A stretch of DNA of 64,000 bases, taken from contig NC_092669.1 of NCBI RefSeq assembly GCF_032118995.1, positions 4,959,501-5,023,500 on the forward strand, written 5' to 3'. Made by a program: the position numbers and the translations under genes. How positions within the stretch are numbered: position 1 is the first letter of the stretch; the number at the start of each line of letters is the position of its first letter. The stretch comes from Asterias amurensis (Eukaryota; Echinodermata; Asteroidea; Forcipulatida; Asteriidae). Under the pieces are notes generated by a model. That model searched no databases. It was given only the letters and a program-made list of their open reading frames with translations, and was not told the DNA's origin. This document shows, piece by piece, positions 1 through 64,000 of the stretch.

Positions 1-94
1 GTGCAAAATACGCATGTGCTGACTTGTCTGTATGCTGGGGTCGGTCGCGCTCTGCAGTACCACAGTACAGTGTAACCACCACACCAGAACGAAT

Positions 95-3000
95 ATGGAT
101 CTCATGAAGGAAAAACTTCTTGAGTGGAACTTCCCTCAGTTAGTTGAGACGTTTGAAGGTAAGTACTATAAAAGATTTCTGTATTGATGTTATTATCTGT
201 AGTGATAGACTATACACGACTCGTTAGCAGCATAAAGGGACAGTTGAACGTCATGTTTTGATTGACTGACAAAACTTTTGAACAGTGACTTGAATATCAC
301 AAACACGTACATGAACAATCATGAACAATCAATGGTCCCCGTATTGCGCACGCAATACACGTACAACATGCATCGTTGGAGACCATTGTAGACATGTATA
401 TGTGCACTGTATTAAACCACCACCACTTCATACAGCCACGGTGCTGTATCATCGCACCCGTATCATCAGGCCAATGGATGATTGGGCCGATGTAAATTCA
501 TGAAGTGTGTCGGCGATTGTCGCTACACCGCACACTGACACTGATGTATTGTAGTTGTACACCATGATGTGTTTATTAACACACTGTTTTGTTTATTATA
601 GTGTTGCTGTAGTGCTAGTGTTATTATAATTATTCTTTACAGTACTAGTAATAGTATTAGACCCCGTATAACTTTTTCCCCCGAATGTTTTTAGTAAACC
701 ATTGTTGATTTGTAAACAATCAAGCACACCGCCATTTTCTACGATTGTAACCACACCAAGCCACAAAAAAGCCTCAAAATTACAAAAGGCTTGAAGACCC
801 TATACTGGCTTCAGTATACTGAAGATTCAACCTCAGACATGAAATTAAAGTCATTATTATTTTTTTCTGCTGCAAATTGATGATTTTTAAGTCACACTCA
901 GTCGGACCATTCATCACAGTCGGACCATTCATCACGATTGCCTTGAACACTAGATGACTCTCCGAGTCTAATTTGGACAGGTGCCCTGCCTATCTGCATT
1001 GTCGCAGTTCACTGGTGGTACATCATGTACCAGATTTTGTATTTTTATTATTGCTTTTATTATTATATTTTTTAGTATAGCAAAATTAATGTATTGTTAT
1101 GAAATGAAATAAAATAATAAAATAAAAGTACACAGAAAAAATTCATTACCCATGCATCATCTGCAAACCTAGCTGTTACTGTATGTGTAATTTTCCTTTT
1201 TCTATATCACTGTGATTGGGTTTGCGAATCAAGTACTGTGACATGTTTTTATTTTACAGAACAAGGTTTTGATGATGAATCGTTTCCCCTCCTAACAGAA
1301 GATAGTGCCAAGGAAATAATTCCAAAGCTTGGAATTCGACTCAGATTCATGAAGTTTCACCGTGCAGAGGTAAATTAACTCCAGATAAGGTTTCTAAACT
1401 TAAAAACAATTTATATATGACTGATTGACTCACAGCTGACTTCTTGATAAGGATATAGAGACATGAAATCCTTTACGTGTTGCAAATGTCTCACCAAAGT
1501 ACAAGGAGGAATCCGTGGGCTTTTTATGCACATGAAGTTTGTTCATCTAATGACATCTTCAATGTGCACTAAAATTATTTGTGCGGAACGCGACTGCCAC
1601 AGAATATTCTGGCGTGGATCGACTTACAAACGCCATTTGGAACACAGTCACATGCAAGTAAATGATGAAGAACATATTGTACAAAATGTAGATGAAGATG
1701 AAAATACAAGTGATGATGATGATGGGAATGTTATTGAACACGAGGAAGATTATGTTGATGATCAGGAACCTGAAATTGAAAACCAAAATGAAACAGTCGA
1801 CACCAAGGATTCTGTTGCTGTATTCATAGCACGCCTGCGAAACACAGGTATTCCTTCCTCAACTGTGCAGTACATTTTAAATGAGTCAAAGGGGCTTTTG
1901 GATAAAGTTGTTGAAAAAGTAGGCGAAACAATTACTCCATTACTCACAGCTGCAAGGAATGGTGTATGTCCAAATGAAGATGCAGTTAAAGACACTGAAA
2001 ATGCATTGCAGGAAACCAAATGTGTTTTCGATGAGCTTGGAACGGAACATAAACAAAACAAGTATCTAAAAGAAGTTGGTGTTCTTGTTGAACCTATTGC
2101 AAAGGAGCTTGGTAAAGTTTTTAAAGTTAACACTCACAGACACACTGGAAGGAACTATCAACAAGAACAAAGTGAGTCATTTCAAATTGTTCCATTGAAA
2201 GAAGTTATGGGTAGATATCTTGAGCAACCAGGAGTGATGGCCAGCATATCAAAACAAAAAGATTCAGATGAGGGAGGTGTGCTAAAATCATATCGAGATG
2301 GGAGGTACTTCAAAGAGATCTTCAACTTCCGAAAAGATGAAACAGTTTTACCTATTTTGCTCTACTCGGACGACTTTGAGACTGCTAATCCTCTGGGTTC
2401 GCGAAAAGGCATTCATAAGCTTACAGCAGTGTACATTAGTTTTCCATGTATTGAAGTACAATACCAGGCTACTCTTCGCCATATTCTATTAGCTGCTTTA
2501 GCTCCTACAAAATTGGTTTTGAAGTACGGAATGAACAGTATACTATCTCCAATCGTTCAGGAGTTATTGGAACTAGAGAGAACAGGAATACAGATCAACA
2601 GTCCTGACGGCTACATTGGTGTTATCAAACCAAAGCTGTTCCAAGTCACAGGTGACAACTTGGCATTAAATTCAATGCTTGGTTATGTCACAAGCTTTGT
2701 AAGCAACTACTACTGTAGAATATGCAAGATGTATCGAGAAAATGCAAAGACAGAATGTAAAGAAGATGAAGCAAGTCTTAGAACACGTGCAAATTATGAC
2801 ATTGATTTAGAAAGAGATGATTATTCTGCTACAGGCATACGAAGGGAGAGCACATTCAATTCCCTCTCATGTTATCATGTTACACAAAATTTAACCTTAG
2901 ACATAATGCATGATTTTTTGGAAGGAGTCCTACCTTTGGAACTGAAATTGGTTCTTGGGGAAATATTTAGAAGTGGTCAGATTACCCTAGACACCCTCAA

Positions 3001-6000
3001 TAGTAGAATACAGTCTTTCAACTATGGATTTAATGACAAGAAGAATCGACCTAGTCTCATAACAGCACACCAAATTGCTAATCCTGCAGGAGCCAGTGGC
3101 CAGAAGGCAGCACAAATGAAATGCCTTATGTTGTATATCCCCCTTATGATAGGAGACAAAGTAAATGAACGTTCTGAGTACTGGGAATTGTTGACACAGA
3201 TACTGGACATCTTCAAAATAGTAAGTGCTCCAAGAATCAGCATAATGGCAACATATCTCCTAAAAGCAAAGATTGAAGAACACCATCATCTTTTTCTGGA
3301 ACTCTTTCCAGACAGACATCTGACACCCAAACAGCATAATTGTACGCACTACCCTCGAGCCATTAGATTTCTTGGCCCTTTAGGGTTGTACTCGGTGATG
3401 AGAATGGAAGGAAAGCATAAGCAGCTCAAAAAATGGGCTAAGTTGTCAAACAATTACATAAACATTGCAAAGACACTAGCACATAAACACCAACAGGCCC
3501 AGGGCTTTGAATTTCTCATGAAAGAAATCATTGACAGTCACACAAAGGAAATTGGAGCCCAAATGGTAGTAAAGGCCTCATCACTAACCAATGCTGAACA
3601 AGTTTGTACTGCTCTAAACTGTCCCCTGGAACAGGAACTAGTAGTAGTAAACACTCTCAACCTGAGTGGTTACACATACAGAGCAAATGTCATGGTTCTT
3701 CTAAAGTGGGATGATGAGCCAGAATTTGCAAGTATCGAGCATGTTGTAATTAGAGACTGTGCTGTGAAGCTAATCGTAAAGCCATGGACAACTTTACACT
3801 ATGACCAACATTACAGTGCATACGCTATCAAGGAATCTGATCTTCATTTCCAAGTTAGAGCTCCAGAAGATCTTGTTGACCATAAACCGCTCCATGCTGT
3901 AAAGAACTATGACACAAGTAATCTAGTTTGGTACATCATCACACGTTTCAAACTATCCTAACTATCATGATCTGTACTTAGAATTGTAAAGGTAAAGTAA
4001 AACACAGCATTTTTACATCTAATTTATAAAACTGACCTGTATTCTATGCTCTTAAAAAAATTAATGTACCTGTGTATCTACTAATTATTCAGTAGCGGCT
4101 GTGCTAAATGCGCTATATTAAACAATGATACAACATAGTCGTGCATATGCATGTCCATGTACATACAGTTCACATAATGTAGCAGTGAACATAAATTTAC
4201 CCACAAGGTTTAAAGGAACACGTTGCCTTGGATCGGTCGAGTTGGTCTTTGAAAAGCATTTGTAACCGTTTTTTATAAAATGCATATGGGTAGAAAGATG
4301 TTGTAAAATTAGAATACAATGATTCACACAAACATGCATCGAAATTGCGTGATTTTCCTTTTACCTCGTCGACTAACACGTCGGCCATTTATGGGGGTCA
4401 AAATTTTGACTCCCATAAATGGCCAACCATGTTAGTTCGCACAGTAGAAGGAAAACCACGCAATTTTGAGGCAAACTTGTGTGGATCATTGTATTCTACT
4501 TTTGAAACATCTTTCCAACCATATGCATTTTATAAAAAAAACGGTTACAAACGCTTTTGTTTTGACCAACTCGTCCGGTACAAGGCAACGTGTTCCTTTA
4601 AGTTCACTAAAATGCTGCTGAAAAAGCTACCCTTGAATAATTATAGAAAACAAATACAGTATTAAAAAAAGATTAAATAAGTTTGTATTGAATATATAAC
4701 TTAGAACAATTTTGTTTTCACCCATTTGACTAGTATGCAAGTTGTACAACATTTACACAATATTTATTCACAATATGTTTGTTTTAACCATTTATTGTGT
4801 CATTTTCTCAATATATAATATTTGTTTGTTTCTTACTACTACAGTTTGGGATGGCCTCGGCTGTAACTTTTGAGGGTGATATTTTCAATTTATCTGAGTT
4901 TGATAGTGTGTCAACAACATCATCGCGAAGCTTGCTCAGTAATGCAACAGTCACTTGTGTTCCAGAGACTCCAAGCCCCATTGCAGCCAGCCCATCCTCA
5001 TTGAGCCCGCTATCAAGTCAAAGCATCTCTTGTGAAAGTGTATCCTTCACTAATATGAGGAGCCCATCTCAGTCAGCTGACACTGCCTCTACTGGGTCAG
5101 AACATCTTCTAATGTTTGTAAGTTCCAAGGTTTAACTTTTTTTGGGGTTGGTACCCAGATACAAAACAACGACAGGAGCTCATAATACTGCTGCTACTGG
5201 CATATTGTGGACGTTCCTAAAAATGATGTGATGTTATGCATGTGTCATTACCATTTAGTTCTTTAAATCAGTTTGAAAATCACCTGTGAGTGGTATTTTT
5301 TCAAAATAAAGCTTTTGTCACTAATATATGTGTTTTGATGAGTGAATGTGAATAAATAGTTAGTTCTTATGTTATTTACAAATTTAAGAGTAGGCCCCTA
5401 CTCGAGAGGGCGCTGTTCTTGATGTCAATCGAGGCAGACTTTGCCTGCAATGCGTAGAGTAAACACACTTCAAAGTATATGTACGGTCCATGTCGTGAGT
5501 TTGTACGTTTCAAAAAAAGATTTTTTTTTGCATTTTCCGGCAATGCCGACCAGGTGTATTGCTGCTGAATGCAGAAAACACTTTTTTTGAAACGTACAAA
5601 CTCACAAATTGGATGTACATGCACTTTGCACGTGTGTTTACTATACGCATTGCAGGCAAAGTCTGCCTCGATTGACGTCACAAAAGAGGTAGGCGGAGTC
5701 AGCCCCCAAACAACTTTATATATTATTTAAACATATAAATCGTGACAACCAATTACTAAAAAAAATTGTTTTATTGTTCATAAACATATACTCTTGTGTT
5801 TGAAAAAAAAAAAATGTATTTCCAGGTGATTTTAATTAAAATGATAGGGTGTTATGATTAACAGCCATGGTATATTAACCCTTGGTCAAAGGAGCTGCCA
5901 AGCAACCTAAAAACAGCTGGTCATGTAAATTTGTAAAAGTTTCCCTTTCTCCATCTGTCTTTATAGGATGTAAGGCAGATCCTTGATAAGGATCCACATG

Positions 6001-9000
6001 GACTCAAGCTCGTGAAACGTATCGACAAGTGCAAGTTCCTGTCAAAAGCTGACAAGAAAACCCTCGTGCATATTTTATGTGCTCATCTTGTAACTCAATA
6101 TGGAAACAGGTAGGCTAAAACCCATGTGTGTCCTGCCATTTTATTTGTCTTTAATCTACAGTGCTTTTAGTTCCAGATCTTTCCCGCCTTTATGTGACAA
6201 CTGAGGAAATTAATATCAGCCAACAAATTATAATACGTTGTACAGGTTGTCCCTGAAGAATCAAAATACATAAAGGAAAACAAAACGAATGCCATACATA
6301 GCAACCATTATTATGGTTTTATTATTTTCTTGAGATCAGCTTTCTTCCATTGCCCTGAAAATGGTTCGATAAAAACTTACCTAGGACAGTTTTGTATAAA
6401 ACATGAGTACATCCAGAGAAAAAATGGTGGGTATATGAAAAAGGGGACATTTTGAAATGTTTTATAAGTGGTCAAAGGGTTGCTAAGACGTAAGCCTTTA
6501 AAGGGATGGTACAACATTTGATTCTTGGAAGTGTAATTGATTAAACTTCGCTTATTTAAAACTATGACATACAAAAAAAATAACATGAGAATATTTCATT
6601 GATTGCTGCTTCCTTTCTCAAGAACATAAATAAAATGTCTTTGTAATCAGATTATATGCTTGTTTTGTGCATTGAAGGCCATCATACTTTGTGAAGGAAG
6701 AAATGGCAAGAGAAATAATACAGGCGTTCCCATTCCTGAAAGACCCCCAAGGCATTACTGGTTATGTAAGTACTGCAATTGCATGAGTATTTTTTGTTTA
6801 AAAAGTTTGGTACACACCCAGTGCAAGCTACATAAATTAGCAAAAACCAAAACAAGAATGAAAAACAGATCTGCAGTATATACTCGGTTTCCTGATAATG
6901 TGTTGTGCAGATTGTGTTCAACAAATCTGCACATTTGCATACACAAGTTATGTGAGTATAACAAACAAACAAACAAAAACAAAAACAAGGCTAATGTTTG
7001 ATATGTTAACTATAACAAGTTACCTCAAAAACCCAACCATGAAATTGTAGTATCAAAAACATAATATTTCATTTCTATAGTTTTGAGTTTTTGGGGTGTT
7101 GATCAGACATAAACTCTTTTACTTTGACCCACAGGAGAGTTTCTACTGCAGGGGTGCAACACGAGTGCCTGCATGCGGTGCCCTGGAAGATCGCTTGTGC
7201 TATCTACGACGACTCAACAACATGGCTACTACTCCCTTCATGACACAACCCAAAAAGAGACCAAGGCATGGAGATAGCTCACCAATGCAAAGTGCTGCAA
7301 AGCAAGGTTGGCTTTTATAAAATAAGTACATGTACATTAAAAACCTGTGTTGAAATGGCATTAGTTTTTAAGGTCACTAAATTTTGAGGATTTATCAAAA
7401 TGGCAGTGTACGGAAGCATTTAAAAAATATAATAAACTGTCCAGTTGTAGTGAAGTAATTAAGAGCTAAAGAGACCAAAAAACAATCCTGGTCTTAGGTA
7501 AAAGTGGTGTTTTAATTTGCAGGCAAGCAAATACAGCACAGCATGCACTACATTATCCAACTTAATTTCTCACAGAAATGAGAAAATGATTCCCATTGTT
7601 GATATGGCTGAAATGCCAAAAGCGTTGCGGCAATTTGAGGGTTCACTTTTTTTTTTTTTTTTGTGGGGGGGGGGGTTAAGAACATGATTTTGTTGACATG
7701 CATTTTGGAAATAAATATCTTTCAACTTTTTTTTACTTTTATTTTTCCCTCCTAGTTTGTCTTTCTACAGCCATAGATGAACCAACTGTAATGATTCAGT
7801 GGATGAAGTCCAATACCTGCAAGGATGACTCTTCGAAAGTCAAGGAATTCATGGAGAAGACTGCTATGTACAGACATCAATGGATCAAGGAAAAGGGAAA
7901 ACAGAGGAGCATGGCGGACATTCTAGACAAATTTCCCCGTTTGCTGGAGCCTGGGATGGTAAATTAATTTAAGTTTTATTTTCTTTAATTGATCAATTGA
8001 TGATATGGATTTATCTGTTTTGATTAAATGCAAACTGTTTGATTTCCAGATTGAACAAGACTTCAAAATTTTATATCCTGATGCCGAGGAGAAACTGTAT
8101 GAGAAATGGAACGACATGTCGGAAAAGTTGCTGACATACATTCAAAAGGTGGTTCCTACTTGGAAAACACACATGCAAGATGAAGATTTTGTTTTAGAGG
8201 ATCTCACATCAGGTATTTATATATTTATAAATGTCTGATAAAAAATCTATTAATATGGATTTTTTTAATATTTTGTGTATGAGGACATTTTCATTGTTAG
8301 ATGTCTATATGAGCGAACATTACCAATCCCCTCTCCGGAAATCTAAATTGCAATAACAACATGCTGCCACTTGTATGCCACTGTTAGACTTGTAATCTTG
8401 AAGTTGACCATCCCACACAAAAATGTTTGTATGTATGACTTGTTAATTATTTCCAACTGCTTTACAAGTTAGCCAGTTTTCTTGCACCTTTTTACTAAAT
8501 GATGCAATTTGTGTATTGGTCCAGTTGCAATTAAAACACAAGTGTTCATTCTCCTGAAGATTTAACCGTTAAGGATTCTATTTCATTGATATTGCACCGA
8601 TTCTAACCTAGGCTTCTCAAAGGTGCATGAAAACATGCAATAGTTACTCAAAATTACTTATATACTAATTATTGGTCGGCTTTATTTAATCTTTAAAAAT
8701 GACAGCGGAGAGCTTTGAAATTTTCGTCTACAGCTTTAGTCAAGAAGACAAAGATTTATTATCACATTTCAAATACAGTTCAAGTGAGTTCAGAGTGTTA
8801 TCTGTTTCAGATTACCATGGAAGATTGCCTTTGCTGTTGGAAACAATCATAATTATTATGTTATTTACTGTTTATAATTGTGTGTGATTAGTTTCATCAA
8901 TTGTAAAGGGTTTGTCATATTTTGTTTTAAACTTAGAGCAAAGACAGAATTGTGCCATCTACACCCTACCGACTCTATTCACTGGACGGAGGAAATTTAA

Positions 9001-10741
9001 AGGAGGGAGGGTATCATACTCTGAGGCAGCAGCAGCATTTGTGGACTTCCAGTGTGTAAGTTTTTACTGCACAGTTTGTTTGAAGAGCTCAATGACCCAA
9101 TCAACTGATTTTCATATCATTTTTTGGTAAACATCACTCCAAATTCAACTGGTTACTATCATTTGATTCAGTCAGCGAGCTGTTCAACATTGGCATTATT
9201 AAATGCTAACTTTAACCTCTCATTTGTTCAGAAGTACAATCAAATAACTTTTCAACATTTTGTCTTTACAAGATAATGACAAATGACACAATTGACTTAA
9301 GAAGCAAATTCTGAGAGAGGGGAATCGCACAAACACATCCTCCCCAAAACAAAGCCAAAAAGGGTTTAAAGGCAGTGGACACTATTCGTAATTACTCAAA
9401 ATAATTATTAGCATAAAACCTTTCTTGGTGACGAGTAATGGGGAGAGGTTGATGGTATAAAACATTGTGGGAAACGGCTCCCCCTGAAGTGCCATAGTTT
9501 TCGAGTAGGAAGTAATTTTCCACGAATTTGATTTCGAGACCTCAAGTTTAGAACTTGAGGTCTCGAAATCAACCATCTAAACGCACACAACTTTGTGTGA
9601 CAAGGGTGTTTTTCTTTCATTATCTCCCAAGTTCGATGACCGATTGAGCTCAAATTTTCACAGGTTATTTGTTATTTTATGCATATGTTGAGATACACCA
9701 ACTGTGAAGGCTAGTCTTTGACAATTACCAATAGTGTCCACTGCCTTTAAGAAAGCAGGCAACAAGTAACAACAATATTCTGATTTGGCTATGAATTCTT
9801 GTTTATTTTAACCTTTTAAAGGAATTATTCAAGAAATCTCACCCTCCCCCCTAAAAAAAGAAGAAAAATCAGATAAAGATCAAGAAAAATCAAAGTTTTC
9901 AGGTAGCCTACTGTTATGTGGGATTGCATTATAGCACCAAAATTATCTCTCCTCCTGGGATCCTATCACCTTATTCCAGAACTGCAAGTCTCCATCATTG
10001 AACCTTTTGTTAATTTGTTTATTTTTTAGGCCCTTATGTATTTATTTGTTTATTTATTTTATTTTACTTTAATTTTTATTTGTACTTTTTTCAATTTATG
10101 CGCTGTATATCATGTACAAATTGTATTGCACATACATTTCAGTACAGGAACATTGTCTCCATTGATCTCAAAGTAGTGTAATATGATAATTAAACCACCA
10201 TTGATATAAAATAACGATTTAATCTGACATTGTGTGTACCCCACTCTTAAGACACAATCAGATTAAATTATTATTTTACAGCAAAATTGGTTTAATTGTC
10301 ATATTACAACACTTTAAGTTCATTACAGACAATATACACTTGTAATACAATTTGTACTGCACCCCCATTATTGAAATTTTACCTATTTTTTTATTATTAT
10401 TCCCATTGATGCAGGAAAACACAGGGTTGGACCAGTATTTGAAAGACATCAACAGGGACACCAGATCGCAACCATATATGCTGATACTAGGTGGGTCTGC
10501 ACTGGCTCCACAGCAAGTGTTCGTAATTTTTGAGCGACATGCATTCCAGCAGTCATCCCTTGTGAAAGCATTGGATGTGTGTTTCAAAACACACTTTGTC
10601 TTCGACTTGAGCTACCAGGAGAAGTGTTCTGGCGTTTGGGAGTTCATTGAATCGGTTGTGTTTGAACTCAAAGGCAGTGTGAAGAGCAACACTATTCGAG
10701 AGTTCAGGGCATACTGTTCATCTCATGATTCATCTGATTAA
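95..10741 (+). CDS. SAM-domain protein, SAMD3-like, ten exons, probable accessory gene of the transposon
   Basis: Coding exons: 95-158, 1260-1369, 4845-5117, 5967-6109, 6678-6765, 7135-7306, 7771-7958, 8050-8212, 8937-9055, 10415-10741. They join in phase into 548 aa. Residues 1 to about 58 form a SAM domain: the first exon gives LLEWNFPQLVETFE, the second gives the helix LLTEDSAKEIIPKLG. A Ser/Thr-rich linker follows, then blocks recalling vertebrate SAMD3, such as AFPFLKDPQG then ALEDRLCYLRRL, and MADILDKFPRLLEPGM. The C-terminal part has IYTLPTLFTG and a hydrophobic end region. The family's biochemical role is not known to me; SAM domains usually mediate oligomerisation. Most donors are good (GTAAGT, GTAAAT), but that at 7307 (GTTGGC) is weak. 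Intron 2 contains the transposase on the same strand, so alternative splicing or intron retention could yield both proteins. Exon 1 is 95 bases from the window edge, so a 5' leader may lie outside. Confidence 0.75.
159..1259. other. SAM-gene intron 1, no recognised content
   Basis: The intron starts GTAAGT and ends TTTTACAG. It contains an AT-rich zone at 1030-1130 and a tandem 18-base duplication (CAGTCGGACCATTCATCA) at about 899-936. No coding region or RNA gene was recognised. Confidence 0.5.
1463..3961 (+). CDS. CACTA/EnSpm-type transposase with N-terminal C2H2 zinc fingers
   Basis: This intronless frame encodes 832 aa. Residues 6-28 and about 40-62 are two C2H2-like fingers (CCKC...HMKFVH and CAERDC...HLEHSH), probably for DNA binding. 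An acidic stretch follows at about 68-115. The catalytic region resembles the tnp2-type transposases of CACTA elements: YSDDFETANPLGS near residue 301, VTGDNLALNSMLGY near 396 followed by a CRIC zinc-binding pair, and LTLDIMHDFLEGVLP near 478. The part from about 625 (HYPRAIRFLGPLGLYSVMRM, then EGKHKQLKKW) resembles the DUF4218 region that follows tnp2 in plant elements. Which acids are catalytic I cannot prove by eye. The frame begins only 93 bases after the SAM gene's second exon and runs in the same direction, leaving almost no room for a separate left terminus. No internal stop is present, so it may be recently active. Confidence 0.85.
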   Translation: MKSFTCCKCLTKVQGGIRGLFMHMKFVHLMTSSMCTKIICAERDCHRIFWRGSTYKRHLEHSHMQVNDEEHIVQNVDEDENTSDDDDGNVIEHEEDYVDDQEPEIENQNETVDTKDSVAVFIARLRNTGIPSSTVQYILNESKGLLDKVVEKVGETITPLLTAARNGVCPNEDAVKDTENALQETKCVFDELGTEHKQNKYLKEVGVLVEPIAKELGKVFKVNTHRHTGRNYQQEQSESFQIVPLKEVMGRYLEQPGVMASISKQKDSDEGGVLKSYRDGRYFKEIFNFRKDETVLPILLYSDDFETANPLGSRKGIHKLTAVYISFPCIEVQYQATLRHILLAALAPTKLVLKYGMNSILSPIVQELLELERTGIQINSPDGYIGVIKPKLFQVTGDNLALNSMLGYVTSFVSNYYCRICKMYRENAKTECKEDEASLRTRANYDIDLERDDYSATGIRRESTFNSLSCYHVTQNLTLDIMHDFLEGVLPLELKLVLGEIFRSGQITLDTLNSRIQSFNYGFNDKKNRPSLITAHQIANPAGASGQKAAQMKCLMLYIPLMIGDKVNERSEYWELLTQILDIFKIVSAPRISIMATYLLKAKIEEHHHLFLELFPDRHLTPKQHNCTHYPRAIRFLGPLGLYSVMRMEGKHKQLKKWAKLSNNYINIAKTLAHKHQQAQGFEFLMKEIIDSHTKEIGAQMVVKASSLTNAEQVCTALNCPLEQELVVVNTLNLSGYTYRANVMVLLKWDDEPEFASIEHVVIRDCAVKLIVKPWTTLHYDQHYSAYAIKESDLHFQVRAPEDLVDHKPLHAVKNYDTSNLVWYIITRFKLS
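3962..4844. other. Rest of SAM-gene intron 2 after the transposase
   Basis: This AT-rich stretch follows the transposase stop codon. It holds one family B MITE (4210-4601) and ends in a pyrimidine-rich tract with CTACTACAG before the third SAM exon. I see no further coding sequence. Confidence 0.6.
4210..4601 (+). mobile_element. MITE family B copy
   Basis: The element starts TTAAAGGAACACGTTGCC and ends in the inverse, with TTAA at both tips. Its centre is a near-perfect palindrome around ATTTATGGG...CCCATAAAT. The TTAA ends suggest a piggyBac-like target preference. It sits inside SAM-gene intron 2, downstream of the transposase. Confidence 0.85.
5276..5834. mobile_element. Foldback MITE, family F, copy 1
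   Basis: Ends are TCACCTG and CAGGTGA. Two internal arms mirror each other around a centre containing ATGCCGACCAGGTGTATTGC. The arms include GAGGCAGACTTTGCCTGCAA and its inverse. It is closely related to 59113-59673. It lies in an intron of the SAM gene. Confidence 0.8.
7317..7770. other. SAM-gene intron, no recognised element
   Basis: The intron ends in a strong tract TTTGTCTTTCTACAG. A poly-T then poly-G run lies at about 7649-7675. Nothing else recognised. Confidence 0.4.
8213..8936. other. SAM-gene intron with one doubtful extra exon
   Basis: A frame at 8699-8887 follows a possible acceptor (AATGACAG) but has no clear donor in phase and no family resemblance. Splicing straight from 8212 to 8937 keeps phase 1, so I leave it out of the model. 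Confidence 0.4.
9365..9750 (+). mobile_element. MITE family A copy in SAM-gene intron 9
   Basis: The element runs from TTTAAAGGCAGTGGACAC to the inverse GTGTCCACTGCCTTTAA. An inner inverted repeat pairs GATTTCGAGACCTCAAG with its complement. This is a complete copy, useful as a reference for the interrupted one at 13211. Confidence 0.9.
9751..10414. other. Remainder of SAM-gene intron 9
   Basis: AT-rich sequence with a short inverted repeat around TTTAATCTGA...TCAGATTAAA (10208-10267). It ends in a pyrimidine-rich tract and GATGCAG before the last exon. No gene seen. Confidence 0.4.
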
Positions 10742-10746
10742 TTCGA

Positions 10747-12560
10747 GAAGCATTGTAGTTGAAGAAGTTTATGCACAAATTGTTTGGAAATAAGTATCAA
10801 AATCATAAGAGATGTGATAGTTGTGATAGTTTGATTTGTGGGAGGAACTCAAAGGTCAAATTTAAACTTGTATTCAATACCCTTCCAGTTTTGTCAAATT
10901 TGTCAAAATGTCAAATTCAACGCCGTTTTATCTGCTTAGCGACAATTAGGATAAACCAACAATTCCCCATATAAATTGTTCAAACCCAAAATTGAATTTG
11001 ACCTTGGAGTTCTTCTTTAGGCTGTGTTAGCCTGGAAGTATTTACTCTGACCTTGCCAATTAATGATGACCATTCCAGAAGCATTGTAGTTAAAGAAGTT
11101 CTTGCACAAATTGTTTGCAAATAAGTGTCAAAATCATCAGAGATGTGATAGTTGTGACAGTTTTGATTTATGGAACAACCTTTATACAGTTTAAAGAGGA
11201 AATCAAAGGTCAAATTTAAATTTGTATTCAATATCCTTCCAGTTTTGTCAAATTTGTTAAAATGTCAAATTCAACGCCGTTTTAATTGCTTAGCGACAAT
11301 TAGGATAAACCAACAATTCCCCATATAAATTGTTCAAACCCAAAATTGAATTTGACCTTGGAGTTCTTCTTTAAGCTTTGTTAGCCTGGAAGTATTTATT
11401 CTGACCTTGCCAATTAATGTTGACCATCCCAGAAGCATTGTAGTTAAAGAAGTTCTTGCACAAATTGTTTGCAAATAAGTATCAAAATCATAAGAGATGT
11501 GATAGTTTGATTTGTGGGAGGAACTCAAAGGTCAAATTTAAACTTGTATTCAATACCCTTCCAGTTTTGTCAAATTTGTTAAAATGTCAAATTCAACGCC
11601 GTTTTATCTGCTTAGCGACAATTAGGATAAACCAACAATTCCCCATATAAATTGTTCAAACCCAAAATTGAATTTGACCTTGGAGTTCTTCTTTAAGCTT
11701 TGTTAGCCTGGAAGTATTTATTCTGACCTTGCCAATTAATGTTGACCATCCCAGAAGCATTGTAGTTAAAGAAGTTCTTGCACAAATTGTTTGCAAATAA
11801 GTATCAAAATCATAAGAGATGTGATAGTTTGATTTGTGGGAGGAACTCAAAGGTCAAATTTAAACTTGTATTCAATACCCTTCCAGTTTTGTCAAATTTG
11901 TTAAAATGTCAAATTCAACGCCGTTTTATCTGCTTAGCGACAATTAGGATAAACCAACAATTCCCCATATAAATTGTTCAAACCCAAAATTGAATTTGAC
12001 CTTGGAGTTCTTCTTTAAGCTTTGTTAGCCTGGAAGTATTTATTCTGACCTTGCCAATTAATGTTGACCATCCCAGAAGCATTGTAGTTAAAGAAGTTCT
12101 TGCACAAATTGTTTGCAAATAAGTATCAAAATCATAAGAGATGTGATAGTTTGATTTGTGGGAGGAACTCAAAGGTCAAATTTAAACTTGTATTCAATAC
12201 CCTTCCAGTTTTGTCAAATTTGTTAAAATGTCAAATTCAACGCCGTTTTATCTGCTTAGCGACAATTAGGATAAACCAACAATTCCCCATATAAATTGTT
12301 CAAACCCAAAATTGAATTTGACCTTGGAGTTCTTCTTTAGGCTGTGTTAGCCTGGAAGTATTTACTCTGATCTTGCCAATTAATGATGACCATTCCAGAA
12401 GCATTGTAGTTAAAGAAGTTCTTGCACAAATTGTTTGCAAATAAGTGTCAAAATCATCAGAGATGTGATAGTTGTGATAGTTTTGATTTATGGAACAAAC
12501 TTACAGTTTAAGCTGTGTTAGCCTGAAAGTATTTATTCTGACCTTGCCAATTAGAGTATT
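10747..12560 (+). repeat. Tandem repeat of about 322 bp, between five and six copies
   Basis: Units recognised by GAAGCATTGTAGTT start at about 10747, 11078, 11430, 11752, 12074 and 12396. Spacings are 331, 352, 322, 322 and 322 bases. The three middle units are almost identical, pointing to recent amplification or homogenisation. Each unit holds an inverted pair, TTGAATTTGACCTT and AAGGTCAAATTTAA. The array starts six bases after the SAM-gene stop codon, so it is the 3' UTR and the inner flank of the transposon end. Repeated 64-aa frames on both strands are by-products. Confidence 0.92.
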
Positions 12561-12685
12561 TTTGTAGATTTTTTGTAATTTTTTAAACTCACTGAAACTG
12601 TTGATTGATTATGAAACATATTGAACACCCCATTTTGCACATGTGATGTTTTGGATTGTTAATGTTATTACCATTGTTAAATTTT

Positions 12686-12691
12686 AATAAA
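12686..12691 (+). terminator. Polyadenylation signal AATAAA
   Basis: A perfect AATAAA lies after the tandem array and before the subterminal zone, in the direction of both transposon genes. It would end the SAM-gene transcript, and the transposase transcript if that shares the end. Confidence 0.5.
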
Positions 12692-12834
12692 AAGTGTTTA
12701 TCTTGAAGTTCATGTTGTAGTCGCCAAGTCTCAGTATTTATGATGTGTCCATTTATTACAGCCCTAAACTCCATGAAAGAACACTTTGCTAGTATTTAAC
12801 CCAAGCATTGTGTATATTATTACCAGTTTTAAAG

Positions 12835-13210
12835 GTAAACAGTTTACATTAAATATCGGTAAAATCTTTACTTCAAAATTAAGTAATTATTTTACATGTG
12901 TGGGTTTATACCCAGCAAATCAGTAAAAAAAAAAACTACCCAATATTGATTTTAAGTTTTACACAACTATTTACATTGTAAAGCGGTAAAGTCTTTACTT
13001 CAAAATTAAGTAATATTTTACATGAGTGGGTTTACCCAACAATTCAGTAAATAAAACTACCCAATATTTGTGTAAACTTTTACACAGCTATTAAGCAAGA
13101 TATTACCCAACGCCTGTTGGGTAAAGTTTTACCTAATAGTTATGGTGTTCGCCCACTACATCTAAAACAGGTAATATTTTACACAAGTTGTGTAATTTTT
13201 TCTCTGTGTG
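12835..13210. repeat. Subterminal repeat zone and right tip of the transposon
   Basis: Two imperfect copies of a roughly 125-base block lie at about 12838-12966 and 12967-13090. Each has TCTTTACTTCAAAATTAAGT, TTTTACAT, GGGTTTA and AAACTACCCAATAT. Short GGTAAA and TTTAC motifs recur in both orientations up to the tip TTTTTTCTCTGTGTG. Dense short repeats near the ends are typical of CACTA elements, where accessory proteins bind them; that this SAM protein does so is inference. Confidence 0.75.
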
Positions 13211-13377
13211 CAAAGTCGTGGAAAATTACTTATTTTTCGAAATCGATGGCACTTCAGAGGGTGCTGTTTCTCACAATGTTTTTATACCATCAACCTCTCC
13301 CCATTACTCGTCACCGAGTAAGGTTTTATGATATAATTATTTTGAGTAATTACCAATAGTGTCCACTGCCTTTAAAC
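13211..13377. mobile_element. Right half of a family A MITE, split by the transposon
   Basis: Sequence from CAAAGTCGTGGAAAATTACT to GTGTCCACTGCCTTTAA matches the right half of intact family A copies such as 27801-28180. Its left half is nowhere in 1-13210 at the expected junction, so it should lie left of the window. Confidence 0.85.
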
Positions 13378-13512
13378 TGATCGCTCTTGAGTGATAACGC
13401 CTTTTTTTGTTGATACTGTGGAAAATAAATGAACCATGAACCTTGAACACCGAATTTCATCACTTGTGCGATCTCATGTGTTTTAATTTAAATCTCATGT
13501 GACGATCAGAAG

Positions 13513-16500
13513 TTACACTTTTTCCATCATGTCGATAGTCATAACGAATTCATCGTTGGACCTCTCGAATTCATCGACGGCGATGCAGTGCTGTGACAGA
13601 AGTAAAGATAACGTCACTTTAAATTCAACAGAACAACTATATCATTAGTTTCTAAACAACAAACAACACCACCACAACCACCGATCACAACAGCAACAGC
13701 AGCAGCAACAACAACAACAACAACAACAAACAACAACAGAGCCAGACATTGTTTTCAGAGTAATATGATTGTCTAACCTTGTCATCGTTTAGAAACTCGG
13801 TCAATCGATCGTAGATATTCTGGAAGCTCGGTCTCTTAGAAGGAACGTCACGCCAGCAGTCTAGCATCAATTCATACCTTCAAATAATAATGCAGAAAAG
13901 ATGTTGTATTTGGAGACTTTGAAACGCTAGGTGGCAGCAGACATAACGGATGACGTGTTTGAATCAAAGGGGGAACTGTCGTCGTGATCGTAGCAGAAAT
14001 GTAGCATATAGAAATCATGAACTCTCACACACTTACTGTGAACACTGGTCGTATAAGCGTCCAACTTTCAGGGATACTGAGAGAAAATGTAGCTTAAAAT
14101 TGTTCTGCTAAGCACACTGTATGTAAGTATGATACCAGTGACAGATTAATTGTGTAATATGACATACTAATTTAGCTGATACCCTTGTTGGTTTGTGTGT
14201 TTATAATAATATTTTGTTGTGTTAAGCTATTTTGTGCCTAAGCAGCAGTTCTATGAAATCAGGCACAACTCTAAAAGGCCTGTCCGAACGTGCAGTAAAC
14301 ATGTACAAGTTTATAATTCCAAGATTGTACAACAGTCCCACGGGCCCGGTTTGACAATTGAGACAGCCCCCCCCCCCCCCCCTCTTTTCTGCAATCTCGG
14401 CGATGACTGCGGCTTTTGACTGCAGTAGCTGAACACGTACAAATCTGGCCGTAGCCACTTGTGAAGCCGTAAAATTAATTTTGTTTGTAACAAGAATTGT
14501 ATAGTTCATCAAAAATTAATTTGTACAAAATATTTACTTATCTGTTTAATAACATCAATATTAATTTTGGTGATTGCTTACATTTCATACATGCAGCCAT
14601 TTGGTATCGGCATTCGATATCCTCTCTTAATTTTACGTAGCACCTTCTTGGCACCCATCAGTGGGTATGGTCTGGCACCTGTCATGATTAATTAACAAAA
14701 CGTTACGAAGGAGTCAAGGGGTTGATCAAGTGTAAAGACACTGCAGCCGATTCCACGAAACGCTATGATAAATCCTATCTTGAGTTAAAGGAACACGTTG
14801 CCTTGGATCGGTCGAGTTGGTCTTTGAAAAGCGTTCTGTAACTGATTGTTATAAAATGCATATGATTAGACAGATATTTTAAAAGTAGAATATAATGATC
14901 CACACAAGTACCACTCGAAATTGTGTGGTTTTCCTCTTACCTATTCGACAAACATGGTCGGCCATTTATGGGAGTAAAATTTTTGACTCCCATAAATGGC
15001 CGACCGTGTTAGTTCGCAAAGTAAAAGGAAAACCACGCCATTTAAAGGCAAATATGTGTGGATCATTGTATTCTACTTTTAAATTAGCTTTCCAACCATA
15101 TGCATTTTATAACAAACGGTTATAAACGCTTTTTATAGACCAACTCGTCCGATCCAAGGCAACGTGTTCCTTTAAGCCCGTCCTTAATCTTAAGGATTGA
15201 ATGTTACAGTGCAACGATTGGCCACGTCCTAAGTAATAAGAATAATCCTAAGTTAGGAAGAGTTTGGCGAAATCGACGGCTGGATATTGTCAAAGACCAG
15301 TATTCTTACTTGATGTATCCCAACATTATGCATAAAATAACAAACCTGTGCAAATTTGGACTCATCAATTATTGTCATCGAAGTTTCAAGAGAATAAAAT
15401 GACAGAAAAACTCACTTGCTGCACAAAATGTGTGTGCTTTCCGATGCCTTTATATAAAAAGGCTTCATGCCTGAAGTCTTTTCAAACATACCTAACGTGG
15501 TAATTTCCCATAGAAGGATCCCAAAAGACCATACGTCACTCTCTGTTGTGTATACGTCATCAAGAATGGATTCCAAAGCCATCCAACGCATTGGGAGCGG
15601 TCCCTGTAATAACATTACATTTTGATGTGGGTAAATATGTTTGTCAATGGTAGATGTGTGTATTTACCTTTTCGCAAAAACCCATTGTGCAAGCGCTAAC
15701 TGTTTAAAGATGTGCATGCTGGTCTAGCTAGCGATCAAACGTGATCGCTAGCTAGACCAGAATGCACCTCCTTCCTCGCCTAATGCGCGCGTATCGAGTA
15801 TTTGACCGTGTCCGAAACGACGACTTCGGCTACAGCTACGTCTAGATCAGCGCGTCTACCAGTGTTGAAGAATAGCAGACGCGCGCGATCTAGCCGTAGC
15901 TGTAGCCGAAGTCGCCGTTTCGGACACGGCCTTATTATTTTTACGAAAAGGTATATGTTACCTTGCGCATTAGCGAGTGCCTAACAAGTACGAGTAAAGT
16001 GAGCCCTCTTGTGACCGAGACAGGAGTAACTTCTGTGTCAGTAGGCAGCATTTAGGCATTCTCGGTGTCTGGTTGGTATGACACTGCTCTAGAATGACAT
16101 AGAACGTTGGTTCGAATCCCACGCGTGTAATATGCCTGTGATTTTTTGTTCGCAAAAACTCGAACAGGTATCGAGTATACATAGCAATTACATTGTTGGT
16201 GTATCAGTAAACCAAAATTAACATTCTTTATCCTATGCAAATTAAACATCTATCAAGGGACTTTATTTTGGTTGAATAAAAGTTTATGAAACATTAATTA
16301 AGCAGTTTTAACAGGTGAAATATTTGTAACCTTTTGCCTTTTTGAAATTCTATTTCACTTCAAGTAAAGGTAAAACACACAAAATAGAGACCTGTGACTG
16401 ACGCTGGTATACCCGAATATTCATGACGTCACGGGCCAGTCCGAAGTCGGATACTTTGCATTCCATGTCGTCTCCAACCAGTACATTACGGGCAGCCAAG

Positions 16501-19500
16501 TCGCGATGGATACACTGCAAGAATATACAAATAGTCATTGATCATTCAATACGATCAACATCAACACGTCACAACAACACGTCACACCCGACTCATAAAC
16601 AACACTACGTCACACGCCCGACTCATAACATCAACAACAACAACACGTCACACGCTTTACAATTCTTGGAATTTGTATAGGGTCTTTTATAGCCGTTCCA
16701 AGTGGCTGTTTTTGTATTGATGTTAACTGTTTAGCTTATGTCCACCTCTCGTTTTAGTATAACTTGTTGATTGTATTTTTTATCAGCTTTTTGTTTACTG
16801 ATTCTGTCGTATTTAATCATGTTTTGTTTTGTTTTGTTCTACCGTTCCATTGCCATAGTTACCTAATATAGTTGACTTCTGTTTTCTTTCGCATGCATTT
16901 GTATTTTATGTTTTCCTTTTTTTAATATATTCCTTGTAAATATTTTGATATGTAAAAAATTTCTTAGTTCGGCCTCTGGCTGCGATGACGTTTTTATCAA
17001 TACAAAAACAATTTAATTCCAATTCACGCCCGTTTCAACAACATTAACAACAACAGCACGTCACACGCATACTACCACCGAGGTAGTAGTTAAAACGCAG
17101 GACAGTTCTTTTCTGAACTATGGGAAGTCTCAACAATTCTGAAAATGTTTTACTACGCGGTAGGCTAGTAGAATTAAGCAAGACAAGTTTTCAAAAGAAC
17201 ACAATCTACCCAGGAACATACTGTACAGGGACAGCAATCTTTAAGACAGGCACTGATGGACTAACCAGCTGTATTTCCCTAACCCCAATGCTAAATTGGG
17301 TGCCAATGTGTGCAATTCAACTTTGAGGTGATATATATGCCCCCATTGTACAGGATAAACTGAAATTGGCAGATTAAAGCAATCGCACAACATCGGTAAA
17401 CAGAATGGTGCAAAGGCCCACACTTCGTGTATCACAACTTATATATAAAATAACAAACCTGTGAAAATTTAGGCTCAATCGGTCATCGGAGTCGTGAATA
17501 AAATAACGGAAAAACCCACCCTTGTTTCCGCACGTTTCGCCGTGTCATGACATGTGTTTACAATAAATCCGTTATTCTCGATATCGAGAATTGATAATTT
17601 TGTTTAATGTTTTCTCAAAAAGTAAAGCATTTCATGGAATAATATTTCAAGGGAAGTCTTTCACCATTACCTTCTGTAAACCCTGTAGGTTATATGTGAA
17701 TCTGTAAACTTGAATTTGTTTTCTGTTCAGAAAGTGTCCAATGGCTTTAAAAAACAACTGGTCGTTGACAGCTCTCCCCTCATAGTGACTTGTTCCAGGG
17801 TTTAAAATAATACTAAACGAAAGCAGGTTGCCTTGAACCAAAGGGGAAACATCAGGCCTTCTAAAGAATAGTTTAGTGGCGTCACATTGAGTTTCCTAGT
17901 TTCTTTTTCGTCCTTCTCTAATCTTTTTTTATTATTTGTTCAAGTATAACCTCTAACAAATAATTAAAGGCAGTGTACACTATTGGTAATAACTCAAAAT
18001 AATTATTAGCATAAAAAGTAATGGGGAGAGGCTGATGGTATAAAACATCGTGAGAAACGGCTCCCTCTGAAGTGCCGCAGTTTTCGAGAAAGAAGTTTTT
18101 TTCCACGAATTTGATTTCGAGACCTCAGATGTAGAACTTGAGGTCTCGAAATCAACCATCTAAACGAACATAACTTTGTGTGACAAGGGTGTTTTTTTTT
18201 CTTTCATTATTATCTCGCAACTTCGATGACCGATTGAGCTCAAATTTTCACAGGTTTGTTATTGTATGCATATATGTTGAGATACACCAACTGTTAAGGC
18301 TAGTCTTTGACAATTACCAATAGTGTCCACTGTCTATAAGGGCGATTGTTTTCTTGTCGTTTTACCTATTTGAAACTTGTATATCTTTATCTCTTCGTAG
18401 TTTGACTGCAATTCAGTCTTTGGCTGCGTTGGTCTTTGTTTTAATAAACTATGAATTAAATCAAATCAGAGTTTCTTGTTACCTTTTGTGAAGCAAGGAA
18501 TGCCATTCCACACGCCACATCTCTAGCAAACCTAATCAACGTCTTGGAGAGAGAGTTTTCCATTAAGTTGCAGTATTGCCTTTCGGTATCTTCAGATCTC
18601 AGGTCAATCAGGACCATCTTTAGGTCACCCTTGGCTAAGTATTCAACAATGACATAAATTGGGTCTGGAAATAAAAAAAATGAAATACCTTTTAAACCAG
18701 ATTTGTTTTAATGGATTTGTTGTCGATTATACATAATAGCTAAGCCATTTTTGTGTTAAATTTAATTGTTGTGTGTTACAAGTTACCTCAGATTATCGAG
18801 ACAGTTGCTTGCCACAAAATTAGGGGTAAGCTTTTGCTTCAAATACGGTGAACACCCATCACAATTCTGAATGGATTGTGAATTAAACAATTCGAATGAT
18901 CTCGAAGCAATGACGTCATGTTTAGATTAATGTTTGAAGACTTTTAGGGACGCTAGGTGGCAGCGGACTTACCTGGTAGTATTATTGTATGTAGGGTGCG
19001 TTCGATTAGCTTCCCCGGGTCGACCCCGATCTGCCCCCGGTATGTTCAAATAGCTTTGAAGTCATTCCAGGGGCTCACCCGGGTCAGCCCCAAGTGCCCT
19101 GCTTGTGGAACGGGCCACCTGGGGCTGGCTAGAGGTGCATGACGTCACCACGAGAGGCTGAGTTGTCAGGGGCACCGCGGGGAAGCTAAGCGAACGCAAC
19201 CATATACTTTTTTTGCGAATACCCATTGCGCAAGCGCTAACTGTTGAATGAGGTGCATGCTGGTCTACCTAACTTAATCGCGAGGTAGACCAGCATGCAC
19301 CTCATTCCACGCCTAATGCGTGCATACCGAGTATTTGCGAAAGGTCTATGAGGCCGAGCCGAAACGGAGACTTCGGCTGTAGCTAAGGCTAGATCGCTCG
19401 CGTCAAAACCGGCAGACGCACTGATCTAGCCGAAGCTGTAGCCGAAGTCGCCGTTTCGAACGCGGCCTTTTACTCACCTTTGTCAATGCAGTAGCCCAAT

Positions 19501-22500
19501 AATCCGACCACGTTGGGATGGTATGGTATTTTTTTCATCAACTCCAGTTCTTGTAGCAGCTCAGTCCTTGCAAAGCGATCAGCGCCCTCTGTTGAAACAA
19601 AGCAGGCATGGTAACAATAGTTTTGTTTTGGTAAGTCCAAGACTTAATGGTTAAAACAATGAAACATTTCAGTTTTTCCACATTGACTTCACTCACCAAT
19701 ACAGCTAAAACATTCTCAGGTAAGCTGTTTTATGTATGTTGGTTCACATCAAGTGCTTTATTGTTTGTCTTGGCGTAACTACCACAGACTTTCTGGTTTT
19801 TCTGGTTACTACCCATTTCAACGTCTCCTCAATACTGTTTTTTTTTTTTTTTTTTTAGATTATCCGTTGGAATGGAAAAAATGTCTTGAAATAAAAGGAA
19901 ACAAATAAAACGAAATGATATTGGTATTTGACAATTACCAATGTTATACAATTCCTCTAAGCCAAAGTAAAGGCCAATCACCTTTGAGAGTCTTGACCGC
20001 TACTTTCGTTCTTGACGTAGATTGCTCGATCCCAGTCGCTGTGCCGAGTAGAACCTTCCCAAACGCTCCACTACCGAGGTCCCCCTCAATGGTCAACCGG
20101 TTTCTTGGGAATGAAAGATCGGGACCGAGGTTGTCATATCTACTCTCCTTCTTCTTCTTTTTCTTTGTTGCTGCCATCGAAGCCTTAACCTCTGGAGTTA
20201 CGTCATAGACGCCCTCTACTGTCATATCACTCAATAGAATATCTGCATCATAACATAAATACAAATAATAACAATGAAATATGGTTGAAAATTCACTTCT
20301 TAAATACAAAATAGAAAACTTGACCAACAATAAGACCATAGTAACAATGTTATAACCGCTCCCATTATTCAAAAACAATACGGTTCTTACTGGCAATTAA
20401 TTATACGATCTAAACGTGAATAATATAAAGAAGATTGGGCAGCAATCTTTGAACCATCTTGGGAAAAGAAGCCGTTTTCTAATTGATGACTTCAATGTCA
20501 GGACAGGGTCAAGAAAGAGGTAATTTTCTTATTGAAATAATATTATAAGGTTTCAGGGATGACAGCTTTGTGATGCATCTTGAGGCACACGCAACAGGGG
20601 TGTTATTTTTTGTTTCTGTTTTTTTTCTTTTCTTCTATCATTATTCTTTTGCTACTTCGATGGCCAAACAAGTCCAATTGTTTACAGCTTTGTTATTTAA
20701 CAGTTGTTGGGATGTACCAAGTGAGAAAACTGGTCTTTGTCAGTGTAGCCAAACGTTTCCAGTGCCTTAATCAGAGCCTCAACTATCTTTCAATGCGAAT
20801 TGTCATTTTCCCGAGAGGCAAGCGCTAATTCCGTCCCAAACAACACGATCATGTTGGAGCATAACAAAAGAGGGCGTTATCCAATCAGAGTGGCTGTTAC
20901 GGCAGCCTTCGGTAAAAATTTCACTATACTTCATTTTTGGTGATAAAAAGTGAAGAGACTGAGTAATTTATATAAAACAAAGACCAAAATGAAGGCAACA
21001 TTCTCTTGAACATTTCTGCAAAAACAGGGGCTTGAACCAGATTGTCCCACATGTTCAATCAAACTTTGACATGAAGAGTGTTCAAGTCAACCAAAGCGGT
21101 TGTCACAGCAGGTTCAAACAAATACAAAATTATTAATTGTCTCTAAGATTTGTGAGTGTTTGTCTCCGTGTGTGTACTAGCCAGCTAGCTGTCACTTCGC
21201 TACACGTGGATGAATTATATACGTTCTTGTGAAAAAGATCATGAACATTTTTCTTGCTGCTTTGTCTTCGTCTTAGAAGTGTTTTCTTCTTCTTACTGCA
21301 TTTAGTTTAGCAATTACATTTGAATTTTTTGATTGTATCTTTCTTTATAATTTTGCTTGTAATTAATATGGCCATTAATTTGAAAACCAATCTGTGACCC
21401 TTTCATACAAAATAATAACAACTCTTACCACGTTGTTGGTTTCCTTCTTGTTTCTTAACATGTTCCTCTTGTTTATGCAGTTTGGGTCGCACTGCTCGGC
21501 TAGGTACTAAATACCCACTGAAATGAAATAATATGGAAACACATAATAATAAAAACAGGCTTAGCCCAATCATTCTTGCAAAGAAGAAAACTGCTAATAT
21601 TTCACTTTCATTTTATTCATAATATATCGATTTTGCATTCAGTTGTAACCGCCAGTTTCACTTTCTTGCATGATCATGTATTTTTTACACATGACCCTAT
21701 ACATCCAGTGCCCACAAGTTCGTGCGAAATATATTGAAGGGACCTTTGTATGACACAAAACACAATTTCCACAGATTTACATTAAAGACAGTGGACACTA
21801 TTAGTAATTGTTAAAGATCAGTCGTCTCACTTGGTGTATCTCAACATATGCATAACATAACAAACCTGTAAATTTGAGCTCAATTGGTCTTCGGAGTTGC
21901 GAGATAATAATGAAAGAAATAACACCCTTGTCACACGAAGTTGTGTGCTTTCAGATGCTAGATTTCGAGACCTCAAATAATTCTAAACTTGAGGTCTCGA
22001 AAAATCAACCATCTAAACGCACAAAACTTCGTGTGACAAGGGTGTTTTTTCTTTCATTATTATCTTGCAACTTCGACGACTGATTGAGCTCAAATTTTCA
22101 CAGGTTTGTTATTTTATGCTTATGTTGAGATACACCAACTGTGAAGGCTCGTCTTTGACAATTACCAATAGTGTCCACTGCCTTAAAGCAAAGAGCAATT
22201 TGCCAACCAAAATAAGGTTGTCAGCCAAAATACTTGGTAACATGTACAATCTGTTTTCTTCTTAGAGCAACTCGCTAAGAAATATTATGGCCCTGGTCTT
22301 TGGCCGAGCAGTAAAATGAACGAGTCGAACTGAGTCACCCTACTTTTATTCCAAATCATAAATACCACCTTCCTACAAAAACATCCATAAACAAACGAGT
22401 TTAGAACAAGTCTGATAGTTTAGTTTAGCCGCAGCTCGCCGCGACTCCTGCTCTTCGTTGAAGTATTTTTATTCATCATGTTGCTCATCGCTTTAAATTG

Positions 22501-25500
22501 TGCACTACAACTTTAACCTAATGCACGAAAGTTTTGAAATTGCGCGAGACAAATAAGCGACATCCATAGAATTTGTTCCTTGAAGTTAGCGCCCCCAAGT
22601 GCATTAATTATTTTAACTCATTTTCATCAGGCCATGTTAACCCCCTGTTTATAGACGAATTTGGCCATTCAATTTCGTTTTGAGTCGAGTCAAATTCCTT
22701 AGCACTCTGTTCAAGTTAGCGTATCGTCATTCTTTTTCGTGACACACACGTCTCAGCAGCGTCTGCGAATTTGAATGCTGCTTTGATGAATTGTGAAATT
22801 GAATGATTATTTTGTGAAACCGAATGACGCAACATTACCTTTGACTAATCATAAAACAAAATCGAATGACCCTTTTCAGTAGCATTCGATTTCGCGCGAA
22901 ATAGAATAGCTTCGTGGTTAAATTGGCTGCTTATTTTCCGAAACTAACCGAGAAAACCTATACTATACATTTATTTATATAAAACATTCCCGGGCCACCA
23001 AGTAAATGCTGAATCATCCACAAAGGGTAAATACTATTCTCGCTTTAAGTTACTTCTTTCTCTTTCACGTCCATTCATATGAAACTAAAAGTAATGCCAC
23101 AAAATTATTAAGTTCACAACTAATTATTAAACATAATACTTATTTTGCTCGCACTTGTGTTTGCGTTGTGTTCGAAAAGACAAGATAGTCAAGGTTGGGC
23201 TTAGATTTCAATGCATGCATCCAAGGGACAAAATCCAAACTATAGTTTTAAAAATGCGCTGTTTTGAAAATGCGCTCCTACGAACTTACCCATCTTCAGC
23301 TGCAGCAGTCCCTTGGTTGTCATTTAAACTAGGTTGCGTTAAACGTAAACGTCTCCTCCGTAAACAGCAACAGACAACCATCGTAACGAACGGTGTAAGA
23401 ACACATACGGCGAAGACCGCCCCAAACGCTCCAACTAAAACAACCTGGTTATCAACTTGGTTGAACAAAACAAACAGAGAATACTATTAAAGGCAGTAGA
23501 CACTATTTGTAATTACTCAAAATAATAATTAGCATAAACCTTATGGTAACAAGCAATGGAGAGCTGTTGATAGTATACATTGTGGGAAACGGCTCCCTCT
23601 GAAGTAACGTAGTAATTTTCCACGAATTTGATTTCAAAACCTCAGAATTAGATAGTTAGCATTCGATATCAAATTGGGGAGGTAGTGCTTTCTGCTCTAC
23701 CGGCCAGGCTTCGAATTGATGATACCCAAGCCTACATCCGTATGGACTGTAAAGGGGTTAACCCTGTTTCAGCCCTAGGAGTAGGTGGCAATGGCCTCTG
23801 GTAAAATTATTGTAGCCCACACCTTGAAGTGGCCTTCAGGCCTTGTGTGTCTGGCAACTTACATAAAAAAAATATATATATAAAAAATCTAAAAGCACAC
23901 AACTTCGTGTGACAAGGTTGTTTTTTCTTTCATTATTATCTCGCAACAATGACGACCAATTGAGCTCAAATTTTCACAGGGTTGTAAAGGATATTTTATG
24001 CATAATTATGTTGAGATACACCAAGTGAGAATACTGGTCTTTTACAGTTACCAATATTGTACAGTGTCGTCAACCCCATTCATGTAGTTTCCACTTCAAT
24101 GCGTATGGTTCACTTAGTTACCTGTTCATGTCTGTTGTGTTGTCATTTTAGCCATCGAGAAAGAATCTGCTGTCGAAGTTTATTATAACTCTATTTTATT
24201 TTTATCTTTTTTCCTTTTGAGATTCAAAAGTCGATGTCTCAACATTCGTATGGTCAATGCATGTTTGTTGTGCGTATTAAAATTACTAGCTAAATTCTTT
24301 GGATACTTTTAAACACAAAACACAATGTCCACATTCAGGTCTACATTAAACTTTCACCGTTTGAAGAAATATTACTTGCTGGGGTGCTGTAGTTTTTGAG
24401 AAATTAGTAAAAAAGGGTCACGAAAATAATTTTCCTTTCACGAGACGAACATTATTTCAGAATGTAAAACGTATTTTCGTAACATAGTTTTACTCATTTC
24501 TCAAAAACTATGTAAGCAGCTCAGCAACTAATATTTTAAGGTAAGCTTTCTACTATCATTATCTTCAAACTGTGTAAGTTTAATGTAAATCTGTGGACAT
24601 TCTTTTTTTTTAGAGCGCCGGCACGTTAAACCGGAGGTCGTTGGTTCAAATCCCGCTCTAGTCAATTTTTCTTTGTTCAATCCTAAGACATTCTATTTTG
24701 TGTAACTAAAAGTACCCAAATCCTTTGAAACGTGGGAATTTCATAAGTTAAGATCTACTCTACTCCCTACCATAATAGAACTTGACTTGAGCGGTGACTT
24801 CAAATGGCTCAATGTTCATATAGCCACTGAAATGACACGTGACGTTAATCACTTCATCTTGATATTCATCCGCCCAGAGAGCTACATACAGGCTACTGCG
24901 CGTGTCACTCAATCCATCTTGACCGTTCCCCGGGGTCACAGCTGACGTCACATAAACCTCGTCCCCAATAACCTCATCCCCATTGATTGTCCATGTGATA
25001 GTTGAGGCACCATCTGTGATGTTGTAAACATTGCAGTTGAATAAGAGGATGCTTCTTGTAATTCGTACGCAGACGTGTCCAGGTTCAATGTTATCAACTT
25101 GGTGCCAGACATTGCATGGGTCTTGCAGCTCAACAGTAGGATATGGGACTGTGAACAAAACAAAATTAACATTATTTAAAGGCAGTGGACACTATTGGTA
25201 ATTACTCAAAATAATTATCAGCATAAAACCTTTTCTTGATTGTGGGGAGAGGTTGATAGTATAAAACATTGTGAGAAACGGCTCCTTGTGAATAAACGAA
25301 GTTTTTTGAGAAAGAAGTAATTTTTCACGAATTTGATTTCGAGACCTCAAGATAGAATTTGAGGTCTCAAAATCAAGCATCTGAAAGCACACAACTTCGT
25401 GTGACAAGGGTGTTTTTTCTTTCATAGTTATCTCGCAACTCCGACGACCAATCGATTAAAAATTCACAGGTTTGTTATTTTATACATTTGTTGAGATACA

Positions 25501-28500
25501 CCAAGTGAGAAGACTGGTCTTTGCCAATGACCAATAGTATCCAGTGTCTTAAAAAAAACTGGTTTTAGTTGATGTATTGATGTTTCTTTTAATTTTCGAA
25601 ACACTTAAAAATCTGTCACGTGCAATTTGGCCCTTGTGCTGCGATTTGTGGTTAAAAAAATAAAAATAAAAATAAAAATACATTTTTTACATTCCGATTC
25701 GATAACAGATACAAAAATAAATCAAAATGGCTTCTCATGCCATCAGCTAAAGTAAACGAAAACTTTACCCGTCATTAATTTATGCATTTAACTTGAAAAT
25801 TTGGAGCGGCTGTGTCCACGCAGGAAGAGGTATCCTTGTAGGAAAGTTCAATTTGCAAAGCATTTACGCTTCTCACATTTAAATTTCCGTGATGGCAAAA
25901 AAACTGGTATACTTTTACACAACCACACTAACTTCGAATTGAAATGTTTCTTCACATGGTTTGAAAGCTGCTGTCTTGACTTCATAACCAAAAGTTTGTA
26001 ATGTCATACATTTAAGAGTGAAAAAGTAATTACAGTCTATCGTGTAAAGAGTGAAAACCACTTGTTTTGTCTGCCATGCCAGTCTTGCAAAGAGCCACAT
26101 AAAGGAAAGGCGGCGAGAACTCTTTCTAGAGTGAAATATGGATTTTTTTTAACTCATTGAGAGTGAAGTTCGTTCCGATTTCACTCAAACAGCGTAAAAC
26201 AGATTGATTTTCATTTTCAAAAGAGTGAAACTGACAACACTCGGACAAAAAAAGTGAATTTGTCACTCTTGTTCCCAAACAAACTTAAAACATACTTATG
26301 AAACATGTATTTACAAAAGCCGGCAGTAATAACTGTTGGATGTCATTGTACGCATAATAACTAGGAACACGTTGCCTTGGATCGGTCGAGTTGGTCTTTG
26401 AAAAGCGTCCTGTAACCGTTTGTTATAACATCGATATGGTTAGAAAGATATTGTAAAAGTAGAATACAATGATCTACAAAAATATGCCTCGAAATTGCGA
26501 GGTTTTCGTTTTACCTCGTCGACAAACACGGTCGGCCATTTATGGTAGTCAAAATTTTGACTCCCATAAATGGCCGACCGTGTTAGTTTGCGATGTAAAG
26601 TGAAAACCGTGCTATTTTGAGTGATACTTGTGTGGATCATTATATTCACCTTTTAAAGCTAAAAAATTCAAAACTAAACTCAAATATTAAAGACACTGGA
26701 CACTATTGGTAAATTGTCAAAGACCAGTCTTCTCACTTGGTGTATCTCAACAAATGCATACAATAATAAGCCTGTAAAATTGTGAGCTCATTGGTCGTCG
26801 AAGTTGCGAGATAATAATGAAAGAAAAAACACCCTTCTCACACGAAGTTGTGTGCATTTAGATGCTTGATTTCGTGACCTCAAATTCTAAATCTGAGGTC
26901 TCGAAATCAAATTCGTGGAAAATGACTTCTTTCTCGTGAACTACATCACTTCAGAGGGAGCTGTTTCTCACAATGTTTTATACTATCAACCCCTCCCCAT
27001 TACTCGTTACGTAGTAAGGTTTATACTAATAATTATTTTGACTACTTACCAATAGTGTCCACTGCCTTTAAAGGCAGTGGACACTTTTTGGTAATTACTC
27101 AAGATAATTATTAGCATAAAACTTTACTTGGTAATGAGTAATAGGGAGAAGTTGATGGTATATATAACTATTGTGAGAAACGGCTCCCTCTGAAGTGACA
27201 TAAGTTTTTGTGAAAGAAGTATTTTTCCACGAATTTGATTGCGAGACCTCAAGTTTAGAATTTGAGGTCATGAAATCAACCAAAAGCACACAACTTCGTG
27301 TGCTAAGGGTGTTTTTTCTTTCAATATTATCTCGCAACTTCGACGACCGATTGAGCTCAAATTTTCACAGGTTTGTTATTTTATGTGTAATGTTGAGATA
27401 CACCAAGTGAGAAGACTGGTCTTTGACAATTATTAATAGTGTCCACTGTCTTTAAGTAGTCATCGTAACGGTGAAAGGGGGGGGGGGGGGGTGTGCTACT
27501 CACCTACATGTAAATCTGTACTGCTTAAAAAAGTGTAGTGACCATTAAAAATAAGTCCATCACAAGTATACTTCCCTGCCGCAGATTCTTTTACTGAGTT
27601 GATAATCAAGTTGCTATTAACTGCAGTTCTATAGGGTGACTCTGTCTTGTTATAGTAAATAATAGTGTCTGCAGGTGTAGTCCATCTCACTGGAATCATG
27701 TTTAAACCCTTCATCACCGTGCAGATCAATGTCACGTTGGAGCCGACCAGCACAGTGATGGAGTTAGCTGACGTCTCGATTGTAGGTTGACCTATTTGAT
27801 TTAAAGACAGTGGACACTATTGGTAATTGTCAAAGACCAGTCTTCTCACTTGGTGTATCTCATCATATCCACAAAATAACAAGCCTGTGAAAATTTGAGC
27901 TCGACTGGTCGTCGGAGTTGGGGGATCCTATGAAAGAACAAAACACCCTAGTCACACGAAGTTGTGTGCTTTTAGATGCTTGATTTCGAGACCTCAAATT
28001 CTAAACTTGAGGTCTCGAAATCAAATTCGTGGAAAATTACTTCTTTCTCAAAAACTATGTCACTTCAGAGAGAGCCGTTTCTCACAATGTTTTATACCAT
28101 ATCCCAATTACTCGTCACCAAGAAAGGTTTTGTGCTGATAATTATTTTGAGTAATTACCAATAGTGTCCACTGCCTTTAACAACAAATTAAAAATCTCTG
28201 GACACTATTTGTAATTACTTAAACATAATTTTGTTTGTAAAAACTTACTTGGTTACGCGCAATGGAGAGCTGTTGTTATTTAAACACAATGTGAGAAACA
28301 ACTCCCTCTGAAGTAACATAGTTTTTGAAAAAGAGATAACTTATCATTGAAATAATTAAAGACTTCCAGCTGAAGCCTTTTAGGCATCTATGAAATTTAC
28401 TCGAAGTAATGCCACAATTGTGTTATGTCTTTCATTATTCTCTTGCAAATTTGATGACCAATATTTATTGAGCCCAAATTTGCACAGGTCTGTTATTGTA

Positions 28501-29295
28501 TGCAAATGTTGGGATAAACAGTGAACGATAAACTCCAAACGGGAAGTTATAAACATTTATTTCTCATTAAATTATGAAATTTCAGACAGAAAAAAAATAT
28601 TCAAAGGATTGTTCTTTACTATCAACCTAGACCGTTTAAGTTTGATCGTAGACGAGTTTTTTTTTTCTCACCAGTTTTTTAATGTTACTCTAAAGGCAGT
28701 GGACACTGTTGGTAATTACTCGACAATTTTTTTTAGCATGAAACATTACTTTATATCAATATAAACCACAAGGGAAACTGGCTGGGTTAATTTTTGAAAC
28801 GATTTTTGAGGTTGACAAAGAATTGATAACGAGTAGTGGGGACAGGTTGATAGTAAGAAACATTGTGAGAAACGGCTCCCTCTGAAGTGACTTTATTTTT
28901 TAGAAAGAGGTATGTTTCCATGAATTTGATTTCGAGACCTCAGATTTAGAATTTGAGGTCTCGAAATCAAGCATCGTAAAACACACAACTTCGTGTGACA
29001 AGGGTGTTTTTCTTTCATTATTATCTCGCGACTTCGACGACCAATTGAGCTGAAATTTTCACAGGTTTGCTATTGTATGCATATGTTGAGATACACTAAG
29101 TGAGAAGACTGGTCTTTGATAATTACCATTAGTGTCCAGTGTCTTTAAGTCACATGGAAGTACAGAAGTGTTTTGCAATGGTTCACATACATCTAAATAG
29201 GATGTAGCCAATTCGATGAATAAATTTGTACACTTACCCTGTGAAAACTGCATGGTGACCACGATGGTTATGATTTTAACGAGCAATTCATTCAT
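13513..29295 (-). CDS. Receptor tyrosine kinase with two Ig-like domains, 13 exons, complete
   Basis: Exons in coding order: 29238-29295, 27504-27791, 24771-25148, 23290-23455, 21429-21517, 19982-20242, 19478-19588, 18483-18664, 16392-16514, 15492-15603, 14582-14678, 13778-13877, 13513-13590. All joins keep phase and give 680 aa. Residues 1-20 are a signal peptide; Ig-like domains span about 21-115 and 116-241, each with a Cys pair. The membrane segment is about 246-273, followed by [11 protein letters not shown]. The kinase is intact: glycine loop [11 protein letters not shown] (380-390), VAVK lysine 410, HRDLAARN (Asp 516), DFG (Asp 534), RWMALES and SDVWSFG. It resembles the FGFR/RET/Tie/VEGFR branch; I cannot assign the subfamily. 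A six-Lys run lies in the juxtamembrane part. The tail ends [13 protein letters not shown]. Donors at 16391 (GTCTCT) and 13777 (GTTAGA) are weak but in phase. Ligand unknown. A kinase-less paralogue lies at 51367-56270. Confidence 0.88.
13683..13740 (+). repeat. CAA/CAG microsatellite
   Basis: A (CAACAG) and (CAA) run in the short last intron of the kinase gene. Read without splicing it would give a Leu run after the kinase, which is why I splice to 13590. Confidence 0.7.
14735..15275. mobile_element. Family K MITE interrupted by a family B MITE
   Basis: The outer element shows GATTCCACGAAACGCTATGA on the left and GGCGAAATCGACGGC on the right, with inner CCTAAGTTAGGA words. A complete family B copy (14785-15175, TTAA at both tips) sits inside. 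It is in a kinase-gene intron. Confidence 0.7.
15664..15960. mobile_element. Foldback element family H, copy 1
   Basis: Two palindromes are nested here: GTCTAGCTAGCGATCA with its inverse, and CGAAACGACGACTTCGGCTA with its inverse. The outer ends recall TTTTCGCAAAAACCCATT. Relatives lie at 19208-19470 and 45990-46125. Confidence 0.65.
16010..16262 (+). mobile_element. tRNA-derived SINE, plus orientation
   Basis: A pol III A-box-like GTCTGGTTGGTATGAC and a B box GGTTCGAATCC are followed by a non-tRNA body ending CAAAATTAACATTCTTTATC. The same tail occurs at 31790-31850. It lies in a kinase-gene intron and is a SINE, not a functional tRNA gene. Confidence 0.7.
16540..17080 (+). repeat. Simple AAC/CGTCACAC repeats flanking a LINE-like 3' end
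   Basis: Runs of CAACAACAACACGTCACACG occur near 16635 and again near 17045. Between them is a pyrimidine-rich segment ending TTCGGCCTCTGGCTGCGATG and AATTTAATTCCAATTC, which looks like a LINE 3' end. The flanking repeats could be target duplications or simple repeats. Confidence 0.45.
17374..17750 (+). mobile_element. MITE family C copy
   Basis: TTAA-ended element with GGCCCACACTTCGTGTATCA near one end and AAAGTGTCCAATGGCTTTAA at the other, and a central palindrome CTCGATATCGAG. Located in a kinase-gene intron. Confidence 0.75.
17964..18339 (+). mobile_element. MITE family A copy
   Basis: Begins TTAAAGGCAGTGTACAC, ends GTGTCCACTGTCTATAA, with the inner GATTTCGAGACCTCA inverted pair. Slightly diverged. 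In a kinase-gene intron. Confidence 0.85.
18400..18478 (+). mobile_element. LINE-like 3' tail fragment
   Basis: TTCAGTCTTTGGCTGCGTTG then AATAAACTATGAATTAAATC looks like a LINE 3' end with a short A-rich repeat. It ends a few bases before a kinase exon donor. Confidence 0.4.
18994..19201. mobile_element. Short TIR element, family G, copy 1
   Basis: Terminal repeats GGGTGCGTTCGATTAGCTTC and the inverse enclose a GC-rich palindromic body with GGTCGACCC. Related to 46130-46374. The superfamily is not certain. Confidence 0.7.
19208..19470. mobile_element. Foldback element family H, copy 2
   Basis: Contains GAATACCCATTGCGCAAGCG, the palindromic GGTCTACC pair, and the paired GAGACTTCGGCTGTAGCTA and its inverse. 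It ends just before a kinase exon at 19478. Confidence 0.65.
20243..21428. other. Kinase-gene intron, no recognised element
   Basis: This 1.2-kb intron lies between the juxtamembrane exon and the glycine-loop exon. It has no gene and no repeat family I can name. Short TATA-poor, T-rich runs occur near 20600. Confidence 0.4.
21782..22186 (+). mobile_element. MITE family A copy
   Basis: Begins TTAAAGACAGTGGACAC and ends GTGTCCACTGCCTTAA, with the inner inverted pair. In a kinase-gene intron. Confidence 0.88.
22640..22972. mobile_element. Family J element, diverged copy
   Basis: Repeated words CATTCAATTTCG and TGAAATTGAATG, plus GCATTCGATTTCGCGCGAAA and a right end ACCGAGAAAACCTATA. Homologous to 48496-48899, in reverse orientation. 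The left end is unclear. Confidence 0.6.
23487..24069 (+). mobile_element. MITE family A copy carrying an insertion
   Basis: Starts TTAAAGGCAGTAGACAC. After TTTCAAAACCTCAGAATTAG it is interrupted at about 23650-23890 by an unrelated segment that ends in an A/T-rich ATAAAAAAAATATATATATA tail, then family A resumes with GCACACAACTTCGTGTGACA. The insert looks like a SINE or LINE 3' fragment. Confidence 0.75.
24310..24602. mobile_element. Palindromic MITE family D copy 1
   Basis: Outer words AATGTCCAC...GTGGACATT and an inner mirror around GAGACGAACATTATTT. ACTCATTTCTCAAAAACTA pairs with an inverse near the left end. Relatives at 56396-56645 and 57003-57262. Confidence 0.65.
24612..24664 (+). 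repeat. tRNA 3'-half-like fragment
   Basis: GTTGGTTCAAATCCCGCTCT matches a T arm and acceptor 3' strand, preceded by an anticodon-arm-like stem. The 5' half (A box) is missing, so I take it as a tRNA-derived remnant and not a tRNA gene. Confidence 0.5.
25176..25553 (+). mobile_element. MITE family A copy next to an Ig-exon acceptor
   Basis: Begins TTAAAGGCAGTGGACAC; the right end is decayed (ATCCAGTGTCTTAA). It starts only about 28 bases upstream, in transcript sense, of the second Ig exon of the kinase gene. Confidence 0.85.
25554..26362. other. Intronic sequence, no gene recognised
   Basis: Contains an (AAAAAT)-type run near 25655-25680 and scattered GAGTGAAA words (26010-26260). No coding exon with in-phase splice sites seen. 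Confidence 0.4.
26363..26655 (+). mobile_element. MITE family B copy, right end lost
   Basis: Starts AGGAACACGTTGCCTTGG, has the ATTTATGG...CCCATAAAT centre, and stops after the inverse of its inner part. The outer right end is absent. Confidence 0.8.
26687..27455 (+). mobile_element. Two family A MITEs joined at one TTAA
   Basis: One copy runs 26687-27071 and the next 27068-27455. The shared TTTAA is the right end of the first and the left end of the second. This is expected if both target TTAA. Confidence 0.85.
27801..28180 (+). mobile_element. MITE family A copy abutting a splice acceptor
   Basis: Complete copy, TTAAAGACAGTGGACAC to GTGTCCACTGCCTTTAA. In transcript sense it ends nine bases before the first base of the first Ig exon (27791) of the kinase gene, so it supplies nearly all of the acceptor's upstream context. 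Confidence 0.9.
28188..28515 (+). mobile_element. Old family A MITE copy
   Basis: Weaker match (CTCTGGACACTATTTGTAAT, then GAGAAACAACTCCCTCTGAA) with the far end lost. Probably the oldest family A copy in this intron. Confidence 0.55.
28690..29149 (+). mobile_element. MITE family A copy with a small insertion
   Basis: Begins TAAAGGCAGTGGACAC and ends GTGTCCAGTGTCTTTAA. About 60 extra bases lie near 28745-28820. In the first intron of the kinase gene. Confidence 0.8.
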
Positions 29296-29498
29296 CTTTT
29301 AGCCACCTGAAATAGTTTGTACAAAGAAATTTCAAGTCAAAAGTGTCCAGATAAGGTTAATTATATACTTACGGTGTGACTTGCACTTTATATTTGTATC
29401 GTAATAACACTGGATATGCATTTGTTTACTTTCTGTTTCGGAATTGTTTATCATGGAATTTTCTTTTTAAAGATTACTACGCAATAATGTAAGTCCTA

Positions 29499-30040
29499 CT
29501 AGTGTTCATAGGTTTTGGAGGTACGTCGGCTGGTCGACAACGTCAGAGCCAATGAACAGCTCTCCCCGGGTAGCTCCACCCACAATTTACATACACGACG
29601 AACGTTGCACAAGGATCCTTTATTGTGATTCATAACAGCAGGGTGAATATTCATGCATCGGCCTCTGTGATGACGAAACACCTTGTAAGCTTACCTGCGC
29701 TATTCAAAGTCGAATGAATAGTCTTTATATTTTGCTTCATATCCCAGTGGAGGACTGTCTCCACTCACGTTGGCTGTTTTTGAACTCTTTGTTTCACTCG
29801 GTATGTCACAACACCGTCTATTCATTCGCCTTTGAATAGCGCAGGTAAGCTTACAAGGTGTTTCGTCATCACAGAGGCCGATACATGAATATTCACCCTG
29901 CTGTAATGAATCAGAATAAAGGAAACTTGAGCAACATTCGTCTTGTATGTAAATTATGGGTGGAGCTACCCAGGGAGAGCTGTTCATTGGCTTTGACGTG
30001 GTCGACCGTCCAACGTACCTCCAAAACCTATGAACACTAG
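29499..30040. mobile_element. Foldback element with arms of about 225 bp
   Basis: CTAGTGTTCATAGGTTTTGG at the left is matched by its inverse at the right. The arms (about 29499-29725 and 29815-30040) pair over most of their length, including AAGCTTACCTGCGCTATTC, around a loop of roughly 90 bases. It lies about 200 bases upstream of the kinase start codon. Confidence 0.85.
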
Positions 30041-30045
30041 TTTAC

Positions 30046-31080
30046 AAATATTGACTGCTTCGAGTGCTATGGTTAAAACTATGACTCCCGAGGTGATCCC
30101 CGGAGCGTTTTATTTTCCCGAGGCGAAGCCGAGGGAAAAAAGAACGCTCCGGGGATCACCGAGGGAGTCATAGTTTAAATTATAACACCCCTTGCAAGTA
30201 TTCTGCCTGCTCATTGGTTTAGAGCGCGTCACATGACATGTCTTAGTTTTGCTAGACGACGGCCGTGTGATAGTGCGTCGGTTTGCCATGCGCTAGTCCG
30301 AAGACTAGCACACGGCGCCGTGCGCTAGTCCGACAGACTAGCACACGGCGTGCAGTACCCAGACGTCCGTTGCGTGTACGAGGATGATAAATTAATAGTC
30401 TGTAACCATTTCGGATTGCACGACACTACATGCAGTAAAGTAAAAGTGTTTGCAATCTGTATTCGAGTCGTCCGTGGATTGTAGCATTCAGGTCTGTAAC
30501 TTAATAATAATAGTACAGTATTTAGAAATGTTTGGGGTGTTATAAAACAAATATTGACTGCTTTTACTCGTGCAATGGTTAAAAACTATGACTCCCTCGG
30601 CGATCCCCGGAGCGTTCTATTTTCCCTCGGCTTCGCCTCGGGAAAATAGAACGCTCTGGGGATCACCTCGGGAGTCATAGTTTTAACCATAGCACTCGAA
30701 GCAGTCAATATTTGTATACCATTGCACGAGTAAAAGCAGCCAATATTTGTTTTATAACACCCCAAACATTTCTAAATACTGTACAGACTTTACAGACCTG
30801 AATGCTACAATCCACGGACAACGCAAATACAGATTGCAAAATTTTTTACTGTGCTCTGCATGTAGTGTCAAGTAACCCGAAATGGTTACAGACTATTAAT
30901 TTATCATCCTCGTGCACGCAACGGACGTCTGGGTACTGCACGCCGTGTGCTAGTCTTTCGGACTAGCGCACGGCAAACCGATGCACTATCACACGGCCGT
31001 CGTCTAGCAAAACTAAGACATATCATGTGACGCGCTCTAAACCAATGAAAAGGCAGAATATTGGTAAGGGGTGTTATAAT
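30046..31080. mobile_element. Large foldback element with nested palindromes
   Basis: Arms of about 350-400 bases (30176-30560 and 30720-31079) pair in inverted orientation, with tips TTATAACACCCC. Two further palindromes with GATCCCCGGAGCG lie at 30075-30170 and 30583-30690. Inside each arm are CTAGTCCG...CGGACTAG hairpins. No coding sequence. Confidence 0.8.
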
Positions 31081-31273
31081 AAGTACTGCACGCACGTGTC
31101 CATGATGTCCAGACGATTGGGTGAACAAAGTGAATTTCCGAGCTCCCCCCCCCCCTCTCCACTTCTCCTACCGCACACCCACACCTAATTTTGAGTATAA
31201 AAATAATCACACAAAAAAGTATGACATTTATGTCCCATTGCCACTGTGCGGCTGATTTGCAATTATCAATTAT

Positions 31274-31972
31274 GTTAAAAGCTCTGGACACGTTTGGTAA
31301 TATTTCAAAAGCCCAGTAGTCTCACTTGGTGTATCACAACATAATGCATAAACGATTCAACTGTGAACATTTGAACTCAATTGGTCATCGAAGTTGCAAG
31401 AGAGAAATGAAAGAAAGAAAAACTTATTGCACAAACTTTGCGTGCTCTTATCAGTTGTCTATAGAAATGGCTTCAGGCATAAAGGATTTCATTATTTGAG
31501 TCACTGAGAAATTACCTCTTTCACAAAAACTACTTTTTTATTAATTTTGGTTTTTACCCATACACCGATGTGTGTTAGCACTGTATACTCAGTACTTTCC
31601 CGAGTCCTGTGAAAAAATATCACAGGCAAAAAATATCACAGGCATGTTACTCGGGTGGGATTCGAACCCACGACCCTTGCAATTCTAGAGCAGTGTCTTA
31701 CCAACTAGACTACCGAGGTTGCCCGGCAGCTAGAGGCAGTTCGAATTATATGTATACAGTACTGAGTATACAGTGCTAACACACATCGGTGTATGGGTAA
31801 AAACCAAAATTAATATTCTTTATCCCCGATGCAAATTTAACATCTATTAAAAACTACTTTACTTCAGAGGGAGCCGTTTTCCCACAATGTTTTATACCAC
31901 CACCAGCTCTCCACAGCTCTTTACCAAGTTTATTTTTTAGTAATGACCAATAGTGCCCAGTGCTTTTAAAAT
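31274..31972 (+). mobile_element. Family A MITE carrying a SINE insertion
   Basis: The MITE starts AAAGCTCTGGACACGTTTGG and ends GTGCCCAGTGCTTTTAA. At about 31538-31857 it holds a tRNA-derived insert flanked by AAAACTACTTT on both sides, an 11-base target duplication. Confidence 0.8.
31538..31857 (-). mobile_element. tRNA-derived SINE with inverted tails
   Basis: On the minus strand at about 31640-31725 there is an A-box TAGTCTAGTTGG and a B box GGTTCGAATCC. Arms of about 50 bases containing CACCGATGTGTGTTAGCACT and its inverse flank this tRNA-like core. It looks like a SINE joined head to head with a second, headless tail. Confidence 0.7.
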
Positions 31973-32292
31973 AGCTTGATTTTCATAATTTATAAACACA
32001 ATAATCATGACGATGGAAAGCAATGCAGATCGAAAGCAGAGAGAGTTGTTTCCTTCAATGATTTTAATCTCGAGCAGTTTCACTATCGAAAAATGTCAAA
32101 GGGCATAACTGTTCATAACAGCGTATCTGTGCCCAATGTTTGTTCGTACTACTATTATACAAACATTGTAGATTATTTCAAATCAATTTGAACTAGAATC
32201 GAAACAAAATCTTATTTTGAAAAGCCTATTTCCCCGTTTCGTGTTTAGGTTTAGTCAGAAAATGATATTGTGCTTCATGGTTACGTTGATAC

Positions 32293-32704
32293 GGAAGCTT
32301 AAAGTGCCATCCGCGTTGCCGAGTTTCTGAGATAATTATCTCTGAAAGACATGTTTCCCTAATAATAAGACGTCTTTCCGTGATACTTTATCTTGGAAAG
32401 ACGTCTTTCCCTGATATCTTATCTTGGAAGACGTCTTTCCAAGATAAGATATCAGGGAAAAACGTCTTTCCAAGATAAGGTATCAGGGAAAGACGTCTTT
32501 CCAAGATAAGGTAGCAGGGAAATACGTCTTTCCAAGATAAGGTATCAGGGAAAGACGTCTTTCCAAGACAAGGTATCAGGGAAACACGTCTTTCCAAGAT
32601 AAAATATCACGGAAAGACGTCTTATTATTAGGGAAACATGTCTTTCCGAGATAATAATCCCAGAAACTAGGCAACGCGGATGGTCACTTTAAGCTTCCGT
32701 ATTA
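32293..32704. mobile_element. TIR element filled with 37-bp tandem repeats
   Basis: Ends ACGGAAGCTTAAAGTG...CACTTTAAGCTTCCGT, with inner CATCCGCGTTGCC in inverse. Between them about eight units of roughly 37 bases carry GACGTCTTTCCAAGATAAGG. The repeats turn orientation near 32428, giving a mirrored array. Confidence 0.8.
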
Positions 32705-32857
32705 CGATGAGTACTTACTCGTAAATAGCGCCCGTGAGCTTGCGTGTCATAATTATACCTTGCTCAATATAAGTTGAGATGAAGAAAACGCCCTCACTGG
32801 ACCTCAGCTAAATCTTATCTTGAAAAGCCAAGTTCCCTGTTTCGTGTTTAGGTTTAA

Positions 32858-33217
32858 TTAAAGACAGTGGACACTATTGGTAATTGTCAAGGACCAGTCT
32901 TCTCACTAATAGTATCTCAACATATGCATAAAATAACAAACTTGTGAAAATTTGAGCTCAATTGGTCGTCGAAGTTGCGAGATAATAATGAAAGAAAAAA
33001 CACCCTTATCACACGAAGTTGTGTGCATTTAGATAAATATGAGGTATCGAAATCAAATTCGTGGAAAATCACTTCTTTCTCGAAACTATGGCACTATAGA
33101 GGGAGCCGTTTCTCACAATGCTTTATACCACCAAACTCTCCCAATTACTCGTAATCAAGAAAGGTTTTATGCTAATAATTATTTTGAGTAATTACCAATA
33201 GTGTCCACTGCCTTCAA
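32858..33217 (+). mobile_element. MITE family A copy in a duplicated segment
   Basis: Begins TTAAAGACAGTGGACAC and ends GTGTCCACTGCCTTCAA. The flanks (TTTCGTGTTTAGGTTTA and GTCTGAAAATTATATTCTGC) match an uninterrupted copy at about 32225-32290. Confidence 0.85.
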
Positions 33218-33960
33218 GTCTGAAAATTATATTCTGCTTCATAAAGGTTACGTTGAATACTTCCTCGCAATAAGCGCCCGTGAACTTGTGTGCGCAAAAC
33301 GAAGAGCATTTCTTGTTTCTGAAATCAAATTTTGTTTTAAAGATGCTATGTCAGATTTTTGGCCCCAAACATTAAAAAAATATTTTGTTTTGAGTGAATG
33401 GTATTTCAAAGAGTATCACCCGCTCTAACGATAAAAAGTTTAACTTTTACTTTTAATGGACAGGAACCATGACAAAAATTTTAAACGTTTCTTATAAAAC
33501 ACATAAGAATTGGTCACGTGATATATTGTCGGGATCCCGAAAAAAACTAATTTTGAGCACTTTATTTCACTGCTACTAATAATTGGCGGACTTTTTCGAG
33601 CAATGACTCAAATGAAAGCTTATAACTTTCTCGACCCCAATCAAAATACCTTTTGAATTTTAAATTCACAATTTTTGGGTCAAGTCGGCCAAAAAACTGA
33701 CATAGCATCTTTAAATTATATCTTTGAAAAATAATATCGAAACAACAACACTCCTTACACAAAATGTTTATTATTTGTTGTTACAAAGTATAAATTACTA
33801 TTATTGAAATAAATGTTTGACGAGGATGCTTATTTCGATCTTAACGTTTTTTTATTATCCATTTTGTAATGCACCCCGAATAATGTGCGACCACTAAATA
33901 ATTTAAAAGCTGGTGTATACGCAGATAAAAGCAGCAAGCATAAACAGTATCAGTATGATT
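33218..33960. other. Spacer, no gene recognised
   Basis: AT-rich sequence; the 75-aa frame at 33201-33428 has no family resemblance or splice context. A loosely inverted pair around CATAGCATCTTTAA (33340 and 33700) may be a decayed foldback element. Confidence 0.4.
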
Positions 33961-33967
33961 TCAGTTT

Positions 33968-34160
33968 TAAGCCCGGTTCATACTTCCTGCGAATGAGAAT
34001 GCGAAGCGAATCTTGACGTCACAAATTCGCAACGAACAATTCGCAGCAGTTGCCCTCTCTACTCCCTTGCGAATAATCGCTGCGAAAGGAGGGTGTGACG
34101 TCAAATTCACGTCAAATTCGCTTCGCATTCGCGTTCGCATGAAGTATGAACCGGGCTTGT
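33968..34160. mobile_element. Short MITE with TIR AGCCCGGTTCATACTTC
   Basis: Perfect or near-perfect terminal repeats and a body rich in TTCGCA/TGCGAA words. About 190 bases long. Confidence 0.75.
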
Positions 34161-34732
34161 TTTCTTCTTTTTTTTCTTTTGAGTGGAGCTCTAAGACTCC
34201 GTACTCATCACCAGTGAAAACAAAGTACAAACATATCCAATGGAACATTAACACATACTGTTGAATCAATACATTTAGGATACAAGAGGCTAGTTAAAAG
34301 ACAAAGAACAAAAGTGATATTACATATCAAACAACAAGAACACCAAAACATGTTAAAAAGCAAACTTTTGCAAGAAAAACGTTAAACTTAAAACGAACGT
34401 AAAGGACAGTAACTGGAAAGATGAAATTTGATTTAAATCAAAACGTAAATTTTTGAGTCTGGTCTTTATTGAGGGCACACAGAGATTTGCTAAAACTACT
34501 TTTTCTGGGCCTATTTCTCTCCCTTAGTAGAATTGATCTGAGTTTTATTCTTACAGCAATAACAACAACAAACAAGGTTCAAGGTAATGTGTATATATAT
34601 ATATATCTTTTCTTTTTGAACCGTTGTATTGTTTTCAGCCTATATAAATGTAGTTGTTTATACAATAAGATTAACATGTGGAAATTTCATTCAAAAAAGG
34701 TGGTCGCCGAAATTATGTAGTGAGTAATTTGA

Positions 34733-35165
34733 ACGCAAAAGGACGTCCTTGTAATAAGGGAATACACAATCCAAAAAACGTTAGTGCGGTAACACTTCTC
34801 AGATTCAAATTTGTGGAGATATAAACTCTGAGTAAATGTGAACGCAAAAGGACGTCCTTGTAATAAGGGAATACACAATCCAAAAAACGTTAGTGCGGTA
34901 ACACTTCTCAGATTCAAATTTGTGGAGATATAAACTCTGAGTAAATGTGAACGCAAAAGGACGTCCTTGTAATAAGGGAATACACAATCCAAAAAACGTT
35001 AGTGCGGTAACACTTCTCAGATCCAAATTTGTGGAGATATAAACTCTGAGTAAATGTGAACGCAAAAGGACGTCCTTGTAACAAGGGAATACACAATCCA
35101 AAAAACGTTAGTGCGGTAACACTTCTCAGATTCCAATTTGTGGAGATATAAACTCTGATAAAGTG
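34733..35165. repeat. 109-bp tandem repeat, four copies
   Basis: Units recur at about 109-base steps with AACGCAAAAGGACGTCCTTG and GCGGTAACACTTCTCAGAT. Units differ at only a few bases. Each holds the perfect 12-base palindrome AAGGACGTCCTT. No gene function implied. Confidence 0.9.
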
Positions 35166-37134
35166 TTTCCATTATTGAAGTACTTTAAGGTAAACATTTC
35201 CATGTGCATTAAAATACCCGAAGCTATTGTACTTCCCACCACCACGTAACTTTTGTACCGCCATAGTAATTTTCAGACCCATAACCAAACCTACAAAATA
35301 CAAACCCTATAAAATTCATTATACAATTTCTGTTGTGGTAATCTTTGTCAAAAATGAAGAAAAAGAGAAACCTTGTTCAATAACACTTAAAACTTAAGTT
35401 AAGCATATCTTTAGAAGATCATCAAACTATACAAATATTTTTTGAATTTTTTTGGTGTTTTTTCGACTAAATAACAATGTCCAAAATTAACGCGGGTGAT
35501 ATTAAACATTTCAAAATTGTACTGTAACAAAAACAAAATTAGTCTCCATTTTACATTTTGAAATAAAATAAAGAAAGGTTCGCGGTATATCTTTTTAGTA
35601 GTGTTGGTTCTGAAAAGAACTGATGTTAACTGATTTAGGAGTCATAAGAGATGTTAGATTTGCATCGGGATAATATTTATTTTGGTTTTGAACCATACAC
35701 CGATGTGTAAGAGCACTGTATACTCAGTACTTTCACGAGTTCTGTGAAAAAATGGTCGTGGGTTCGAATACCACCCGAGATTTTAGGAGTAGTTATACCA
35801 CCGGTTCTTTTCACCATCAAAACTATTCACATGATGTTATCACAAACCTCTTGTAGTTATACTTCCACCATGCAAGGTTTCAAATCCTACCTATATACAT
35901 GTACATGACATAAAATGACAAATTCATCATCGGACGACATACGATGGCCACGCCCATGGAAGCGCATAATTAAACTGTCAATATATCCGTATACTTTAAA
36001 ACATAAGAAAACAAAACTTGGGACTTTAAAATATAAAATACGTAAAATAAATGTTAAAAAGATTATGATTAAACACTGGAAATTGGGAGGGATTACGTTA
36101 AAGCAGAATTTCAAATAATATAATATTATCTTTGTATTAAAATGGAAGACACGTTTTAAAGTCAATGGTTGTATTAAAATCATGCTAAAAATGCTGAAAA
36201 TAGTTTGCAGTGGCAGTTAGTGCTGAATTACATTCGAGCACCATTTCAAAAATATAGTATTATGTTTAATAAAATGGAAGATATAATTTTTCGTCAATAA
36301 ATTCATTTTGAATGCTTACTAATGCTGAAAATTGTAAACGTATTAAAACGACCTTGTTCAGAAAGCAGTCGTATCTTGTCACGGAGGATTGTTTGATTTG
36401 CTAAAAATATGAAGAAAAAAATACTTCTATCAGTAACACGTATAACTAATACAAATTTAAACTACAAACTACTTAACATGAATCTGTACTTTAAAAACAT
36501 ATTCGTATCTCATCAAACAACAAAAGATGTGTAAAATACAGGCACATTGTTTGCAAAAATACATTCAAACCCAAGTTTAGATAAAAAACAGGTTAAGGCA
36601 CGGTGTAGCACCTAAAATGCTTAAACGTAATTTTTTACACAATAGTGGCCACCTGGTGATCTAGCGTACAAGTGGTAGATAGGGGTATGTATTGTTTCTG
36701 GTAATATCACAGTGTGCACTGAGCGCCAATGTGTACTACATAAGCCACCTGCACCACTTTGACCTTGAAGTGCGCCATCTTGGATTTTAATTGAGCCAAC
36801 TTGGTCAAGGGTCACCCATACCAAACCTAAACAGCGACGATTATGTTTCTGTGTGGCGGGAGCAAGAACAAATTGACATGAATGTTGATGTTAGGACTGC
36901 ACGAGTCTATTTTGATTGTTAATTGACGTCACGTAGCCAGCCAAGGGCGCCGCCATGTTTTAGCTCACGTTTACATGTCAGTATCACGGAACGTAATTCA
37001 GTTCACATTAAATACTTTGATTTCATGATTACAAATACTATTATAAAAGTAGGAGCAGTCTACTATTATACTATTCTATTGATAATAAAACAAAGCAAAA
37101 AATTGGGGGGGGGGGCGGAAAATTTTTCAGAATG
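35166..37134. other. Spacer before the Ig-NACHT gene's 3' end
   Basis: Contains a SINE fragment at 35660-35790 (CACCGATGTGTAAGAGCACT, GGTCGTGGGTTCGAATACCA) and otherwise AT-rich sequence. Frames at 35887-36183 and 36621-36824 show no recognisable domain. A poly-G run lies near 37104. Confidence 0.45.
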
Positions 37135-40100
37135 CTAGACTTTACTCTCTAGCTCTTTTGTGCAACCCCCCTCTCCATCTGTTAATGGAGAGGTTTCATC
37201 AACACCGCGTTTTTCGATCTCCATGGCCGGCTCGATACTCCCAGCTTGTTGCTTCTGATCCTTGGAAGCCGGTTTTATTTTAGCCCTCAAACCTTCCATG
37301 TTCTCAATTTCTATGTTTTTCTGTCTGATCTCCATCGACTTGAAGGCACTTTCAAAACTATCAATAGCTCCAGGTGACAACTCCTTAGACGAGTTGAGTG
37401 CTGCGATGTTGAATTCATTGATATTCTTCAGGTACTTCATAACTTCGGATAGAAATACCACGAACCTATCTGTAGGACTACCGTGAAGCAGAAACAGTTT
37501 CTTCAATCTCGTCCAACCATTTTTATCTCTTTCAAGACATTGCGTGACTTTATCGTACCCTTGCAGAGTTACCATGTACAGAGATAGTCTAAGATCAACC
37601 AGGCTTCTGCAAGAAGAGACTGATTGTGTGACCTCACTGAAAGCAGAGTCGTCAATCTTCTTGTTCAGACGAAGATCTAGCATCTTCAACTGCGTGAAAT
37701 TCTTCAGGTTGCTCGCCAACTCGCAGATGGTTTTTGAGCTTAGAATCGACCCAATCAAGACAATCTCCTCCAAATTCGTCAGCTTGAGGAGACACTGGGC
37801 AAAGTCTTTAGCAGGGGTTGACAAGCAACACTCACCGGATTGCGACAGCATGGCGTCTTGTAGAAATGAAGACTGTAGGGCAAGAATGACACTGGTGTCT
37901 AGGTCAAGCTTAGATGAACTCTCATCAACCTCACCCCTTAGGCTAGATTCAACCCTTTCCAACAACAACATCAGCGTTGCATTCACCGAATCTGTCTCCC
38001 CTAGTTTGGACGTTTCTTTATCAGTGTCTTTAAACACGTATGGAAGAAAATCCTCCAGATACTTCCTCAGCTCTTTCGACGGGTGTTTGCCAAATCGAAG
38101 CAACTTGATGGACTTGATCTTCAAGTCGGTCTGCAAGTGTGTGAGAGAGTACGAAAGCAACCGTAACTTATGACTTGAGACCCCAATTAAGCGAATCTTG
38201 CCTTTGCCCTTAGGTGAACTCCCTACTGAAAATAATCTGACCTTCTTGATCGGTAAGCTCACTCCACCTCCTGATTCATGTTGGAGTTGGAGATACATTT
38301 CAATCATCTGCATGTATCTTTGTTTTAGTTTCAAAAACGTATTCTGGTCAATTGGAGCTAAGGACTTTCCAAACATTGGTTTCAGACTTTTCAGTTTGCT
38401 TGTAATATCTACAAGTGTCTTTGCTATTACGCCCTTTATGGAAGGATAAGCATTATGACTTGGCAAACCAGCAAACAGGAACGCTTTGGCAAATGTCGTT
38501 CCAAAACGCACCATTTCTTCCAAATAGGAAGACAGACTTTTATCGGTTTGGGTCAAACTGATGCCGACAGAGAGATCTTGAAAAATCTCTAGGGCAAAGT
38601 AAGCCGTTCGTTCTGTTTGAGATGCAGAACCTCCAACTCGCTCACGGAGAAGCCCAACTCTAACACCCTCGTCAAAGGCACTATTCGTGCTTTCAACAAA
38701 CTGACAAACATCTTTTCGGGACAGCTCACAAAATAGGCCATGATTCTGTAAAACCCTTGGTATTACTATCTTTCCCAAATTAACCAGCATTTTCTGTTGA
38801 TGTTGGCTTAGGTGATGGCCTTCGTTGGTTTGACCACTCACATCGCCCTGTTGATCTTGAGTTGGTTGATTGCCTTCGTTGGTTTGACCACTACCATTGC
38901 CCTGTTGATCTCGAGTTGGTTGATGGCCTGCGTTGGTTTGCCCACTACCATCGCCCTGTTGATCTCGAGTTTGTTGATGGCCTTTCATGGTTTGGCCACT
39001 GCCATCGCCTTGTTGATCTTTAGTAGGTTGATGTCCTTTCATGGTTTGACTACTACCATGGTGCTGTTGATCTTGAGTAGGTTGATGGCCTTTAAAGGTT
39101 TGACTACTACCATGGCCCGGTTGATCTCGAGTTGGTTGATGGCATCCCATGGTTTGACCACTACCATCGCCCTGTTGTTTTGTTCTGTACGCAGCACCAT
39201 CAAACAAACACTTGACCAGTTTACAAAACAACTCGCTTGTTTTAAGGCGACGTCTGAAAACTTCACCGTCTGTCCACAAAGATAGCTGACACAGAGCCGT
39301 AAGGTTCAATGGAAGAGACTCAACATAGGGAGGTAAAATATGATCGTCAAGATACCCGACAAGTTCTTCGCTCCTCTTGCTGTTGTCAAGAACACGTTTG
39401 ATGAACCTTCGAGAACTTGTCGGTGTGAAGCCAGCGACTGTGACATGACGGCAATCAAACTCAGATCTAAAATCTGCATCCCGTATTTGTCTTGTTGCCA
39501 AAACGACGTAAGCACCAAACAGACCTTGCATTCTGATAAACTTCAAGACTTGTCCAACTTCCTCGCAGTCATCAACAAGAATCGCCACATCCAGGGTGTG
39601 GTTCTTGCAAAATGAATTGATAGATCTTGGCGATATCTTTGTGTGTTTTGGTTGACCTAACTGTTGAAAGACTGCGTCACCAAGATTTCTATGTTGAAGG
39701 AGTACCCTAGCTGTTAAGACCAGCACCAACCTAACCTGTCCCTCCAATGCTTCGGCTTTCCCATCGCACATTTCAAACGCAATCTTGTGCAAGAGAGTGG
39801 TTTTCCCGCTACCTGCCCTACCCTCAAGGACAACATGCTTACTTTTTAACTGTGAGATACCATCGTCAAAGAGTTGGTCGTCTGATTCTAACTGATACCG
39901 TATGGTGTGCTCGGCTGATTTGTGTTTGATGAACAATTGGGGTGGTATGTAGACGTCTACCATTGGTTTGTAGCATGCTGGGGTGTCGTCTGTAGCCCAA
40001 GGTGTTATTGGAACTCTTGCAACCCTCACCATTACTTCGTCCTTGACTTCTCTGATCAGCTCTGCGTCAGAATCTGACAACAGTAAAACAAAAATATATA

Positions 40101-43100
40101 TAAAAAAAAATGGTAAAGTAAGCCCCATTCTCAAGATTTGTCACAAGTAGCCCTTTTATGGTAGACAAGGGGCACCATTTAAACTGGGTAAATTTATATG
40201 GGTATACACCCAACCCCAAAATGCGCCGTTGACAAACCTATAATAAAAAGGATAATGACACCTTTAGGTGGTTAACTATCAAAACACATTGTTTGGATAA
40301 CTTATTATGCTTGTCAACCACTGGAGAAGTTGGTCTTAATCGAAGATGGAGAAGCTTGTATTACTTTAAAACGACAGATTTGTTCTACTTTACTAAAAAG
40401 AAGTGGGTTTGATCAATCCACTTTTCCTCTTCCGTGGCAAGGGTCTGTTCTTCATCGCAGCCTCTTGGTGGCGCACTTGTTAATGCTGTCACTCTCAAAT
40501 GTGCACCATAGTAAAGGTTGACTATTTTGACTCGATCCAAGGCTGATCGGCCATTGGTTGATTGATGTGATCGACCATTTGGAACCAGTCTAATAACCAC
40601 ATTTTCTAGCCAGTTCCATACTAACCTCTGCAAAGCGCAGAGTGGAGCCAGTGACACTATAGCAAAAGGCAATGACATGTTGAATACCGCGGTGGTACTC
40701 AATTGAAATCCATCGCTGCTGCATCAATGCTGGTCAGTTATCGACTAAATGTTTGTCATCGAACTTGCTCTAGATTGGCTGAGTTTTTAATATAATCAAT
40801 AGAAAGTTACCGTTCAAGTTGCCTTCGACATCAACCATGACGTAACTGGAGTAACACGGTTTGACTACTCGGTATTTGCAGCAGAGCACAGTCACTAAAC
40901 ACACGATGATGACAATTGCGATAATGGGGATTATTATCCAGAAGGGACCCAAGAAAAACTTCGACGAATCTGCAGAAAACAAACGGTATTTAGAAAATAA
41001 TAGTATAAATTCCTTTACGGTAATTGCAATCTTTACTAAGGCCGAGACAACACACAGTTTTTTCAAAGTAACTCAAAAGAATGTGGAATATTAAAATACA
41101 ACGAGTGAACACAAAAATATGAAGCCTTCTTTAAGTTATATATGTCTTTTTAATTGTGAAACTGCTCGTTATTGGTAACCTTTTTAATTGAAGAGGATGT
41201 CCATTATGTTTTGGCCGGTATAAAACCTCTGTCTGCTAGGCATTACTTTGGTTGTGTTTGGTTGTTTGTATGTTTGTTTGTCTGTTTGTTTGGATGTTCT
41301 TCCCGTCAAGGGAACTCGGCAAACTCCCACAATGGGATTTAATTAAACACCAAGCTGGCAACGGCAAATCTCTCTCATATACCATGGTTTAACGTTGATT
41401 ATGAAATACACAAATTAAGAAATTGTGATTCAGTAACTGGACGACAAAATTTTATTCTAGTCATTGTGAAATCAGAAGTTAGCACAGGTATGATTCAAAC
41501 CCACAACCCAATTGTGATATTGCAATCGAGCAGTCTAACCCTTGACCAGGCAACTTCACACGCCTCTCTCAATACTTATACATGACGTCTCAATTCTTAC
41601 CCAAAATGAGGCTATGGGCGAAAGTCCCCCATCACTTGCAGTGGCTGCGCCCATTGCCTCGATTTGGGTTAGCATTGTGACGTACCTCATGCATAAATAT
41701 TAAGAAAGGCGTATTGTCATTGACTCATTGCGCTCAAAACTGCAGCTCTTTAAAATCGGGGCAATGTTTACCGTTTCGTCATTCTAACACAACGTGACAA
41801 TCCTAAGCGGTGATCAACCCCACCTTTCCCCAACCTTCAACAAATAAACACACTACCTTGTACGACGACCAAATCCACATAGTATCGGTACAGTACACCG
41901 TCTACGAACACGTGACACCAGTATCTGACGTCACTATCAATCGGGCAGCCGGTCAGCAGTAGAGCGCCATCAACGGTGATTCTATAACAGCTGTTCCTTC
42001 CAATGCTCTCTGCGTTCACCAAACTGTCCGGGGATTTGAATGTTCCGATAACGGTGGTGTTTATTGCATCTTTTTGGCCGAATGACCAAAATGCTGTTCT
42101 GCTTTTTGTGGTGTTCAAACCAACCGTACATTCTAGCGTGTAATTCTGCCCAGGCTCAAAAGTTATTTCTTCAACTCTTGAAATGTTGCCCTTGTCAAGT
42201 GGAAATGTATCACCTGCATTGAAGGATTGGAGAAGTACATAGAGTCAATTTTGTAAATGTAAAAAAGATATATTCTCCTTAAAAGAGTTATAAAGCTATG
42301 CCGTACTGAAAATTATGGGATTAGGCCGAGTAAAAAAAAGAACATGTTTAGCGTCCGGGTTTCTCAAAAAAAGGAAGGAGGAAGGGCTTTTTATTTTTTA
42401 TTTTTTATTTCAAGACGGCCGCCATTCTTTTTAAAATGTCAAAAATATCCGTGTTTTTTTCTACTGCTCAAATACACAACACATAAATGAAACATTCTGG
42501 ACGAGAAATTTAGACAAGACATTCAGATTGTTTTAGCTGAGATCGTTTAAAATAACCCGTTTGTCAATAATAAAAAAAGACAACAAAAATAATTTAAAAA
42601 AAGACAAAAGGAAACGGCCTCTTAAAAGGAAGCGGGCGGGAACGCTAAATAAGTTTTTTTTACTCGGTTATTACAAGCTTATAGAGTGCAGTAGATTCTA
42701 TGAACCAGTCTATTCATTCCTTACCAATAACTCGGACCTCCATACGATGGGATCCAGACTTCATCTTGCAGATGTATATCCCGTCATTTTCTTCATCTGC
42801 AGATTTTATTACAAGAGCAAAATCACTACCGAGACCAAAACCCGCATCGTCATACGTGACGTCATTCAAGGCGGTATAGTTCACAAGAAGTTCTATGGCT
42901 GATGAGGCATCTTTAAACCATTGTACCTCGCATGTCTGCTCGCTAATTGGTCCATCGGTACACGGCAGTGTTTGATCTTCACCTTTAAGAACATAGAAGG
43001 AATCTGTTGAAGCTTGAAGGGCATTGTTTGACGGTCTTTCATCATCTACATTGAGAAAGAAACACAACGTGTTAAAGACACTGGACACGATTGGTTATTA

Positions 43101-46100
43101 CTCAAAATAAATGTTAGCAAAAAACGTACTTGTTTTAGTAGCGAGCAATGTAGACCCGTTGATAAACTAAGACTTTGTGAGAAACGGCTCCCTATAAAAT
43201 AGTTTTTTTGAGAAAGAGGTAATTTCTCACTCAAAATACTAAAAGACTTCAGGCCTGAAACCTTTTATTATGCGTCGAAAGCACACAATAATTGTTGGTT
43301 TTCTTTGATCTTGCTTTTTTCTATACGTTTTTCATTGTTCTTTTCCCTATAGATAACAATAATTTTTGTTGTCATAAGTTTAAGATGTACACTCTTAGTA
43401 CTCTCATTATCTTTCTAAAACATGTGATGTTGCTTGTCATACCATCTGGAATGTTTTCATTTTTTCATTTTCTTTTCTTCTTCATTTTTTTTTTTTTTTT
43501 TTTTCATTATTAACTGATGTTATCAACCTTTCACTATCTTTGCGTCGACGTAACAATTCATCAAAGACCCGTCCAGCTCGAAAACGTGACACCAAAACCT
43601 CACAGTTTCTCGGGTGTTTTGAAGAGAGTTGAGTATTAGCGAACCGGTCGAAGCTACACCGATACCAACTCGACCTTGGAACTGAAGTACAGTTCCACCG
43701 GGGAACCTGGCACAGAGAATATCAGTTCCACTCGTAACACCGGTTCCCTGTGACCAGTACACCGTTGAAGATGACGTCACATCACACGGGCATGGTATCA
43801 CGTGTCGTAAAGGTTGAGCCAAACTAGACGTAGTTATGAGGTCAGCTTCTACGGCTTGAAACACGCCTTCTGTATTGACAAGGATTAACAATGTGTTTAG
43901 TTTTATGATGGCAATACTCGATGAAAATTTGCCTGAGGGTAAAGAATACATATTTTGGTTTCACCCACATACACCGATGTGTGTGAGCTGTACATGCCCC
44001 TAGTCACTACTTTCCCGAGCTCTGTGAACAACATCACAGACAGTCATAATATCTTGGGTGTGATTCGAACCCATGACCCTTGCATTAAGAGCGGTGTCAT
44101 ACCAACTAACCCACCGAGATTTACCGGTGGGTAGAGGCAGTTCGACTCCTGTTATTATTGGCAGCGGTGCCCTAACGTATTAAAAGATGGTCACACTTTA
44201 CCCAAAATGAAGAGTGATAAAATAATAATATGATGATTCACAATAAAACTAAAATGTTGTGCGTTTACCTGTTGGAATGTTAAAACTGTTTATGGTTACG
44301 GTTTTGCAGGAGATTCTATCCCTCAGAAACGCTGCCCCCCACGCCCCCCCCCCCCAATCCCTAAGAAGCGAACTGTATCATCTGATAGCGCCCTCTTTTG
44401 AACACTTGACACAATATGATGTTCCTGAACAGCAAAGTGTTGGTTCGAGTCTCGGTCGCGACACCCGTGTCCTTAAAACAAGACACCTAACTATGATGCT
44501 TGGCCCTTAGGATGGGACGTGAAGCCGTTGGTCCCGTGTGTGTTGTGCAAGTCCCTTAAAGATAACCCATTGCACTTGTCGAAAAGAGAAGGGGTTCACC
44601 CCGGTTGTAAAAGGATGGTTCTTGCCGGAAAACACTGGTCGGTAAAGCGCCTTACGCGCGTCGCATAATAAATCGATCCGGCCTGTCAATCAAACTGTGC
44701 GCGTTCACCCATTTGACCAATCGCAGCAACAACTGTGGTCAGACAAACTCGGTCATGCGTGCGCGTATATTTGGCACGCGCGGCAGAATTATGCAGAATA
44801 TCATTGGGAGTGCTTGTACACGTGTCTTGTTCACGTGCGCGGTGGGCGGAGCTTAGTGGAAAGCCGGAACGGTCCATAGGATTGTCACATTAGCGAGGTT
44901 TAGCTGAACGTTACGCAAGCAAATACGTGAACGTGAGCGTCAAAATATGGTGTTGTTTTTGTGTGCGTGAAGCCGCCACTTTGGGCTTATTGCTTGCTCA
45001 AGTGTGACGTCTGCGCGCACGTTTGAAACGTGCCTTATGGAAACTTCACGTATGCTAATGGTAACTTCACGTATGCTTTAAAAAAAAACGTAACTTTATT
45101 TAACGTGATGATTTTTTGATATTCATGTTCACGTTCACGCGGAATGTGCAACTGAACCTCCCTAATTACTTCCCTAGAACAACGTCTCACCTATAACAAG
45201 TACTTCAACCACGCTATATCTGTTGATCGTTTCGTGAGGAACAATAATGCAGACATAATTCCCCTCGTCCTGTTTGGTGACATCTTTAATGATCAGTCCG
45301 TTGTGTGACGTCAGAGCATAGTTCTGGTTTGCCCTATTGTCGTTCTGCCCGATCAGTCTTTTTCTTCGAGGGTCGATGTCACTGTTGCCACGGTACCAAA
45401 AAACGCCGGCTACACTCTCGCCCGGTCGAAAAGTAGTGCACGGAATTTGCTGGAGAATACCTTGCTGGATTGTGACCTGGCCGTTGGTGTCGCTGGTTAC
45501 ATCATGGATTGCAAGAGCTGCACATTGTGGAAAATAACATTATTTTGGTACGATTGGATGAACGGAGGGTGCACCCCAGTAACTAAGGAGAAAACAAGTA
45601 ATAGTTGGTTTAAATGCACTTCAAAATAGTATGTAAAATAAACAGATAAGAGGGTCCCAGGCGGGGTCATGGGTACAAATTCTGCCCACTGTGACATGGG
45701 AGTTTGTGACATCCAATTTGATAAAGTTTGGATAATAGCTTTTTGCTGAGAGGGACATTTTGTACGATTGTTGCTCGGATGTTTGGAGAGTTACAGCGGA
45801 TTTGTTTTATTTTGATTGTGAAATCACTCGACGGGCACAAAGACTCTCCAGGCATGTTAACAAGGGGCACAAAAGTAAATGGAATAATGCCTCGTTACAG
45901 AAGTTGCGGAACTTTCTGTGTGTATCTTCTTTTTTTTTTCGTTGGATTTATTTGTGTAGCATTTTCACTGTTTGCCATGAAACTTTTCCCAACAACACAT
46001 TTCGCCAGCACTAACTGTTGAATGAGGTGCATTCTGGTCTAATCGCTAGCTAGACCAGCATGCATCTCATTCCACGCCGAAGGCGCGCGTGCCGAGTATT

Positions 46101-46798
46101 TATACGCATGTCTAATGGGAAATGATTTTGGGTGCGTTCGATTAGCTTAAGTGCTCATTCGCGTGAGCCCCTGACAAGAGCTAATCGAACGATGACTCAC
46201 CCTCTCGTGGTGAGGTCATGCACCTCTGCCCAGCCCCGAGTGACCCGTTCCACTCAGGGCACTTGGGGCTGACCCGGGTGAGCCCCTGGAATGACGTCAA
46301 AGCTATTCGAACGTAACGGGGCAGACCGGGGTCGACCGGGGGAAGCTATAAATCGAACGCACCCTTAGTAGTAAAGGGTTCGCACTCGAACAACCTGGAC
46401 ACGAGAGGGTGCACTTCATATACACTGTTAGTTATAAAGGGGCGGTGCGGACTCTAAAATCAAGGTTACAATCGATTGTCAATCTTTTTGGGGGAATTTA
46501 TTTGTAAGTTTGAATTAAAACCAGACAAAGCTTTTAGAATAACGTTTCTCTTCGAGATTAATGTTTCTATTATAAAGGTTGCAAGTAAAATGTGGTTCAA
46601 AAAAGGGACGAACAGAAGTGCCACGCAAGAACTTCTATTGCATACACACTAAAGATAAGCGAAACTATTTGAAATGCTTAACCTAAGTATTTCATTTTTT
46701 TTGTCTTCACCTCTATCAGCCGGACAAATGCTGCTCATTGCAAGCCCAATCACGAAGTAGACAAAAGCCACTCGCAGGCCTATAGACGATCTTGGCAT
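37135..46798 (-). CDS. Type I membrane receptor: four Ig-like domains, TM, cytoplasmic NACHT and LRR-like region
   Basis: Exons in coding order: 46711-46798, 45191-45517, 43528-43869, 42725-43045, 41857-42213, 40811-40969, 37135-40073. Every intron is phase 1 and the joins give 1,510 aa. Residues 1-29 are a signal peptide (start at 46798; an upstream in-frame Met at 46852 is possible). Ig-like domains end near 138, 252, 359 and 478. The membrane helix is about 485-508 (PFWIIIPIIAIVIIVCLVTV), then CCKYR. The single last exon encodes a NACHT ATPase: Walker A EGRAGSGKTT (615-624), Walker B VAILVDDC (694-701), sensor VVLATR, and VAGFTPTSSRRFIKRVL. A repeat stretch (831-952) precedes a helical region and LRR-like repeats near the C terminus (LTNLEEIVLIGS, FTQLKMLDLRLN). 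NACHT-LRR proteins are NTP-driven assembly sensors, usually cytosolic; here the module is tied to an extracellular Ig stalk. No Death, CARD or TIR domain is seen. The donor at 43527 (GTTGAT) is weak. Confidence 0.82.
38812..39177 (-). repeat. 54-bp coding minisatellite in the NACHT exon
   Basis: About seven units of 18 aa of the type HQPTRDQQGDGSGQTMKG lie between the NACHT core and the following helical region. Units differ by a few residues. The length keeps the frame, so copy number could vary between alleles. A long frame on the opposite strand (38812-39285) is a shadow of it. Confidence 0.92.
41100..41856. other. Intron between the fourth Ig exon and the TM exon
   Basis: Holds a (GTTT)-rich run at 41250-41290 and a decayed tRNA-SINE on the minus strand (about 41470-41560, TGATTCAAACCCACAACCC). 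No further exon recognised. Confidence 0.5.
43070..43275 (+). mobile_element. Truncated family A MITE in the Ig-NACHT gene
   Basis: GTTAAAGACACTGGACACGATTGG then GAGAAACGGCTCCCT; the right half is lost. It begins about 25 bases upstream, in transcript sense, of the third Ig exon. Confidence 0.7.
43950..44165 (-). mobile_element. tRNA-derived SINE
   Basis: CACCGATGTGTGTGAGCTGT, then a minus-strand T arm GTGATTCGAACCCATGACCC and an anticodon-arm region, as in 31538-31857. Confidence 0.65.
44430..44695 (+). mobile_element. tRNA-Leu/Ser-type SINE
   Basis: GTTGGTTCGAGTCTCGGTCG serves as a B box, followed by ACACCCGTGTCCTTAAAACA and GGGACGTGAAGCCGTTGGTC. The same body occurs in reverse at 58790-59065. 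Confidence 0.65.
44700..45190. other. Intron segment, no gene
   Basis: Contains many GTGCGCG/CGTGAACGTGA-like words but no element or exon I can name. Confidence 0.35.
45990..46125. mobile_element. Foldback element family H, short copy
   Basis: CACTAACTGTTGAATGAGGTGC and the GGTCTAATCGCTAGCTAGACC palindrome match the inner part of 15664-15960 and 19208-19470. Confidence 0.6.
46130..46374. mobile_element. Short TIR element, family G, copy 2
   Basis: GGGTGCGTTCGATTAGCTTA at the left, AAATCGAACGCACCCT at the right, with a GGGGTCGACC body. In the first intron of the Ig-NACHT gene. Confidence 0.7.
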
Positions 46799-46852
46799 CG
46801 TTGACTCCCTTAATGCTACAAGCACAGGTTCGACCGTCTTCAACACTTTCAA

Positions 46853-47874
46853 GAATTATTGGCCAAACCAACTCACTTCGTCACCGTTTTCAAATAGGTC
46901 TGGCCAAGCAAACTCTGTGCGATGAAACAAATACCCATTCTTCGCCCGAGTCGGTTGTTGTTCAGTGCACATCACCTATAAGAAAATTTAAACCTTACTA
47001 GTTGCAAATAATATTGACAATTGTTTTGTCATGCAAATATCGAGAAGAATATAAACAGCATGCAAAATGTCGTAAAAACAAGCTATATACACGTTGCCTT
47101 TAACTTATTTATGCCAACTATTTTGTCTGTGGTACGGTTTAACCTCTTTCGTTTGTACTTTTTATTGGTGTGTTTTTATGTGAGCGAAAAGGTCAAAATG
47201 AACTCCCCATGGAGGAACAATACAGTTTTGTTGCATTGTAGTGTTTTGTATTGCAACTGCTAGGATGCCCGCTGCATGACCTGTTGCAATTTTATATTTC
47301 TTTTCTCATGACACATAGTTTTATAGTTTTAGTTATTTCTCATCAAATATGACATTCAGAGAGAAGTAATTCAAGGGATGTTTTCTATTATGATCATCAT
47401 TACACCGTGTAATTTGTATGTATTTGTGATCCTATATGAGTTTTGTCCTAGCCAATGATGTAATGTTCGCCAATGACTGACACTCATGCACAACTGATCG
47501 AATCCTACATTAATAGCAAGGTAAACAATACGGATAAAGGCATGCACACAACATGCACGATCATAGCTGCCTTTCAAAAAAAGTTCAAACTTCAACAAGG
47601 ATAGACCGTCATGGTGTCACTGCATGTACAGAGTGTCACTGACAAAACAAACAACGAAACTGGACAATGCAGGTCCACACATAATATTGTAGTTTTGTAA
47701 ACTCATAAAATATTATCAACATGGGTTATTTAATATTTATACTTACAGTATGGCAACTGTACGCTAGCTGAGTGATTCTGGTATATGGATGTGTATACAG
47801 TTCTAGTTCCGGGAAGTCAATATAATGTGACGACAAAGGTTGTTTCGGGGTCGACATAATTATGTTAAAGCCAT
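46853..47874. other. Upstream flank of the Ig-NACHT gene
   Basis: About 1 kb of AT-rich sequence upstream of the start codon. I see no clear TATA box, exon or known repeat. The promoter is presumably here, unproven. Confidence 0.35.
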
Positions 47875-48237
47875 TGGACCCTTTCGGTACAGAAAAACAA
47901 AGTTCACAGATTTACAAATAACTTACAGGGTTTACAGAAGGTAGTGGTGAACAACTTCTCTTGAAATATTATTCCACGAAATGCTTTACTTTTTAAGAAA
48001 ACAGTAAAACAATATAAATTCTCGTTAACGAGAATTACGGATTTATTTTAAACACATGTCATGATGACACGGCGAAGTGCGCGGATACAAGGGTGGGTTT
48101 TCCCGTTATTTTCTCCCGACTCCGATGACCGATTAAGCCCAAATTTTCACAGGTTTGTTATTTGATTATAGAAGTTGTGATACACGAAGTGTGGGCCTTG
48201 GACAATACTGTTTACCGAAAGAGTCCAATGGCTTTAA
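47875..48237 (+). mobile_element. MITE family C copy
   Basis: TTAAAGCCATTGGACC to GAGTCCAATGGCTTTAA, with the CTCGTTAACGAG centre. It shares its right TTAA with the next element. Confidence 0.85.
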
Positions 48238-48356
48238 AGGGTGCCTTCGGATCGGTTGAGTTGGTCTATGAAAAGCGTTTGAAAACCGTTTGTTATAAAA
48301 TGCGTATGGTCAGAAAGATGTTTTAAAGTAGAATATAACGACCTACAGAAGAATAT

Positions 48357-49003
48357 TCAATTCAATAATACGTTTATTCCATACATATTGTTAAAAAAAG
48401 AACAATTATTGTGAGAAATAAACAGTACATATAGAAATGTAACAGAATCTAAAGCGCATTAAATTGTACAGAAACAATTTAATCTTAAACCAAATATAGG
48501 TTTTCTCGGTCAATTTCGGAAAATGAGCAGCCAATTTAACCATCAAGCTATTCTATTTCGCGCGAAATGGAATGCTACTCAAAAGGGTAATTCGATTTCG
48601 TTTTATGATTAGCATGTTGCGTCAATTGATTTAACAAAATAATCATTCAATTTAACAATTCATCAAAGCAGCATTCAAATTCGCAGTCGCTTCTCGAGGC
48701 GTGTGTGTCACGAAAAAGAAATGACGATACACTAAATTGAACATAGTGCCAAAGGAATTTGACTCGACTCTAAACGAAATTGAATGGCCGAATTCTGAAT
48801 TTGAAACGCAGTAACAACTGGAGAGGCAAAACAGCTTTAATTCGAACGCATGGAAATGAAAAGGCTGCTAATTTGCCGAATTTGACCGAGAAAACCTACA
48901 ATAAATTAATAACTAGGAATTAACTATGTACAGGAGAGGAAAGAGATCATCAGACACAGGCCCTGCCGAAGCTTGTATAGACAACAGCCTAAGTTGTGTC
49001 TAT
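48357..49003 (-). mobile_element. LINE 3'-end fragment, split by family J
   Basis: On the minus strand the fragment ends in AATAAACGTATTATTGAATT, a LINE-like 3' tail. Its other part (48900-49003) reads GGCAGGGCCTGTGTCTGATG. The family J element at 48496-48899 lies between. Confidence 0.55.
48496..48899. mobile_element. Family J foldback element, complete copy
   Basis: Terminal repeats TAGGTTTTCTCGGTCAAWTT and inverse. Inside, words like ATTCGATTTCG, ATTCAATTT and their complements recur, with a central-left TTTCGCGCGAAA palindrome. About 400 bases. Confidence 0.7.
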
Positions 49004-49489
49004 AAATTGCACGGTTTTCCTTATTTTTATACGCCTTGAACTAACACGGCACGCCATTTTGTGGAGTCAAGGTTTTGACTCAAACTTAGAGCCCGAGTGT
49101 GTGTAAGAACATCCAATTATGTTAACATATGTTTTAAATGGTTTGGGTATATTTTTATAGAACACAGATCACAATGTCTTAAACATGTGTGAAATTGATT
49201 TGTATTGGGTTTGCAACTGTTTGACAACATTTATAAAAAATAATAATGTCCTTATTGAGTTTTCCAACATTCAGGTAATTTGTTATTAACATTTTGTTAT
49301 CTTTTTTAATGATTGGGCTAGTAATTCTTGTTTGCTTGGTTTTATATTATGTGTATGTCACTTTTCTTATTTTCCCTGTTTGGCAGTGGTTATTGTTCTT
49401 CAGGTGTTTTGGTTTCGTCACTGTTGACGTGAAAATTACTGAATATACATCTAGGCGAGCTCACTAACAATGGTTGTGATCAAACTCAA

Positions 49490-49980
49490 AGGCATTGAAG
49501 ACGTTTAGCAATCATTATTGTCAAAGACCAGTATTCTCACTTGGTGTATCCCATTAAAACAACGGAAAAAACCAACAACAACAACAATAACGACCCTGTT
49601 GCATAAAAATTAAAAGGCTTCAGCTTAGTCTTTTATTATTAATTGAGTGAGAAATTGCCTCTTTCTAAACAACTACATTACTTCAGAGGGAGCCGTTTTT
49701 CACAATGTTTTATACTATCAACAGCTCTCGATTGCTCGTTCCCAAGTAAGTTTATGCTAACAATTATTTTGAGTAATTACCCAAAGTGTCCAGCCGTCGA
49801 TTTCACCAAACTCATCCTAACTTATGATTAATCTTAGGACTTAGGACGTGTTCAGTTCCGTATGCTTATACGTTAGGACACATTGAACCCATCCTAAGTT
49901 AGGACTGGTTATCCGTCCTAACTCGAGTTAGGATTGATCCTAGCGTTTCGTGAAATCAGCTGCAGCACCTTTAAGACCTC
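49490..49980. mobile_element. Decayed family A MITE followed by a family K MITE
   Basis: 49490-49795 has family A words (GTATTCTCACTTGGTGTATC, CTTCAGAGGGAGCCG) and a lost left end. 49796-49975 runs from CCGTCGATTTCACCAAACTC to AGCGTTTCGTGAAATCAGC with TCCTAAGTTAGGA words, the family K pattern. Confidence 0.65.
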
Positions 49981-51366
49981 ATTGTTGCTACCTGAGAATC
50001 TGAAACCATGGAGGTAGGAATAGAAGGAGCTCTAACGACCCGCAAAACCGCAGAGTAACAAAAGAATACCCCGACAATGCCCCCGTCTAACTAGTGGAAA
50101 AAGATAGGAGACCTCCAGCTGGACGGCCGATTAACGAGCAGGATTAGATTTCTTTGTACAGAACGTGCGGTACCGCCGTCTACACCGTTGCCTTCGTGTA
50201 AAGTTGAATCATTGGAGACAAGAATTGTAAATAATACACGTTTTCATTTACCGTTTGTGGTGTTTCACTGAAACATCATGGCATATTTTTTCATTTTTGT
50301 TGACTTTCCGGTCACTAGCGGTAGTTCAAAATTTGGGTATTAGCACACGAGGGTGGTTGGTATTCAATTGTGTTTTTCGATTTGGTGAGCACAAGTGTAC
50401 ACAATTTTTATCAGGTCTCAAAAAAGTTGTTTTTCTGTGTTATATCCATACGACATACGACACCATGGTTGAGTGCGCACCAAGTGCGCACGCGCAAACT
50501 CACATACGCCAGGTCGCTCATTGTCTGTGGAGGTATGTCGGTGATTACGAGGTGTCGTTAAACGACTGCGGGACCACAGGTTCGACTTTTGAAGTCCCTT
50601 CTATTCCTTCCTCCATGCTGAAACTGACCATTATAAATGTTCATGGTCAAATTATATGCACCAGCAATCCAAGTCAATGACTCAATTTGAATAGAATACG
50701 GTTTAGGGAGATTTTATGCCGTATCCAAACTATGTAATAATGTGCAGTTTTATTTTGTTCAAGTTAACAGTCTTGAAGTGCTCAGAACAACACCATCATT
50801 AATTATTGTGCTGTACAGCACAACTATATGGTGCTTGACATGGGTGTTGTCACTTATCAACAACGAAATAATGTACTCAAAATACCAACTTTAAAAAGAG
50901 TTAAAACAACACAAATATTATTGTTTTGGCAGAGTTAAGTGCTATTTTAACATAGGGGTGCCGGAACATAGGGGTGTTTGGGTTGTCGGAATAATTTTTT
51001 TTATAGGGGGTGTCTGAACATAGGGGTGTCGGAATATAGGGGTGTCGGATTATAGGGATGTCGGAACACAGGGATCTCGGAATATAGAGCAGTCACCCAC
51101 ACCCTATAATGTACGTTTTTATTCATTTTATTAATTTATATGTGACAGCATCCATTGTGTAAATTTCAACACCCCAGTTCTTGTAGTGTAGTAATCCAAC
51201 TGAAGGTTCAAAGAAAACGATTCCGAAACAAGAATTAAGAAGATGATATCAATAACAACAACCACCATAAATTCATAACAATTACAAGTCACACACCGTT
51301 AATAACTTCATAGGGAAGTGTTGTGTTGCATTTTTTTTAAATATTGTACAAACAAGTGGCTTAATT
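49981..51366. other. Flank upstream of the kinase-less receptor gene
   Basis: Contains an 18-base degenerate tandem (CATAGGGGTGTCGGAA) at about 50950-51085. A 141-aa frame at 50255-50680 has no domain I recognise. Just before the start codon, TTGTACAAACAAGTGGCT resembles the kinase gene's leader. Confidence 0.45.
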
Positions 51367-54300
51367 ATGTACTTATTGCTCGTTAACACCATCGTCATCG
51401 TGATTGCCATGGAGTTTACACAGGGTAAGTGAATAGATTACATCTTATTAAACAGCTACCTGAGCGGAATGTTTTCAACGGAAATGGTATTTTAACTTGT
51501 TTATAATGCACTTGTTCACCATTTTAATGTAATTTTGATTATGTGTACACTTCTGAATTTTTCGTAATTATCGACTAAAAAATCAGGCCCCAACCGAAAG
51601 GTTTTGGAAAACTAAAAACACTTCTGCCATCATCTCTGGGAGCTTGGTTTGTTATGGCTCAACGCTGCAACAAAGCGGCTTTACAAATTGGAGCTCACAG
51701 AGATGACGTTTTGAGAGTGATTACGTAACAGTGCTTTTCGCAAATCTCTCAGAAAAGCCCATAGTCATATGACTCGATTTCCCTATTCTTTGAAAACATT
51801 TTAAGTGAATTTCAGCAAAGTTTACGATTGACATATTCGTTCAAGCAGGTCTTTAAAGGAACATTACAGAATCGGTAAGACTAAAAACTCGTCTAAGATC
51901 ACATATAAACTGAACACGACGGTCTAATGATGACGACAGTTGATATAGATTTCCCGGTCAATTTCAACAAAAATCCATTCATTTTAACTCCTGGCTCATT
52001 CAATTTTGTTTTGAAAATGCACGCACTTTGAATCAGCATTCAAGAGTCAAAACGATTTATTCAATTTCAACAGTTAAGCATTCACTGGTCAAACAAAATC
52101 ATTCAATTTCATCAGGCCGCAAAACTCATTCAATTTCGTTAGAGCCAGCAGCAAGAGCTGGTCAACCATTCAATTTCATTAATGGGCAAACATTTTCCAA
52201 ATGTTTGCATTCAAATTCAAATTCTATGTAATGTGCTTATACTCATTCGTTGCTGCCTAACTCATTTCTTCACTGGTTTGACGTTTATGCCCAACGGTTG
52301 TGAATAAAAAATGGCTGCCCGTGGTCGGTACAGAGCAAGATAAAATTGAGATTAATATGTTTTCAAATTTTATAACGACCCCTTATAATTTTAAGCTTTT
52401 TGTTTCCCTATATTGTTTGTGTTACCTTCTAATTTGACATGTTCCGGACATTAGCAGAAACAAAGACAACAACATGAAAACCAGTGCAACAAAATCTCAA
52501 GGCTAAAGCAAAAGACTTGATTTCCATTTCAAAGTTATCGGATACAAGCTTTAACTTTAAGGGTAACAAAGCAAAAGGAACAGTTATTTCAATTAGAAAA
52601 AAAAGATGTAAATATAATGTGAAGTACATGGAAACACCTCTTATAAAGGACAACTAATGTATCAGTAAAGGAGCTTTAACTTCCAGTTTACTCACAAAGC
52701 CATAACTCATCTTTTAATTTGAATGCAAAGAAGTTGAAATTCGTTGCACATAAATGAAAAAGAAAACTCAAACCAGCAGCAAAATCATGTTCGCTTCGGT
52801 GGGTCTAAATTTGAATGCATCAATTGCAAATAGGTAGTAGAAATTCAACTTAAGAATGGTCAAAGTGTGGTCTTGAATACCTATAAATGAAATAGAACGA
52901 CTGAAGCGAATCTGAACCAGAAAAATGCAATCATGTGTGCACGAAAACGAAATTGAATGCTTTAAGAGCTGAAAAGACACCCTAGTTTGAGAGGATTATA
53001 GGGGAAACTGCGTGAATTTGAATGCATGTTGATGAGATTGAATGATTTTTTGCTGAAATTGGCCGGGAAAACATCAATCGAAATATTGTTTTTTTTTTTT
53101 TTTTTTTTAAATCGATGTCATATGACTTGTGAATCCGTTTTCCATTAATTTCGCGTAACCCAGTTGGCTGATCGATCTCAAACTGCTACAGAATTGTCAG
53201 TTTATGTAGAAGGTGCTTATACTGCCAGCAACCTCGTTATGGAAAACCAACTGTAATAACGTTCCTTAGAGGTTTTTGAACTATAATTGCAAATGTTTCT
53301 GTATGTTTTGGACTCTTGGATGAACACAGTAACTCTCCGTCTCGAAAAAGGTTGAGTGTTGATCAAATTTACCGTTTACGTTTACGTTTACATTTACCTT
53401 AACGTTTACATTTACGTTTACGTTTGCGTGTACGTTTACGTTAGAAACTCGGCAGGATTTTTAAGTGAGGACGTTAAGCAAAGGGTGCTTGATTGTTGGT
53501 GGAGTGTAGATCGGTCACAGAGGTGCAATCATAAACAAAACTTGGAGAACTCAAAGTGCTGAAGACAAGCCATCTGGATATCTTGGTGCGGGGGACTATT
53601 ATAATAGTGCAAGACAAAACTGGGCTGCTGTTTCTGGATGCAACTCCTCCCCTATTGAAGGCCTCTAAATGCCCCTAAGGCCAACACCACAATTGTGAGA
53701 GCGAGTTCCAAAGTTTCACAGTTCTGGGAAAGAAGGAACTACCGTTCATTATAGAACCCTGGCTAAACTGTATTAATATTGAAACATTATGCATACGTCA
53801 TTGCCTGGTAAAGAGTTGATACTGTGGAAACAAAACCAACATTGAAACCTTGAAGTGAACGCGATGCTTATATACTTTGCTCTCGATTCTCGTGTAAGCG
53901 TTTGAATACATTGTTAAATGAACACTTTGCCTTGGATCGGTCGAGTTGGTCTTTGAAAAGCGTTTGTTTACCGTTTGTAATAAAATGCATGATTAGAAAG
54001 GTATTTTAAAAGTAGAATATACTAATTCACACAAGTATCACTCGAACTTGCACGGTTTTCCTTTCCTCGTCGACTAATACGGTTGGCCATTAATTTTATG
54101 GGAGTCAATTTTGACTCCCTTAAATGGCCGAGTGTTAGTTCGCAAAGTGAAAGGAAAACCACGCAATTTAAAAATTATTGGCAAATTTGTATGGATCGTT
54201 GTACTCTACTTTTTCAAAATCTTTCTAACCATATGCATATTATAACAAACGGTTACAAACCCTTTTCAAAGACCAACTCGACCGATCCAATTCCAAGGCA

Positions 54301-56270
54301 ACGTGTTCCTTTAACAACATATATTTTATTAAATTTGGTTTTACCCATATGTATGTTAGCATACTCAGGTGGGATTTGGTTGGATTCGAACCACGACCCT
54401 TGCACTTCTAGAGCAATGTCATTATACCAACTAGCTATAGGCAGTTCGGATCCTATGTTTTAGCATCCATTCAAGTATGTTTTGTTTTCTTGTCATTTTT
54501 TTTTGTTATGGTAACAATTCAGGTCAACAGTCAGTTGAGCTTTTACCTCACTACACTGTACTTGCTGGTTCCACTGTGACTCTTGTCTGCACGGTGCAAA
54601 ATGTCAATCCCAACACAACTGTAAAATGGAGTAGGCCTAACTACCCTGTAAACATTGTTAGCTGTACTAATGAGACACAAGAGATAGCAGGTCCAATAGT
54701 CTGCAACTTGACTCTAGAGTCAGTTGAAGAGTCTTCGGGCGGAAAGTATACTTGTAATGGACTTGTTGGTGGCGTCGATTTCAAAAACAGTACAGAGTTG
54801 CATGTAGGTAAGTAGCCCCCCCCATCCCCGCCCCCAGCTTTTGATGACTTTGTTAATTAAAACACGGATTTGTTTTTAAATTATCTCGGTATTGCTAGAA
54901 TTGCTATTGCTGGAATTGCTGCAGCTGCACTTGCATATGCATTGCTATTCATTTTTATTCGTTACTGCACAATGCTGTGTTTTTATAAGGGCCTTCTTAA
55001 GAAATAAATAAAACAAATAAACGAAGTTCACAAACAAACAAGAAAAGACAAAAAAATTTAAATAATAAGGAATTAGAGTTGCAACCCACTTTCCACAACT
55101 GACCTGTTTTAATGAAAGAAAGAAGAAAAATTGTCATAACCCCTTTGCTAGATGCTATACGTCGATACAAGAGACCATGATGAGACCTCATTGTTATTGA
55201 GTCAACTGTTTTGTTTTGTTGTGTCGACAGTCCCATATCCTACTATTGAACTGCAAGGCACTGGGCTCCAGGTTGGTACCATTGAAACTGGACCCTTTTG
55301 CGTACCAACTACCAGACGCAACTTCTTCTTCAACTGCACTGTTTACAACATCACAGATGATGCCTCGACCATCACATGGGCAATCAATGGGGATGAGGAT
55401 GTTGGGGACGAGGTTAATGTGACGTCGGATGTGATCCCGGCGAACGGTCAATATGGATTGAGGGACATGCGAAGTTCCTTGAATGTAGCTCTCTGGGCGG
55501 ATGAATATCAAGATGAAGTGATTAACGTCACGTGTCATTTCAGTGGTTATATGAACATTGAGCCATTTGAAGTCACCGCTCAAGTCAAGTTCTATTACGG
55601 TATGGAGCAGATTTTATCCAATGAAATTCTCAATTTCAAAAGTAAAAACAGTAATAATATTTCTATAAAAAATCATGATAAAATAAAAGAAGTCTAACAA
55701 GACCGACCATAACACTGTCCCACTATGAGACAACAGGGGTGGATTTCACAAAGAGTTCAGACCAGTGTTATCTCGAGTTAGGACGAGTTACTCGTCCTAA
55801 CTCTTTGTGAATTCGACCCCTGGCCTTAGATCGTCTTCTTCAACACACATACTCATCACCGTTCCCCCAAACTCGTCTGGCAAGTTACGAACACCTTGCC
55901 TTTTTCCAGCTGCGCACCGCGGCGTCTCTGGAATTTCTTGCCAGACGAGCTGAGGGGTAGGGTCACCGTCTACATTTAACCTCAAGACTCATCTGTTCAT
56001 TTTTTTCCCAGCTCGCTAGCATCCGGTACCTTTGATTAATGGTTCTATTCCAGATACTGTGCGCCGTACAAATTGTTTGTTATTATTTTTATGTTGTACT
56101 GCTAAAACTATTCAGTAATTTTTCGACACATATTGCTCTTCATTTCAGATATTCCCATGAGTGTGTTGATTGGACTTGCCTCATGTCACGTGGCGTTTGC
56201 AATTCTGGCTGTCATTGTTGTCATTGTCATCGTTAGGTTTGGCGACCAAACCCCCTTAAAATTGGCGTGA
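51367..56270 (+). CDS. Kinase-less two-Ig membrane protein, paralogue of the receptor kinase
   Basis: Exons 51367-51424, 54523-54807, 55231-55599 and 56149-56270, all phase 1, give 277 aa. Residues 1-20 form a signal peptide of the same 19-codon-plus-one length as in the kinase gene. Ig-like domain 1 (about 20-114, Cys pair LVC and YTC) and domain 2 (about 115-237) match the kinase ectodomain in order. The last exon gives a membrane helix (about 241-265) and the tail RFGDQTPLKLA with a TGA stop, so no kinase domain is encoded. Domain 2 is almost identical to its counterpart from [20 protein letters not shown] to its end. Leader sequences are also alike. It could be a decoy, a co-receptor or a dimer partner; these roles are inference. 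Whether the last exon is an alternative to a more distant kinase part cannot be excluded, but none is in the window. Confidence 0.82.
51945..53088. mobile_element. Large family J-like foldback element with ATTCAATTTC arrays
   Basis: The left end has TTTCCCGGTCAATTTCAACA and the right end the matching inverse (GAAATTGGCCGGGAAAAC). Between about 51970 and 52215 the word CATTCAATTTC recurs roughly every 15-40 bases. Between about 52730 and 53060 the complement GAAATTGAATG, with variants, recurs. It fills much of the first intron of the kinase-less gene. Confidence 0.65.
53368..53445 (+). repeat. TTTACG hexamer microsatellite
   Basis: Repeated CGTTTACGTTTACATTTAC with few substitutions. Intronic. 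Confidence 0.85.
53913..54314 (+). mobile_element. MITE family B copy
   Basis: TTAAATGAACACTTTGCC to GGCAACGTGTTCCTTTAA, with the ATTTTATGGGAGTC central pair. In the first intron of the kinase-less gene. Confidence 0.85.
54335..54460 (-). mobile_element. tRNA-derived SINE fragment
   Basis: GTTTTACCCATATGTATGTT and a minus-strand T arm GGATTCGAACCACGACCC; ends before the first Ig exon. Confidence 0.6.
55738..56030 (+). mobile_element. Family K MITE remnant and LINE 3'-end fragment
   Basis: 55738-55832 has GGATTTCACAAAGAGTT and the inverse with CTCGAGTTAGGACGAG. Next, frames around 55905-55990 read CAPRRLWNFLPDELRG and FNLKTHLF, the usual end of a LINE reverse-transcriptase ORF, shifted between frames. 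It lies in the last intron of the kinase-less gene. Confidence 0.65.
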
Positions 56271-56395
56271 TTGAAGCGTCATCAGTATTATACAGCCTTA
56301 TATAAATACATGTAATTGTTTATGTGTGTATAATTTTAATTTCAAAACTTGTACTATATCGTCTCACAGAATGTAATGAATATTAAAGGTCATGG

Positions 56396-56645
56396 GTACT
56401 TTTTGTAACAAAAAACTTAATGTCCACAGATTTACTTTAAACTTGCAACCATTTGAAGAACATGGTGAGGTGCTGTGGATTTTTAAAATTGAGTAAAAAA
56501 AAAATGTTATTATACGAAAAATAGGTTTTATCAAGCTTTAAAAATAGTTGTCGTCTCATGAGACGAACATTATTTTCGTGACTTGTTTTACTCATTTCTC
56601 AAAAACTACAGCACCTCATCCAGCAAGTAAGACTTTAAGCGAAGC
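56396..56645. mobile_element. MITE family D copy 2
   Basis: AATGTCCACAGATTTACTTT at the left and CAAAAACTACAGCACCTCAT with GAGACGAACATTATTTTCG inside. The right end is incomplete. Confidence 0.6.
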
Positions 56646-56654
56646 TTTCTACCA

Positions 56655-56775
56655 TTAAGTCAAATCAAATCAAATCAATCAACATTTATTTCTATACAAA
56701 CTCAATACAAATACAAACAAACTGTTTGGAGGCATGGCCAATGAAAACAAAAGCTTGCAGGCTGGGATGCCTTTA
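56655..56775 (-). mobile_element. LINE 3' tail, minus orientation
   Basis: On the minus strand this ends AATAAATGTTGATTGATTTG with a repeated TTGAT tail, a LINE-type 3' end. Confidence 0.45.
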
Positions 56776-56917
56776 CAAAACAATGGATAGTAATAATAAG
56801 ATCATCATTACCATCATTATCTTCAAATTACGTTGTGAATTTGACTTCAATGTGTGGCCATTGTGTTGTATGTCCTACAAGAAGTACCTAGACCCTTTCT
56901 GCATACATTATTTTGTT

Positions 56918-57262
56918 TAAAGCCATTGGACACTTTCGGTAAACAGTATTGTCCAAAGGCCCACACTTCGTGTATCACAACTTCTATCAATAACAAACCT
57001 GTGAAAATTTGGGCTTTACATTAAACTTTAGACCGTTTGAAGAAAAATGATAGTAGAAAGCTTCCCCATTACTTCCCCGTAAAAAGTCACGAAACTTATT
57101 TTAACATGTTGGCCTAAAACGTATTTCCGTGACATTGTTTTATTCATTTCTCCAAAAACTACAGCACTTCGGCAAGTAATATTTAAGGGAAACCAAGCTT
57201 TCTATCATCGTTATCTTCAAACCGTGTAAGTTGAATGTAAATCAGTGGACATTGTGTTTTGT
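56918..57262. mobile_element. Chimera of family C and family D MITEs
   Basis: Starts as family C (TTTAAAGCCATTGGACAC) and changes after CTGTGAAAATTTGGGCTT to family D (TACATTAAACTTTAGACC), ending GTAAATCAGTGGACATTGTG. Confidence 0.65.
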
Positions 57263-57438
57263 GTCCTACAAAAAAAGTAGCCTCCGTTTAGACCCTAATT
57301 CCTTTCCTTCAGTTTTTGCATTAATGTTTAAGTTATGTTTAACTTAGTGAAAATTTTCATAAATGGATTTGCTTTTCTTTTAATCAAGGTGTATTTCGTA
57401 GAAAGCTTTGTATGAAAAGTAGGCATAGTTGAATGAAA

Positions 57439-57826
57439 TTAAAGGAACACGTTGCCTTGGATCGGTCGAGTTGGTCTTTGAAAAAGGGTGTGTAACCGTT
57501 TGTTATCAAATGCATATGGTTAGAAAGATATTGTAAAAGTAGAATACAATGATCCACACAAACATGCCTCAAAATTGCACGGTTTTCCTTTTACATCGTC
57601 GGATAACACGGTCAGCCATAATGGGAGTCAAATTTTTGACTCCCATAAATGGCCGACCGTGTTAGTTCGCAAAGTAACAGGGAAAACCACGCAATTTCGA
57701 GGCAAATTTGTGTGGATCATTGTATTCTACTTTTAAAACATCTTTCTAACCATTCATTTTATAACCAACGGTTACAAATGATTTTTATAGACCAACTCGT
57801 CCGATCCATGGCAACGTGTTCCTTTA
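57439..57826 (+). mobile_element. MITE family B copy
   Basis: TTAAAGGAACACGTTGCC to GGCAACGTGTTCCTTTAA with the central palindrome; complete. Confidence 0.9.
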
Positions 57827-58194
57827 AGATATCCAATTGTTTCCTTGTTGTTTTAAGCTGTGAAAATAATTGGTTATCCAAACGAAACTCTCTAAACCTG
57901 AGTTAACATTTCTTACTACCTTGGTTTTGTGTTTTAGTAAAAGCAAAGAACAAAGTTGTTTTAGTGCGGGTCGCGTTAATATTATAAAAACGAAACCAAA
58001 CTGATCTCAGAGCACTTCCTTTTTGCAACCAAAACAGAATCTCAACTCGTGAAAATCACGTGAATGCAATGGAGACAACATGGTGCCAAAGTTTTTATGT
58101 CCGTGTTTCAATTTCCTGTTATACCGGATGTTTCTACTTGGATTGCAGAGAGTATGTATGCCTTATATACATTGAACTTCCAATGCAGCAAGAG
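57827..58194. other. Spacer, no gene recognised
   Basis: No element or exon seen; an 80-aa frame begins at 58064 but shows no family features. Confidence 0.4.
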
Positions 58195-58658
58195 TTCTGG
58201 GCCCAATTTCATAGAGCTGCTTAAGCACAAAATTTTGCTTAAGCAAAAAATTCATTGCTTTAGTAAAATCAGATTACCGGCCAAGACTCCACTCTTGTTA
58301 TGCTAAGTAAACAACAGCTAAATACTAGTCACAAGCAATGCATATGGCATGACACTTTGGCCAGTAACATGTGTAAAATAAGCGAGCTTTAAGCAGCTCT
58401 ATGAAATTGGCCCCATGGCCCAATTTCATAGAGCTGCTAATCACCAAAATTTGCTTAGCATGAAATGTCTTCCTTCATAAAAACAGGATTACCAACCAAA
58501 TTTCCATTTGTTGCATATTGCTTGGCACTGGTGTTCAGCTGTTGTTTGCTGAAAATCGCGTATAAATTTGGTTGGTAATCTTATTTTAATCAAGGAAGTA
58601 TTTTCATGCTAAGCAAATTTTTGTGCTTAGCAGCTCTATGAAATTGGACCCTGGGCCC
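58195..58658. mobile_element. Two adjacent family L MITEs
   Basis: Both have ends of the type CCCAATTTCATAGAGCTGCT and inverse. One spans about 58198-58414, the other 58415-58655; their insides differ in part. Confidence 0.8.
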
Positions 58659-58769
58659 AAATTCATAAAGCTTGCAAGCCTGATAAGTGATATAATAATA
58701 TCGAAGTTTTATGTAGCGCACGTATTATAACAAGGTACTCAAAGGCGCGAGTATAAAAAACAAACTTTC

Positions 58770-59065
58770 AGAAAGAAAGGTTATTGCAGTGATGAATTCT
58801 GAGACCCAATTATGTAGCACCTTATCAGGGTTTACACTTACAAGTGCCACGGCGCATCCTGGCTCAACCCCTTCTCTTTTCGATAAGTGCCCTGGGTTCT
58901 TTTACATGCGTTGCACAGCACATGAGACCAACGGCTTAACGTCCCATCCGAAGGATGAAGCAATGGTTAACGAACTTTTTTTAACGAACACTCTGCTGAT
59001 CAGAAACACCAGAGTTTGAAATTCGGTGCTCTTAACCTCTCGGCCACGACACTTCACGCATATAC
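58770..59065 (-). mobile_element. tRNA-Leu-type SINE, minus orientation
   Basis: On the minus strand GTGGCCGAGAGGTTAAGAGC is an A-box region and TCAAACTCTGGTGTTTCTGA follows; then GGGACGTTAAGCCGTTGGTC and AAAGAGAAGGGGTTGAGCC, as in 44430-44695. Confidence 0.7.
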
Positions 59066-59112
59066 ATGTACAGTGAAAGGCGATTGCCTTGATGCCACCT
59101 GGTCATTGACTT

Positions 59113-59673
59113 AAAGTCACCTGGAAGTGGTATTTTTTCAAAATAAAGCTTTTGTCACTATTATATGTGTTTTGATGAGTGGAATGTGAATAAACAGTTA
59201 ACTAAGGTTTTAAAAAATCAGTTCTTATGTTATTTACAAATTTAAGGGTAGACCCCGACCCGAGAGGGCGCTGTTCGTGACGTCAATCGAGGCAGACTTT
59301 GCCTGTAATGTGTAGAGTAAACACAAAATGCAAAGTACATGTACGGACCAAGTCGTGAGTTTGTACGTTTCAAAAAAAAAAAATGTTTTTTTTCCGGCAA
59401 TGCCGACCAGGTGTATTGCTGCTGAATGCAGAAAAACACTTTTTGAAATGTACCAACTCACGACTTGGACGTACATGTACTTTGCACGTGTGTTTACTAT
59501 ACGCATTGCAGGCAAAGTCTGCCTCGATTGACGTCACAAAAGGGGTAGGCGGAGTCAGCCCCCCAAACAACTTTATATATTTTTTAAACATATAAATCGT
59601 GACAAAAAATTAATTAAAAAAATGTTTTATTGTTCGTAAGCATATACTCTTATGTTTGATTTCCAGGTGACTT
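59113..59673. mobile_element. Foldback MITE, family F, copy 2
   Basis: Perfect 13-base terminal repeats AAGTCACCTGGAA and TTCCAGGTGACTT. Arms with GAGGCAGACTTTGCCTG mirror around a centre that encodes MPTRCIAAECRKT on the plus strand. Confidence 0.85.
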
Positions 59674-61239
59674 GAATGCCCTTGAAATGCTCAAGTAGAA
59701 ATTCACAATTTCATCATAGGGCATGCCCTTTACTACTGCGAGTTGAATGGTGCATTCGCTGCCCTTGCCCGTACAGGCCTGAGCTTGTGTAAGCACATTG
59801 CTCAGCACAGAAAAGTGTTGCTATTCATTTGTGGCTGGTGCCCGACTTAATAGCAAAAAGAAAAAGCCAAGCATCATTATTATTGGCTTCGTTTACCCCG
59901 ATCACCATGCACGGTGTTAACCTTTTTCCTTTCTTAAATTTCACTGCGGTCCGTCATTTTACAGCAGGACCATGAGTTTTTAAACCTCCCATTTTCAGAC
60001 TTTTGTATCAGTGTTTTAGTGTGTGTTGGAGCTATAGCCTACTAATCAATGTAAGCATTAATATTGTAGCATCTACGAGAATGTAATAAACCAACAATAC
60101 AACAACCACACTGCTTAAATGTGCCACGGATCTTTCTTTCGTTTTCTTCCTCTTCTCTTTTCTTTATCTATGAACTGAACAGAAAAATTGTTATTTCAAA
60201 ATCTATATAAAGAAATAGCTCATGCCTTTACTCGATCAACCACCCACCAACTCTATCAGAAATTAATGCCATTTTCTAAGACAGGAGTCTATCGGGAATT
60301 TGAAGAAAAAAATTAAAACCCGCAGTTCACTTCTGAAAAAAAGAAAAGAAAAAAAAAAAAAAAAGAGTTCAAGTTCAACCTCGTGTTAGTGATGTTCGAG
60401 CCCTTATACCTTTTAACGCAGATGGTACTCCAACAAGGTTGTGAGGGAGTGAAAGCGTTTAGTTAGACTTGTAAACAAGTAGGTTACATATCTAAAGCGG
60501 TGATAGCTACACGGGTATCTCGGAGCTTTCTCGTGAGACTACTGTAACAACTTGTTTGCAAGTCTAATGTTTAGTGTGCGTGTGTACATTGCTTTCCTAC
60601 ATTCATTACCACCTCGCTGCCTAAGAAGTGCAGAGTACCAATATCTCTCATTACTAACCCCTGGAAGGGAAGTATGTGTACTGCAGGACAACTGCGAAAG
60701 ACTGACAATGGGTTCAGCGAGATCGATCACCAAACTGAGAGCGAAGTTGGGTTGTAACAGATGTACACATGCTTATATTATGGTCAGAGTTAAATTTATT
60801 AAAAGACAGATTTGCGCTAGAGAAGCGGCTTACAGTCGACGGAAATGTCAAAAATACTTATTTTTGGGTAAAACATCAGGAGTAGTTTGATCAAGGTAAT
60901 AAAAATGTTCATCCATAATTTATTACATGCTTAAAATTACATTAAAAACTGAGCGGAAAATCATTTTATTTGTGTTGCCCAGTTTCCGGTCACTCTTTTT
61001 CTTGTGTTGTGAATGTGTAGTTAATTAACGGCGGATAAATTGGTGGCGACGTGCGGAAGATTATCCCTTTCTTTAGTTGTTATTTTCAAAGCGATCTCCC
61101 GAAGATTGTAGGAAAACTTTACGTAGCCTGCCACCAATTCTTCACCTGTTCACTCATTTTAATTTTTATCAAAAAGGAATAGTAGGGCCTATCTCATTGA
61201 GTCATTCTCATTCTTTTTTTTAATTTGTTATTTGAACTT
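59674..61239. other. Spacer, no supported gene
   Basis: Contains purine runs near 60335-60365 and short AT-rich stretches. A 112-aa frame at 60552-60890 has no recognisable domain. I see no known element. Confidence 0.45.
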
Positions 61240-62650
61240 ACTTGAACTTACTTGATTGAATCCACCGACGCCATCACACAACTGCGGAGGAGGCGGTGGT
61301 TCTGGTTACTGGGGCAGACAGCTTAGATAAGCTTATGTAGAGCCTCCCGACGTTCTTTAGGAATTTATCCACATGTCCCTTGAAAATGTTCACACTTGAA
61401 GCTTCAATTGCCTTTCGAGGGAGAATGTTCCAGTAGTTGACCACTCTCTGGCTAAACCAGAACTTCCTGAGGTTAAGGTTGGATCTTGATTTGTACAGTT
61501 TAAGTTGGTGACCCCTGTGCTGCACGGTTGACAAATCAAAGAAGGGTTCAGGGTTCAAGCCCTCAAGGCCCAAGAGTATCTTAAAGGTCTCGATAAGATC
61601 TCCTCGCAGCCTCCTGCACTCCAGGGTGGTCAATTTCATTTCCCCGAGTCTGTCAACGTAGTCTAGGTGAGATAGACCTCCAATCATTCGCAATGCTCTC
61701 TTTTGAACTCTTTCTATTAGGTCAATGTCCCTTTGAAGATGAGGCCTCCACGCCTGTACACAGTAATCTATGTGGTCTAACCAGTTCTTTGTATAGTCTG
61801 ATGATTGTTGTTTTGTCTTTGTTCGTAATGGTTCTGTTGATTACGCTTTTGACTGCCTTCGCACAGTGGGTACTTGCATTTAGTGACTGGTGGATGATTA
61901 CCCCAAGATCTCTTTCTTCACTTACTGTCTGAATTATACTGTCACCAATGGAGTAGTTGTGCTTGATGTTTCTATGCCCGAAGTGGAGGCACTTGCATTT
62001 GTCAATATTAAATAACATCTGCCAGTCATCAGACCACCGGTAAAGGCGATCGAGGTCGTCCTGAAGAGAACGAGCATCTGCTGGGGTTTTCACTTTCTGA
62101 AGACCTTGGTGTCGTCAGCAAACTTCAGGACCGAACTCAAGATATCCTCGTCAATGTCGTTGATGTAGATGATGAACAACAACGGGCCAAGAACAGAACC
62201 TTGGGGGACACCGCTTTTAACTCCTGACCACTCCGATTGGGCCCCGTTCACCACCACCCTCTGTTGTCTGTCAGACAGACATGCCTCAATCCAAGCAGCA
62301 GTTGAATCACCTATCCCATGTGATCTAAGTTTCGTCAGTAACCTCTGGTGTGGAACTCGATCGAAGGCTTTACTGAAATTGAGGTACACTGCATCAACAG
62401 GGTTGCCATCATCAACGGTCTTTGTTACAAGCTCCAGAAAAGTTAGTAAATTGGTCAGGCAGGAACGACCTCTTAAAAACCCGTGCTGTGAATCACTGAT
62501 CTATCTGTGTGCTGTCAGGTGTTCCATGATGGCATCTCGGAGGATGGTTTCAAACACCTTACTGACCTGTGAGGTTAGGCTGATCGGCCTGTACTGTAGT
62601 TTGCTGTTACACTACGTTTGCCCTTCTTGAAGATGGGGGTGACGAATTGA
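61240..62650 (-). mobile_element. 5'-truncated LINE (CR1/L2-like reverse transcriptase)
   Basis: The reverse transcriptase runs on the minus strand from about 62645 (VTPIFKKGKRSVTANYRPIS), through AVYLNFSKAFDRVPHQ, SGVPQGSVLGPLLFIIYIND and LKFADDTKVF (catalytic FADD), to the thumb and C-terminal part WFSQRVVNYWNILP ending near 61274. A stop codon (near 62502) and frame changes near 62090 and 61700 break it. The 3' tail has AAGTAAGTTC twice, then A-rich sequence. No endonuclease remains. The clade is a guess from RT motifs and the short-repeat tail. Confidence 0.85.
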
Positions 62651-62895
62651 TTACATTATATTAGTCTTAGAAATAGAATTTGAATTAGTTTATTTATTTA
62701 TAATTTAATTACGTAGAAAATGTTTGTTATGAACTGGCCACCAATTTATCCAATACTATAATTTATAAGTATTTATGAAGAAGTATAATCTGAACTGATC
62801 TGTTCATCCTTGAGGATGAACAGTTACGATAAATCTGAAAAATGTGATCATATTTTGCAATTGCATGTTTCGAAATGATATTTACTTAGGTTAGT

Positions 62896-63166
62896 TTAAA
62901 GCCATTATACACTTTCGGTGCATGAAATGCTTTACTTTTTTAGAAAACATTAAAACAATATCAATTCTCGACAGCGAGAATTACAGATTTATCATTAAAC
63001 AAATGTCATGACACGGCGAAACGCGTGGAAACAAGAGTAGGTTGTCCCATTATTTTCTACCGACTCGATGACCGATTGAGCCTAAACAGGTTTGTTATTT
63101 TATATATAAGTTGTGATACATGAAGTGTGGGACTTGGACAATACTGTTTACCGAAATGGCTTTAAA
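62896..63166 (+). mobile_element. MITE family C copy, internally shortened
   Basis: TTTAAAGCCATTATACACTT to ACCGAAATGGCTTTAAA, with a CTCGACAGCGAG centre and missing left inner part. Confidence 0.75.
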
Positions 63167-63302
63167 CCATCTTTAATCTAGGCTACATTTCCCATAAACC
63201 AAAAGTAATTTAGAAGGCTCCGCAGTACGCCATTTGTGTTTACCCCGCCTTTTAATTTTATTAAAATTATTTGTTCCAGAGTTCCAAAATAAGACAAGAA
63301 AA

Positions 63303-63408
63303 ATGAGGCGTTTAAATCGGAAGCAGACGTTGAAAGTGGTGAAAGAGTTGGATGCCTTCCCTAAGATACCAGAGAGCTATCAAGAAACCAGCAGCACAGG
63401 AGGGACAT
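63303..63408 (+). CDS. ERGIC2: ERGIC2 first coding exon (gene continues beyond window)
   Basis: The exon encodes 35 residues starting MRRLNRKQTLKVVKELDAFP and then KIPESYQETSSTGGT. This closely matches the remembered N terminus of vertebrate ERGIC2, a two-pass membrane protein of the ER-Golgi intermediate compartment that works in the early secretory pathway as part of the ERV41/ERV46-type receptor. The exon ends phase 1 at donor GTAAGA. TTTGTTCCAG just upstream (about 63277) may be the acceptor of a 5'-UTR intron. The rest of the gene, including the membrane segments, must lie to the right, more than 590 bases away. Confidence 0.8.
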
Positions 63409-63510
63409 GTAAGACAATAAATTAAATTATTTGGGGTTGAACAAAGATAAAGTGACTGAAGCAGGATTTGAACCAACGACCCAACTAGGTACAATGTAGG
63501 GCCATGGGTG

Positions 63511-63653
63511 GATTTCACAAAGAGTTAGGACTAGTCTTATCTCGAGTTAGGACCAGTTACTCGTCCTAACTTAGGACTATCCATACAATTTGTATATCTC
63601 CTAGGACTAGTCCTAAGTTAGGACTAGTCCTAACTCTTTGTGAAATCGACCCC
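63511..63653. mobile_element. MITE family K, complete copy
   Basis: GGTGGATTTCACAAAGAGTT and inverse AACTCTTTGTGAAATCGACC at the tips; inside, several CCTAAGTTAGGACTAGTCC words. In ERGIC2 intron 1. Confidence 0.85.
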
Positions 63654-63659
63654 ATGTCC

Positions 63660-64000
63660 TGGTTGTTGGGGTTAAGCATTTAAGAGCACTGAATTCAAAC
63701 TCTGGTGTTATTGATCAGTAGAGTGTGTTTTGAATCCCCAGCCGTGACACTTGTGTCCTTAAAGGAACACGTTGCCTTGGATCGGACGAGTTGGTCTATG
63801 AAAAGCGTTTTGAAACCGTTTGTTATGAAATGCATATGGTTAGAAAGATGTTTTAAAAGTAGAATATAATGATCCACACAAGTATCACTCAAAATTGCAC
63901 GGTTTTCATTTTACGTTGCGAACAAACACGGTCTGCCATTTATGGGAGTCAAAGTTTTGACTCCCATAAATGGCCGACCGTGTTTGTCGACGAGGTAAAA
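63660..64000 (+). mobile_element. SINE fragment cut by a family B MITE running off the window
   Basis: 63680-63756 is tRNA-Leu-type SINE sequence (TTCAAACTCTGGTGTTATTG, GACACTTGTGTCCTT). Family B starts at about 63757 (CTTAAAGGAACACGTTGCC) and reaches past its central palindrome at the window end. Confidence 0.8.

Follow-up and report, generated by a model that had tools for sequence, protein, structure and literature searches.

AjNLRC4, described in 2021 from the sea cucumber Apostichopus japonicus, is a membrane receptor in which an extracellular immunoglobulin-like (Ig) head is joined through a transmembrane (TM) segment to an intracellular NACHT domain (PMC8699970). By its published coordinates, residues 1-482 are extracellular and include an Ig-like domain (31-132) and an Ig domain (251-353), followed by a TM segment (483-503), the NACHT domain (600-757) and a second TM segment (776-795) (PMC8699970). 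Its authors place the protein on the coelomocyte membrane and report that the Ig part binds microbes, that the protein dimerises (which they ascribe to the Ig domains) and is internalised upon infection, and that a NACHT fragment binds beta-actin (PMC8699970). It is also reported to form a complex with caspase-1 via the Ig part (PMC11932488). Another A. japonicus protein, AjNLR-new, likewise holds Ig, TM and NACHT and is reported to have a role in bacterial uptake, but with an inverted topology in which Ig is intracellular and NACHT extracellular, an arrangement that its authors back with binding and localisation experiments (PMC13133943).

Related combinations are reported from other animals. 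A genome survey of Chiridota heheva describes NLRs that carry an Ig V-set domain (PMC8913654), and putative membrane-bound NLRs with TM segments are reported from the sponges Dysidea avara and Amphimedon queenslandica (PMC12909245). Here we describe a gene of the sea star Asterias amurensis that encodes an Ig head, a TM helix and a NACHT module in one predicted protein. The original prediction held that no receptor of this order had been well described; this proved mistaken, since AjNLRC4, AjNLR-new and the C. heheva NLRs were already in print, and a unique architecture is ruled out by the published reports as far as they are accessible (PMC8699970, PMC11932488, PMC13133943, PMC8913654). The likeness to C. 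heheva is one of domain content (NACHT and Ig V-set), not of order or TM, in the accessible part of that report, while the sponge proteins share TM segments with ours, no Ig head being mentioned in the corresponding part of theirs (PMC12909245). Cytosolic animal NLRs such as NAIP, NLRC4, NLRP14 and NOD2 resemble the sea star protein in NACHT and in its LRR-like C-terminus but are without Ig head or TM.

Gene model and domain architecture

Within a 64,000-nucleotide window, the whole stretch of DNA that was analysed, the gene runs on the minus strand from 46798 to 37135. Seven exons, joined by script at GT-AG sites, yield a product of 1,510 aa. It begins with a predicted signal peptide, followed by four Ig domains and a TM helix, and ends with the NACHT domain and C-terminus, both from a single exon. 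All six introns are in phase 1, as the original prediction had it, and the lengths of the five internal exons are multiples of three. P0001 and P0003, the two A. rubens models complete to the start codon, share five of the six junctions with A. amurensis. Because the A. rubens models are themselves database predictions, this agreement counts as support, not proof. P0002 and P0004, both flagged partial, diverge from the A. amurensis gene at the junction of Ig2 and Ig3, where P0004 continues into sequence that is intron in A. amurensis. No further copy of the gene was found in the 64-kb window by tblastn, the extra matches being only between Ig2 and the gene's own Ig4 exon. At the level of sequence, the model of seven exons with one open NACHT exon and 1,510 aa is confirmed, and the gene is presumably expressed.

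Exon 1 (46711..46798, minus strand, as are all features below) carries the start codon and the predicted signal peptide (aa 1-29), which is signal-peptide-like by hydropathy alone (1.93, peaking from aa 6); 28 of its 29 residues are the same in P0001, and likewise in P0003. Each of the following four exons encodes one Ig domain: Ig1 in exon 2 (45191..45517, aa 30-138), Ig2 in exon 3 (43528..43869, aa 139-252), the V-set-like Ig3 in exon 4 (42725..43045, aa 253-359) and Ig4 in exon 5 (41857..42213, aa 360-478). Searched with the 1,510-aa protein, Pfam reported V-set, ig, Ig_3, I-set, Ig_2 and NACHT above cut-offs. The best Ig stretches fall in Ig1 (ig, Ig_3 and I-set within aa 43-121, with C, W and DEGNYVC hallmarks) and in Ig3 (V-set at 271-351, whole-protein E 3.6e-13); second stretches are counted by Pfam without positions. 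Ig2 and Ig4 were assigned from Cys-Trp-Cys hallmark residues and from their mutual similarity (30% identity, E 6e-7), so that the four Ig domains first read from the sequence all stand, two by Pfam and two by these other marks. Ig1 and Ig3 are similarly related (25% identity, E 2e-6) and the remaining reported pairs of Ig domains score E 0.05 or worse. This pattern of similarity suggests, as the simplest reading, that a pair of Ig domains was duplicated to form the head. The symmetrical phase-1 Ig exons also fit exon shuffling.

Exon 6 (40811..40969) encodes a single, very strong hydrophobic helix between the Ig head and NACHT (mean hydropathy 3.42 at about aa 490-508), together with a juxtamembrane tail. 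The protein would accordingly be a type I membrane receptor with a predicted orientation of Ig outside and NACHT inside. The end of this exon was originally placed at a GT donor. That GT donor is indeed present, with the exon ending at 40811, but all four A. rubens models that cover the TM-NACHT junction (P0001-P0004) lack the four residues GNLN. Exon 6 in these models is therefore 12 nt shorter and stops at the position (40823) where A. amurensis has GC, not GT. Either donor, the GC of a GC-AG site or the downstream GT, may be used in A. amurensis, and the frame is unchanged by the choice. A motif in the tail, SSYVMV, which we take to be ITIM-like, was given no weight, since it differs from copy to copy in A. 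rubens and is missing in Patiria.

Exon 7 (37135..40073, aa 532-1510) contains the NACHT module, a tandem-repeat linker, a helical region, an LRR-like C-terminus and the stop codon. The NACHT domain (39385..39834, aa 612-761) is matched by Pfam PF05729 above cut-off (E 1.9e-10) and lies C-terminal of the TM helix, with about 80 aa between the TM exon and the match. We take GRAGSGKTT (aa 616-624) to be its Walker A motif and VAILVDDCEE (aa 694-703) its Walker B motif, and we use the name sensor below on the same assumption. A PDB search with the NACHT exon alone returned NAIP (E 4e-5), with weaker matches to NLRC4 and NLRP14. No death-fold or similar effector domain (CARD, PYD, BIR or death domain) was matched by Pfam up to E 1, and recruitment of a classical inflammasome is thus not evident. 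After NACHT comes an in-frame tandem repeat of 54 bp (18 aa; 38794..39177, 7.1 copies), whose unit pattern was counted 7 times in A. amurensis and 12, 9, 5, 4 and 5 times in P0001-P0005; P0006 begins inside the repeat and hence falls outside these counts. A second hydrophobic stretch (aa 785-798) lies in the helical region that follows NACHT.

The LRR half of the proposed NACHT-LRR exon is a more qualified matter. Over the C-terminal 554 aa of the A. amurensis protein, Pfam found no LRR even at E 10, and in Patiria only LRR_4 at E 0.13; the Pfam check of the full model thus returned the expected Ig and NACHT domains and not the LRR. Counts of LxxLxL-like motifs did not stand out from shuffled sequence either in A. 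amurensis (10 against a shuffle mean of 8.5; 662 of 2000 shuffles equal or higher) or in Patiria (6 against 5.6; 993 of 2000). A profile was built over aa 1243-1445 (37333..37941) from A. amurensis, two A. rubens proteins and Patiria, and searched against PDB to E 10. It matched 26 distinct sequences, all 26 of them LRR proteins, if the rows for NAIP, CD180 and dynein light chain 1 are, as we assume, correctly counted as such. Four matches fell below E 0.01: a designed LRR protein (2e-6), two entries, 5irl and 5irm, that we take to be NOD2 (3e-6 and 1e-5), and a second designed LRR protein (0.002). The 22 weaker matches include NAIP, NLRC4, NLRP14, NLRP1 and FBXL17, and a control in which the profile columns were shuffled once gave no PDB match. 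Given the uniform matches and the empty control, a short, divergent LRR that Pfam does not recognise is probable at the C-terminus. Of the NACHT-LRR module first proposed for this exon, then, NACHT is established by Pfam and the LRR is probable by profile.

Relatives in other sea stars

Proteins of the same kind were sought in other echinoderms, as had been proposed, and models sharing the order Ig-TM-NACHT were found in A. rubens and Patiria miniata. A search with residues 480-980 placed five of 5,708 candidates below E 0.001, one with residues 560-830 placed five of 1,194 below E 10, and a profile of six sequences placed seven of 8,000 scored candidates below E 10. The seven relatives are four A. 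rubens RefSeq proteins (P0001-P0004: LOC117305123, LOC117305409, LOC117305410 and LOC117305414), two ENA fragments and LOC119732020 of P. miniata. Sea cucumber proteins were not among the protein-search matches, but since only candidates sharing exact words are scored, this does not count as a negative test. No published sea star protein of this kind was recognised, by title or opening of the abstract, in the literature searched.

The A. rubens copies, which are uncharacterised database models, belong to the same protein family and have the same domain order, differing in repeat number. Outside the tandem repeat, A. amurensis is 90.0-91.3% identical to P0001-P0005, and these are 93.4-95.6% identical among themselves, a gap that probably reflects either the difference in species or a divergent paralog in A. 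amurensis. Each of the four RefSeq proteins lies on a record of 10,582,139 bases, and the shared record size suggests that the four copies are on one chromosome.

The Patiria protein, also an uncharacterised database model, has the same domain order, with long linkers and without the 18-aa repeat; its first part looks mis-modelled. It aligns with A. amurensis at 35% identity over 669 aa (E 2e-122), in an unbroken stretch that starts at the end of Ig1, takes in Ig2, Ig3, Ig4 and TM and reaches NACHT. Further alignments cover the helical region at 26% identity and the C-terminus at 40% over 231 aa. A single strong hydrophobic helix lies at aa 458-476 of the Patiria protein. Walker A is kept in Patiria and in the Asterias proteins; the Walker B and sensor positions are altered in Patiria (LVDGC, MTTMN). 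As far as genome and database models show, domain order is conserved between Asterias and Patiria. This colinearity is the best evidence that Ig, TM and NACHT form one protein: because the Patiria homologue is colinear, a chance join of the Ig-TM and NACHT parts is very unlikely and was set aside.

Sea cucumber counterparts and candidate functions

AjNLRC4 and the A. amurensis protein were compared by domain order and coordinates only. Both have an Ig head of about 480 aa, a TM segment near aa 490, a NACHT domain at about 600-760 and no CARD; in the sea star, the Ig1 exon covers 30-138, the Ig3 exon 253-359, TM about 490-508 and NACHT 612-761. AjNLRC4 differs in that the accessible part of its report gives it two Ig domains, a second TM segment and no LRR. 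The coincidence of coordinates suggests that AjNLRC4 may hold four Ig domains, two of them overlooked. Its second TM segment (776-795) falls near the hydrophobic stretch in the helical region of the sea star protein (785-798) and may not be a real TM segment. The first TM segment of AjNLR-new could, by inference only, be a signal peptide, which would give that protein an order like that of A. amurensis.

On the analogy with AjNLRC4, we consider it rather probable that the A. amurensis protein is a type I membrane pattern-recognition receptor, with four Ig domains, a TM helix and a cytoplasmic NACHT with LRR-like end, that works as AjNLRC4 does. The Ig head would bind microbial surface molecules and self-associate; clustering of the receptor would gather the cytoplasmic NACHT modules at the membrane; and the NACHT parts would link the complex to actin-dependent uptake and perhaps to caspase activation. 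Ligand, NACHT activity and downstream steps are all inferred by this analogy. Outside-in use of an NLR-type module, as originally proposed, is a reasonable reading, though the contact of AjNLRC4 with caspase through its Ig part fits poorly with a simple outside-in model.

We weighed this receptor against other accounts of the locus. It is very improbable that two adjacent genes, an Ig-TM receptor and a NACHT gene starting in the last intron, have been wrongly fused. Upstream of its exon the NACHT frame stays open as far as 40140 and includes an ATG at 40128, from which a short hydrophobic stretch leads into the NACHT exon; P0005, a protein called on a 4,833-base ENA contig, starts just before the NACHT exon with MSDSDAEL. 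That hydrophobic stretch is, however, the T-rich tract before the splice acceptor, and P0005 is without it; Ig-TM is joined to NACHT in four A. rubens models and in the Patiria model at 35% identity; and the TM exon, with its phase-matched donor, would have no continuation if the genes were separate.

Two further accounts accept a single protein and differ on what it does. The NACHT-LRR part might be a mere scaffold, for example for actin anchoring, instead of an ATP-driven switch. The reported binding of beta-actin by the AjNLRC4 NACHT fragment (PMC8699970), the changed Walker B and sensor residues of Patiria, and the lack of a Pfam death-fold signalling domain are consistent with such a role, which we nonetheless think unlikely, as Walker A is retained in the Asterias proteins and Patiria, Walker B is retained in A. 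amurensis, and conservation extends to the helical and LRR-like parts that follow NACHT. More doubtful still is a non-immune receptor for adhesion or recognition, such as allorecognition, that has borrowed a NACHT module. Ig heads often serve adhesion, and several similar copies occur in A. rubens; against this, both of the studied receptors with Ig, TM and NACHT are reported to act in bacterial uptake (PMC8699970, PMC13133943).

Implications for a possible echinoderm receptor family

The kind of receptor is already known from sea cucumbers; what is new here is its distribution in sea stars, the four-Ig head as a duplicated pair, the probable LRR and the multiple copies in A. rubens. A broader view, which we offer tentatively and hold to be possible more than probable, is that single-pass Ig4-TM-NACHT-LRR receptors form an ancient family common to sea stars and sea cucumbers and older than the split of the two classes, that the two-TM, LRR-less or inverted sea cucumber proteins are mis-described members of it, and that the NACHT-LRR part acts as a membrane-tethered switch fired by an extracellular ligand.

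That the Ig-TM-NACHT plan is colinear between two genera of sea stars and occurs in several copies in A. rubens indicates that it is more than a sea cucumber oddity. The sea star proteins can also serve as a reference against which to judge the unusual topologies reported from sea cucumbers, and sea stars, the laboratory species P. miniata among them, provide a second group for studying the control of an NLR module from outside the cell.

Frame pairs either side of the Ig-NACHT gene

Comparison within the window recovered two pairs of related exon-like frames, one 74% identical (24763-25191, minus strand, and 55152-55694, plus strand) and the other 40% identical (27499-27816, minus strand, and 54441-54812, plus strand). 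The frames at 27.5 and 54.4 kb are Ig domains according to Pfam, and no convincing Pfam match was found for the members of the more similar pair. In both cases the members lie on opposite strands, one on each side of the Ig-NACHT gene, which encodes a predicted Ig-bearing membrane receptor with a NACHT domain. A minus-strand frame at 19947-20396 matches the beginning of the tyrosine kinase domain PF07714 (E 3e-5), and this frame and the 27.5-kb Ig exon, being on the same strand, may belong to an Ig receptor tyrosine kinase gene.

Retroelement and possible mobile-element frames

Fragmented reverse transcriptase frames of a retroelement lie at 61277-62500 (minus strand), with a PF00078 match at 62093-62500 (E 9.5e-20). 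An open frame of 836 aa at 1451-3961 (plus strand), for which no Pfam match was found at E 0.01, looks like a mobile-element protein, as judged by eye only.

TM exon donor and post-NACHT linker

The 12 nt that close the TM exon (40811-40822) lack a counterpart in four related Asterias rubens RefSeq proteins, compared at the level of the protein models; in the window the exon would use either a shifted GT donor or else a GC donor. Within the NACHT exon, at 38794-39177, lies an in-frame 54-bp tandem repeat, with seven units in the window and 4 to 12, by pattern count, in five related Asterias proteins (P0001-P0005). Unit number varies among Asterias copies, and the linker after the NACHT domain is therefore fast-changing.
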